NCBI RefSeq assembly: GCF_965363235.1
Contig: NC_134851.1
Location: 35,306,321 to 35,370,320, forward strand
DNA: 64,000 nt
Direction of reading: 5' to 3'
Origin: Mytilus galloprovincialis
Lineage: Eukaryota > Mollusca > Bivalvia > Mytilida > Mytilidae
Part shown: piece by piece, positions 1 through 64,000 of the stretch
Position numbering within the stretch: position 1 is the first letter of the stretch
Layout: every line of letters starts with the position of its first letter
Program-made: the position numbers and the translations under genes
Notes under the pieces: model-generated
Seen by the model: the letters and a program-made list of their open reading frames with translations, nothing else
The model's database searches: none
Told to the model about the DNA's origin: nothing

Positions 1-3000
1 TGAAACAATTACGGGAAAATAAAAACAGATTTATGTACCGAAAAGTTTGATATATACACCTTTTTTACATTATTATAAAATAAAACAGAAAGATATAATA
101 CCGTCAAACATGTAACAAGTCGACCTATATGGAGAAAACACCTATACTAGTCCAGCTGTGATGATAATAAGGCACCAATTCAAAGGTCACTTATATCATA
201 AAGTCAGTCTTATTTGCCCCAAATGATGACCTTTACATGCTGGTTTAACCTGATAAGTATTTATGTCACAATAAATAATAAATTGATACAATTATAACAA
301 GTATAAAGTTTCTGTCCTTTCAAGAATATGTGATATGATTGCCCATGAGACAACTCTCCACAAGAGACTAAAATTGCATAGAAATTAACACCTAAAGGTG
401 TCCATCGATCTGCTTTAATTTTTATCTGTGTTTGGTATTTATGCAGGAAATTAAATCAGAACAAAAATGATAAACTGCAATAAAGATAAAACCAGGATTC
501 ATTGATACACGTACGAATACGTAAGCTTGGGTCGAGTATAATATTTGGGAACGTATTTAAATCTAAACAGAATTAATAAGTATTAAAGGACAAACATCGA
601 AATAACCGAATTCAATATTACCTTTAGCAAGTCAGGGGGATTAATAAAAGAGCTTTTTTGTCTTCGATGCGTATGCACTAAAAGTGCTTGCTCGTTCTTT
701 CAATATATGGTTAACAATTATGCAAGAGCATCGCGTATTCCTTTAGGTGGCTATTGCATATTGAATATTTAAGTTATCTACCTCTAGGCATAATTTAATA
801 AAGATATTAAAGGTATTGCAAACGCTCCAGTCCTTTTCTTATTTTGATAAAACCGTGATACTTTACGCCCTAACTACAAATCGAAGATGATTTGTTGCTT
901 TATCCTTCTTTTTCATCATTCTTCATTATCATTTATTTTAGACCTATAACGTTTGATGAAATAAGTTCTGTTCTTAGTCATTATTACATTTTGGAAGACG
1001 TTAGTATCATTGACGAAATAATATAAACTCTAGAAACTAAGACTCCTGAAACGGAACATTCGGTTGCAGTAAAACTAGTAGATAAAGATTTGGTTAAAGC
1101 AAGTACTAAACTTGTTATATTATAATGTGAAGCATTGACTTTAACGCTTCAATTGATTTTTTTTGCACAATTAGTTTCGGATTCGCATTTAAAGATAAAT
1201 AACACACTTGACATACCATGGCGAACCAACACGTCTGTTCTTGTCATTCGATGTTTATATTTCTTAAATATAAATATTATCTTTTTCAGAGTGTTATAAA
1301 ATATCTGAATAAGGTTGCGATGTTAGAAGACGATGCCACTTTCTTTGCAATGTTCAGAAAATACTGGTATAGGATTGCTGCTGACAACAATCAATTTGTT
1401 CAGAACTGGGTATAAATAAGGATAGTACATAGCGGAATTTAAAAAAGGACTTGTAAACAATTACATTTTAATAAAGCTTATATTGAATGGTTTCTTCGGT
1501 ACTTTGTAAATTGAAATATCTTGTGTTATTCAGAAACCAGGGTACTGTTTCACAAAGCCTTCGTAAGTCTACGTGTCATCGTAAGCCTAGCTGCAAAACC
1601 GTAGCTCTTAAGTCCTTACGTATTTTTTTTTACTATTTGCATTCGGACCGTAAGTATTTTTTTTTTATCTCAAATTTTATAATCGAATAATATATCAGCA
1701 CATACATTTCACCACAAAGCAAGTTATTTTTTTTTTTGCAACATACGGGTATCTACATGTACATGTAAATACTAACCAGATAATTAAAAGGATCAGTCTG
1801 ACAAAGTTCCAAGATTTAAACAATTTGTTTTGACTACAATTGACTGTACACGTTTGTGAAATGTTCTACACAATGTCATTGCACAACAAAAAATACCCTT
1901 TCGTAGCACCTGAGATCACTTTCAGTTTATGGTGATCATTCTGTAGTTTTCTATGTTTTGTTTACATTTGTTTGTTTTTATAGTGATTAAGATGATAACA
2001 CAATGTTGATTGCTGTACCCCTTTTTGACAATTATATATTTTGTGTCTGTTTGGTTTGTTCACGCATCGTTGTGCATGTAATAGAATTTGATGCGACCGT
2101 CATGGAAGTGAGATGTTTAGCTAGCTATAAAACCAGATTTAATCCACCATTTTCTACATAAGAAAATACCTTTACCAAGTCAGGTATATAAAAGTTGTTG
2201 TCCATTCGTTTAATGCGTTTGATGTTTTAAGCTTTAATTTTGCCATGTGATTAGAGACTTTCTTTTTTTTCTAATTTTCCTCGGAGTTTTGTGATTTTAC
2301 TTTTTGTGTATAATGTTGTTCATCGTTTGGTCGGTTTTGCGTTTTGCCATTGCGTTGTCGGTTTCTTAACGACTTAAGAGTTTAAATATTATTTTAGTAT
2401 CTTCAGCCTTACCTGAATCTATAAACCTGTTGTCTTGTTTCACTTGTAAACACAGTGGTACATTATTATATCAAAATAATAACAAACTCAAATTTATTTA
2501 CTAGGAGCTCGAAAAGAATTACTTCCCTTTGTCCACAAAAGCCTCTTATTTTCTACTTCTGATTTTGTTTCATTTGTGATTTTTATCTCGCTGTACATTT
2601 TTCTTTTTTTATTGAGTATGGTTATCGAAGATATAAATTTGTTAATTGTAAGTAAAAAGTACTTGAATATTGGGTTTCATATTTTGGGATTAAGCATTCC
2701 TAGACAATTTTGCATGCCGGTAAGTTGTATCAACCTCAGGATCTGGAGTTCATTTGTTTTCGTTCTTTCGTGTCATTTTTATTTCACGTTTTTCATTTTT
2801 TTCGGGCCTTCAATAACTGACTATACAGTATTGGTTTTTCTCATTGTTCAAGCCATACGGTTGTTTTTATCGCTTTTAGCCATTTCATTTGAACTTTGAT
2901 GGAAACTAGTTTCAGTGGCAATTATACCAGACCTCCTTACTTTTACACTTTATATCAATTTGTTAAAATGTTAATTGCTGAATACTATTTTCGTGTGTAA

Positions 3001-5579
3001 CCAATTCACATATCTATCAGGTTATGCTATAGGTCGAAAATACCCGACAGTACTCTGTTTGTTTTGTAGATAAAACAATTTTGCGTCATTTGTGATTTAT
3101 TTACTTTTTAGGGGGAAATGGAAAAGCTATTTCAGTCAAAGAGATTTGATAACTGTATCTATGCATCCGCTGCTTATGGAACCTGCATGGTTTGCAGGCG
3201 ATAAGCAATGCATATCTGATACGGAATCGTCTAAACCAGTTAATTTTACGAAGTTGCAAGAGCGTTGATTTAATAAATACCGAATTTTAACTTTAGTCTA
3301 CTTATTTATAGTTTTTTTTATCATATTAAGATTGATATACCAAGTTATTAGTTATGACATTTGTAACAGATCGTTTGATTTGCAAAATACTTGAAAGAAA
3401 ATATTCGTATGTTGACACAAATTTCTAGACTCATAAGTGTATTTTTGTTGCTAAATTTTTTAAACCATCGAACTTTATGAGTACATAAAAGACTAAAACA
3501 ATCTGAATAACTATTTGGTTCATATATACTTTCCGGTGTAAATCTGCGATTAACGTTTTGAAATTAGCATTATTTTCTTATCTCTACCACTTTAAATCAA
3601 TGTTAGAATTAATTGGCATCTATATAAAAGACAATACCTATTCTGACATCAGACTTGGACTTCTTTTAAAATGAGTTTTAATGTGCGTATTGCTGAGTGT
3701 TTGTTCATTCTATATAAGTTTGAGGTATAGGGCAACATTTTTGCGCCTGTCCCAAGACGGAAGACTCTGGCTTTTGTAAGTCGTGTATGTTTTCTTCTTT
3801 AATCCTAGTTCATTTATAAGTTTTGGAGTTACGTTAAGCTTACTATTACCTTAGTTTGAAATTGTTTTGAACGAGGTTTTCCAATTGAGTAACTGTGGGG
3901 TACTCTAATATAAGATCGTCTTTTTTTCTCGTTTTGTTCATTTTGTTGTTGTGCTTCGTGCCGATCTAATAAGCCAAGCATTTTCCACTTTATTTTTACT
4001 TGTTCGCTTTTAGTTTTTCTACTTAACCACATACAAAAGGAATTGGTTAGGCTTTACCATAAAATAGATCAAATCAAACCTTACGGCATTTATAATGTGG
4101 TCCAATACAATGATCAGAAATAAGCATCAATTTCGGAAAAAAAACGTTAAGTTAAAGGTTCGAGACACGGCGAATTTTTAAAATAAAAACGATTCGTTGA
4201 AATTGACAAATATGTAAAAAACATTTTACTTCTTTCGTTTTTTTCCATTGCAATGTGAGTTTGTTTTCGACTTACGAGTTTAAATATCCCTTTTGATATT
4301 TTTCGTCTCTTTTCTCCTTAACGTCTTAATATTCTACTACATATCATTCGTCATTTGTCACTTGTTACTAATATTGATAGAAGCAGGATTCTGTTTCGAA
4401 AAAGCGAATAGCGTGACCCATAAAATCAGTAGTAAATGTTCAATGATATATACATGATAAACATGATATACACATACTTAAAAGTCGATGTGGCTATATA
4501 AACCGAATTTGTTCTCAAGAAGATAAGACATTGACGATGACCTAGTTCTGGAATTATGTAGTTCTACTTTCTTGTGCATTTTAGTGAGTATAGTTATAAA
4601 TGCGTAAACCATTATTTTTTTATAAGCTTTCAATGATTCATATGCTAAAACATTAACGGTACCAATTTTCTTGCACCAGAAGCGCATATCGACAATACAT
4701 GTCTCTTCAGTAATGCACGTGGCCAAACTATTTGAAATCCAAAGCTGATATAAAAGATGAAGAGCTATAATCCAAAAGTTCCAAAAAGTATAGCCAAATC
4801 CGTGAAAGGTATCAGAGCGTAACGAAATTTTGTCTTGAGCTTACCCAATGAATACATAAATGAAGAAATATATCTGTCAGTGAGACAACTATCAATAAAG
4901 ACAAAAAGACAAAGACGCGAACAACTACATTTCACCATGAAGACTTCATCAATGAGCAACTCCATATCCGGAAAGACAAATAAAAAATCAGTTAAAAACA
5001 ATAAGAATACGAACAGCCCGATTTTAACTGCAGATTGGACACTCGCAGATTTTGTCTCAATTTCATAACACAAACTTTTGGGCATATTTGTATCAAATCT
5101 TACCTGTTCTTCAAAATCTTGAGCTCGTTTAGGGATGAAGATATAGGTTTTATTGTTGTTGTTATTTCTTACATACACATATTTGGTTTTGGAAGTTTGC
5201 TTTACCTGTAGAATTCGTATAAAACAAGATATCACGTTCTATTTTTTTACTGTATGTTTTTTTTATTATTATTAGAAAGCACGTTAATTTAAATAGAACT
5301 TGAGAATTTATAATCAATACCACTAATAAAAGCGACATTTAAAAAGAAATCCCTATATTTTACTGATAAAAATGGATTTCTTTTTACAATTTACTTTTAG
5401 GTAGATCTTGTCAAACCTTAATTTACTTTTAATATTTAGACAACATCCTCTACTTCACATCACGCTGACAACCTGCCAGTTGTCTATTGTTTGTCAATAT
5501 GTGTTGTACTTTTCCACTTTGAGTTTAAATGTATTTCGTTTAATCTCTACAGAAACTTAGATTATTTACTTTCTTTCAG
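1..5579. other. AT-rich non-coding flank upstream of the lectin gene
   Basis: No reading frame here resembles a known protein. The stretch holds homopolymer runs, a short family A repeat near 325-395, two copies of a T-rich dispersed repeat (2245-2405 and 4230-4325), a fragment at 3640-3800 matching the reverse strand of the 3' region of the retroelement at 20115-20994, and one candidate exon at 3112-3268. A 5' UTR exon and promoter of the lectin gene could lie here, because an acceptor (AG at 5578-5579) sits just before the start codon exon. I could not identify either. Confidence 0.5.
3112..3268 (+). CDS. candidate terminal exon of an unrecognised gene
   Basis: A pyrimidine-rich tract ending in AG (3110-3111) opens one reading frame of about 51 codons. 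It reads from GKWKSYFSQRDL through HPLLMEPAWFAGDKQC to a TGA at 3266-3268. The residue mix (W, Y, F, H, C, R) is more protein-like than the surrounding AT-rich frames. No upstream exon was found and I do not recognise the family. It could be the last exon of a gene lying before the window, a decayed exon, or chance. Confidence 0.25.
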
Positions 5580-5607
5580 GTCTTCAAATCACTGTTACAT
5601 GTGTAAT

Positions 5608-5686
5608 ATGTATCGTATCTCAGTCTGTCGTGCTTTGTTATTTACGATATTGTTCCAGCAAACTCCTGTAGTTGTATACTCTCAAA
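5608..5686 (+). CDS. lectin exon 1: signal peptide
   Basis: This exon encodes MYRISVCRALLFTILFQQTP and a few more residues ending at SQ. It has a short basic start, a hydrophobic core and a small/polar cleavage region. It ends in phase 1 at a consensus donor, A|GTAAGT (5687). An acceptor at 5578-5579 suggests the exon begins at 5580, behind an untranslated first exon. Confidence 0.85.
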
Positions 5687-8600
5687 GTAAGTTTTGAACA
5701 TATTTTTGTTGTCTGTAAGCTTTTAATGTCCATCACAACATTTTTTGGTCAAATTAACAATGACTGTACTTTATGAAACTGATTTTCTGAATTTTTTATT
5801 TTGTTTGAGATTTAAAAATCTGTGATATCTGTCGTCTGTTGTCTTCAGAATTTATCGTCTGTTGTTGCCGTAGTCCATGTTGCAACATTCTCCTGAAACT
5901 GTTAGGTAAATTCGAACACCGCCATTGACGTATATTGCATCTAGTTTAATAAACATGTCGACAGGGCCTATACAAGCAAAAATAGACGGGACAGGACATG
6001 ATTGCTCTGCTTTATTCAATGGTTTTCATAGTCAAACGGCGTATGTTTTTGTTGCAGTTCAATTCGGCCTAAGTATAGACACAACATCATAATGCAACGG
6101 TTCAAACAAAATTCAAAAATCGTTCGGAAAGTTAATATAGGCTAAGCGACTCTTTGCACAGTGGATGTATGACCGGACCGGATGTGAAGAAGATGCTCTT
6201 TATAACTTTACTAGACATATATATAATTTGGTAACTGCTGCAGTCTCATTGTCCAGACAAGATCAATAGTTTATAAAAGTGCTTATTTGACATATTTGAA
6301 GTATCCTACGCTTGAAAATGTATAGAACATTTAAACAATAATTTTATGTAAAATAGTTTACAAAGTAGAACCCGCATACAATAACTAATAAACCATATGA
6401 AATAAAATAAACTACATTTTTCTATTACAATACAAAACTATTCAAAAATATTGCTAAGGAAAAATACCTCATTTTTCCTTGGTGATATACTCTCCCTTCT
6501 TCCACAAAAGATTTTTTTTTTCTTATAGAAAGAAGAAATAACAATAAAAAAAAAAAAAAAAAAAAATCTTTTCATATATGTGCATAATATATATACTACA
6601 TGGTAACACACATTATTTAAATTAACAATAAATCATTAAAGCAAATTATTCTACAATAATTGAAATATCCTCATTGAAAGTAAACACATCCTGAATTATG
6701 TACATGAATATCATTATTAACGTCATTGAACAAAAAATATATAGTCCTTAGAACACAGTCTTTTGGTTTTGCTTCTATTGATATGAATCTTTTGGTTTTG
6801 CTTCTATTGATATGAATCCTTTGACATAAATCTCATTATTAACGAAATGAATAGTTATTTTAACACAGTCTTATGATTTGAATCTTTTGATAATAGTCTA
6901 TTGGTCTGAAATATTCTGGAACACATCTGTTCTGTTGCACGAACACGACAATTCTTCTGGATACAAAACAAACCTTCCTCTCAGAAGAGAGTGGTACCCG
7001 AAGGATGTTTTATTGGCATAAACCAGTTGCCTGGTTTGAAGTCTCAATCCACATGAAACTTCTAAATCCCATTTCTGCATGGCGATTCATACCCGACAAA
7101 TTTTTTTGCTCCACACCAACCAGTCGCCTGGTTTGAAGTTTCACTCTGCATGAAACTTCAGGATTTACATAGGCTAGATGTATCCCATATTTGCATGGCG
7201 ATTCATAGCTAATATATGGTTTTCCTGACCTTCGAAGTTTCAATCCGCATGAAACTGAAGAAATTTACATATGACGGATGTAAACTGTGAATTCCATATC
7301 CACATGGAGATTAAAAAATGACACACAATGAAATGTTACATATTCCGAAATGTAACATGAAATCCATAACCTAATGGATTTTTCCTTTAAATAATATTTT
7401 TCACAAGAATGATGAACTGACACTAGAATGAGGCTGAATATATCTCTTTTTCCCACGAGCAAAGCACAGAACTTGATTGCTTAACTGCAATTTACTTTGA
7501 AAATGTCTTGTATTCTGGTTCTTTTCTGTACTAGAATCCTCTGAAATAGTCTAATTTGATAATCATAAATGTTATTGAAACTTCTTCCATACTACTGAGT
7601 ATAATGAGACACAGCTTACTAAAATCACCGTGTGACAATTTATTTTGGCCTTAATACATGAAATATTAATATCCTATAAACTTGAAAAACTATTTATTCT
7701 TAGCCCTTTGAAAAGCGATGAGCAGAGTTTATATTTAATAGAGTATCTACATGTACATAGCATTAATATTATTCTTTAGTTGATCTTTGAATTTATTAAA
7801 AACTATAAAGTACAAACCCTTGGGATTAACTAACACATTACTTAAGAAATATAGGGTAAAAATAAATTTTCGGACTTTTATAACTGACTGATTAGATATA
7901 TATATTAATACTTCAAAAACCAAAAATAACAATGATGTATCATAATCTTAAGAAATCAATGAAAATGAATTTCCCGAATTTGATAATAATTCAGCATGGA
8001 GTCGTCACTTCCATACTAAACTGCCTGTAAGAAGTAAGGTTTGGTTGACGAGACCAACCCTTACTCTACAGTTTAAAAATGTTTCTAAATATTTGTCATC
8101 ACATTTAACAATCATTGTTATTTTTAATTTATGTCTTATTACTTTATTTTAGTGTTGAATGATAAGAACAACAAAAATTACATTACTATTGGAAAAAAAA
8201 TTGTATTCCATGGTCTTTGTCTAGGACAAGAGCATGAACAATGCTGAAATAAGTATATAGATCCTTAAAAACTTATACGAGCATGTCTTTTTAAGAACAA
8301 AAGCTCGATTAAAGCAGAACCTATAACATACCCAGTTTTGGTAAGGAACTAGTACAGACTTGGATCATTGCCATTAACCCTTGCATAATGTTCAATAAGT
8401 TTTAATCTGAACCTGTTAATGCCATGACCAGATGAATATTGAGTGGGTATTGCTCTTCGTGTTGTAGGTGTAAAATGGTGCATAAATTTCATTGTTTCAA
8501 TATCAAACTGGGATACTGGCACAAAATCATTTGGTTGTACTGGATTTTGAGAGTTTGCACACATATTTTCTTCTTGTTTTAGGACTTTTAAGAACTGCCT

Positions 8601-11600
8601 AAACACATCAGGTCTTAAATCCTCACTCATAAATAGAGTACTTCTTGGACCTTGACAGACATTACCATTTGAAAACTTTACTAAATATCTGGACTGTTTT
8701 TGATCTTTGTCTAATAGAACGCTTACAATTTTTTGATTAGGTACTTGACTGAATTGTTGACTATTTCCCTGGTTTTGAAATGAATTTGGTTTTGTTTTGG
8801 GAAATGCCTTATAAGTTTGAATGACTTGAACTGACGGACTTTTAGTTGACTCAAAAAACTTGTGTTTTCCTGGACGTTTCCGTTTTCGTCCTTTTGCATT
8901 GTATTGTCTATGGTAATCTTGTTTTAAATTTTCTGGAATATGTGAACCATCTTGCCAACTAGTTCCCGGCTTACCAGTCAATTTTACTTTGTATATAGGT
9001 TTACCCTGATAAAGACTATATTCAACAAGTTTTTCAATTTCATTGGACTGAAATGCGGTATGCTGAGGGTTTTGTAATCTGTTTTGATTTTGTGATGCCC
9101 CTTGGTTTGCCTTTTGTGAATTTTTGACCTGTGAATTATGTTTGTCTTGAATATTTGTATCATTTTGAACTGAACTTTGAGTCTGAACTTCATTTTGTGT
9201 CTGATTATTGTCTTCATTTTGCATGTTTTGTGAATCAATAAGGTCATCATTACGCTCAACATTTGTGGCTTCGTTATCATCTTGCTCTTCTACATCAAGT
9301 AGAATGTCTTCATATTCAGGCAGCAGATAATTTGGACGGTCTAGGGGATTATGGTAGTCTTTCAGTCTCTTAGCATGTACTAATGCCTTAACCTCTTTTT
9401 GTGTTTCAGTATTCTTAATCTTAAAGGTATTATTTGGCCCTTTGTACAGAATTCGGTAAGGACCTGTCCATCTTTGAACTAATTTGTGATTCTTGCCTTT
9501 TGGTGTTCTGCTACAATATAGCCATACTTTTGCCCCAGCAACGAAAGTTGGTTGAACTGCTTTTTTGTCGTGTTGAAAGGTATATTTGTCTTGTTTTTCT
9601 TTCTGGTTTTTAGCAGCAACTTCACGGTAGAGTTTTAATCTGTTTACCAATTCATTTACATGTTGTTTAGTTTCCCTTGGCATTGTTTGTTTTGGTATTA
9701 AAGACACATCAATAGGCAGCCTCATTGGTTGTCCAAACAGTATTTCAAATGGTGAGAATTGAGTTGACTGTGTTGCAGGTGTGGACCTGTAAGCCATCAT
9801 GATTGGAGGTATAAAATCTGGCCAATCTGTCTGTTCTTTGTTACAATATGAACGAAGGGATTGAATGATATAAGAATTCATTCTTTCACAGGCTGCATTG
9901 GTTTGCGGATGATAGCTACTTGTATAGTGTCTAGTAACATCACATAACTCGCAAAGAGCTTGAACAAGCTTGGACATGAAATTGGCACCTCTGTCAGATA
10001 TGATACAACGTGGACTTCCCCAGCGGCAAATTATCTCATTGAATAATACTTTAGCAACCACCTTTGCTCCCATTGATTTCAAGGGAAATGCCTCACACCA
10101 TTTCGAGTAACTGTCAACCACTAGTAGCAAGTATCTGTGTTTGTCAGTTGTTGTTGATAGTTCTAAAAAATCCATATGCATTCTTTCAAACACATTTTCA
10201 ATTGGCAAAGGAGTAAGGGGTACTGGTCTCTGATGTTTAGAGTTCTTTGATTTCTGGCACTGTTCACATGTTCTTACGTACTTGTCTATGTCGGAATACA
10301 TATTTGGCCAATAGTATTTTAAACGTAAGGATGCATGGTTTCTCTCAACACCTGGATGAGCTGCCATTTTACTATCATGGTAACATAACATCACATCACG
10401 TCGTAGGACAGCTGGAACACAAAGTTGTTTTATGAAATTATGGCCTGGAGGAAGTTTTCTTGAATTTTCGGAAACCATATGGTACAAAATGCCTTCAATA
10501 ATTTCATAATGGTACGCCTTTGCAACAAGAGATCTTGCCTTTTGAACCTCATCTGGAACGAGTCCTTTTAGTTTATAATCAAAAATTGGTTTGAAGTCTG
10601 GACAGTTTCTTTGTAGCTGGTACAAGGTTTGACGTGTTGGTAACATCTCATCAGGATCTTTAGGTTGGTCCTCTTCAATAGCTAGAACTTCAGGAATCCG
10701 GATGCTGTTTTCCCAGCCAAACTCAAAGGTGACTGCTATATGTTCTTTCCTTTCAGCATGAAGTGAACCAATCTCTGGAAGGTCATCATCAGATTGGTAT
10801 TCTTTGTCTTGGCTATCTATGGGATAATCTCTTCGTGACAATGCATCAGCATTTTGGTTCTGGGTGCCTGGTCTATGAACAATGTTGAAAGTGTACTGCT
10901 GTAAAAACAATGACCACCTCCCAAGTCGTCCAGTAGCGTCCTTTGAGTTATTTAGCCATCGCACGGTTATACTATCAGTGTAAACTGTAAACTGATTGTT
11001 TGCTATATACGGTTTGAAAGTTTTTATAGCTTCAATTAGAGCTAACCCTTCTTTGTGATTGATATGCCAACGTTTTTCCTGATCTCTTAAACCTCTACCT
11101 CCATATGCAATAACTTTTTCTAGTCCTTCATGATGTTTTTGACCTAATACATAACCAATTGCTGAATCTGACGCATCTATTGACAGGAAAAACTCTTTTT
11201 CAAAGTCAGGAAATGCAAGGATTGGTGCAGATGTCAGTTTTTGTTTTAATGTATTGAATGCATCATCTTGTTTTGTTGTCCAATCAAATTTTACATCCTT
11301 CTTTAATAGTGTTGTAAGAGAGGAACAAATTTTACTGTAGTTTTGAATAAATTTTCTGTAATAGTTGCACATACCAAGAAAGCTACGTAATTGTTTGACT
11401 GATTTTGGAATGGGATATTCAGAAACTGCAACTGTTTTAGATTTGTCAACCTGTATGCCATGTTCAGAGATAATGTGTCCTAAATATTTTACTTGTTTTG
11501 CCGCAAAATGACATTTTGAGGGTTGTAAAGTTAACTTTGCTTGTTTTAATTTTTGAAATACCAGATTTAAATGTTCAAGATGTTCATCAAAGTTTTTGGA

Positions 11601-14600
11601 AAACACTAATATGTCATCTATGTATATAAGTGCAACCTTCCAATTTAGTTCTTGTAAGACTTTAGTCATTAACATTTGAAATGTTGCAGGTGCATTTGTT
11701 AAACCAAAACACAATCTTTTAAATTGGTATTGACCTTGTGGTGTCATGAATGCTGTTTTGTGTTTTGACTGTTCATCAAGTGGCACCTGATGAAATCCAC
11801 TAGCAAGATCAAGCGAACTGAAAATTTTAGCTCTTGAATAGCCAACTGTATCAACAACCTCTTCTATTTTAGGAATTGAGAAAGAAACTTTTTTAGTGAC
11901 CTCATTCAATTTTCGAAAGTCTAAAACGAATCTGTATGTATTGTTTGGTTTTTTCACTAAGATTACACTGCTATGGTAAGGAGACATTGATTCTTCTATG
12001 ATGTCATTTTCTTTGAGATTTTTGATTTGTGTCTCCATAACTTCTTGCATTTTTGGTGAATATTGAAACCGTTTAGATTTTACTGGTGCTTCATTTGTCG
12101 TTTCAATATTGTGATAATGCAAGTCTGTTTTGCCTAATTCAGACGCATCTTTTGCGAAAACATTCCTATTTGATCCTATTAACTTTAGAAGTTTTTGGTG
12201 TTGTTCTTTAGTAATGTTATCGGAATCAATTGTAACATTAAGATTTAATGCCTCTTTAATTGGGTCTTGAAATTGAACATCTGATTTTGATTTGTTATCT
12301 AAGGCACAGATTGGTTTTGTGGGTGATTTCCAAACTTTTGAAATTGGTGAATTTGCCTTTATAACAATGTCTTCATTTGTTGGATTTAGCACTCTGTAGT
12401 AAACTTTTGCATTTTTAACTACACTGAGACAATTTGAACCTAATATTTGTCTGTTTATCAAATTATCGTGTGGCTCTAACAGCACTGTTGTATTTGTTGG
12501 GAATTTATTGATAGAAAGTTGTATATCATTCTCTGTATATGCTTTTAAAGTCAGCGTTTTGTTTGTGTTTGCTATGAAATATCTCTCTAAATTCTTTCCA
12601 GACTCCAAGGCAGCAATAGTAAAATCATTATGAAATGAAACACAACCATTTGAAAAATCAATGTTTGCCTTATGAGTAGTCAAAAAATCTTGACCAAGGA
12701 TTAAGTGAAATCCAACATCTCTTAAAATATAAAAAGAAAAGGGCATAACTAATCCATTGACATCTATGTCCAAATCAATTTTCCCTTGAACATTATGTAC
12801 AGTATTGCATACTCCACGAATTTCATGTAAATCTGTAGTACTTATGACTGGTAATTCTTTCTTATAAAATGCTCTTCTAAGCAATTGCTCATTAATAACA
12901 GAAATTGTAGCACCAGAGTCTACAAGAGCATTAATATAAATATTACCTAATTTAACCCTTATTTTATTACTATTTACAATGGCTGTTTCTACATTAGCCA
13001 TGAAGTTGTTCTTGAACTCAAAAGACTTTGCCATTTTAATAATATAATATGAGACTTCAGGAGGGATGAAAAATATAAGCCTTATCACTTATCAGACCTA
13101 ATTATATGTTCAATAAATTAAAACTATTATTATATATAAAAGTGTCACAGGTGATTTAATAGTAGGCTGTACTCACCCTCTGCAGTTACCAAGGAATAAG
13201 TAAATAGCTAAATTCCTATACGGTTTCCTGTCCTGGAGGTCTTCTATATTATGGCACTAGTCCTTAAAGTTCAGCAAGCATCTTCTTCACGAGAAACGAA
13301 GCCGGGTCCTCGAACCACTCTATGACCGGACCGGATTGCATGTCAATAAGTGGGGGAACTAGCTGACATTCTGCGACCCAGTTCCTATCATATTATTTTG
13401 TAGGGGAACTAACTCTGAATAGTGACGGTAGAGCATAGGTATCTCATTGTCTGGTTTTCTTCATATAACGCACAAGAAGTCAATAAAACACTAAGTTCAA
13501 TGATGGTATATTAATTATTCTCGAATAGATAAAGCATTCTTATTTTACAACACAAGAAATACATGTATAAGAATATGCAACATTGCTGCCGATATCGAGG
13601 CAGGCCGGGATCGACTGACACCTATCATATCAAGAAATTCGCTATTGATTTCATAGCGGCTTCATAAATTTAAATACTAAGTTCTGAATGTCCTAGCAAG
13701 TAACAAACAAAAGAATGTATGATTTATGAGTTATCGACAAAATGTATAATACACAAATAAAGTTGCAGATGTCGCTTGACCGTTGTCCGAACTTTTAAGA
13801 TGCTCTTTATAACTTTACTAGACATATATATAATTTGGTAACTGCTGCAGTCTCATTGTCCAGACAAGATCAATAGTTTATAAAAGTGCTTATTTGACAT
13901 ATTTGAAGTATCCTACGCTTGAAAATGTATAGAACATTTAAACAATAATTTTATGTAAAATAGTTTACAAAGTAGAACCCGCATACAATAACTAATAAAC
14001 CATATGAAATAAAATAAACTACATTTTTCTATTACAATACAAAACTATTCAAAAATATTGCTAAGGAAAAATACCTCATTTTTCCTTGGTGATAGATGTA
14101 TTAACTCTAAACCATTAATAACGTTAACTTTGAACTATAAATAATGATAACTTTGAACCATAAATTATACTGATGACTTGCACAATGAAAAATGTTAATT
14201 TTGCAGCATTAATGACGATGAATTTGAATCATGAATAACGATAACTTAGAACCATGAATAACTTCAGCTTTGAAAGTTGAATAAAGATAACTTCGACCTT
14301 TGAATACAATAAAGACAACGCTGAATCCTGAATAAAGACAACCTTGAACCATGAATAAAGACAACTTTGAACCATGAATAAAGACAACTTTGAACCATGA
14401 ATTAAGATAAGTAGACTGATATTCAGATTTGAACTCATATTTTCAGATAGCCTTCGTGACTTGTGTCAATCAAACTGGACATGGTTTGCTGGTTCCTGTT
14501 ACTATCCCAGCACTCATATGCAAGTTCATAACTATCACACTGCAGCGGTAAATTATGTTTTAAACTAATAAAATTAGCTAAATTAAACAATATTGAAAAG

Positions 14601-17600
14601 ACATATGAGAACATGAACAGTAAACAAACGAACATTGGAGACGCAACACATCAATTTGGAAAATGTTAAGTTAGACAACAACAAAAATGAAATTAATAAT
14701 GCTTTCGCAGTGTTTTGTTAAGACAATTACAATTAAAGAATATTCAAAAGTATCCAGAGGCTACAAATCCTATATTATCAATGTCAATAAGCCAAAAGAT
14801 GACCACCAAGTTTATTGATTGGTTGCAGCGATTTTGTCATATATTCTAAAAAAAAAAAATTAACCGTGCAATATCACTTTATTTTTCTAATATTAATTTT
14901 CGATCAATTTTTGAAAATGTAGTTGAATATGTATGTGAATCTTTCTAAACGAATCATATTGGTCAAAATATACACATGATAGTATAACATGATAATATTA
15001 CCTTATATTTTAGTATGGAATGGGGTCCTACATTTTGTTATCTTAGTGTTTTTGGCCATTATTACAAAATTCAGTCTGTATTAATAATAAATGTATACTG
15101 GACATTCCCATTTTTCTATAGTCAGTATTTTTTTCACCAAATTCTTTAATTTGTGCGGTTATATTTTATGTTTTAGTAGCACATTATTCTCAATTTCATT
15201 TTTTTTATGAAACCCCTCCACACCCTGTTGTATCATATCTCTGAGGCAATGTAAAATTATCTAGTTCTTATAAATAATCTGTGTTTATATGCTGGTTTTC
15301 AATGATTTCATTCGTACTTTATTTGGCCTTATTAACTTTTTTGTATTGGGGCGTCACTGAAGAGTCTTTTGTAGACGAAAAGCGCGTATGGCGTATATAC
15401 AAAATTAAGTCCTGGTATCTATGATAGTTTAATTGATACATGTATCAGTATTGCTTTTACACTAGTCTTGTCAATGCTTTTGTCATCAATTTTTGTTCAA
15501 ATGTTTGAAATACTAAAATCGTCAGCTAGTGTCAACCTATGTTTCGTTCCATTATGTATGACGATGACATTTATGTATGTCTTAAAGTTCCATATCAACC
15601 AGTTACCAACAAAACATTTTCTATTTTGCGTAGTATTGATTTTCTTTATTTTTCTTCGACTTTTTGTCTAGCTTTTTTTTGAGGACATACGTCTTGTATT
15701 CTATTTTTATGTTTAGCCCATTGGTGGTTTGATTGTGCTTTATGAACGACAATTAATGCAACATAGTATATATAAAATATTTCATATTCTAATGGACATT
15801 TTAAATGCAATACATATTACAGACATTTTGTAATAGACAGAATTCGCACTTGGTTGAAATAGATTCCCAAGAGGAGCAAGTATTTATGGAGAAGTTGATC
15901 ACCAAAAGTAAGATCAACTAGATTTGTAATTGCTAGCAATAACGGATGGCACTCTCGTTCCCGCATTGTCAGGCGAGCATTTTTAAAATACAAAAGTCAA
16001 AGAGCGCGTCTACACATCCAAATTATCATTTTTGTAAAGTTTAGTTAAGTTTGCAGCATTTTGATATTTTGGACATTTTTGCTGTTTCCATGGTTACGGC
16101 GGCCATTTCTAAAATTCCAACTTTAAAAGTCAATTCTGCTTATGCCAGTGACCATTTCTGTAAAGTTTCATCCAGTTTGCAGCACATTTATTTTTTTTTG
16201 AAATTTTTTACCTGTTTGCATTGTTTCCATGGTAACTACAGATATTTTGGAAATTCCAACTCCAATCTTTCAATGTTGCTGATCGTTACTGTGAAGTTTC
16301 ATGAAGTTTGGAGCATTTTGATATTTTTGAAATTTTTAGTGTAGTTTCCATGGCAACATAATAGTTCCAATGAGTTCCAAAATCACCCAACACCTGTATA
16401 TAGTGGGCACCTACATTGTATTAAAATATAATGATTCTGAGTTAAAGTATATTCAAACAGTTCACCAAAAACAAAAACTGTATTTTTTTCACATTTGTCT
16501 CGTTTCCATGGTAACGGCAGCCATCTTGAACCATTCCATGCTTTCTGCAACTCTGCACATAGGGGTCCTTATCATAGTAAAGTTCCATCAACTTTGGTCT
16601 TTTGAATTTCGAGAAATCGCCTGGACAAAATGTGTTGCAAGAAAAAAAATAATAAGAAGAAAAAAAAAAGAAACGTAGAATAACAATACGTCACCCCAAC
16701 TCCGTTGAGGGTGCCATAATAAAGGAAACAGTATTATACGTCTGTTCAAAGGTCATACATCGATAGAGGGGAAATAAATCTGGGTTACAAACTACACATA
16801 CATGACATAATATTAATAAATATGACTTTAAGGAAATGTTATCGTTATAATAGATTCTCTTCTTCTCTGTGGTGAAATGTGGCAAAATTAAACATTTATT
16901 TGACAGTTGTTGATGCATGGTACCCCAATCAAAACAAATCTGGTCATAGAAAAAAATACATCTATATATAGAAGCATTGATTACTGTTTTTGTTCCGTTT
17001 GTAAGCCGTGGTGTTGTCAATTTAGTTTTGACTTATTAGTATAAATATCCCTTTTGTATATCAGTCTTATATGTAATAATACTGATATAATTTTTAGCTA
17101 ATTCATTACATGACTTTTGGATTGGTGCTAACGACATTGATCACGAAGGTATTTGGAAGTGGAATGGTTCTCACAATGTATTGAATTACAGTCACTGGTG
17201 TGCTGGAGAACCAAACAATGCATTACAGGTATGCATGAAATAAGTACAATAATAACTGTCTAAATCGTTTTCCTGTTTTTGGTAGATGTTCGGTTTAATA
17301 AGATTGACAGCACTTGGCATTTGATATGATTAGACTAATACACATGTATGTTTTTCACAGGTCGTCGTTTTATGCAAGATTCGAATAAGACAGGTTTCAC
17401 TGTACATTAATTGTCATGGACAGTAATGTTACGTCCAAAATTGTGCATTTAAGTCTTGGTGGGATTATTCTTCTTCGTACCTATATACATTTGTAAGAAA
17501 ACTTGATATGAGTGCCAATGAGACAACTCTCCATCCAAGTCCTAATATGTAAAATAAAAACCATTATAGGTCAAAGTACGGTCTTCAACACAGAGTCATG

Positions 17601-18890
17601 GCTCACACTAACCAGTAAGCTATAAAGGGCTCAAAAAAGACAAGTGTAAACCCATTCAAAACCAACGGTCTATATGAAAATAAAAAAAACGAAAAACACG
17701 TATTAACCACGACAACTACTGAACATCAGGTTCTTGACTAACGACAGGTGCAAATTATCGCTTTTTTTAGAATTACTGATTTCTTTCTTTTTCTTCAGGG
17801 TGAAGATTGTGCAGCTCTAAATGTCAACAATATTCCTGGCGAAAATTTCTGCTGGAATGATTACAGTTGCAAAAGTTATCATAACTTTGTATGTGAAAAA
17901 AGGTAAAAGTTAAATAAAGATAAGTACCGATTATCAAGTTGATCAGTAGATAAAAACAACATTCATATGGTGTCGAGCAGCTGATATTTACAATATCAAT
18001 ATGCAGATAACCTGATTACAATGTGCAAAACCAATATTTTATATAAGGTAACAAACCAACAAATCAAAGTACAGTTACGTCACATCCGGTTTCAAATGGA
18101 AAAGGGTCAAAAAATATTCCTTTAATTTTGACATTGGTTTGAAGTAGTTGAATTGCAAAACAAAATTCCTGAGTCTTAAACATATATCTTAGAGGTTTAA
18201 GAACACTATTCTTTTTATTCTAATTTGGGTTTCTATAATATATTTTTGGAAATTTAAGATTACATGGTTACTAAAGCATGTAAAAAAGGATGAATTGGGT
18301 GACATTTGATTGGTTAACATCCAATGATGGTTTAAGTCAACATCCAGTGATTGTTTTTATCTTATATGCAATGATACGCTTTATCAAATTTTGATGCAGT
18401 ACACAGGATAAAACTTTACTCATGTCAATTGTTTCTTTGTTTGAATCCACGAGACACTTTGCATATTTTATTGAAAAGTGCAAATCAAACAAAAACGAAC
18501 GGGGAAAACAGTATCATTCGTACATGTATAGACGGCTTTAAACGACCGCCATGATTAAATGTAAAACGTTATCTTATTTAGTACCAAATTCTAACCTCAT
18601 TCAATATAAAAATATTTGACAACAGCTCTTTGGAAATTTTATAAAGAAATTGCAATATGAATATGATTGTTATTACATGAAAAACGGACTAAATTAAATC
18701 TTGCATAAACCAAAAAACGGCATAAACCTACAACATGTTATTCCGAAGAGTTTCGGTTTAGGCAGGTTTCACTGTACTTAGCATAAAAATACAGATTTTT
18801 TATTTCAGTATTTCGGCAGTAAGTACTACAACACATACTCATACGCAACCAACAGGAACACTGGTATGGAGAACAGTAGCAAGACATTGA
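5608..18890 (+). CDS. secreted C-type lectin, six coding exons (193 aa)
   Basis: Exons: 5608-5686, 14447-14547, 15823-15907, 17098-17228, 17799-17902 and 18809-18890. Every junction is GT-AG with matching phase (1, 0, 1, 0, 2), and the total is 582 nt including TGA. Residues 1-26 (MYRISVCRALLFTILFQQ...) form a signal peptide. One long-form C-type lectin domain follows, with WIGAND, a GEPNN sugar-site motif (EPN, usually mannose/glucose-type), WND (calcium site 2) and a terminal VCEK. Eight cysteines are visible. Six fit the usual three disulfides of long-form domains, and the extra two (HWC and FCW) probably pair with each other. A short Thr-rich tail (STTTHTHTQPTG) ends the protein. No membrane segment was seen. 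The predicted role is a secreted calcium-dependent carbohydrate-binding protein, probably in innate recognition. An in-frame ATG three codons upstream (5599) is an alternative start. The last exon is the least certain, because a strong internal donor (GTAAGT at 18819) or the GT after 18863 could lead to further exons. Confidence 0.88.
6190..6487 (-). repeat. 3' LTR of the gypsy-type element
   Basis: This copy is identical by eye to 13797-14094. It begins AAGATGCTC and ends CTTGGTGATA on the plus strand. The inner side is followed by a pyrimidine-rich stretch, which is purine-rich on the element strand. Confidence 0.85.
8349..13088 (-). CDS. pol: gypsy-type pol polyprotein: protease, RT, RNase H, integrase, chromodomain-like tail
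   Basis: The open frame is about 1579 codons. The domains in order are: retropepsin (DSGAT near residue 57), reverse transcriptase (about 340-540, YIDDILVF near 489), RNase H (about 630-750), integrase zinc finger (H904, H911 region, C941, C944), integrase core (D973, D1032, E1068), a GPY/F-like module (from about 1209), then an Asn/Gln-rich linker. A chromodomain-like segment follows (about 1350-1400, with EKLVEYSLYQGKPIYKVKL and a conserved W), a basic patch (GRKRKRPGKHK), and a second possible chromo-like segment (about 1453-1500). The frame opens at GTG; the first ATG is residue 19. The proteins would copy and integrate the element. Gypsy-type assignment is firm and the clade is not resolved. 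Confidence 0.9.
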   Translation of the reverse strand: MIRLIFFIPPEVSYYIIKMAKSFEFKNNFMANVETAIVNSNKIRVKLGNIYINALVDSGATISVINEQLLRRAFYKKELPVISTTDLHEIRGVCNTVHNVQGKIDLDIDVNGLVMPFSFYILRDVGFHLILGQDFLTTHKANIDFSNGCVSFHNDFTIAALESGKNLERYFIANTNKTLTLKAYTENDIQLSINKFPTNTTVLLEPHDNLINRQILGSNCLSVVKNAKVYYRVLNPTNEDIVIKANSPISKVWKSPTKPICALDNKSKSDVQFQDPIKEALNLNVTIDSDNITKEQHQKLLKLIGSNRNVFAKDASELGKTDLHYHNIETTNEAPVKSKRFQYSPKMQEVMETQIKNLKENDIIEESMSPYHSSVILVKKPNNTYRFVLDFRKLNEVTKKVSFSIPKIEEVVDTVGYSRAKIFSSLDLASGFHQVPLDEQSKHKTAFMTPQGQYQFKRLCFGLTNAPATFQMLMTKVLQELNWKVALIYIDDILVFSKNFDEHLEHLNLVFQKLKQAKLTLQPSKCHFAAKQVKYLGHIISEHGIQVDKSKTVAVSEYPIPKSVKQLRSFLGMCNYYRKFIQNYSKICSSLTTLLKKDVKFDWTTKQDDAFNTLKQKLTSAPILAFPDFEKEFFLSIDASDSAIGYVLGQKHHEGLEKVIAYGGRGLRDQEKRWHINHKEGLALIEAIKTFKPYIANNQFTVYTDSITVRWLNNSKDATGRLGRWSLFLQQYTFNIVHRPGTQNQNADALSRRDYPIDSQDKEYQSDDDLPEIGSLHAERKEHIAVTFEFGWENSIRIPEVLAIEEDQPKDPDEMLPTRQTLYQLQRNCPDFKPIFDYKLKGLVPDEVQKARSLVAKAYHYEIIEGILYHMVSENSRKLPPGHNFIKQLCVPAVLRRDVMLCYHDSKMAAHPGVERNHASLRLKYYWPNMYSDIDKYVRTCEQCQKSKNSKHQRPVPLTPLPIENVFERMHMDFLELSTTTDKHRYLLLVVDSYSKWCEAFPLKSMGAKVVAKVLFNEIICRWGSPRCIISDRGANFMSKLVQALCELCDVTRHYTSSYHPQTNAACERMNSYIIQSLRSYCNKEQTDWPDFIPPIMMAYRSTPATQSTQFSPFEILFGQPMRLPIDVSLIPKQTMPRETKQHVNELVNRLKLYREVAAKNQKEKQDKYTFQHDKKAVQPTFVAGAKVWLYCSRTPKGKNHKLVQRWTGPYRILYKGPNNTFKIKNTETQKEVKALVHAKRLKDYHNPLDRPNYLLPEYEDILLDVEEQDDNEATNVERNDDLIDSQNMQNEDNNQTQNEVQTQSSVQNDTNIQDKHNSQVKNSQKANQGASQNQNRLQNPQHTAFQSNEIEKLVEYSLYQGKPIYKVKLTGKPGTSWQDGSHIPENLKQDYHRQYNAKGRKRKRPGKHKFFESTKSPSVQVIQTYKAFPKTKPNSFQNQGNSQQFSQVPNQKIVSVLLDKDQKQSRYLVKFSNGNVCQGPRSTLFMSEDLRPDVFRQFLKVLKQEENMCANSQNPVQPNDFVPVSQFDIETMKFMHHFTPTTRRAIPTQYSSGHGINRFRLKLIEHYARVNGNDPSLY
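13797..14094 (-). repeat. 5' LTR of the gypsy-type element
   Basis: This is the second copy of the 298-bp direct repeat. The element reads leftward from here. I could not match the adjacent sequence to a tRNA primer site with confidence. Confidence 0.85.
14095..14412 (+). repeat. intronic minisatellite, about 21-bp unit
   Basis: Diverged tandem copies of a unit close to TTTGAACCATGAATAAAGAC run from the right edge of the LTR element to about 35 bp before lectin exon 2. The last few copies are the most alike. The element appears to have landed at the edge of this array. Confidence 0.75.
14447..14547 (+). CDS. lectin exon 2: start of the C-type lectin domain
   Basis: The acceptor is TATTTTCAG. 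The exon encodes NSLRDLCQSNWTWFAGSCYY, then a segment ending in NYHTAA. The paired cysteines (DLC and GSC) match the N-terminal hairpin of long-form lectin domains. It ends in phase 0 at GCG|GTAAAT. The first codon (AAT) is completed by the last base of exon 1. Confidence 0.88.
15297..15435 (+). repeat. dispersed repeat family B
   Basis: This sequence contains CACTGAAGAGTCTTTTGTAG and then TCCTGGTATCTATGATAG. Related copies lie at 23876-23996 and 25105-25245 on the same strand and at 43658-43891, 44012-44244 and 56193-56300 on the other strand. No coding content is visible. It sits in lectin intron 2. Confidence 0.7.
15823..15907 (+). CDS. lectin exon 3: first helices of the lectin domain
   Basis: The acceptor is CATATTACAG. 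The exon encodes TFCNRQNSHLVEIDSQEEQV and continues to ITK. This is the classic 'FC...HLVEIDS.EE..F' block of C-type lectin domains. It ends in phase 1 before GTAAGA, which completes the reading frame between exons 2 and 4. Confidence 0.9.
16030..16620 (+). repeat. diverged tandem repeat in lectin intron 3
   Basis: Three to four diverged units of about 150 bp are present, each with a GTTTCCATGGTAAC-like core and a GTAAAGTTTCATCNAGTTTG-like segment. It is non-coding; the short frames across it are incidental. Confidence 0.7.
17098..17228 (+). CDS. lectin exon 4: core and EPN motif
   Basis: The acceptor is AATTTTTAG. The exon encodes HDFWIGANDIDHEGIWKW, then YSHWCAGEPNNALQ. WIGA and the GEPNN loop are diagnostic. 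EPN contributes to calcium site 2 and predicts mannose/glucose-type binding. Cys in HWC is not part of the canonical set. It ends in phase 0 at CAG|GTATGC. Confidence 0.92.
17497..17690 (+). repeat. dispersed repeat family A (short form)
   Basis: This copy begins near TGATATGAGTGCCAATGAGA and includes GGTCAAAGTACGGTCTTCAA. Copies recur on both strands at about 325-395, 21181-21420, 25745-25990, 30340-30560, 33780-33920, 38440-38590, 46605-47010, 55975-56060 and 56938-57040. It is SINE- or MITE-like and unclassified. This copy is in lectin intron 4. Confidence 0.75.
17799..17902 (+). CDS. lectin exon 5: WND motif and domain end
   Basis: The acceptor is TTTCTTCAG. The exon encodes GEDCAALNVNNIPGENFCWN, then DYSCKSYHNFVCEK. 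WND supplies the remaining calcium and sugar contacts. DC, SC and VC are canonical cysteines. FC is the extra one, probably partnered with HWC of exon 4. It ends in phase 2 at AG|GTAAAA. Confidence 0.92.
18809..18890 (+). CDS. lectin exon 6: Thr-rich tail and stop (tentative)
   Basis: The acceptor is TTTATTTCAG. Reading on in frame gives SISAVSTTTHTHTQPTGTLV, then eight residues and TGA (18888-18890). The Thr-rich stretch could be an O-glycosylated tail or the start of a linker to further exons. A GTAAGT at 18819 and the GT after 18863 are possible donors, so this exon may be longer in function than shown. Confidence 0.55.
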
Positions 18891-20114
18891 AATTCATTTT
18901 TTTTATAGATATAAGTTTACGTTTATGTGTTAATATCATAATTTATAAATTCAACATTTGACTAAAATTTCCTGCATTTTAAAATAACGAGAAAGCAGTT
19001 AAATGTCTAAAACAAAATGGAATAATAAAGGATCATATAGACTAGCAATAAGTCAGGAAACACAAAAAGAACCACAAGAAAGACGTTCATTCTACAAAAA
19101 AACGACGAGTTGAGATCACCCCTAGTTTTTGGTGGGGTTCGTGTTGTTTATTCTTCAGTTTTCTATGTTTTGTCATGTGTACTCTTGTTTGTCTGTTTGT
19201 CTTTTTCATTTTTAGCCATGGCGTTGTCAGTTTATTTTAGATTTATGACTTTGACTGTCCTTTGCTATCTTTCGTTCCATTTTACACAGCTTTGCTGAAA
19301 TGTGAGAAACAACAATTTATACCGCTAGCTTTGTATTAGATATATTTACTTTGGAATTCAAACAATGATTGAAAAATAACAAACACGACAACACATGTAT
19401 TTTGCGTATATTCCTCCGATCTCATAGCACTCATAGTTCTGTTATTAAGTGTTTTTCATCAATTTTCAAGCTTTATTCATAAGACCCAAAAATATTTTTT
19501 TAAAGTCCATTTTACAAGTTATTATATACATGTAACACAATAATATCAAAACAGGTACCAATAAACAATTATGGCCCGTTGAAAAGGTGAATATCAAAAA
19601 TTGTAAACACCAGAAGTGAAATAATTTTTATAATGTTTTAAGGGTTGACAATTTTGGATAGTCATCGATTCTAAATGGCCACACATGTTCGCTTATACCG
19701 AACTAACAGTGGAAAGACCTTTTGAACACTAACTATATTATTTAGTAACAAACACAGGCTAACGTTTGAAAATACATTTTTGGTTTAATAATTTCTTGCA
19801 TGTACAACAAGGGTAGAAGCTTTTTGAAATACATTGATGGCCCTGAAAAGGACCGTTTATAAGAAATATCATCCGCTGCTGCAGTTATGGCACTACATTA
19901 ATCTCCATAGCCTTATTTTCTCGTCTCTCGATGGGCTTCCATTGAAACGTGAAAGCTGTCATTTAGTTTATTTACGTCTGTGACGCTATTTTCATGAGAC
20001 ACAATTCGTGTTCAAATTCAGAAACACAAAAAGGTTTTCGCTGTTAAATAATAGTGTTACATGTATTCACCGCTGGTGTAAATGTTACGTAAGATGCTTT
20101 TTGTAATATATTAA
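18891..20114. other. non-coding region after the lectin gene
   Basis: No coding exon is supported. It holds a T-rich dispersed repeat at 19105-19275 (with a TTTTTAGCCATGGCGTTGTC core, related to 2245-2405) and a repeat at 19560-19740 that recurs at 20990-21185. Later exons of the lectin gene could still be hidden here. Confidence 0.5.
19560..19740 (+). repeat. repeat family G, copy 1
   Basis: It contains CAATTATGGCCCGTTGAAAA and GACAATTTTGGATAGTCATC. A second, slightly longer copy with the same order of blocks lies at 20990-21185. Confidence 0.7.
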
Positions 20115-20994
20115 AATTGAGAATGGAAATGGGGAATGTGCCAAAGAGACAACAACCCGACCATAGAAAACAAAACAACAGCAGAAGGTCACCAACAGGT
20201 CTTCAATGTAGCGAGAAATTCCCGCACCCGGAGGCGTCCTTCAGCTGGCCCCTAAACAAATATATACTAGTTCAGTGATAATGAACGCCATACTAATTTC
20301 CAAATTGTACACAAGAAACTAAAATTAAAATAATACAAGACTAACAAAGACCAGAGGCTCCTGACTTGGGACAGGCGCAAAAATGCGGCGGGGTTAAACA
20401 TGTTTGTGAGATCTCAACCCTCCCCCTATACCTCTAGCCAATGTAGAAAAGTAAAAGCATAACAATACGCACATTAAAATTCAGTTCAAGAGAAGTCCGA
20501 GTCTGATGTCAGAAGATGTAACCAAAGAAAATAAACAAAATGACAATAATACATAAATAACAACAGACTACTAGCAGTTAACTGACATGCCAGCTCCAGA
20601 CTTCAATTAAACTGACTGAAAGATTATGATTTCATCATATGAACATCAGGCACAATCCTTCCCGTTAGGGGTTTAGTATCATACCATCATAGCATATATG
20701 AGAAGAACATAACCCGTGTCATGCCAACAACTGGTTTTTGAATAAATGTGTTTAGTTCCGATGCAAAGACCCTATAAGTGAATCAATATTAACGCCAAAA
20801 TATGCAATCTTTAATGACCTGACAACAGTATCGTAACTATATCCCTTCCTAATAAGTCTATTCAAAGGTTTTGTTAGTTTTTGAGGTGAATACTGACACC
20901 TTTGTGCTTTATAAAGAATATTTCCATAAAAAATTAAATGTTTACGTGCTACCCAATTGAATTGTTTGTTATATATAGGTATAATAATATACAA
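20115..20994 (-). mobile_element. 3' end of an unclassified retroelement, with a short coding remnant
   Basis: On the minus strand a frame of 80 codons (20752-20994) ends in FGVNIDSLIGSLHRN. It is followed by about 640 bp of non-coding sequence that finishes with a tail reading CCATTTCCATTCTCAAT. Pieces of the same 3' region recur at 3640-3800, 31485-31600 and 31975-32050, and the tail alone recurs at about 49910-49960, 55352-55412 and 62517-62565. That pattern fits a 5'-truncating retroelement, or SINEs sharing its tail. I do not recognise the protein well enough to name a clade. Confidence 0.6.
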
Positions 20995-21185
20995 TTATGG
21001 CCCGTTGAAAAGGTGAATATCCAAAATGGTCAACACAAGAAGGTCATTTTACTGAGGGCACAGCCCGGAGTGAAATAACTTTTGCAATGTGTTAAGGGTT
21101 TACAATTTTGGATATTCATCTATTCGAAATGGCCACAAAGTGGCCACACATGTTTTATTATAGCGAACTACCAGTGAGAGTGGAT
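20990..21185 (+). repeat. repeat family G, copy 2
   Basis: This is the second copy of the block at 19560-19740, carrying about 20-30 extra bases (AGGTCATTTTACTGAGGGCA) that are absent from copy 1. It flanks the retroelement remnant. Confidence 0.65.
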
Positions 21186-21420
21186 GTGTAACATATTTGT
21201 TTTTCGTTAATTTTTTGTACATAAATTATACCGTTTAGTTTTTTCGTTTGAATAGGTTAACATTTGTCATTTCGGGGCCTTTGACTAGTTGACTATGCGG
21301 TATGTTCTTTGTGGAAGGCCGTACGATGACCTATAGTTGTTAATGTCTTTGTCATTTGGTCTCTTATGGAGAGCTATGTCATTAGCAATTATAACACAAA
21401 CTTCTCTTTTTTCATCAAAA
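21181..21420 (-). repeat. dispersed repeat family A (long form)
   Basis: It contains TTGACTATGCGGTATGTTCT and GTCATTTGGTCTCTTATGGA. The long form, about 225 bp, is also seen at 25745-25990 and 30340-30560. Confidence 0.7.
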
Positions 21421-22869
21421 TTAATTAACAATAGTGATATCCAGTCGTTAACCAATTTTCATTAAATTTTAAACCTGTTTTATCATATAGAAAACATGTG
21501 CTTTATGTTGAAAGATGAAATTTCAAAAAAGGTTGTTTTATTCGAATTTTAACTTCAAAGTGACACATCTTCTATGTGACGCCATAGGTCCGGTTCCGGA
21601 GCCATTAGGATTTGTTGAGCTTTTATACGCTTCAGAATGAAATTAAGTTTGACTAACAAAATGTTTGCCAGTGTTTCTCTCTAACATTTTTATATTGCGA
21701 AGGAGGGAAAGTCGATTTCAACATCTTAACGTGTCAGCTTCTAACATTGTCTCAAAATCTCGTTCACTTGCACTTTTATTGACACAATTTAATTTCATCT
21801 ACCACCCATGACACAATTATATATTAAACGATTTCCATCCCTTACAAAATGTGACCACTTCTCGTTTACTTTCTTATCAGCAGAACCACAAAGTGTGCAG
21901 AGCTTAATATAAATTTATATCGAATGGAATGTAGTGGAGTAAACGATTTACTACCACGATAATACTGTTATGTACAAGAAGACTTTTGTATTTAGTTTTT
22001 ATTACCAATATATTCAGACAAGTAACGGAATGCAGTGACATGTGATTGTCGTAAACAAAAGTGTTTGGTTATCGCAAAACCGACAGTCTACATTTGTTGT
22101 TGCAATGAAGAAGACTTTGTCAGTAAAGCTATAGTGCATATTGGAGAAACTTTTAATTTAAGTTTAAAGACTAAATTGGAAAAAAGGGCATGCAAACCTT
22201 TATCAAACAATTTAATCATGATCATTAGATTGAAAAAAGACATTTTATAGCTAACATTTGATTTCTAGACAATTCAAATTGATTAAAATAGCATCTATTT
22301 GCAAAGTCAGTCAGAAACCAGCGAATGTTGTAATAAACTAACCTTGAACAAGAATGAAACGACATGTTCTATAAACAAAAAAGTAAAAAAATCACAAAAT
22401 ACTGAACTCCGAGGAAAATTCAAAACGGAAAGTCCCTTATCAAATGGCAAAATATATTTTTTCATCTTATATTAAAAGACCTCTGAATAAATTAAGCTTC
22501 ATATGAGTTCAATAAAATGTGTATTGAAAACCATTGATGGACCATTAAAAGTAACAATTAAAATATAGATTGTTCTATTCATGTCATGGAGAATTGGTGT
22601 ATATTGTATAGATGTCGAGTTCGTTCGGTCAAAATTTGTATAAGTAATCTCAAAACATCGCTCATGCAACCTCATTGAATCCGTATTCTTGTGCCTTTTA
22701 GTTAACCTCTCATCTAGCCAAAGATTGGTTACTCAGGTAAGAGGAGTCTTTAACTATAAAAGGGAACTGAATATAGACATTGAAAGTGAAACAAAGGTAA
22801 CATCCCAGTCTTATCTATTTCGTTACATCCGGGGAACGACGAGATTATACTTACAATTGGAACATATAA

Positions 22870-23240
22870 TCATCATCCGTGAAACAGATTATCAAAAACG
22901 GTCAACCAACTCGTGATGACATCCGTAAATTTTACGAAGGGATAATTTTAACCGCAACACTTGGAACGATTGCATTATTAGCTTCCTTAGCTTGTGAGTA
23001 GTATCCCTCTGTCAGGAAGTCATGTTAGGGAATATAAACCCTGGAATATCGTACCAACAGGGAGATATGTATTCCGTATGCAGGTGCTGCTTTAAAAGTG
23101 ATACAAAGCAACAACTACTTTTGAATACGATCACATATGTGAGGGTGTTACAAGTAATTGGGTAATTCGATCCCATACGAGTTCGGTTACAATTCAACTG
23201 GAATACGATACATATATAATTTCCGTGTGGGGTTTCAAAT
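22870..23240 (+). repeat. probable dispersed repeat with short frame remnant
   Basis: It includes ACTCGTGATGACATCCGTAA, with a short open frame reading RDDIRKFYEGIILTATLGTI and ending at TAG (23000), then GGAGATATGTATTCCGTATG. I associate this block with repeats common in mussel genomes, from memory only. There is one copy in this window. Confidence 0.35.
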
Positions 23241-26200
23241 GAATAATAAGAATACGATAATATAAGTGTAAAGTGAAATAATTTGGTGTACGATCACATA
23301 GATGCATATATGACAATCCTTCGTCAATTGTGTGGTCTCTTTACAGATTTCCAAGCATTTTTTGTGAGAAGGTTTTGTTGTTTAGGCCGTAGACTCTGAA
23401 ATATTTCAAGACACATACTACCACAGATTTGACTATCGATAATACTTGTCACATCGTTAATCCTGCAGAGTATATTACATAAAATATATGACGTAAGAAC
23501 TTCAACGAAATATCGGTTGTCTATACATATAGTTCGATGCTAATTTTAGTATCATTACAGGACAATTATACCGCAAATCGGTTTATAAGAACAATTACAG
23601 TCATTTGTATTTCCATAAATAAATAAGATCGTATGAAAAGCAATAACGACCCAAACAAGTATATAATTATTATATTTGTATGTTTTAATTCGTCAAGTTC
23701 ATTGTTTTTATAATGATGCTTTAGTCAGATTTTTCTATATAGAGGAAATTCTATATCAGTAACTCAATAAGTTTTTACTTTCGTCGTATAATGTCTATAT
23801 AATTTCATTATCTGTATATCCAATGATTTGATGACCTGTTTTTGGTGTCTCAAGTACTGGTTTTTGATATTGGTTTGTCATAGATGCTCTTCAACTACGT
23901 GCTGGATTTGGCCTGTTTACTTTTTTATGCGAGTTACATTGTTTAGTGTTTCTTTTTTTTAGACGAAATGCGCCTGTGACGTTAACCTTTTTTGTCTAAT
24001 ACTTTTCGTGATTTTTCAGTTTACTTTTGAATGTTTCTAATCATCCAATACGGTTATGCATTCAACCACTTGTTTTACTCCATGTGTTTTATTCTCAATA
24101 GGATACAAGTTAAAATCGTCAATACAAAATCGAAACAGTAACGTCCTACTTCAAGTAAATACAATCATCATATAAAAGAATACACAAAGCGAGACAAATC
24201 TGTAACTGAACTCGTAGTTAATTCGTTTTTTTAGCTATGCTATATCAATAGTGAAAGACGTAATAAGATGAATACTATTTATAAAGGTTGGTATCAAAAT
24301 ATCAGTTCAACATAAAAGAATTGAATGAAATACCGTATAGCGGATTCTTTTGGCGGGTGTAAATTTTTCGATTATTTTCACGGTTAGAAAATAATCGCCA
24401 AAATAAATTTCGCCAATTTAAAAAAGCACATACAAAAAAAGGATAAAAGTTTTAAATCCGTCAAAATTATAACCGCCAAAACTTTTCGTATACCTTATTC
24501 AATGCAAGTCGCGAAAATAACCTGAAATATGGTAGTACTTTAGGATAAAACTACAAAAAATGTAAGCATGAAGCAGAACAGTAAAACAAAACCTTACGCT
24601 TACTAAAACATTTGTGTAAGATATGTTTAGCAATACATAGATAAGTAAATTTATTTATTCGGTTTTATTAATTTTTGTTAATATACATATACATGGCAGT
24701 AAACTGTTTTCGGATAATAAAAACCTGAAGCATGAATTCAAGGATTATTGAATTAAGAGATCAATTTATCAATTGTCCATACATCAATCCCTCATTCAAT
24801 AAAATATATTTCCTCAAAACACTAAATATGAAAACAGAATGAACAATATAACAGAACAGTTGGCCAGCAATTGTATCATTTTGCTCAATGCAGTAGTAAG
24901 GTGTGTTAAGCCAGCATGTTTAAATTAGAAAATCAGAAATTGAAATAGGAATCCATCAATTAGATTTATCGTTACTGATCAGATTGACTCGCTAATCATT
25001 TTCCAATTTGAACTAATCAAAGCAGGCTCGCTAAAAGTAAACGACTCCATCGATTATAGCCACTGAGGGTGTTGAAGGTATCAATGTAAAAATTCTCTTT
25101 TACCTCAATGCTCTTCAACTTCGTACTTTAATTGGCCTTTTTAACTTTTTGGATTAGAGCATCACTGATGAGTCTTTTGAAGACGAAACATGCGTCTGGC
25201 GTAAATACAAAATTTATTCCTGGTATCTATGATGAGTTTATTTACGTGGGTCAGTGTGGATGGTAAGATCCGACTAATGTGGTTGAGGTCCTAATGTGAT
25301 CCAATGTATGTTACAGTTACCCCATCCAGCCGGGGAATAAGCACTGTAGCTCCACTCAAAGAAAAAAAAATTGATAATCAACAACTACTAAAAAAACACT
25401 AGATATGGACCACATTTAATTCGAATCAATTTGAAAAAAAAAGTGTAAATATGCGTTGAGACTTCATGCAGGTATTTATGTCAAAGGGTCCAATTATTTT
25501 GAAATTGGCAGTACCAAACGTTTTCAAAATGAAAAACATCCCATAAAACAGCAAATATGACAAGGATTGTACAATGTCATGTACATGTTTGTCTTACATT
25601 GTTAACGACATCTTTTCACTAAATCCATATGATGTTGGATGTTCTTTGATTGATATTTTAGTCTTTAATGCATGATAAGGGGAAGGAGATTGATCAGCCT
25701 TCAAACACGATTCAGTATGTGTCTTTTCCAAGTCAGAAACATGTAATTCATTTATTGTCATTTTTTGCTGTATATCATATTTGTTTTTCGTAAATTATTT
25801 TGTACATAAATCTCTTGGTTTTTTCGTTAGGTTATTTACATACGTCATTTCGGGGAATAATGAAGCTGACAATGCGGTATGGGGTTCACTCATTGTTGAA
25901 GGCCGTCCATTGCCCTATAATTGATAAGAAATGTACCATATGGTCTCATTTTGAGAGTTGTCTAATTGCCAATCTTACTTCATCTTCTTATTTTAATATG
26001 TCATCTAGTCAAATAAATTACAAAGTAGTTCAAAAATAAAGGCAACAGTAGTATACCGCTGTTCAAAAATATTTTCAAAATAGATTGATTTTAATTGAGC
26101 AACATACAAAACCTCTATAAGTCCTCTTTACACAACAAGCTATAATATAGTTTCATAACTGTCTAAAAGAATGCTTCGAATAATTAACTAAAAATAATAT

Positions 26201-28189
26201 TGTGTATATGCAAGGTAAACAATATAGTTTAACAGGCATATTTGTATTTTGTTATATTCATAAAAATAACGCTATAGATAGTTTACTGATATTGAAAACT
26301 CATAAACACATACTGAGTATACAAATTAAGAGTAATGCCCCCGGGACTAGTATGCAATCTAAAAGAAGCATGCCTACGTGTGTTTACAAGTGAATCATCA
26401 CCTGCATCGACCAATCCCCATATAAATACAATCAGAAAAAAAATGCCTTAATAGTATAATTTGAATCTGCGTAGACATTAGACAACTAGTATCTACTTGA
26501 ATATACCTGAGACATTAATAATATAGCTTTCGTATTCATAATGCACATATCTTATTAGACAACCAGAAGGGTTACCACAATCTGCTAAAGTACCTTAATA
26601 CTACAAACCACTTAATTTTGAGACCGATTTATTTGCTCGAATTTGGCAGGTTAACAACATTTGCATACCATGTTCGCCTATTTGTTATCACATTGTCATC
26701 AACATGGCTAAGATACTTAAATATATAAAATAACACTAGGTTACTCATATGGAGCCCTAATTTTCATAACTTTGTACGGTGAGTTAGATAGCAAGTGATT
26801 GCCTGCAGTAGTTATAGCACTAAACAATTTAATCCACAACCATAGCAGTTCTATTTTCGTAACATCATTTATGGAAGGTCAAAAACTGAAATAAATCAAA
26901 GCTAATTTGTCACTTTTTATCACTGCAAATGGCCGCCTACTTTGTTTACTGAGGCGTAGTGTAAACAGGAAGATCAAACTCATTCAAATGTTTGATGGAA
27001 TTATTTCATAATATTTCCCCTCAAGCGTCTGGATAATATTGACAAATAATAAATAACAGATTAAATATGATACATAAAATAATGGTATGATTTTGTTAAT
27101 AAACACGTTCAAACCATTAATTGAAACGGAGATTTAATCAGGACACCGAGAATCTTTTCTCAACATCATGGCAAAAATGTCATGTCCAGTCACAATAAAT
27201 AAGATAAGTTATCTGATAGTATGTACATTGTCAGAAATGATATAGGTTGATTTCTTTTATTTGCTACAAAGTCAATATCAAAGTTTCGTCTTTTTACGTA
27301 GAAAGACCACGATAACCGGCGTCAAATACCATGGTTTAAAGTTAGGGAGATGATTGGACAATCGGAAACTTGTTTAACCCCGCAAGATCATGATGTTCAC
27401 TGACTGGTAATGACGTCTTTATACTAAATTCGTTGGATGTGTAAAGATTGATATTTGTGTCTTACACTTGTAGATTCATGATTTGTTTTTCTACATGTTG
27501 GTTGTTTTGAATACCGTATAGTATATTTATGTTTTTTTGGTAAACTTGTTTGCTTGCTTTGTGTTAATCTAACAATTTCAGTGATTGTTTGTTATATTTG
27601 GGTTTTTGGGGTTTTTTCAGAATATATCTCCGTTTTTTTTTTATAAATATATGTATCATATCGAGGTTTTTGCAGCTTTCTATACTGTATATGATTTGCT
27701 AATTGTTGAAGTTTTTATCGTGACATATAATAGTTGCAAGTTTCTATGTCATTAAGTTTGTCTCACTGACAATCCTACCACATCTTCTTACTGCTTTTTT
27801 AATAATTGTTGAAGACCATACGCACGGTAGTCTACTATGGCAAATATCTTCGTCATTTGGTTTGAGCATCTGAAATCATACCACATCGTTTTAATTTTGC
27901 ATCAAACTTAAATGCATTGAGTTATAAGTCAGAATGAGTCGACGGCCAAATCTTAAACATCATCGGTAATATTGAAGATACATTTAGTTGTTTAAGTTTA
28001 TAAGTATTGGTAAATAGACAGTTATTTCGTAGTGCATTTCTTTTAGACAATAAATTCAAATTAAAAAAATCGCACCTGCTCTCTCTCAAAAAGATTTTTA
28101 CAGTGTAGTGTACTACCAGTGAGACAAATAAAATCAAAATTATAGAAACTTCTATCAGGTCTAACTCAAAATATTGACAATTCTGTGTT
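23241..28189. other. non-coding, repeat-bearing region
   Basis: No coding exon is supported. Recognisable contents are family B copies at 23876-23996 and 25105-25245, a family A long copy at 25745-25990, and a candidate MITE at 24330-24495. The rest is AT-rich single-copy-looking sequence. Confidence 0.5.
24330..24495. mobile_element. candidate short MITE
   Basis: The ends resemble each other in inverted orientation: ACCGTATAGCGGATTCTTTT then GGCGGG on the left, and CCGCCAAAACTTTTCGTATA on the right. The body repeats AATCGCCAAAA. No coding content was seen and the target duplication is not resolved. Confidence 0.45.
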
Positions 28190-28330
28190 AAGGGGGTGTA
28201 AAATTCAGTTTGACAGCTTCAGACGTGATAAAATTTGACCTTTTTGAACTGGACCAAATCACTACTTAACATAAAGATTCAGCACCCAAATCTGTTTGAC
28301 ATGTAGTTACATCCCCCTACTTAATATTTC
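28190..28330. mobile_element. candidate small MITE
   Basis: The left end TTAAGGGGGTGTAAAATTC and the right end TTACATCCCCCTACTTAA are imperfect inverted repeats around about 140 bp. No gene is inside. Confidence 0.35.
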
Positions 28331-28632
28331 ATGCATTTGATATCAAGAAATAAATTGGGAAAGTGTATCAAATAAAACATGCAAGTTATACACTGTTTAC
28401 ACTAGGGACTATATTCGTAAACAACCGGAAAACCAAAGGACGATAACTGTGTCCTTGGACCAATAGGCTAGTTTATATAAAAAATAACGAGATATGGTAT
28501 GAGGCAACAATAATATAATACCAAAACTGTGTTTCTCGTCTTTCCGCATCAGTAACAAATGCCGTTTAATTAGCATTATTAATTAACTACACTGTTATTG
28601 GACTTAATATGATGAAAACTGCCTATGCAATA

Positions 28633-29417
28633 TAATGAGTAAACCCGGCCAATACAGAATAACTCGGCCAATATAGATTTTTTTCTGTATTGGCCGAGTT
28701 ATTCTATATTGGCCGAGTTGACACAAGTGCAGGCTTTCGGAACGTCTTTAGATTTTACATCGAAAGTCACGATAAACACAAACTGAAAGTAAACAGTTGT
28801 TTTGAAGACGCAATTGTCATTTAGTTATCTTAAACATGCTGAAAATGTCAGTATGGCATACATTTTAGGCGAAAGACGGTCACATTCATATAAAAGGTAT
28901 ATTTTGAAAGCAGACGATAGAACTATTTCAGGTTTGGGGAACGAGTAGATTATCACAAAGCTCATTTCTTAACGATCTCATAATTTCACGATTGTACACA
29001 TCGATTTTAAATTAGTTTCTGCATAACACATGCAATGGCAGTACCTTTCCACTATTTATGTGTTGCGTCTACATTTAAGTTGTAACACTTTTTAGTGACT
29101 GGAAAGGGTAGAAAAATTCATCAGATGAGAAAATGCTGAAGATACCTGGAAACAGCACCAGATCATTATGTATTGCATCTAATAAAAAGAAACAAACTGA
29201 GATTTGGATAGTTCCACTTCAAGGTAAAAATATTTATCTCTTTTGAAATGAAATTAAAAAAAATATTGTAACACCGTAGTTAATTAATAAAGATACTATT
29301 ACGTGTATTTCTGTATTGGCCTTGTTATTGGTCCTCGGCCAGCTGTATTGGCCTTCGGCTTCGCCTCAGGCAATACAGCAAGCCTCGGACCAATAACAAG
29401 GCCAATACAGAAATATT
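28633..29417. mobile_element. candidate element bounded by two hairpins
   Basis: The left end (about 28645-28720) folds on GGCCAATACAGAATAACTCG and its complement. The right end (about 29310-29412) is a near-perfect hairpin with arms of about 45 bp rich in TTGGTCCTCGG and GGCCAATACAG. TATGCAATA flanks both sides (28624-28632 and 29418-29426) and may be a 9-bp target duplication. The interior has no recognisable gene. Confidence 0.45.
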
Positions 29418-29426
29418 TATGCAATA

Positions 29427-30592
29427 ATATCATAATATAGGCTGCAATATGACAAAATGTAATGCAAACAAAATATCCAAAGGCATAATTTATGCCAAAC
29501 AATATACAAAAAAAACAAACAATACTGCGTCTAGAAATGTCAAACACTACAACATGCAGTCTTTTATTGTCATATCATATCGAGATTGTTATCTACACTA
29601 TGGTTCACCAAGTATTACATCGTTGTTCTGTTTTCTTACTTAATCTTTTGCATATTTGTAATTAGAATATTTCGTCTGCAGTGTTCTCTTAATCAATGAT
29701 ATGGAAGGAATAGCGGTCGGTTACTTTTACCAATTTGCTTATCAAAATGATCAATATAATACATGCATTTGTGATAAAAAGATCAAGATTTACCCATCTT
29801 TCATGATATCTATTAAACATTATGCACTGAAGCTTCTCTCAAATTACAAATTCAGATATTACTATTTTAGATTTTAATTTATTTTCAGAACATGTAACAA
29901 TTATACACAAATAACATTGTAATAATGTTAAAAAAAAATAACTATGAAATGCCATAATTATGATAAATTTTCAAACTGAGGTATTTTTTTCAGTAGTTGA
30001 CCTAATAATTGAACAAGCTGTCACGAACTGCGAGTACTCTCAGATCAGTACTTAGTGTATTTTTGTTGTTGGGATATACAAATACTCGGTCACGTTCACT
30101 CTTTTGTTTGATGTATATCTATTTCTAACCATCTGGTGAGTTAAGACCTTTTCAACTAATTTCAATAGTTCGAATTCGTTCTTATGTTCTTATGTTGTAC
30201 TGTTACACCACTGTCAATGGTTAGGAGAGAGCTGGGATCCCGTTAGCATGTTTAAACGTACATTGTTATGTATGTATGTATGTGCCTGTTTGTAAGTGAG
30301 GAGCCTGTAATTCTGTAGTTTTGTTTGTTGATGTGTTATATATTTGTTTTTTGTTCATTTTTTGTATATTTATTAGGCCGTTAGTTTTCTCGTTTGAATT
30401 GTTTTACATTTGTCACTTCGGAGCATTTTTTAGCTGACTATGCGGTATGTGCTTTTCTCATTGTTGAAGGCCGTATGTTAACCTATAGCTGTTCATTTCT
30501 GTGTCATTTGGTCTCTTGTAGAGAGTTGTCTCATGGGTAATCATACTACCTTTTCTTTTTTATATTTAATATCTATATATTATGTTTTTGTG
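29427..30592. other. non-coding region
   Basis: AT-rich sequence with no supported gene. A family A long copy lies at about 30340-30560 and a short GTAT microsatellite near 30270-30285. Confidence 0.5.
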
Positions 30593-31048
30593 ACGTATGT
30601 AGAATGAAATTCAAAACAGTGTGGCTGTGGCCATTGATTGACACATTAAATTCATCCATTGACTGGGACAATTTTCGTGAACGTTTGTCTGTAACGACCA
30701 CTGTTCATGACGTACATACGATAGACATTTAAACTGTGGGGTTACCAAAGGTTTCTTAACGCCTTTAATTATAAAATAATTCGAAAAAATAATCAGAAAT
30801 AACCTTTAAGTTTTGATTTATATAATTGATATAAATCAAAACATCGTGTTATTTCTGATTTATTTTTCGAATTACTTAATTAAGGTGTTGAGAACCTATG
30901 GGGACCCCATAGTTTAAGTGTCTTTAAAAAGTACATAGTGAGCAGTGGTCGTTACATACAAACGTTCACCTAAATTGTCCCAGTCAATGGATGAATTTAA
31001 TGTGTCAATCAATGGCCCCAGCTACACTGTTTTGAATTTCATTCTATA
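30593..31048. mobile_element. foldback MITE, about 456 bp
   Basis: Two arms of about 215-235 bp are inverted copies meeting near 30820-30830. The outer ends read AGAATGAAATTCAAAACAGT and its complement, with matching inner blocks such as TGACACATTAAATTCATCCA. The flanks TATGTTTTTGTG (30581-30592 and 31049-31060) are identical and look like a target duplication, possibly 9-11 bp plus chance extension. No coding content. Confidence 0.75.
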
Positions 31049-31060
31049 TATGTTTTTGTG

Positions 31061-32328
31061 TATACTCATGGTGAGACGTTTATAAACTCTATATCTATCT
31101 ACATTAGTAAGGCATCATTTGTTTATATCATTTTTTTGATATCTTTAAATATATAATACTATATATCACAGACATAAGTACCATTCCTGTCTTTTTTTAA
31201 TACTGATTGTTGTCGTTGACATCTACTTTTATTCACAGAGTAAAAAAATCAAAACAAAATCAGCCAAAAGGTTCTTCGAAATTAAAACTGTATATCATGT
31301 ATTTACAAATAAAATAAGGAGATGTGACAGGATTTCTTATGACACAAATATCAAACAGGGTCTACATTAAGCAGGTTTATCAACTATATAAGTTACAAAA
31401 GGGTTTCAATCGTGGACAAATCCCATGACGTATATTCTACAATATAAAAGGCCCAGACAAAGTGTTAAACAACTTAAAACGAAAAACTAACAATATGACA
31501 GCCTACAACCACTGAATGACAGGCTCCTGACTAAAGGTATAAAACCACAAATGCATAGCCCCGTTGCTTGTCTATGTTGAAGTTTGCAGTCTTAAGCCTT
31601 AATTGCTATTTTGTCATAAGTTCAAATAAAGTGTCCGTCCTTTCATGTCAAAACTAGCCCTTATTCTGATTTTATATACTGAAATATTCAACATACATGT
31701 ACCTTTAAATACAATTTATAACGCACTGGTTTCCGGAAGTTTGATAGTACTTCTGGTATAACCAACAAGATAAATGGGCCTTTCTATTATTATAGTACCT
31801 TTTTTTTAATTCTTCATAGAAAATGTTTAACAAGCCTTAGGGTTCTACGGTGACCTCAAGTCCCTTAACTCTCAACAGATACCAAAACTTTCCAAATGTT
31901 ACACGTTTTGACAAAGATACAGCAATGCGTAGGAACTTATTTATTTAAAATATGTTATTCTTAACGACCGAGCCCGAATAAGTGGTTTTATACGTAAAGA
32001 ATGCGATGGGGTTAAATATATATGTGAGAGCTCAATCCTCCCCCTCATCTAGGACAGTGATGTACAGTTCTCTATTTTAAGCACTTGGTGTTGAAACATT
32101 TTTCTGGCAATGACAAATCATGCTTTTATATATCACTTGAATTGCCTTAAAGTGCTTAAAGTGTTGATTATCAAATATATCATCTTTTAGCATTTAGCGT
32201 GAAGGAACAGTGTAATCTATCAAAATTCATTTAAGATTAAATTAAGCTGTCAAACCGTGATTATATTGTTACTATGTTAGAAAGTACCTAAAGTATGTCG
32301 TGTGTTTTGTAATTTTATAGATTAACAA
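31061..32328. other. non-coding region with retroelement fragments
   Basis: No gene is supported. Fragments at about 31485-31600 and 31975-32050 match the 3' region of the retroelement at 20115-20994 (for example GGCTCCTGACT and the CTCAATCCTCCCCCT block). Confidence 0.5.
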
Positions 32329-32572
32329 TGAGGCTCCCGCAGGGTCAAAAACGACCTGCTCCCTCTGGGCCTTTTAGAGGCGACTTCCGACCTGAGGGCC
32401 TTCTAAAAACGACCTGCGACCTTTAAAATTTGAAAAAAAAGACCTCCGACCGACTCCAGTCCTCTGTGTTGGGAAAAAACGCCCTGCGACCTGTACATTT
32501 CCCTTAAAAACGACCTCTCGATGAATTTAAAACCGACCTTGCGACCTGAGGGGGTACCCTGTGGGAGCCTCA
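32329..32572. mobile_element. 244-bp MITE with 4-bp target duplication
   Basis: The left end TGAGGCTCCCGCAGGGT and the right end ACCCTGTGGGAGCCTCA are 17-bp inverted repeats with one mismatch. ACAA flanks both sides (32325-32328 and 32573-32576). The interior repeats an AAAACGACCTGCGACCT-like unit several times. It is non-autonomous, with no gene. Confidence 0.8.
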
Positions 32573-33450
32573 ACAATCATTTCTTTATTATTTAAAACCT
32601 TTCAAAAGTCAACAACAAATGATAAAAAGTGATCAAGAGCTACATGTACTATCTTCCTACTGTATCAAAACTCAATCTTAATTTATGAATTGTCCCTGAT
32701 CTCTCTGATTTTGTAGAATATTGACTACAATTGTAACCTAAAAAAAACTATAAGTTCAAAGTATTATCGCTTTATAGATGAAATATTTTAGAGAATGTAA
32801 ACACTTTTATGGTTAAAGTGTTCTTAAATTTCCTATTCACCATATTCTTTATATTTCATAGAAAAAAAATTGGAGATTCATTCATGACACAAAGTCAGTA
32901 CAGACACAGCTAACAAAATTGTCTGTCTGAAGTCAGGAACATGACATGCAGTGATTGTGGCGTAAACCTCCTGCAACAGATTAATAACTGTTGTAGAGCA
33001 AACTATACGAAAATTGCACACCAAAAAGATCATATTAGTGGAGAATGAAAAGTTGAAGGGTTAACTAACTAACAAATGGGGCCTCTTGCATTTGCGCCAA
33101 TTTTTGAAAATTACAATCTTTCATTTGCGCCACAAGGTTATATTACATTTGCGCCAAAAAATTAAAACTTCATTTGCGCCATTTTACAGGTAATTCAGGT
33201 AAGCAATAACGAACGCGTTAAATATTCATTGTTCTAAAAGGTTTGTCTCTACAGAAGCTGAGAGTCACTAAGGTTTATAATTATATATAAAGTAGTGTTT
33301 TCATATTCGAGGTGTCAAGTTGGACATTTCCAATTTAGACCTAAAACTGGTGAGTTAAGTGTGTAATATTTGATGACCACACTTTAAAGTTTTATACGGA
33401 AGCGTATTAGCGCCACACATTTTTTTTTTTTTATTTTTCTTCCTATGTTT

Positions 33451-33632
33451 GCGTTAAACGCAAACCTTTGCGATATATCGCAAACCTTTGCGTTATAACG
33501 CAAACCTTTGCGTTATATAACGCAAACCTTTGCGTTATATAACGCAAACCTTTTGCGTTATAACGCAAACCTTTGCGATATAACGCAAACCTTTGCGATA
33601 TAACGCAAACCTTTGCGATATAACGCAAACAT
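33451..33632. repeat. left array of palindromic 20-bp units
   Basis: Eight copies of a CAAACCTTTGCGNTATAACG-type unit are present. The unit joins a perfect palindrome (GCGTTATAACGC or GCGATATATCGC) to a near-palindrome (GCAAACCTTTGC). Spacing varies by one or two bases, and small reading frames across it are by-products. Confidence 0.85.
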
Positions 33633-33913
33633 TTGTTTTATCTTATTTCTTATTTAAGATTCAAAGGAAACAGTAGTTATTAATGGAGGAGGCTGGATGT
33701 GATAAAATTTATCACCTTTGTAGTAATTGCAAAGTAAACTACTTGAATAATTAGATCATATCAATGACTAATAATGAGCATAATAATATAAGAAGATGTG
33801 GTATGAGTGCCAATAAGAAAACTCTCCATCTAAGTCACTATTCGTAAACGTAAACCATCATAGGCCGAATTACGGTCTTCAACACGGAGCATTGGCTCAC
33901 ACTAAACAACAAA

Positions 33914-34180
33914 CTATAAGGTCCCCAAAAACGATATCCAAGTTACTACTAGTATATATATTCCAAAGAAAATTGAGTAAATTGAGGTTATACCTAAGAA
34001 AAAAATCAACCCTGCTAATATAGCTATAACCGAATATAAATATACTTCCAAAGTCAGCTCTCGTTTGAGAACTGTGTAAAGTAGGTTACATTCAAACAAG
34101 CTACCCTTTGGCAATAAATGTATAGAATGAAGATGTTTCATTAATAAAATTATGTTCTCTCTATTCAAATTGCTACCCAA
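33914..34180 (-). CDS. hydrophobic 88-codon frame inside the inner element (doubtful)
   Basis: The C-terminal half (YLYSVIAILAGLIFFLGITS and on) is hydrophobic, as expected for one or two membrane segments. I recognise no family. AT-rich DNA readily gives such frames, so this may be chance. Confidence 0.15.
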   Translation of the reverse strand: MGSNLNRENIILLMKHLHSIHLLPKGSLFECNLLYTVLKRELTLEVYLYSVIAILAGLIFFLGITSIYSIFFGIYILVVTWISFLGTL

Positions 34181-34612
34181 GCATCTTAAAAATACTTCAT
34201 TATATTGAAATGAAAATTCAATGACTTTCTATCAAAGAATCTTGATCATATTCTGAGATTTAAAAAAAATGTTTCCTTATTAATAATTCATTTTAAAGCA
34301 GAAAGATCATTTTGTCTATTTGACTTGGAGGTTTCACAATTGTATGACATTATTTTTAATCTTTCAATTTTAATATGACTATATACTATATCTATTTTCT
34401 TGTTAAATTATATACTTTTCTGATGCACAAATCAGTCTTAATTTATGTATAATTGCACTTCAATTATTCCATTATTCCTATGCATATTTATTATAATGAT
34501 TTGGCCTTGTATGTATGTTTCTTTTTTTATCTACTAGTAAATCACATCCGAAATGAATGACAGACGGACATATATACAAAACTTAATGAATAATTGAAAT
34601 AAAGATGTTTGT

Positions 34613-34928
34613 GTTATATCGCAAAGGTTTGCGTTATATCGCAAAGGTTTGCGTTATAACGCAAAGGTTTGCGTTATAACGCAAAGGTTTGCGTTATAAC
34701 GCAAAAGGTTTGCGTTATATCGCAAAGGTTTGCGTTATATCGCAAAGGTTTGCGTTATAACGCAAAGGTTTGCGTTATATCACAAAGGTTTGCGTTATAA
34801 CGCAAAGGTTTGCGTTATATCGCAAAGGTTTGCGTTATAACGCAAAGGTTTGCGTTACAACGCAAAGGTTTGCGTTATATCGCAAAGGTTTGCGTTATAA
34901 CGCAAAAGGTTTGCGTTATAACGCAAAC
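34613..34928. repeat. right array of palindromic 20-bp units
   Basis: Fifteen copies of GCAAAGGTTTGCGTTATAAC, the inverted counterpart of the left array at 33451-33632. Copy number differs between arms (15 against 8), so the arrays have expanded or contracted independently since they formed. Confidence 0.85.
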
Positions 34929-35716
34929 ATAGGAAGAAAAATAAAAAAAATAAAATGTGTGGCGCTAATACGCTTCCGTAGTTTTAGTTTATTATCAGAT
35001 CATATGTACTTAAAAATGGAGACCAAGTCGTTTATTGGTACCCCGAATGAATAAAACCTTGCAAAACCAGTACATTTGTATAACAACTGAAATGGATTGC
35101 AGTTCATGAAAATACGGACTATTTTTTTATCAATATGGTATTCACTTGAGAGGAAGAATTTTCCAGACATGAAAACATCAGGGCCGTCGCTTACAAGTTT
35201 GTGCAAGGGTATACTTTACAATAGTGTTTCATGCTTTATAGAATAACTCTAGTGTAAACTGTTTTCTTTTATATTTCATATTAAGTGGTATGATCACGTT
35301 TATTTATAACAGAACTGTGTTTCATTAAGGTTTTAACATCACTTGTGTGGTTTTATGTCGACTGATTTCTGAGGAATATATTTAATTTTGCAAACAAAAA
35401 CTTTCATTATCAAAAGTCTTTTTTTTTTTAAATATATGTTTTATACTATTTACCTGTATTTACAAAGATGTACCTGTAATATTGGCGCAATTGAAAGGTT
35501 TTATTTTGGCACAAATGAAATATTGTTTGTGGCGCAAATGAAAGATTATTTTAGCGCAAATGAAATGCCAATTGGCGTAAAAGCAAAGCACCGGACAAAT
35601 GTTATAAACTCGTTCGTGTTTAGACAAACAACAAACAACTAAGTTGAAGTTGCTTAACTCACATGTACATTGTATTTCAGGTGTGAAAATTGTTTACACA
35701 TTATTGTTAACTTTTA

Positions 35717-35979
35717 GGGAGACCTCGGTGGTTGTGTGGCTTAAGTTGTCCACCTAAAGTACCTCTCAAGTCTTTCACACTTAGGTTTTACGTTCGAACC
35801 CCGGTTGCTGGTGCATTCGATTCTACTCTAAAATTACTAAGATTGTCAGTGTTCATGCCAAAGGTCTGTGCATGGTTTTCTCGGAACACTCGGGCTTCTT
35901 CGCCAATAGATAGAAATTAACTGTCATTAGTAATGCGTGTGGACTTATTCACCAATAAATCGATCAATCAATCAATTTA
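35717..35979 (+). mobile_element. tRNA-derived SINE
   Basis: An A-box-like TGGCTTAAGTTG and a B-box-like GTTCGAACCCC lie about 50-60 bp apart, as in a tRNA-derived RNA polymerase III promoter. A central block GGTTTTCTCGGAACACTCGG and CTTCTTCGCC follows, and the copy ends in an (ATCA)n tail. The central block is shared with the SINE at 37381-37603, and resembles the conserved domain of bivalve Meta-type SINEs as I remember them. Confidence 0.75.
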
Positions 35980-36429
35980 GATATCCAGCTGTTGACCTAT
36001 TTTTTTCCGCTTTATTGTCTCGTTAGCGTAATACAACATGTATTATTTATATAAATAACACATGTACATAGATGAGAGGGTGATGGAGACGATTGTTACC
36101 CCGGGAAGACATTGTCAATTAAGAAGGTTTTTTGGGTTTTTTTTTTACATTCTATGAAAAATTTCTGAGCCAAAATGTAGAATGTGAGCATTGAAAGTAA
36201 TTCGTTTTTGTAAATTTAATTATTGCTCTTTAAATCGTCGATTTTTGATTGGTCTGTACGAAAGGGTGACATTCAAAAAGTTGTCTCCTGCTCCGCCATG
36301 AGATACAGTTAATTGTCTTGCTCGTGTCAGCCAATCCAAAGTTGGCATTTTAACGTGAAGTATAATTATTTGATATGTTCATAACAAGAAAGTGTCGATA
36401 GTACACGGATGCCCCCACTCGCACTGTCA

Positions 36430-36650
36430 TTTCCTCAGCTTAGTGGACCACGAAACTGGAGTCAAAATTGTAAGTTTGGCATTAACATTAATTAGACAGA
36501 TTAAATCATAGGAATTATGTGTACTAAGTTTCAGATTGATTGAACTTGAATCAACTTCATTAAAAACTACTTTAAGCAAAACTTTGATATGTAGCGGGAC
36601 AGTCGGACGAACAAAAGGACGGACGCACATACCGTCAAACAAAATGGTCT
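36430..36650 (-). repeat. dispersed repeat with GGACGGACG end
   Basis: It contains AGTTTCAGATTGATTGAACT and ends in GGGACAGTCGGACGAAC and GGACGGACGCA. A related piece with a CGTC run lies on the opposite strand at 40690-40820. Confidence 0.5.
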
Positions 36651-37380
36651 AAGGTTTGGCATAAAATAAATATATGAAAATGATCAAATATCTTCCTCGA
36701 TCGAATACATCGTAACATTTTTTATTTTCCTGACTAGGTCAGTAATCCTACCGCGACAAATGACAAAAAAGACTGTAAATTTGTGATCAATTGAAAAAAT
36801 ACTTTATTTCATATAAGTGCTACGCACTTTACTGAACATATATTTCTTTTGCGACTGTTTTAATTTTGGTATAGATATTAAAAATATGTTTTTGTTTTTA
36901 TATTATTTTGCGATGAAAAAGGACTACCCATTGTCAAAGACAAATATTACCGGTCTATATGAAGACGAATGATTATAATCGTGGTCAAATTATATTTTAT
37001 ATTACCAAATTGGAAATCATAATTGCTATGCACTGCTGTGCTTTATGAATATTTTTATTTATGTAAACCACAAACACAGGAAACTCTTGTTTGAAATTAA
37101 CTAAAGGGAATTTTTTTTAGATATTATCTAAACAAATGTTTTGTCAAAACGTTCACTAAAATATTTAAAGAACAAAATTATACTTTTAAGATGAAACTTC
37201 CTCGTGAATGACGCATACAATATTTGGAATGATATATCTACGTATTCCTAAAATTAACTTCATCAGAATATTTGAACCCCTTCAAACAAAAATTTGTGAA
37301 CTTCGCTTTTCAAAGAGTTTCAATGAAATGAAATTAAAAAAAGAGAGAAAAATGCCACTTCAATGTGCATTAAAAAATGA

Positions 37381-37603
37381 GTAATTCTGTGTCAAAATTG
37401 TGACGGCCAGTTTTCATTGGTGGAGGAAGCCGAAGTGCCCGGAGAAAACCACCGACCTTCAATAGGAAAACAAACAATCCTAGTCAATTAAGATTGGAGT
37501 CGAGTGCACCCGCAAGGGCGGGGTTCGAACTGTCTACCTCACTGTTGACTGGCTACTGATAGCAGTAGTTACTTCTTGAACCAATCGGCCACCGAGGACC
37601 CTC
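37381..37603 (-). mobile_element. tRNA-derived SINE, reverse strand
   Basis: Read on the minus strand it starts CCTCGGTGGCCGATTGGTTC, has a B-box-like GTTCGAACCCCGCC, then GGTTTTCTCCGGGCACTTCG and GCTTCCTCCACCAATGAAAA. A partial relative of the central block is at 39555-39660 (reverse strand). Confidence 0.75.
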
Positions 37604-37704
37604 ATCTGTTTCTGAAATAAGCTTCATCCAATAAATGTATACGCTAGACCAACTAACTTTCAATTTAAAGTTAGGGGGAGAATTAGGACCAATTAAGGCA
37701 GCAA

Positions 37705-37925
37705 CCATTTGATTTTCTGGGGTCGGGGGGGGGGGGGGAGTGGGGGGGCTATGTTTTTTTTTCTGGACAAATTTTTTTTTTCGCGGCGAAAAACAATCTA
37801 TTTTTTTCGCGACAAGTCGAAAATATTTTTTTTCTTTTAATTTTAGCATTACATATAGTGGCAGCTGAGGGTGAAACAAACTGGAAACAAACTTTTTTTT
37901 CCAAAAAAAAACCGGTCAGTATTGT
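37705..37925 (+). repeat. repeat family E, copy 1 (poly-G head)
   Basis: GGCAGCAACCATTTGATTTT is followed by a long G run, then T-rich sequence and a block ending near GTGGCAGCTGAGGGTGAAAC. A second copy at 41813-41990 has the same head but the following block is inverted. Confidence 0.6.
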
Positions 37926-38439
37926 TGTGAAAATATGGCAGGTAATTAAAGTTCGTGTTTTGAAGCCGAAGTTTAACGATTGCCACCTGTTTGTCAACAA
38001 TTAACAAAAAGTCAACAAAAAAGCATGGAAATTGAGCACGTGTTTAACATGTAAATTCAGATAATAGTTTATTTTAAGGACATCCATGCGTATTGCGATC
38101 ACCAGATTTTTACGAGATGGGTCACACTGAGGTCACTTTGCATATGGAAAATATGTCGGGGGAATTGCTTCCTGGAAGGAAGGAAGCAATTAAAATAAAG
38201 TAAACTTCTTCTAAATATGAATAAATTAAAGAATTTTCTTCAGAAAAAAGTATATATACATAAGTTTTATAATGTTAACTATCCATTGAGTTATAAAAAA
38301 ACACATGCATTATTTTTTTAATTTGAGGTTTCTTATGACTTTAACAAAAAAAGAAGAGTTTTAAACAAGTTTTATATATTTTCATTAAATATTCAGTTCT
38401 TTAAAATTATGGACGTTTGAATGGTTTTACACTAGTAAT

Positions 38440-38590
38440 TTTTGGGGCCCTTTATACTTCGCTTACGGTGTGAGCCAACTTGGAAGCTTCGTGTTGAAGA
38501 CCGTACATTGATATATAATGGTTTACTTTTATGAATTGTGACTCGGATGGAGAGTTGTCTCTTTGGCACTCATACCACATCTTCCTATAA
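38440..38590 (-). repeat. dispersed repeat family A
   Basis: It contains GAAGACCGTACATTGATATA and ATGGAGAGTTGTCTCTTTGG, ending CATACCACATCTTCCT. The surrounding 37930-39700 region shows no supported gene. Confidence 0.65.
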
Positions 38591-39717
38591 CTAAGGACAA
38601 TAGCACAAGTTAAAAACTGAATGGTCTTTCCAATAATAACCTTTATTTTCCTTTTTTTTACATTTTTTACAACCTAAAATCAAATGATACCCATCGTCTA
38701 TTAAATATTTGTCCTGCGTGCGACATAAACCCATATTTCAATTAATGGTGCATTGTAACTTGCCTAGTCTGACACACAGGGGGGCCAGAAAAAATGTCGG
38801 ATTAAGAAGGGTGTCACAATACTCAGGTCGTTTTTCTGCAAGCATACAATGGGACTAGGATAATGTGTCGGTTAAAGCAGGATGTTTGAATACTAAGACG
38901 TCGGATTAGACAGGTTACACTGTACTATTATATCTATGAGTTTTAGTTTAAACATATTTATTTATTTCTGGATTAGGAAACAAGTTTTGTAACTTATATA
39001 AATCCCTTTCTACTTTGCGGGTGCGAGTGCTGCCTTGTAGCGGCATTAGCCTGCTCTTTTTCAAAATCTACAAGGGTGTCTTTAACGTGCAAGAGATATG
39101 ACTCTCTCTTGACACGGGTCAGCCATTTATCGGCCCCTTCCGACGGACTATCATCGTTTCCACAAGACCGATATCTATCCATTTTGACAGCTAATTTCAT
39201 CTTTGAAATTGAATATAAACAGTATTTGCAAATGAAGATTTGTATATATAATATGTTCACACTGGGATCTAGTTAAAGTTGCAATCCATAAGGATCATAA
39301 ATAAATCTATCATATGCCTCTTATATATACTTAATTGAACAACTCAACTGGAACGACAATTTTGATCTAAACCTATAAAAAATAAAAATCTTCCTACTTG
39401 ACATTAATTTACAGATATTTGCACACTGTATTTAGTACTCATCTCAGACTGTTTTAGAGTGTTCAGCGGGTGTTATTTACACGTGCTATGCTCATAATGT
39501 TGAACTATGAAAATATTGATTGTTCGGATTAAAAGCAACTTTCAGCACACTTTCGCTACTTTATTGTGGCCAGTTTCTATTGGTGGAGGAAGCCCAAGTA
39601 CCTAGAGAAATACCACTTACTTGCGACAAGAAAATTGTTAATCCTACGATTCTACTCTTACACACCGTGCCACAAGCTTTATTCGAATATTGTTGCTACA
39701 TGTAAGCAAGTGCTTAA

Positions 39718-39848
39718 TGTACGTAAACTACATAGACTCGACCAATGGTGTGCTACATGTACATAAACTACACAGACTCGACCAACGGTGTGCTACATGT
39801 ACATAAACTACACAGACTCGACCAAAGATGTGCTACATGTACATAAAA
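39718..39848 (+). repeat. 40-bp tandem repeat, three copies
   Basis: The unit contains CACAGACTCGACCAACGGTG and TGCTACATGTACATAAACTA, repeated with a 40-bp period (CAGACTCG or TAGACTCG at 39733, 39773 and 39813). Only a few bases differ. Confidence 0.85.
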
Positions 39849-40447
39849 AGGAAATTACTTGAAATTGGTGAACCATAATATTTAGAGTGACTGTAGATGA
39901 AATGTTTTGTCCTGGCACATGGAAATATCTACATGTAAATGAACAAGACATTTAGACTGAAAGTCTAAATGTCGGACATAACGTTAGACTAAAGTATATT
40001 TCCTATGGCTTTAGCTTCAAATTCAACTAGAACACACCCGCGAAATCGCGGGCATATATAGCTGTGGACTGTTGTAGGATGATTTTTTATAAAAGATATT
40101 ATGTATAGAGAATTTAATAAAAGGTATCAAAAGCCCTCTCCCTTTTTCCAAAGTCCGATATTTGTTTCCTTTCTGTTAAATTCAATTATTTCTCTTGTGT
40201 CTGGTCTCAGACCACAATTACTCTTCTCCTTTGCTACAATGCTTCTTTGGGTAAAAGTCAAATCAAATTAAAAATTTGCACCATTTCAAACATGAAATAA
40301 ATGGAACTGCTTATATATAGACCATTATTAGTCTAATAAAATATGCATTTAGGGAAATCCATCAGTGTTTTTTTTTTTCTTTTGAGAGCCTTTTTAACTT
40401 GCCAATGGTAGGATATGAATCATGTATAAATGACTAAGAATAATTTG

Positions 40448-40625
40448 AGGGGTGATCGGAGGGGTCCTGATCCCGAAATCCCGGGCTTAAAACCATGAAA
40501 TCCCGAGATGCAGAATTTATAGAAATGCATATCCCGAAATCGAAAAGTATATTCCTGGATCCCGTAAGGATCAATCCCCAAATCCAGAGCTTAAAAACAA
40601 CCGATCCCGACGCCCCGAAAAAGTC
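40448..40625 (+). repeat. dispersed repeat family D (ATCCCG-rich)
   Basis: It contains repeated AAATCCCGAGNTNAAAA-type phrases. A reverse-strand copy lies at about 50343-50560 (TTTTTAAGCTCGGGATTTC) and a weak relative at about 48430-48490. Non-coding. Confidence 0.6.
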
Positions 40626-40845
40626 CCTGCCTACTTCTTATCTCTGCCTTACTTTCATTTTTGGCAAATCACTATTTTCCCTTTCAACAATAAATTTTTA
40701 TGCCCCATTTGTGGGCATTTTGATTTCTAGTCTGTACATCCGTTCATTTGTTCGTCCGTCCGTCCGTCCGTCCGTGTCTGTCCCGCTTCAGGTTAAAGTT
40801 TTTGGTCGAGGTAGTTTTAGATGAACTTGAGCATTTTTTCTTTTT

Positions 40846-41520
40846 CTTATTTTAATATATATGCAAGTGGTATGACCCCTTAATTAGTAAACATTTCAAA
40901 GAAAACAGTAGACAGAACCAGGGCCGACTTTCTATATACTAACATACTAAAATAGAAAGTCCCTGACAGAATACAGAGAGTCTCTATATATTAAAGTAGT
41001 ATAATCGTAGTTTACATGTAGATAAACGCGAAAAATAATTGTCTTCTCTAAGGAGGTATAATTTTTGTGGTTTTTGCGATCTAAACACCATGATATGAAA
41101 CGCGAAAAATAATTGTCCCTCTAAGGAGGTATAATCGTTGTGATTCTTGCGATGTAAACACCATGATATGGAGAACTGAAAGTCTTATTTTTTTTCCATT
41201 TTTGTTATCCATCATACGATTGATTGTACTTGTGCCAAATGTTTTACTTATTTTAATATATATACAACTGGTATGACCCCTTAAATAGTAAACATTCCAA
41301 AGAAAACAGTAGACAGAATACAGAGAGTCTCTATATATTAAAGTAGTATAATCGTAGTTTATATGTAGATAAACGCGAACAATAATTGTCCTCTTTAAGG
41401 AGGTATAATAGTTGTGGTTCTTGAGATCTAAACAGCATGATATGGAGAACGCTCTGATTGGCTTATCTATTTTTCATTTTTCATTTTTGTTATCTATCAT
41501 ACGATTGGTTGTATTTGTGC
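40846..41520 (+). repeat. tandem duplication with 400-bp offset
   Basis: The block from 40846 is repeated from 41246 (CTTATTTTAATATATATGCA / ...TACA, then TGGTATGACCCCTTAA). Shared internal phrases include AAAGAAAACAGTAGACAGAA and AGTAGTATAATCGTAGTTTA. The first copy has an extra internal repeat of a GAGGTATAAT-containing segment. Confidence 0.8.
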
Positions 41521-41812
41521 ATCTTTCAAACCGGAAGTCTTGTCTATGACTAAAAGTCAGTCCGATGACGGAATCATATCCGGACTCCTTTTTTGTCGTT
41601 TTTCTCCCAAAATAATTCAATCTAAATAATCATAATAATGGAGTCTTATAAAATTTCAATTACTTTTTAACAGTTTTTAAGAACTTCAACTTGTCAATGA
41701 TAAAGCTATCAAAAGTCAAGAGAGAATATTTTCCCGCCAAAATTTCAATGGCTCATATCTCGAAAACAAGCACGGTGACCTATATATTTTTTTCGCTCTT
41801 TGGATTCCTTTA

Positions 41813-41990
41813 GGCAGCAACCATTTGATTTTCTGGGGGGGGGGGGGGGGGGTATGGTTTTTTTTTGAAAAAAAAAATTGTTTGTTTCACCCTCAGCTGC
41901 CACTATATGTAATGCTAAAATTGAAAGAAAAAAATTGTTTTCAATTTGTCGCGGGCGAAAAAAAAAATTGTCCAGAAAAAAAAAACTTTT
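41813..41990 (+). repeat. repeat family E, copy 2 (inverted body)
   Basis: It shares the head GGCAGCAACCATTTGATTTT and a G run with 37705-37925. The body (CACCCTCAGCTGCCACTATA through TGTCCAGAAAA) is in the opposite orientation. Confidence 0.6.
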
Positions 41991-42159
41991 TTAAAGTTCA
42001 ACAGCAATATGTGTCATTATTTCATATCGGTTGAGAATAAGATGCTCTTATTGGATAAAAAGGGGTCACTTGGCATTCATTATTCTTCAGTAATAAATTC
42101 CATCGGTCATTAACAGAAAAAACGGACCAGAAAACCGGTCGTTAACGAACTTTTACATG

Positions 42160-42282
42160 ATAATGACCGGTGGGGCGTGCTTTCCGTCTGATATTGACCG
42201 TTGGGCGTGGTTTCCGTCTGATAATGACCGCTAGGGCGTGATTTCTCTGTTAATGACAGGTGGAGCGTGGTTTCTCTGTTTA
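42160..42282 (+). repeat. 30-bp tandem repeat, four diverged copies
   Basis: Units read ATAATGACCGGTGGGGCGTG plus CTTTCCGTCTG, with later units drifting toward TTTCTCTGTT. The ATAATGACC motif also occurs in the nearby hairpin at 42554-42738. Confidence 0.75.
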
Positions 42283-42553
42283 GAGAGATTTACCTTTTAT
42301 GAAACATGTTCCTGATTTTAATATTATATTTAAGTTGTTGAATTGTTTATTTAATATATGTTTTCGTTCAATATAAAATGAAAGATAACTTGATTAATAT
42401 TCATATACTGAAAAATTGCACTAAAATAAATGGCAGTATTACTACGGCTGGTCTTCACTCTTTGTCATAGAAATCGTGCAACTACTCGAGTTCGCTTTAG
42501 GCATTTTGAATTTACGAGAATTATCCAAAACAAGGTTTATCAATGAAATAAAC

Positions 42554-42738
42554 ATAATAGTTCTTGAAAAACTGGTCATTATCGTGATACATGGACTGCC
42601 CGTAGGACAGTGGTATTGACTGCGACAGCGATAATGACCTTGCCTTTGGCTCAGTCATTATCACTATCTTAGTCAATACCACTGTCCTGTGGGCAGTCCA
42701 TATATCACGATAATGACCAGTTTTTCAAGAACTATTAT
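42554..42738. mobile_element. foldback hairpin, about 85-bp arms
   Basis: The left arm starts ATAATAGTTCTTGAAAAACT and the right arm ends with its complement. Inner blocks (GGACTGCCCGTAGGACAGTG, GCGATAATGAC) also pair. The loop is about 15 bp near 42640-42655. Non-coding and probably a MITE. Confidence 0.75.
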
Positions 42739-42870
42739 ATAATTCGTGTAGTCAGCTTTACCAAAATTTGGTTCAGTGGGTATTACTCTTAGCTTTGATG
42801 TCTTGCTTAAAATTTGATAATAATTATTTCAAAAGGAAAGACTCTACACATATTTTTCAACATGTATACT

Positions 42871-43494
42871 TTAAGGGCATACGATACAATCACAGGGGAG
42901 GTAATGACGTTGCTAACGTAAAATGTTTTTTTCGCGACGTCAAGCTGTGACATATCGGGAAAAGATGCATTTTTCGACTGATTTTTATCATTCAAACCGA
43001 TTTAATTTGAAAACGAGTGCATGGACCAACGACATTTTGTTTCATTTTGCAGAGAAATTATGTAGACCAAATTTTATAAAACTGTAAATAGTGCATTTTT
43101 TTTTTTTTTTAATTTTGATAACTGATATACAGCAAAAAATGACGTTTTTATTCTCAATTCATGACCATTTCATGAATATGAGTTATTCTGAATCAATTGT
43201 GCATACATTTTTAAGATACTTATAAAATACAGAAATTACAAATTATTTAACAAAAAACAATTTAAGTTTATCTTTTAAAACAAAAAAGTTATGTCTTTCT
43301 TTCGAAAGGAAAAATACGGCCCCAATCCGATTTTTGAGCAAATATACAAAATTTCGACCTCGATTAACTCAAAAAGTAGCACATGAAGGTATATTTGTTT
43401 TTACATATTTAATTTGATCAGGCAAGAAATAACCTATATGGAAATTTTCATCAAACTGTAAATACGGGATCAAAACTGTATCGTATGCCCTTAA
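42871..43494. mobile_element. TTAA-flanked MITE, about 620 bp
   Basis: The ends are TTAAGGGCATACGATACA and TGTATCGTATGCCCTTAA, exact 18-bp inverted repeats including a TTAA at each edge (42871-42874 and 43491-43494). TTAA target duplication is typical of piggyBac and Kolobok elements. No transposase is present, so it is a non-autonomous derivative. Confidence 0.8.
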
Positions 43495-43657
43495 AAATAC
43501 TAAACCTAATGTGCAATTTTGATTCTTTCACTTTTTGAAAGTTTGATTTTTTAAATGTTTGATTAAGATATAAAAAATACAAAAGGGGGTGAAAAGAGGG
43601 GTACCTTTAACTGATACTTAAAAGTTAATGTTTAAAATAAAACCACAGCCAGACAGT

Positions 43658-43891
43658 TGTAAATAGTTATCAAAGGTACCAGGATTATAATTTAGTACGC
43701 CGACGCGCGTTTTGTCTACATAAGACTCATCAGTGACGCTCATATCAAAATATTTATCAAGCCAAACAAGTACGAAGTTGAAAAGCATTGAGGATCCAAA
43801 ATTCCAAAAAAATTGTGCCAAATACGGCTAAGGTAATCTATTCCTAGGATAAGAAAATCCTTAGTTTTTCGAAAAAATTAAAGTTTTGTAA
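43658..43891 (-). repeat. family B repeat, long copy 1
   Basis: About 234 bp, nearly identical to 44012-44244. It contains TTAGTACGCCGACGCGCGTT and ACTCATCAGTGACGCTCATA. The two copies are direct repeats with a 354-bp offset. Confidence 0.85.
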
Positions 43892-44011
43892 ACAGGAAAT
43901 TTATAAAAATGACCACACAATTGATATTCATGTCAACACCGAAGTGCTGACTACTGGGTTGGTGATACCCTCGGGATGAAACGTCCACCAGCAGTGGCAT
44001 CGACCCAGTGG

Positions 44012-44244
44012 TGTAAATAGTTATCAAAGGTACCAGGATTATAATTTAGTACGCCGACGCGCGTTTCGTCTACATAAGACTCATCAGTGACGCTCATATC
44101 AAAATATTTATCAAGCCAAACAGGTACGAAGTTGAAGAGCATTGAGGATCCAAAATTCCAAAAAAATGTGCCAAATATGGCTAAGGTAATCTATTCCTGG
44201 GATAAGAAAATCCTTAGTTTTTCGAAAAAATTAAAGTTTTGTAA
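44012..44244 (-). repeat. family B repeat, long copy 2
   Basis: This is the second of the paired copies; it differs from 43658-43891 by roughly ten scattered bases. The 120 bp between them contain no further copy. Confidence 0.85.
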
Positions 44245-44486
44245 GCGGTGAAAAATTGGATAACAAAATAAATTCGTTTTAGAACAAGACTCACGGCTCT
44301 GATAATGACCATTTTACTTGCTGGTTTTCCAAGCACCAATATTTTTGTAGTAACAGTAAAAACTAATCAACTCGCAGTAGGTCAAATAGAATGGTTGGGT
44401 CGAGTATGTATTTATATGTTTTCTTCTGAACCTTAAGCAATAAAATGGCTCATTAAACGTTGTATATATTAGCGGCAATAAGTGAA

Positions 44487-44925
44487 ATTAGGCATTAAGC
44501 TTAAATCCTAGGCAATAAGCTAACGCCTAGGCATAAAGTTATTGCCTGAAATTTTCAGGCATTAAGCTTATTACCTGAAATCTGATGACGATAAAACGGG
44601 AGACAGTGCAATAGTCGGTGTCACAGTTCAACAACTTGTGATAACAAATGATTTTAACACTAATTTCTATCAATTTTCATATTTTATAAGTAATATTTGA
44701 TAAGTTTTAATATAAAAACATATTTTATCTGTGATTTTATTTCCAGTAGATGACATTTTAAACTTCAGTTCTCGTAATGCTTTTATGTAACAAATTTGTT
44801 TATTTAATTGAATAAATGTCTTATTTACTCGCATTTAATTTTTAGGCAATAAGCTTAATGCCTGGACACATTTTTCAGGATTTAAGCTTAAATCCTAGGA
44901 TTTAAGACTTATGCCTAACATCATT
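44487..44925. repeat. palindrome-bearing element (AGGCATTAAGC type)
   Basis: Both ends carry runs of short palindromes: GGCATTAAGCTTAAATCC, AATCCTAGG and AGGCAATAAGC on the left (44487-44580), and TTAGGCAATAAGCTTAATGC, CAGGATTTAAGC and ATCCTAGGAT on the right (44838-44925). The outermost parts pair in inverted orientation (TTAGGCATTAAG against CTTATGCCTAA). The AT-rich interior has no gene. Target duplication not resolved. Confidence 0.6.
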
Positions 44926-45102
44926 TAACAGTCTCCGGGACAAGTTTGCAATTCCGCTGAGTGCAAAAGTTGTCACCTTAATTTTTGGAGTTAAGTCAAA
45001 ACAAAGTTGATAACTTGGTTGGTATTGGTTCCCTGATATTTGTCCTAAATTTTTTTGGATCTAGCACCACTGTTGAAAAAGTTATGCCCCTTTTTTCAAC
45101 AA

Positions 45103-45530
45103 TTTCCTCAGAGGAAAAGTACTTTTCCTCAAGGGAAATCAAATTTCCCTGAAGAAAAAAGATTTTTCCTCAAGGGAAATTGTTTTTTCCTCAAGGGAAA
45201 AAGATTTCCCTTAGGGAATTTGCTGCATAATTATTTCCTTTGAGGAAATTCTATTTCCTTAGAGGAAATTCTTTTTCCTTAGAGGAAATTCTTTTTCCTT
45301 TGAGGAAATTTGCAGCTTCAAATTTTCCTTGGAGGAAATACTTTTTCCTGTGAGGAAATTTGTAGCTTCAAATTTTCCTTGGAGGAAATACTTTTTCCTG
45401 TGAGGAAATTTTTGACAAACACTTTTCCTTGGAGGAAAATTCAAGACAACAAATTTCCTCTAGGGAAATCATTGTTCTTCAAATTTCCTCTAAGGAAATT
45501 TCTGAAGATCAAATTTCCCTTAAGGAAATG
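45103..45530. repeat. array of about 18 TTTCC/GGAAA palindromes
   Basis: In 428 bp there are about 18 imperfect palindromes of the form TTTCCTTNGAGGAAA or TTTCCTCAAGGGAAA, separated by 3-20 bp of variable spacer. A longer duplicated segment (GAGGAAATTTGNAGCTTCAA) shows local tandem growth. Open frames on both strands across it are by-products. Confidence 0.85.
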
Positions 45531-45544
45531 TTTTCCCTTATTTT

Positions 45545-47639
45545 TACTTGTTGAACATTTCTTCACTACACCATGTATACAAACAGTATGAATATAATAA
45601 TAACAAGACTGTATAATTGATGCAAATGATATTTAAAACTTTAATAAATGTTTGACTCAACATTTTAATGACATTGAAAATAATACAGTCTGACTGTTTA
45701 GATCTAGGTATCGTTTATACTTTTTTTATAAATTTAACTTTGATTTATAATTTTTTTTGGAGCAAATGCTTCTATTTTCTTTGTAATTGTTTCAATGCGA
45801 TACATCAATAAGCAACCAATTTGAATGTCATACCATTTGTGGTGTTCTAAAGAATTTGTTTATATATTTGCAGATTAAATAATAAAATAAACACTTTTCG
45901 TGTTATTTTAAATAAGAATTTCTTCTGTTTCAGCTTGTGTACAGTTATTCAATCCACTACGTAAGAATTCAGTGAATACATTATTCCATTCACTAAACAA
46001 TTCCCTTCAATTCTAAGAGAAATCATTTTTGCAAATTGTTCTTCAATGATCTTATTCTGTATATTTGATATGAGGGAGCGATGTAAATGAGTGGATAAAA
46101 CTGGTGTTCCTTTTTTCAACAACAAAATAGTATTTGTTCAGCATTCTCCTTTCTTTTGATTAAGATATGTTGTTGCTTTTATGCAATAGTGTTTTTGTGT
46201 ATCTATGATAGAACTCCATTTTGTTTATGGTCATTATCATGTGATAATTGTTGAAATTTCCTATTTCTTTTTTGCAGGAAAGCACACATTCCATTTCAAA
46301 TTAATCCAATTATGCACTATGTAAATAAATTTCAACTATAAGTTTCCTCTTCAGTAATGACCTATTGATCATGAAAACCAAGATGTCTGATCACCTATAA
46401 ATACACAAAATAAACAAATAAAATGTTATAAATGGAGAGAGAAACAGCAATAAATGTTTTTCATGTGTATCTTTCCTTATTAAAATACATTAAGTAAACT
46501 TGAACTCGAGAAAAATAAATAACTGCGATGTAGACTAGAAAGTATAAAATGCCAAATAAAGTATTCACGAAAAATTAGTTGATTTACAGAGGTCAAGTCC
46601 CTGTTTGCAGGAAATTTACATCATTGGTTGTCTGGTGGAGAGTTGTCTTATTGGCAATCATACCACATCTTATTTTTATATAACCTTGCCATATTCCTAT
46701 TGTGCTTGTCCAAAGTTCAGAGCCTGTAGCTTTTGTCAGTTTAGTCTGACACTAAAATTTAGTGGTTGTTGTTGTTGTTGTTTCATACCGGTCATATTTA
46801 TTTTTTGTAGTTTATTTTGTTATAAACTAGGCAATTACCATGATTAGTTTTACAGTTTGGATTGTTTCAATGTTTCATCTTTAGGTCTTTTATAGCTGCC
46901 TACTTTGACTATAGTATAGGGTATGGATTTTCTCATTATTGAAGGTCGTAACAGGCCTACAATTGCTTTCTCAAAGCCATGATAGTTTTCATATTTAATA
47001 TACCACATCTTTTAATTTTTATAGTAATCATGATACTAGTAATCATCTTTCAAGTTCAATAACTTTTTTAAAATTAAAAGGTGCCTTACCATTTAGGTTT
47101 AGTTGGCTTCTGCAAATTTTACATTGCCTATCATTTCTGCTGTATATAATTTCTCTGTATCTTCTATAGTTCTTGTCCTATATATAAAAGAGTAAAAGTT
47201 GAATGACATCTTGCATCAATATTTTTTTCTGTTTAATGTACATTATGTATATTAATGTGTGTTTAATAAAAATCTAAACCATGAGTGCTTGATAAGTTTC
47301 TTGCCCTTATAGCTGGTCTTTAAGCTTTAAATGAATTTTAATGATCGACTAAAAAACTATGAGCACTGTGCAAATAAGACCCCTGCCCTCCAAAAAAAAC
47401 AAAACATGCACAAACAGTGGTATTTATTGACATAAAACATGTATATAATTTGGCTCCATTTATAGATATATATCTCAAGTGACTATAAGTTTAAGGCTGT
47501 GATTTTTTTAACAAATCCATAAATTTCTAAAACCTTTCAAAGTTTTTGAAAATGGACAATTTTAAAATAATTTTGCAACAACTAAGGTTCCTTAACTCTG
47601 CATCTTATAAAAAAATATACATGATAAATAGGGAATGAT
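45545..47639. other. non-coding region
   Basis: No gene is supported. Family A pieces lie at about 46605-46680 and 46800-47010. The rest is AT-rich with no clear structure. Confidence 0.5.
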
Positions 47640-48205
47640 ACTCCAGCTTGCATATTATTCAAAGTTTTAAAGGAACATAACTGAAGAACGGTAAAAGTTT
47701 TACTACCAAAATTTGAAATTGATCTGATTAAAATTGTGATAAAAAGTATTTTTTTAAAGTTTAATAAAATTTGGTTGAGGGAAACTTAAGTTAGAAGGCC
47801 GAAACATTTTTTTCCATTTTTAAAGAACATAACTATAGAATTTAGTAAAAGAGACACTACCAAAATTCAAACTTAATCTGTATTTTGTGATGATAAGCAT
47901 TGTGTATTGATTTCATAACATTTGATTGAGACAAACTAAATTTTAGAGAACAGGAAACCAAAAATTCAGCATATTTTCCCCATTTCTAAAGGGGCATAAC
48001 TCTGATACTCTAGTACAGTAACACTGACATCACCAAAATTCAAACTTGATATGAGAATTGTGATAACAAGCTTTTGTAAAAGTTTAATTGAATTTGGTTG
48101 AGGCAAGCTAAAGTACTGTAAGAGAACAAAAAACAACTTTGGGACAGACGGACAAACGATCTGACAAGTGTTAAACATTATGCCCCCTCCACTTTGGGTC
48201 ATAAC
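47640..48205 (+). repeat. tandem repeat of about 160 bp, three diverged units
   Basis: Each unit has a GGNACATAACTNTNGAA-like start, then ACTACCAAAATTCAAACTTG and TTTGGTTGAG. The last unit ends GGGACAGACGGACAAACGAT and ATGCCCCCTCC. Non-coding. Confidence 0.65.
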
Positions 48206-49484
48206 AATAAAAAGGGAGTTTGTCAAGATATAAAAACAATTCACCAAAGTTTCATAAAAATTTGTGAAAGCATTCTTGAGACTATCCTAATCCCAAGTCA
48301 TGATAGTACAATGACATAAATCAGATTTTTTTTTAAATTAAAAGGAAAATTATCATGTTTATGTTATACAAAAATAATTCACCAAGTTTCATGAAAATTG
48401 CTCAAAGCATTATTAATAGTATACGTACTGGAAAATCCCCGCTTTTATGAATAAAATCCCTAACTTTAAATTAAAAATTTAAAATCCCTAAAAATTAAAA
48501 AGGAGCTTAATTATCATGATTATATCAATAGATAATTCACCAAAGTATTATGAAAATTTTATGATTAATGTATTCTAATTCCAAGACTATCTAAGACATG
48601 GTTTGTTTGAATTAAAAAAGTTGGAATAAAGTACCTGCTAGAATTCAGGAGAATTAGACCAAATCAGGCTATCTTCTAGATTATCAGACAATTGACTGTA
48701 CATAGAAAAGGAATTTTCTTTTTTCTTTTTTCTTATTTAGCTATTTGTTATCTCTGTCCTTAATATATACTGAACTAAGCCATTTTTTCACATATTTTTT
48801 TTGTTTTTTCTCTCTTGTGACTTGTTATTTAACATAACAAAAAAAAACAAAGGCAATGAAAGAGAAACTGACAATGCCAAGGCAAAACATAAGATGCAGA
48901 AAAGAAAAACAAAACAAAACACTAAGCAACACCAACATCACCAAAAAACTAGTGTTGAATTCATGTGCTCAGTCAGTCAGTGAGAGTTCGCAGATCCTGA
49001 CCTACTATATCTATGCTTAAAAACCTAAAAATCATATAGTTCTAAACATATTTTGTAAATTTATACTTGATTAAAATGTTGTCATAAATAGCATAGACAC
49101 CTTTGAGTTTTGAGAACCACATGTGTTAATTGTGCGAGTATAATCATTGATAATCATGCACAAGATTGACTTTTAAAAGCCTATATATATTGTAATTTTC
49201 TGAAAATATTGCATGCATTTATTAATATGACCAATTTCAAGAAATGCACAAAGATGTGAGATGATTTATATAATTGTAATTTCAGGAATTTACAGTAAAG
49301 GCTTTTATCCTCACTGCATTTTGCACTTTTCCTAATTCAGGAGCCAGAAGTTATGGCCTTTGTGACCTTTGTATGATTTTTATTTTAGTTTCTTTTTTTT
49401 ATATTGAAGAGTTTAGTATGACGTCCATTATCACTCAACTAGTATACATTTTTGTTTAATGGCAAGCTAAAGCATGCCTCACAG

Positions 49485-49650
49485 GCACGGATCCAGGGGC
49501 GGGGGCTGAAGGTTGGACATGTTGGAACCCCCTTTCTTTATTGGACGATCAATGCATTTGAATGGGGACATGTAGTTGGACACCCCCCCCCCCAAAAAAA
49601 AAAAATTGTCCTGGGTTAGGAACCCCTCCTTTATATGACTAGATCCACCC
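49485..49650. mobile_element. family C G-rich MITE, copy 1
   Basis: The left end CACGGATCCAGGGGCGGG and right-end ACTAGATCCACCCC flank a body with GGACATGTTGGAACCCC and a C run. Other copies: 49733-49906, 58060-58165, 60272-60435, 62216-62516, and a fragment at 51874-51925. Confidence 0.6.
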
Positions 49651-49676
49651 CAGTCTCAGGTTGCGGGATTTTCTCG

Positions 49677-49960
49677 TTGCAATGAAGACCCATCGGTGAC
49701 CTATGGCTGTTATCTGCTCTTTGGTCATGTTGCAGGGGCGGATGCAGGAATTTTCGAAAGGGGGGGTGCTAACCCAGGGCAAAGGGGGGGTGCAAGGGGG
49801 GGTGCAAAACATATGTCCCGATACAAATGCATTGATCGGCAAAAATAAAGGGGGGTTGCGCACCCCCGGAACCCCCCCCCCCCCCCTTTGGATCCGCCAC
49901 TGTGTTGTTATCTCTTTGATACATTCCCCATTTCCATTTCCATTTTCTTTTCGGTTCTAT
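49677..49960 (+). mobile_element. retroelement tail split by a family C insertion
   Basis: The tail family of 20115-20994 (TGAAGACCCATCGGTGACCT ... TTGTTATCTCTTTGATACAT then CCCCATTTCCATTT) is interrupted between about 49733 and 49906 by a family C copy bounded by GGGGCGGATGCAGG and TGGATCCGCCACTG. The order shows the family C copy is younger. Confidence 0.7.
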
Positions 49961-50649
49961 TATAAATATTAGAAACGAGTTTGGCGCCTTTACAAAAATA
50001 TAATTGTCTGTGCTGATAGGGGAGTATGTGTGCATACCAATATTTAAATTTTCTAGGCCTTCTTTTTGAATATTTTGTGCATTTCTTGGTAAAATACTGT
50101 AAGACCTCGAGTGCTGTTGTTTTACAAAAACGGTCAAGTAATGTAGGGGAAAGAAACTAACTAAAAAGACCAAAATAAGCCACAACTAATGGGGGTCTCA
50201 TTGGGGGTTCTGTTCACGGATCCCGCTTAGTTACTACTTATTTTTTTTAGATTCTCGCATGATGCCATCCCGCGTACACTATGTAAGTGAACAATTCTGC
50301 TATTTTTGTAATTTCCCATGTCCCGCTAAACTTCATTTCGCGTTTTCACGGCACAATAATTTGAGGGAGGATAGGACCTTTATCGGGACTGCGGGATCGG
50401 GTGTTTTTAAGCTCTGGATTTCGGGATTGATCCTTTCGGGATACGATAATTCTTTTTTCGAATTTCGGGACCTCTGGATTTCGTGTTTTTTAAGCCCGGG
50501 ATTTCGGGATTTCGTGTTTTTAAGCTCGGGATTTCAGGATCAGTACCCCTCCTACCCTCCCTCATAATTTGACTTTCATGTGTCACGTTTACAAAAAATA
50601 CGCCTCGACAATCCCGAGTCCCGCTCAGACCCCCCTTATAGGTACATAA

Positions 50650-52134
50650 TGAATAGTTTACTATGTAGTGAGTAGTCGGGTCAAATACACATGTATACAC
50701 TTTTAGACGACCTTAGATTCATTTCACAGCGAAAATACTCATTTATATTGAACATTTTAGATCACTTTACATTTAGATTTTATAACTTTTAAAATAAAGA
50801 CCATATAGATTTAAGATCATTTAATCGAAAGATTATAATTTGTCAATGCGCAACTGTAACCAGGTACTGAATTTTTTTTTGCATGCGTTAAGTTAAAAGT
50901 GCCGGGAATAGAAAAGCAAGTTAAACTTCTCATCTGGACTTTTTAATAAGTCTGTATACCGGACCTCTTCTCTATTTTGGGATTGAAAAAAAATCTAAAG
51001 TTAAAAATGCGGTTTTGAGCCTATTTCTTCTTTTTAATTTGGTAACACGTTAAGCCATTAGTGACACTAATATGGTATATTACCAATAATAAGGCCATAT
51101 ATTTCGGTGTGTAGAAATACCGCAAAAGACTTCTTAGTGCACTAAGAAGAAAGTTTTTGCATTAAGGACACTAAAACGATGTTTTAAGATCACAGCGAAC
51201 ATGAATATAAGAGGATATGATTAAATACCTCAAATCTATAAAGTTAGGTATCAATAGATTTTGTAATTTTGAAGTTAAATGACTTTTTAATCAACGCCTG
51301 CCACTCGCCACGTGACCAACGGTTTATTGCAGATTCCCGAATCATCATGTTCAATCAACCTAATCCAATAAACAATTGTCTTTTGATCGTTACTTATTGA
51401 TTAATCAATGGTTGTTAACCTAACGGTTTAGCGTGGTATAAATTCAAGTTAATGTTTTAAAACTTTGCCTTTTTATATATATTTAGTTTTTAAGGAAATT
51501 GCTATGCAAGCTTTTTTTTTTATTTAAAGAACCCTATTTTGAGATAAAAATTGAGAAACAAATGCTTTTGATATTTCATTTCCTTACTAACAACACAAGA
51601 GTTTACATACTATCATTATTCCTTGAAAGACATTTGAGAGTATGTGGTGTCCATGGGGTTCTTCAAAATCCGATTACAGAAGTAACATATAGAAAAACTC
51701 CAAGAGGTAAAATTATATTACGTTTTAAAAAGAGAATTATAGAATAAATCATAACTGTCTTCTATGAACGATAACTTTAAACTGGTGTCAATGCTTTTTT
51801 TTTTAACAATTCATCTTTATTTCAACAATTGAAGATGAATACCATTTTATTTTATAATGTAATAAGCACTATGGGCAGGCGCGGATCCAGAGCTTGAAGT
51901 GGGGGTTTGGGGGAGGGGTTATGTGAGAAATGTTTAAAACACTAGAGAAGTTTTCATGTTATACCAAACCATATGTTTTTCAATAAATGGCACACTTTTT
52001 GTTCATCCGGCATATGGTTACTCTAAATAAAATTTTAAGTATTAATTTTATAAGGTTAATTATTTGATTACAGATCGTATCTACCCGTTTTGTAATTGTT
52101 GTATCACTCTAAGGGAGGCTAATAAAGATATATA
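50650..52134. other. non-coding region
   Basis: A frame at 51499-51747 ends with VHGVLQNPITEVTYRKTPRG and a few more residues. I do not recognise it and rate it doubtful. A family C fragment lies near 51874-51925. A piece near 51107-51165 (CTTAGTGCACTAAG) recurs at about 56697-56765. Confidence 0.4.
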
Positions 52135-52299
52135 TGTCGTGTACATGTTATTATTTTGTACAGGTTATTACTTGTACAAAATTGTCATACAAGTAATTAC
52201 TTGTATGATGCCATCATACAGGTTATTACTTGTATAAATATAATTGTACAAGTAATAACCTTTCCAAATTTGTGGAGAAAAAGATAATAACTTGTACAA
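52135..52299 (+). repeat. left TIR of the Ginger-like element
   Basis: It contains several short palindromes of the type GTACAAGTAATNACTTGTAC, including TACAAGTAATTACTTGTA and ATGATGCCATCAT. It differs from the complement of 53871-54036 at only a few sites. Confidence 0.88.
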
Positions 52300-52468
52300 A
52301 TCATTATTTTACCTTGGTTTATTTGCAGTCCACAACAAATTGTTTCCCTTTTAACATATAATTCATTATTTTGTCTAAAGGTATAAACTCTCAATATGTG
52401 AGTACATTTAATATATCAAATATATGAACAAAACTGTTCATTTAAGTAGTCAAAACTAAAGTGTTAAG

Positions 52469-53493
52469 ATGGAAAACATTATAGAAAAGAAATTTCATGA
52501 TGATATAATTAAATTGTGTGATGACAATAAATCTTCTAATAATTAAATATTTACACGTAAAAGATACAGAGAGATTATTGGGAATGTAAAGGAAGCAAAA
52601 TTAAGTTCCAAAAAGACTGCTCTTCAAAGATATTTCTTAAGGCAATATGATGTTTTGAGTGTAGCAGGCATTGAAAAACTCATTCGCAAAGGTGACTAAA
52701 TGTTTTACTATTGTACAGTAGATGAACTTTATCCGTTGATTAGAACTGCACATTCTGGAGTTGGCCATGGGGGCATCCACAAGACATATAAGGAGTTAAA
52801 AAAAACAATTTGCCAATATCAGCAGAGAAATTATCAGAATTTTCATTCAGATGTGTGAACAGTGTATTTTGAAGAAAAGTCGTACTGAAACCACAAAATT
52901 AGTTGTTCTTCCTATCACTTCTACAGACTTTAATTCCCGTTGTCAAGTAGACCTTGTTGACTATCAGTCATGTCCAGATGGAGAATACAAGTGGATCATG
53001 CACTACCAGGACCACTTAACCAAATTCAGTGTACTGCGCCCTTTAAAGACAAAAAGAGCAGCTGAAGTGGCTTACCAACTCACTGACATTTTTCTGCTTT
53101 TGGGAGCTCCACATATACTGCAAAGTGATAATGGAAGGGAATTTACGGCTAATGTAATTACAGAACTTAAACTCCTTTGGCCAGAGCTTATATTAGTGCA
53201 TGGTAGACCACGTCACCCTCAAAGTCAGGGGTCTGTCGAAAGAGCAAACGCTGACATAAAGAGTATGATGATTTCTTGGACACACGATCGGTTTCATGAG
53301 TCGAAATCAAATTGAAAAGATTCAGAGAAAGGAATTGACAATATTGGACATACCAGAGAACACAGAGGTTAACGTCAGAAAAGCAGTACAATTGCTTTCT
53401 TTAAGTGGTGGTCAAGGTCATGTTCACTGCAGCTGTCGGGGTGGCTGTAAAACAGGCAAATGTAAATGCAAAAAAAATGAACTTATTGTGTAA
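52469..53493 (+). pseudogene. Ginger/KRBA2-like integrase transposase, decayed
   Basis: The gene starts MENIIEKKFHDDIIKLCDDN and is stopped early (in-frame TAA near 52544). The later parts read in more than one frame, so it cannot make the full protein. The parts in order are: an H2C2 zinc finger (HSGVGHGGIHKTYKEL ... CEQCILKK, about 52750-52880), then the integrase core (52851-53315) with D in CQVDLVDYQS, D in LQSDNGREF and E in QGSVERANADIK, so the DDE triad is readable. A Cys-rich end follows: HCSCRGGCKTGKCKCKKNE (about 53420-53480). The core resembles KRAB-A domain protein 2 (KRBA2)-type integrases. In life it would cut and join the 165-bp TIRs. Confidence 0.8.
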
Positions 53494-53870
53494 TTCAAGA
53501 TTCCATGCTTCCTTGTCTTGTGCAAACAAATAGGTTTTTTAATCCATTAAGCTTGACTTATATTTCCAATGTATGATATTATGTATGCAATTTTTCGTCA
53601 TGATGTATGTTTAATCATAAATGAATGGAGGGTACCAATTTATTTTTGCTTTTAACGACCATGTCACTTTGTACCAGAAGTCCGTATTTACGTGGCATCT
53701 AGCTGTTTAGCTAAATTTGCACAAGGTGTCACGTTAGCTTATATTATTACTTTGCGTCCTTCGTTCATTTGTAAACTTCTAACATTTCAAAAATATACTG
53801 ATAAACACTTGAAAATAAGAACAGAAAAACAAACACAATATAAATTTAAAAAAATACGAAAGATGGTGAG

Positions 53871-54036
53871 TTGTACAAGTTATTATCTTTTTCTCCACAA
53901 AATTTGTACAGGTTATTACTTGTACAATTATATTTATACAAGTAATAACCTGTATGATGGCATCATACGAGTAATTACTTGTATGAAAATTTTGTACAAG
54001 TAATAACCTGTACAAAATAATAAAATGTACACGACA
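53871..54036 (-). repeat. right TIR of the Ginger-like element
   Basis: This is the inverted copy of 52135-52299 with the same internal palindromes. The inner limit is set by TTGTACAAGTTATTATC, just after the match is lost (near 53870). Confidence 0.88.
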
Positions 54037-54525
54037 TATATAATAAAATATAGAGATAGCAGCCTTGGATTGTCTTAATTAAATCCTTTGGTCCTCTAAT
54101 TATCAAGTTACCCTCTGGCCAATGTTATTATGACTTGTGTATATTTAAAGAAGTGTAGCGACAACGTGTCACCCTATTCAGTGCTAGATATTCAAATTAT
54201 AGTAAAGATAACATTAAAACAAGAAATGGTTAATACAAAAAATATTTTAAGATTTTCAACCGGGGGTGGGGGGCTCGCTTTAACCCCCTAAATCCGCTAA
54301 TGATGTGGGAAAACTAAATTATTTAGTTAACTTAATCATATGACTCTTAAGCCCGTTCTGCCATTATTAAGAAACGCTAAAGAACGGAAATGTATGATTT
54401 TAAGATTTGGAAATAAATGAAATTGGTGTCACAAATGGTATGTCTGCTTGTATTTAAAATATTTTATAAATAGGTATAATGCTCATATACATAATTATTA
54501 ACGGTTGTTTTGTCAACGTATATTT

Positions 54526-54811
54526 GTTCCACCTAACAGAAGTTCCAGTGGAAACTTTGTTATAAACAATGTCATAATACCTGTACCTGTTGGAACAAAT
54601 ATTCTATACTATTTATTCCGTTAGGACCATCTACTGTAATATTTATTCCTGTGGAAATAATATTCCAGAATATTTTTTTCCATTTGGAACTTATATTATG
54701 AAGGAACTTCTATTCCGTGACAGTTTTACTTCGCTTATTTATAGCATTTAACAAATAACTTCGTATTCTTATTTTCGGCATCAAATAAAAATAATGGAAT
54801 AAATATATAGG
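54526..54811. repeat. cluster of TTCC/GGAA palindromes
   Basis: Phrases such as GTTCCACCTAACAGAAGTTC, TTCCAGTGGAAAC, TTATTCCTGTGGAAATAA and GGAACTTCTATTCC give repeated short inverted repeats. The cluster ends at GGAAGTTCC, where the LINE fragment begins. It may be a small element. Ends not resolved. Confidence 0.45.
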
Positions 54812-55920
54812 AAGTTCCAATCAATAGACAACGTACAGAACAGAGCAATTCGATATTACTTAGGCGTTCACAGATTTGCACCAATTCTAGCACTGTATAG
54901 GGATACTGGATGGATACCAAGTCAGTTTCGGCATTGGGTGAACATTATTCGATACTGGAATAGGCTTTTATCGTTTGAAGACGACCGATTAACGAAAGTG
55001 GTGTTCAATATGGATTATGATCGTTGCACAAACAATTGGTGTAGTGACACTAAAGATATTTTCACTAAACTTAATATGTTACATTATTACGAAAGTAGAA
55101 CAATGGTGGATTTAAAATCTTTTGAACAAATTGTACGAACTTATTACAGTGATATATGGAGAGAGTCCTTGATAAATAAACCAAAGCTACGATCTTACTT
55201 AAACTTTAAAACAAACTTCGAACTAGAGCACTATGTAAAACTAAATCTTACGAAACACGAGCGATCTGTGCTAGCCCAGTTTAGATGCGGATTATTACCG
55301 ATCAGAATTGAGACTGGTAGATATATTGGGGAACCAGTAGAAAACAGACTATAAAATTGAGAAAGGAAATGGTGAATATGTCAAAGCGACAACCACCCGA
55401 CCATAGAGCAAACAACATGCCGATTTTGTAATTCTCAAAATGTTGAAAGTGAGCTACATTTTCTTATAAACTGCACATTTTATAATGATATCAGACAAAC
55501 TGTTTTTAGCGAGATATTAATGGTGCCTGACTTTACGCAACTAGATGAGCAGGGAAAATTAACATTTCTAATGGTGAACCATCCAAGGAAAATAGCTAAA
55601 TACTTAGCAGCGTCACTTTTCCGTAGAAAACAAACAGTTTACTCTAGTTAACATTCTTAAACTTTTTCACAAACATTAGTTGAATAATATATGAACTTTT
55701 ACAATCGTTAATTCTTAATCTATAATTATCTGTATTTAAATTTAAATTGGCAATTGACACGTGATATTAGAACATTTATATTGAACTAACAGTAAAAGGT
55801 GACTTATTGGTCCATTGGGCCGGGTGTATTTTATATGTAATTATATTTTGTACAAATTTATGCTGATTTACACATGTCACTATAATAAACAATTTACTTA
55901 CTTACTTACTTACTTTATAT
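54812..55920 (+). pseudogene. LINE (non-LTR) ORF2 C-terminal fragment, 5'-truncated
   Basis: The fragment begins inside the post-RT region (IDNVQNRAIRYYLGVHRFAP) and reads on through WIPSQFRHWVNIIRYWNRL to IRIETGRYIGEPVENR. It is interrupted there by a tail-type insertion (about 55352-55412), then resumes with CRFCNSQNVESELHFLINC, a CCHC zinc-knuckle typical of LINE ORF2 ends, to a stop near 55651. A 3' UTR of about 250 bp follows, ending in (TTAC)n at about 55897-55917. The tail supports CR1/L2-like priming; the clade is not certain. It matches the architecture of the LINE at 60488-62215. Confidence 0.8.
55352..55412 (-). mobile_element. short tail-type insertion inside the LINE fragment
   Basis: AAAATTGAGAAAGGAAATGG and GACAACCACCCGACCATAGA match the terminal 60 bp of the retroelement at 20115-20994. 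It interrupts the LINE reading frame, so it is younger than the LINE copy. Confidence 0.65.
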
Positions 55921-58318
55921 TTTAAAAGACAAGGAAAGTGAATTAAAAAATATATACAACAAAAATAAGCGAAAGGAGATGTGGTACGGCTGTCAATGAA
56001 ACACCTATCCACAAAAGTTAAAAATGAAGAAGATGTCAGAAATTATAAATTGGTCATAATTTATTTACAGTCTAAAACATCGAAGGGACTAAACATCAAC
56101 CTATACATATTTATACTTGTAATGCATTTGTATATAAACATCGAATCAGAAATATGTTCCTTTCCTAAACATGTTTAAAAACATTGCTGTGATAGTTATC
56201 AAAAGTACCAGGATTATAATTTAGTACGCCAGACGCGCGTTTCGTCTACACAAGACTCATCAGTAACGCTCAAATCGAAATATTGATAAATGGCATAGTT
56301 CTTAACATTAGAAAAATGAATGAAGTATTGGCAACTGGACGTTAAGCAACCAAATATCAATCCTCACTTTTCCGTGAAGTGTTCACAATTATTTGTCTTT
56401 TTAAAATTAAAAGGATGAAAAATCCCAAACTGAAAAGAGTTGAAAATACGCTATTAATTTAGAAGTAAAAAATATAGCAGACAGAATAAATACGGCAAAA
56501 ACAAACAAATGAAAAAAAATAGAGAACAATTTGAAATACCATATACATGTTTAATCAGTATACTAGTAGATTATTCACGGGCCAAGGTTGAGCGAACATG
56601 AATTGCTATCGATTATACTAAAGGTGACAATCAACTTTTTGAGGCAAGTGTCGAGAAAACATTAGAAAAAATATAATTTAAAATTATGAAAGGAGTAGGT
56701 CCTTAGTGCACATTTTTGTTCTTAGTGCACTAAGGAGGTCCTTTGCGGTGTTTCTACGGACCCCATATATTTGAAGCTGTTCAAAATTCTGTACATTATA
56801 GGTACGTGTATCAGATCGGACAATAATTTTCATATATATAAAAAGAATTACTGTATAAGTTATCTAGTATGAAATATGTCCACTGGACCGACCGTGTAAG
56901 TGCTATATATGTTATATCATGTATATAGCCAGTCAAAAAGATGTGGTATGATTGCCAATGAGACAACTATCCACAAAAGACCAAAATGACACAAACATTA
57001 ACAACTATAGGTCACACAAGGTCGTTAAAAACTTCCATTTGTTGTTGTCCACTGAAAATAAGCTCATAAAAACACGAATCCCCGTTTACTCAATTCCACC
57101 TTTATTTGTTAATATTTCTTTATCTTTTTCTTTTGATTTTATCATATCTTTTTTGTGAAATATTTTGTGTGGTCGAACATGAAATTGCCTCCGATGCTAC
57201 AAAGAAAATTTGTTTAATGTCATCTGTTGCAATATATGCTAAGTACTACACGTGGACAGGATGTTCCCCAGAAAATAAGTTATACACACCCCGATATAAC
57301 CCCGAGGGTACACGCTACTGTCATATGGAAAATTACTGGGTCACCTGTAAGATGGTAATCAGCCATGCAACTAATTAGGTTACTGACCATGTCACTTCAA
57401 TTTAAAAAGTTTATCGTTAGATATCAAAATGATAAATTCATTTTAATTAAAAATTTAAGAACTAAAGGATTTATCATTAAAATGAAGTGAAATAATTCAA
57501 CCAAATCGTATATAGATTATATACATATTTTTTTTTTATCTATGCCGGAAAGAATTGAAAAACTGTATTTATAATTTTTGATTTGTTTTATAGAAATCTG
57601 TGTAGGTCTCATGAAATGGAACTCACGCAACGCATGCCTAATTAAGATTTATAAATTTATTGAAAAATATAACAAAAATTTAGTTTTGATATTAAATTAA
57701 AGTTACCTTTCCGCGCTGTAATTTATTTGATATGACATGAATCAGGCAATTTTTGTTGAGGGATTTATGTGTTTGTCCATACAACGTATAAAAAAAGAAG
57801 TGTATGTTATTAGTATTTCACATGCCTTGTTTTCGCCTTGAAGCTCATTATTCAGAGTGTTTCAGACAAGATGATGAAAATAACGTGCAAGATACTTTTT
57901 TCGATCATCGTGAAGAGACAATTTTAATTCCCATTCCTCGATGCACTCTACCCCTGTTGAATTGTATATTTATAATTCCTCGTGCTTTTAATTAGCCCCC
58001 CCTTTCGTGGTTACCGTTATGCTAACAAATACCCGGGGCTTGATTTACATGTAAAATCATGGGCGGATCCAGCCACGATAAAGGGGGTTCCAACTACATG
58101 TCTCCATTAAATAAGGGGTGTCGTTGCCGCTGGTTTTCTACGGTTACCCCACCCTTTTCATATAATTTAGATTTCAAAAGTGTATACCTTATTCATATAT
58201 TGTGTAGGTTAAAATGTTATCTTTTCCCATATTGTTTGCGTTTTGATTGGTGTGTATATGCAACAGTGCAATACCTAAGTGTCAAAAGAGAGTTTTTCCC
58301 GACCTATTCACATATTTT
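55921..58318. other. non-coding region with repeats
   Basis: It holds family A pieces at 55975-56060 and 56938-57040, a family B copy at 56193-56300 (reverse strand), a candidate Cys-rich exon at 57106-57378, and a partial family C copy at 58060-58165. Nothing else was recognised. Confidence 0.5.
57106..57378 (+). CDS. candidate Cys-rich secreted protein exon, unrecognised
   Basis: The frame is 90 codons. A very hydrophobic N-terminus (LIFLYLFLLILSYLFCEIFC) precedes VVEHEIASDATKKICLMSSV and a compact segment with WTGCSPENKLYTPRYNPEGT, RYCHMENYWVTCK and stop. The residue mix of the second half is protein-like. The frame opens at TTG with no ATG in the leader, and no clear acceptor was found, so it may be a terminal exon or a decayed gene. 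No family is recognised. Confidence 0.3.
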   Translation: MLIFLYLFLLILSYLFCEIFCVVEHEIASDATKKICLMSSVAIYAKYYTWTGCSPENKLYTPRYNPEGTRYCHMENYWVTCKMVISHATN

Positions 58319-58458
58319 TAAGGTTCCTATATACAAGGTGATAGGACGTTCGGTTCCGTTGGTATAGGTTACCTTTTCACGCTATGCCTTAAAACTTTTC
58401 CTGATGCACAGGTAACCTATTCCAACGGAACGTCCTATCACCTTGTATATAGGAACTT
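58319..58458. mobile_element. foldback hairpin, about 50-bp arms
   Basis: AGGTTCCTATATACAAGGTG through TATAGGTTACCT on the left pairs with AGGTAACCTATTCCAACGGA through CAAGTTCCTATATAC-type sequence on the right. The loop is about 35-40 bp. It lies 24 bp from the element at 58482. Confidence 0.75.
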
Positions 58459-58481
58459 GAGAGGATTCCCGAGATTATCAT

Positions 58482-58899
58482 GAGGGTGGCAAAGGGGGTG
58501 TGCTTGCACGAAGAAAACGTGAAATAAGACATAATTTCACGTTGAACGTGAAATAAGTTCTGTAATGAACGTTGCACGAAAAATAAATACTTTAATTTGA
58601 ACCCTTTGTGACTGAGTCACTGCCTTCTTGTATATATTAACTCTTTGTTTTACTTGATATTCCCGATTTAGTATACACATTTATGATATAATTGGTTTAC
58701 GGCTTTTAAAAAAGTATTTCTTGACGATCCCTGCCTAGTGTTTGGATTTTATTTGAAAAATACCGAGCACGCAAAAAGAACACGTTGAACGAGGCACCCG
58801 TCTTGCACGACTGAACGTCGAATAAAAAAGTAAAAACACGTTGAACGTGAAATAAAAAACGGCGATCACGTTGCACGAAAATAACCCTTTACCACCCTC
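58482..58899. mobile_element. 418-bp element with CACGTTGAACGTG palindromes
   Basis: The ends are GAGGGTGGCAAAGGG and CCCTTTACCACCCTC, 15-bp inverted repeats with one mismatch. TATCAT flanks both sides (58476-58481 and 58900-58905), a 6-bp target duplication. Subterminal copies of CACGTTGAACGTGAAATAA and GTTGCACGAAAATAA occur on both sides. No gene inside; non-autonomous. Confidence 0.8.
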
Positions 58900-58905
58900 T
58901 ATCAT

Positions 58906-60271
58906 TTATGCAATGATTGCTCACAAAATGCTAGGGGAGGCCAACCCCGGATTCCATCCCCTTCGACCCGCCACAGAATACAGATATAATTGATAATTCT
59001 TATTTAAAAGTCATATACTATAGCCACTATAGTACTAGAACCGAACACCTGTTTTCGGATATATATATACATACACCACATCTTCCTATGTCTATATAGC
59101 TGATTTACCGTAAATAACTGCGAGAAAATGAATAATACACATGTGCATGCAATATTCACTCTGATTTACTTGTGAGACCACCGACACTAATAATAATTAC
59201 CTACAAAATAATAGGTGCTCCTTTACTGGGAAGAACATTTCGGATCCGATCGATTTGTTGGTTCCATTCCCCCATTCTACACTTCTCCTTAGAAAAAATG
59301 CCTTGCAATGCGTCATAATTATCTGGACTACTAACTTACTTCCATATAACTTCGAAAACAGACTATAATCTATTTCACTGGATGAGATTGGGCTCACGGA
59401 TATTTTAATGGATTGGTAATTTTTATTTATAGCACAAGTTTACAAAGCAAGATTAATCACATTTTTCACCCGGCCTACAAATCAAATGGTTGCCTCCTTA
59501 CTGACTTACACCTACACAAGCTAAAAAAACCATATTCATGGGGGGGGGGTTCAGATGGGGGATGCTTGCCTCAGTCATGTTTCTGTGATTCCCTATATAA
59601 TCAACAAAATTTTTCACACAAAAAGGGGGGCAGGGATTTCTCCTTAATAAGAAATCTCTATTTTCAGCATAAGCTCATATAAATTTGCCTTTTGAAGAAC
59701 TGAAATAAATATGAGACGGCTAATGATTTTTCAGATGCTTTACATTAAAATACATCCATGTGACATTCACAATTATATATAGATCCAAATTTAAAAAGCT
59801 ATTTTTTTCAATATTTAAATGATGTAGGATCAAATCTTGATACATGTATGTAGTTGAAATTGTTAGCTTTAAACATGTTAAACATTAAAAAATGAACACC
59901 CAAAGTTTAAACCACGTTTAAACATCAGAATGACCATGTAGTCTTTATTAATGTATGCTATTGCTATAATACTAGGTCATTGTAGGTAAACTGTCATCTA
60001 TTCCCTTAAATCTTTGTTCCCAGTCACCCCAAGTTTGATTTAAATTAGTCAAGTATATCTACTCTATTAGGTCTCTAGTTTGGATAGTTAATAACTTGCA
60101 AATTACAAATGAATTAAAATCATACTCCTCCCAAATTTATTTCTTTAAATATTATGGATGAAATACATGTAGCAAGTAAGGGATGAAATTAAATTGGATG
60201 AAATGTGGCATTTTTTTTTTGATAAAGTAGTATGTCGTCTGATGTTGTCAAACTTAATTATAGACCCTTAA
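58906..60271. other. non-coding region
   Basis: AT-rich sequence with no supported gene. A poly-G-containing stretch near 59538-59640 resembles family C interior sequence. Confidence 0.45.
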
Positions 60272-60435
60272 GGGGCGGATCCAGTCATTTTAAAAAGGGG
60301 TGGGGGTGGGATTCTAACCCAGGACAAAAGGGGAAAGGGGGGGGGTCCAATTACATGTCCCTATTCAAATGCATTGATTATCCAAAAAAGGGGGGTTCCA
60401 ATCCCTTGAACCCCCCTCTGGATCTGTGCCTGCCC
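60272..60435. mobile_element. family C G-rich MITE, best-preserved copy
   Basis: The copy runs from GGGGCGGATCCAGTCATTTT to ACCCCCCTCTGGATCTGTGC. The body has AATTACATGTCCCTATTCAA and G runs. The inverted CGGATCCA/TGGATCTG ends suggest a MITE. Confidence 0.65.
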
Positions 60436-60487
60436 TTTAAAAATAAAATTATCCTTATTTTGAGTTAAAGCTTATAGATTTTTCTAT

Positions 60488-62215
60488 TCAATTCAATTCA
60501 ATTCAATATTTTATTGGAAAGAGCACAATAGAGGCGTGATCCAAATACAGACAATTATAATATTAAAACAACACATAAATGAAATAAAGATTCATGTAAC
60601 AAGTCATGAGCCAATTCTATGTATACAAATACATTATAAACTGATATTGATACCATAAACTTATATTTCAGTATTCTAGATTTTCATATATTTACTTAAA
60701 ACACACAATATAAGATTTATATATATATATATATATATATGCATATGCACAAACTACTGTAAAAGATTATTATCTGGTGAAACGGTATGGTGGTCTCTCA
60801 AATCAAGAGCTTCTTCAATATACATACAAATAGATTTTAATTCCTTTTCAGACATAGGATTTAACATTTTGGTAAAATTTTCATTCAAATTATTTGAATT
60901 AATATCATTAATTTTATATTTAGATCTAATTTTGTTATATTGCGGACATTCAATCAAGAAATGAATCTCATTTTCAATTTTTCCTGTGCAAAATTTACAA
61001 AATCTCTCATTAGATGGTATTTTTGGTCTTGCATACCTTCCAGTTTCTATTGCTAATGAGTGTGCACTAATTCTTAATTTAGTGAGTTTTTTCTAAGGTA
61101 TTTAGGAATATTAAAATTTAAATATTCTTGTTGTTTAAATTTAGTATAAATTTTACTAAAAAATAAAAGTTTACCACAGTTTCCATCTTTTATCTTAGAA
61201 AGTTCAAATATAATTTTATTTTTGTAGAAATCTTCTAGTTTCTGTTTGAAATTACTATTACAATGCTTGTTAAAGGGTATTCCAATATATTTCATTAATT
61301 CAGATAGTTTATAAGACCATGAATTTTCTCTATTTGTGAGAGTTTTGTCCACTTCAAAAGCAGCCTTGAGAATTTCATGCGGACCACCAGACCGTTCACC
61401 AATATCACTGAGACGCTCATAATATTTATACATAAGTTGATAACATTTAATGCTAATGGGTAAAGTGCCCAATTCACACCGCACTGCTAGATTGGAAGAC
61501 TTTCCATGAACCCCAAGTATGTTTTAAAATATGGAGTTTTGTGTTTTTTCTAATTTACTTTTGTCTAATGCTTCAAAATTTGGTTTGAAAATTTCAATTG
61601 CATTGGAACTGTAATAAAAGTAAAAGTTTTCTTTATTTACTTTAATTTTAGAGAAAATTATAATTTTTGTTTTCTTAAGGTTCACGTCCAGTTTCCATTC
61701 AGTACTATATTTTTGTAAAGAATCAAGAGAGTTCTGGAGACCATCTGCAGATTCTGATATCAACAATAAATCATCAGCATACAATAAATGGTTCACTTTT
61801 TTACCATTTAAATTAACTGCACTAGTTAAGTTTGTATCTAAGTATTTTCCTATGTCATCAACAAATATATTAAATAAAGTTGGACTTAAACTGTCACCTT
61901 GTTTGACTCCCTCATTAGCAAGAAAAGGCTTGGTAAACATATTTTGATATTTACATGAATATAAGGTATTAGAGTACATGTCATGCAGTATATTATAAAA
62001 TTTGCCTTGTATTCCTTTATTTTGTAATTTTAAGAACAGAGCTGATCTCCAGACACTGTCAAAAGCCTTTTTAAAATCTACAAAACACACATATAGTTTC
62101 TTTTTACATTTAAACAAATATTTGTTTATTATTGTTTTTAAAATAAAGACATGATCTACAGTTCTGTATTTTTTTCTAAAACCACCTTGATTTGCTATAA
62201 TGCTATAATGCTTCT
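60488..62215 (-). pseudogene. LINE (non-LTR) reverse transcriptase, decayed
   Basis: On the minus strand the RT domain shows FVDFKKAFDSVWRS, GVKQGDSLSPTLFNIFVDDI and LLYADDLLLIS, so the catalytic YADD is intact. After one in-frame stop (about 61524-61526) the same frame continues through VRCELGTLPISIKCYQLMYK to about 61074. A frameshift then leads to IETGRYARPKIP and the CCHC end FCKFCTGKIENEIHFLIEC. The 3' end carries a (TTGAA)n tail at about 60488-60508. The 5' part is missing, cut at about 62216 by a family C insertion. The clade is not certain (CR1/L2-like tail). Confidence 0.85.
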
Positions 62216-62516
62216 CAGGGGCGGATCCAGCCATTTTAAAAGGGGGGTCCCAACCAAGAGCAAAGAGGGGTTCCAGGCCATTCATTAGGAGGCGGTACCC
62301 GGTCCTTTTATCCTCCTATGCTATTGACAAGTACCACCTAAATGTAGAAATTTTTATATAAGATATTCATGGAATAAATTGAAAAGTACCACCTAGAAAA
62401 GTGGAAAGTACCAGTCAACATGAAAGATAATGAAACCCCTGGGGTTCCAACTATATCTCCCATTCAAATGCATTGCTCGGTAAAAGAAAAGGATTCCAAC
62501 CCTCAAATCTATGGTC
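62216..62516. mobile_element. family C MITE split by other sequence
   Basis: The head GGGGCGGATCCAGCCATTTT (62219-62280) and a later part (GGGGTTCCAACTATATCTCC, about 62440-62515) belong to family C. About 150 bp with three GTACCA-type phrases lie between. It borders the LINE and gives the LINE frame 26 extra N-terminal codons that are not LINE sequence. Confidence 0.6.
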
Positions 62517-62689
62517 AGGTTGTTGTCTCTTTGACACATTCCCTTTTTCCATTCTCAATTTTATCATGTAGTCGTCGTTGTCCCAGGACATTTAGTTTTC
62601 GCTTAATAACTTTAGTACAAGTAATAGAAATCTATGAAATTCAAACACAAGGTTTGTGACCAGAGTTTTGTTCAGAGTTTAGGAATTAC

Positions 62690-63230
62690 ATGAATTAGGG
62701 GCCAATAGGGGCCAATATTAAACTTTGTTTGATTTTATAGAAAATTGAATTTATATTGGAGTTCTTTGATATGCCAAATCTTACTGTGTATTTAGATTCC
62801 TAGTTTTTTGGTCCTGTTTAAATTGGTCTACCTTAAGGTCCAAAGGGTCCAAAATTAAACTTATTTTGATTTTAACAATATTTAAATCCTTGGTGTTCAG
62901 ATTAATATGCTGAATCTGAATATTTACTTAGATTTTTTTATTATGGGCCCAAATTCAAGTTGATCCAAATCGGGGTCCAAAATTTTACTTTGTTTGATTT
63001 CAACAAAAATTGATTATATGGGGCTCTTTGATATGCTGAATCTAACCATTCATTAAGATTTTTGATATTTTGACCCATTATCAAATTGGTCCACATTGAG
63101 TTCTAAAAGGTCCAAAATTTAACTTTATTTGATTTCACCAAAAAATGAATTATTGGGGTTCTTTGATCATGTTGATATGCTGCATCTAACCATGAATTGA
63201 GATTTTGAATATTGGACCATTTTAGAGGTT
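62690..63230 (+). repeat. tandem repeat of about 150 bp, four diverged units
   Basis: Units share GGTCCAAAATTTAACTTTAT, TTGATTTCAACAAAAATTGA and TTCTTTGATATGCTGAATCT. Divergence is high. Non-coding; the rest of the window to 64000 shows no gene. Confidence 0.8.
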
Positions 63231-64000
63231 AATTGTCAATTTAAAATTTTTAAGTACTTGGACCGCATTCATTCTGTGTCAGAAACCTATGCTGCATCAA
63301 CTATTGAATCACAATCCAAATTTAAAATTCAGAGTTGTATTGAGCTTGAATGTTGTGTCCATACTTGCCCCAACTGTTCTGGGTTCAACCTGTACGTTTG
63401 TATCAAGCTGAGCCATGCATAGCATTTTTATCTGATTTATATATTAATTTGAAATTTTGACAAGTGAGACACATACAGATTATACTGTTAACAATATTTC
63501 AGAGTTTAACGTAGTCAAGCGAAACAAATTTTAGAAGAATAGTTGAATCATGTCTTTGTTGTCAAATGAAAAATTAGTACGAACACAAAGAAAAAGTATG
63601 GGAATGTTTGTTTTTTAAACTATTGACCAGGGTGAAAGTCTTTGAAAGTCATGGCTGGCAAAAAGTTTGTGAAATGAAATAGCACAAATATTCCATTCTT
63701 TTTAAATATAACTGAATATAAAGAAAAACACAAACTGATGTTTTATAATAGTTTTTACCCTTTTTATGTTTTATAGGACAAGAAATATAGAAAATGATGA
63801 AAAATATAAACAGTTACAATAGAAATGAGCGCAAAACAAGATAAACAGAATACAACAAGGCCTAAATGGTAAGACCACTTCTATATACTGTAAATTCAGA
63901 TTTTTCAGGGAAGGGACAACTTATTGTGATTACAAAAAAAATCTGCATAAAGATCTATATAGTTACATGATATGTTTCTGTTATCAAAATATGATTTCTT

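Follow-up and report, generated by a model that had tools for sequence, protein, structure and literature searches.

In the portions of the published accounts available to us, IS3EU families always have TA..TA ends and usually 6-bp target-site duplications (PMC10045372), and fungal TET-bearing IS3EU families have ends of the form TAYGG..CCRTA (PMC12730594). For Mutator-like elements (MULEs), the available part of the description gives duplications of 8-10 bp, and of 8 or 9 bp for Muta1 (PMC5225508).

Here, we analyzed a window of 64,000 nucleotides of the Mytilus galloprovincialis genome (C14:35306321-35370320; the searched genome comprised 1.385 Gb in 331 contigs), in which one transposable element lies within another. 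The nested pair consists of two non-autonomous DNA transposon families, the inner element being inserted in the outer one. Judging from sequence comparison, the ends, duplication and architecture of the inner element fit the known IS3EU superfamily, whose features it shares as described below, and the outer element is most likely a non-autonomous MULE. We consider it quite probable that the account as a whole is correct, i.e., that the two families are unrelated, that the non-autonomous MULE came first and that the non-autonomous IS3EU-type element was inserted later. Both families are new and their superfamilies are already known (IS3EU-like for the inner one, probably MULE for the outer one); no description of either family was found in the titles and abstract openings listed for the literature on IS3EU in Mytilus, bivalve MITEs, mussel MULEs and IS3EU subterminal or tandem repeats. 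What had appeared to be an undescribed sister pair is now seen as two families that can each be assigned a place and that differ in their transposition machinery; transposase-bearing relatives of both could be pointed out in the same genome.

Structure of the nested pair and order of insertion

The features of the locus, together with related elements elsewhere in the genome, are listed in Table 1. The preliminary description, made from the window alone, had recognized that one element sits inside another, that both have inverted ends composed of repeated short motifs, and the presence of CATTTGCGCC motifs at both outer ends, and a GTTTTA duplication and TACGG ends for the inner element, all of which were borne out. 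It placed the outer element at 33078-35594, which is the right location, except that each border was set one base too far out. Its view that both elements are non-autonomous and encode no recognizable transposase is also supported: of the eight frames in the window that are 60 aa or longer, four were submitted to Pfam, and none had a match at E<=0.01.

Table 1. Features of the nested pair (positions in the window) and related elements on other contigs
Feature	Position	Strand	Remark
Outer left target-site duplication AACAAATG	33071..33078	.	7/8 letters as in right copy; 8 bp is the family rule
Outer element	33079..35593	.	2,515 bp with inner insertion; ends are the borders of 26 other copies
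Outer element minus inner insertion and one copy of inner duplication			923 bp
Outer left subterminal motifs CATTTGCGCC (at 33089, 33122, 33146, 33171)	33089..33180	+	~24-bp spacing
Inner left target-site duplication GTTTTA	33389..33394	.	exact
Inner element, IS3EU-like, non-autonomous	33395..34980	.	1,586 bp
Inner left terminal inverted repeat TACGGAAGCGTATTAGCGCCACACA and T run	33395..33447	+	
Inner left array, 20-bp palindromic unit (TTTGCGATATAACGCAAACC)	33448..33635	+	9.2 copies
Inner core	33636..34606	.	no Pfam match for the 2 frames submitted from core
Inner right array, 20-bp unit (GTTTGCGTTATAACGCAAAG)	34607..34927	-	15.9 copies; inverted relative to left array
Inner right terminal inverted repeat ending ..GCTTCCGTA	34928..34980	-	
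Inner right target-site duplication GTTTTA	34981..34986	.	exact
Outer right subterminal motifs GGCGCAAATGAAA	35480..35565	-	22-24-bp spacing; inverted relative to left end
Outer right end	35480..35593	-	identical columns with right ends at MULE copies: C11 104/115, C10 102/115
Outer right target-site duplication GACAAATG	35594..35601	.	7/8 letters as in left copy
Sister element, TACGGAGC ends	C2:111294580-111308764		14.2 kb
Sister element, TACGGAGC ends	C3:62987754-63002116		14.4 kb
Sister element, TACGGAGC ends	C6:56899771-56916468		16.7 kb
Inward-facing rva_4 pairs	C1:105984419+/105997440-, C3:95786237+/95799066-, C7:51844549+/51857910-		
Inward-facing rva_4 pairs	C11:27453703+/27466771-, C11:65001695+/65014742-, C10:3153130+/3166158-		
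Inward-facing rva_4 pairs	C3:9676723+/9689920-, C7:45159916+/45172665-, C3:37033467+/37046500-		

The nested pair represents a natural ordered pair of insertions. In an alignment of the 26 other outer copies, nine had the site of the inner insertion uninterrupted (CACTTTTAGTTTAnT) and three more had a variant of it, while the remaining copies carried different indels at this site or were divergent there. With end pairs up to 4 kb permitted, the longest of the 26 copies did not exceed 1.31 kb, and thus none contains an inner-sized insert. Since these copies lack the inner element, the outer element was inserted first and the inner one later. Directly to the left of the inner element, the window copy has seven additional bases (AAAGTTT) that are absent from the nine uninterrupted copies, so the exact pre-insertion sequence at this site was not seen. 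A genome search with the joined host flanks of the outer insertion matched only the two flanks of the window itself, and hence no empty host site of the outer element was found. In the proposed order of events, a non-autonomous MULE of ~0.9 kb would have entered host DNA and made an 8-bp duplication; a 1.6 kb non-autonomous element of the IS3EU superfamily would later have entered this copy and made a 6-bp duplication.

The inner element and its transposase-bearing sister family

The ends of the inner element are TACGGAAGCGTATTAGCGCCACACATTT.., i.e., TACGG..CCGTA, and 61 of their first 62 bases agree with each other, the sole mismatch being at base 30; terminal inverted repeats of more than 30 bp are the figure stated for the fungal TET-bearing IS3EU families. 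The 21-base terminus had 605 forward and 587 reverse sites in the genome (1,192 altogether, up to two mismatches), compared with none for the reversed-pattern control. The search thus revealed a dispersed repeat with fixed borders. We examined 23 pairs of ends (each end with up to three mismatches, up to 4 kb apart, window included, one same-flank pair dropped), which are the best-scoring and first-listed matches and not a random sample. Exact 6-bp duplications flanked 16 of these pairs, and 19 agreed within one mismatch, against means of 0.12 and 0.62 pairs, respectively, for shuffled flanks; the other four did not fit 6 bp within one mismatch. Copy sizes ranged from 111 bp to 3.5 kb, and exact duplications were present in three of the six shortest copies examined (111-176 bp).

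The element therefore combines TA..TA ends of the TAYGG..CCRTA form with a 6-bp duplication, as do IS3EU and GingerRoot elements in the available portions of their descriptions (PMC10045372, PMC12730594), and the earlier suspicion of IS3EU proved to be a good guess. In contrast to these elements, the window copy has no recognized coding in those frames that were searched, no autonomous partner of its own was found, and the integrase-like DDE gene was matched in a sister family and not in the inner family itself. The 20-bp palindromic arrays at its ends are also unmentioned in the portions of the IS3EU and GingerRoot descriptions at hand (PMC10045372, PMC12730594). Ends made of tandem short units in inverted orientation are shared with the Mutator/Foldback element Tm1, although the part of its description available gives 9-bp duplications and 13-15-bp units for Tm1 (PMC3169594), instead of 6-bp duplications and 20-bp palindromic units. 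The inner family thus offers a case of satellite-like arrays carried by IS3EU-type transposons.

A 135-bp inner-type copy (C2:7985030-7985204) lies inside a palindrome (GATTCATGCAAA..TTTGCATGAATC) and has no 6-bp duplication. Two other copies, 41 Mb apart (C1:30877573 and C1:72235357) and in opposite orientation, have identical flanks, which indicates that the surrounding DNA itself was duplicated.

A transposase-bearing relative was found through rva_4 (PF24764), an integrase-like DDE family which we take to be the IS3EU transposase on the basis of shared features and not of a phylogenetic tree. Scoring 150 of 394 candidates in the genome gave 154 matches. One of these genes (L093; 370-aa frame, E 3.4e-28, 93.4 bits) is adjoined by a 21-bp palindromic array and the terminus TACGGAGCCCCGCTAGGG, which had 104+120 genome matches at up to two mismatches (control, 0+1). 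Among the matches listed, all three copies of this gene type (93.4 bits each) sit between inverted TACGGAGCCCCGCTAGGG pairs, and the three elements so delimited have exact 6-bp duplications (CAATAC, GTTTTG and TAATCG). Two shorter copies of the sister family also showed exact 6-bp duplications (GGTTTC and GCTATC), and in a 119-bp pair the right end has an additional partial copy of the terminus before GAGAAG. This transposase-bearing, TACGGAGCCCC-ended sister family resembles the inner family in that its ends start with TACGGA, that the end is followed by an A/T run and then a palindromic array, and that its duplications are equally long. In its 14-17-kb elements, the rva_4 gene is located near one end.

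Of the relatives encoding a transposase that the preliminary description had proposed to look for, one was found in the form of the TACGGAGC-ended sister family with rva_4, but none with the TACGGAAGCG ends of the inner family itself. Eight 501-bp samples taken upstream of rva_4 families contained no TACGGAAGCG-type end even at five mismatches; they consist of intron-like or unrelated DNA, one of them (L102) with an array. Neither of two further rva_4 representatives (L092 and L094) had an inner-type end pair, and the three long inner end pairs (L089-L091, 2.7-3.5 kb) contain inserted DNA and frames of at most 101 aa.

That these searches did not reveal the inner family's own transposase, and that hAT lineages with 6-bp duplications appear in the part of the literature available, might suggest that the inner element is mobilized by another superfamily, such as a hAT6 lineage or Dada, which also makes 6-bp duplications, and merely resembles IS3EU. 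We regard this as quite improbable, considering that a sister family with TACGGA ends in the same genome has rva_4 genes between its ends, its arrays being laid out alike and its duplications also 6 bp long. Moreover, TACGG..CCGTA ends are those published for IS3EU in the available portions of its descriptions (PMC10045372, PMC12730594). Under the IS3EU assignment, an integrase-like transposase (rva_4 or IS3EU-type) would move the inner element in trans by recognizing its TACGGAAGCG end, and the palindromic 20-bp units would probably be recognized as well. By inference, the transposase belonging to the inner family itself would be of the rva_4 type.

Arrays are palindromic in at least two IS3EU-type families here. 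It is conceivable, although we put it forward only tentatively, that several such families in this genome have one modular design, in which a short TACGG end and a T/A run lead into a satellite-like array with units of 20-22 bp, and the transposase gene follows immediately downstream. Such an array might serve both as a multi-site landing platform for the transposase and as a promoter or insulator region; two ends with a few units (111-176 bp) might suffice for movement, and the autonomous forms would be giant (14-17 kb).

Two other observations concern rva_4 genes. An array of ~22-bp units (TTTTCTATTATAAGATGGTGG) lies directly upstream of another rva_4 gene (L102, C2:41428333-41428833). In addition, one rva_4 gene family (mostly 436-aa frames) forms at least nine inward-facing gene pairs ~13 kb apart among the matches listed, possibly representing a large element that carries a transposase gene close to either end.

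The outer element and Mutator-like transposases

The outer termini are GGGCGCATTGCATTTGCGCCAATT and CGGTGCTTTGCTTTTGCGCCAATT, starting with GGGCG and CGGTG, respectively. A pattern covering both of them had 131+149 genome matches with up to one mismatch (control, 0); the ends of the copies coincide with the borders, and this element, too, is a dispersed repeat with fixed borders. The two termini are unlike (one GGG.., the other CGG..), and inversion between the ends is imperfect, with an end-to-end similarity over ~80-170 columns of roughly 68-83% that is mostly due to the repeated motif, in comparison with MULE inverted repeats that are typically longer than 100 bp.

The duplication flanking the outer element had been described as 6-bp ACAAAT. 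In fact, these letters fall within a longer duplication of 8 bp, AACAAATG/GACAAATG, whose two copies differ at one position. Among 27 outer pairs (window included), 16 had exact duplications of 8 bp, three of 9 bp and one of 7 bp; none was exact at 6 or 5 bp, and one of 27 was exact at 4 bp. Within one mismatch, 21 of 27 agreed at 8 bp, whereas shuffled flanks gave 0.00 exact and 0.02 within one mismatch. For three pairs (L015, L021 and L035), no agreement within one mismatch was seen at either 8 or 9 bp. The 8-bp and 9-bp duplications agree with the 8-10 bp of MULEs.

For the comparison with neighboring transposase genes, we listed outer ends at 120 distinct places (100 of the 280 pattern matches and the best 40 of each BLAST search). 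A search with MULE profiles gave 140 matches (150 of 324 candidates scored), of which one MULE domain (PF10551; C11:61336538-61336828) is followed at a distance of 0.9 kb by an outer right end (C11:61337730-61337853), the starts being 1.2 kb apart. Since only ~0.05 MULE matches are expected by chance within 2 kb of a listed outer end, this proximity was examined further. The C11 protein (gene at C11:61336508) has four near-full-length siblings with 97-99% identity, and the position of the right end was predicted from the C11 spacing at two of them, on C10 and C2. At the C10 sibling (gene at C10:13562975; 99% amino acid identity over residues 13-164), an outer right end was present no more than 10 bp from where it had been predicted, its distance from the reference residue being 1,318 bases compared with 1,308 at C11. 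The two right ends are identical in 113 of 115 columns, and the likeness stops at the terminus, with 3 of 15 letters alike in the flanks. At the C2 sibling, the predicted stretch contained no outer right end.

It is most likely that the outer element is a non-autonomous MULE, because a copy of its right end lies 1.3 kb downstream of a MULE transposase both at C11 and, in agreement with the prediction, at C10. Like the Muta elements of Aedes aegypti in the available part of their description (PMC5225508), the outer family has 8-bp, sometimes 9-bp, duplications and short subterminal repeats, and at two loci its right end is accompanied by a MULE domain (PF10551). It differs in that the window copy has no recognized transposase and that its imperfect inverted repeats consist mostly of CATTTGCGCC motifs and not of long arms that are nearly identical. 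A MULE transposase would move the outer element in trans by recognizing the shared end and probably also the repeated CATTTGCGCC motifs.

On the other hand, the comparison at MULE copies covers right ends only, and 8-bp duplications are also reported for Merlin and hAT in the literature available, so that the outer element might belong to another 8-bp superfamily (Merlin, hAT or P), its MULE neighbors reflecting coincidence or capture. Merlin shares the 8-bp duplication and G-rich termini, but in the available part of its description it has a conserved 5'-GG at both ends (PMC8101967), and the outer right end begins with CGG, although the left one starts with GGG. None of 48 Merlin (DDE_Tnp_IS1595) matches was found within 20 kb of the 120 listed places. 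For hAT, whose termini are of the CAGNG type and not GGGCG/CGGTG, none of the 150 listed matches (of 638 candidates) was within 12 kb of a listed outer end, and the nearest was 12.6 kb away; these distances refer to 141 matches on C1-C14, the other nine being on small contigs for which no outer end was listed. Considering these Merlin and hAT comparisons, and in addition that an independent MULE copy on C10 with an unrelated flank has the end where it was predicted, we think that membership in one of these superfamilies is unlikely and retain the MULE assignment.

Outer-type ends of the GGGTGCATTGC subtype cluster together with short hAT fragments at ~68.9-72.1 Mb of C12, which is perhaps a duplicated region. 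Nine small contigs (C15-C19, C21, C22, C24 and C29) each carry a hAT dimerization-domain match of equal score in a frame of equal length (125 aa). Such matches also occur on three chromosomes, as if a single repeated unit had been assembled many times.

Relationship between the two families

The preliminary description was right about two non-autonomous families, one inside the other, but not about their being related through a common 6-bp cutting pattern, as the duplications are of 6 bp in one family and 8 (sometimes 9) bp in the other. The kinship had been inferred mistakenly because the outer duplication was misread by two bases. Descent from related families served by one common 6-bp-cutting transposase could be suggested by the TTTGCG-rich, inverted, repeated subterminal motifs of both elements. 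However, this likeness is shallow, and kinship cannot be read from repeated short motifs at the ends. Exact 8- or 9-bp duplications in 19 of 27 outer pairs and exact 6-bp ones in none, as well as the outer right ends adjoining MULE transposases at two loci, make this reading extremely unlikely. On these comparisons of sequence, the two families are unrelated, because their duplication lengths, termini and probable transposases differ: the terminal letters are TACGG for the inner and GGG/CGG for the outer element, the transposase-bearing relatives fall in different superfamilies (rva_4/IS3EU-like for the sister family of the inner element versus MULE), and blastn between the inner and outer elements yielded matches of only 11-12 bases.
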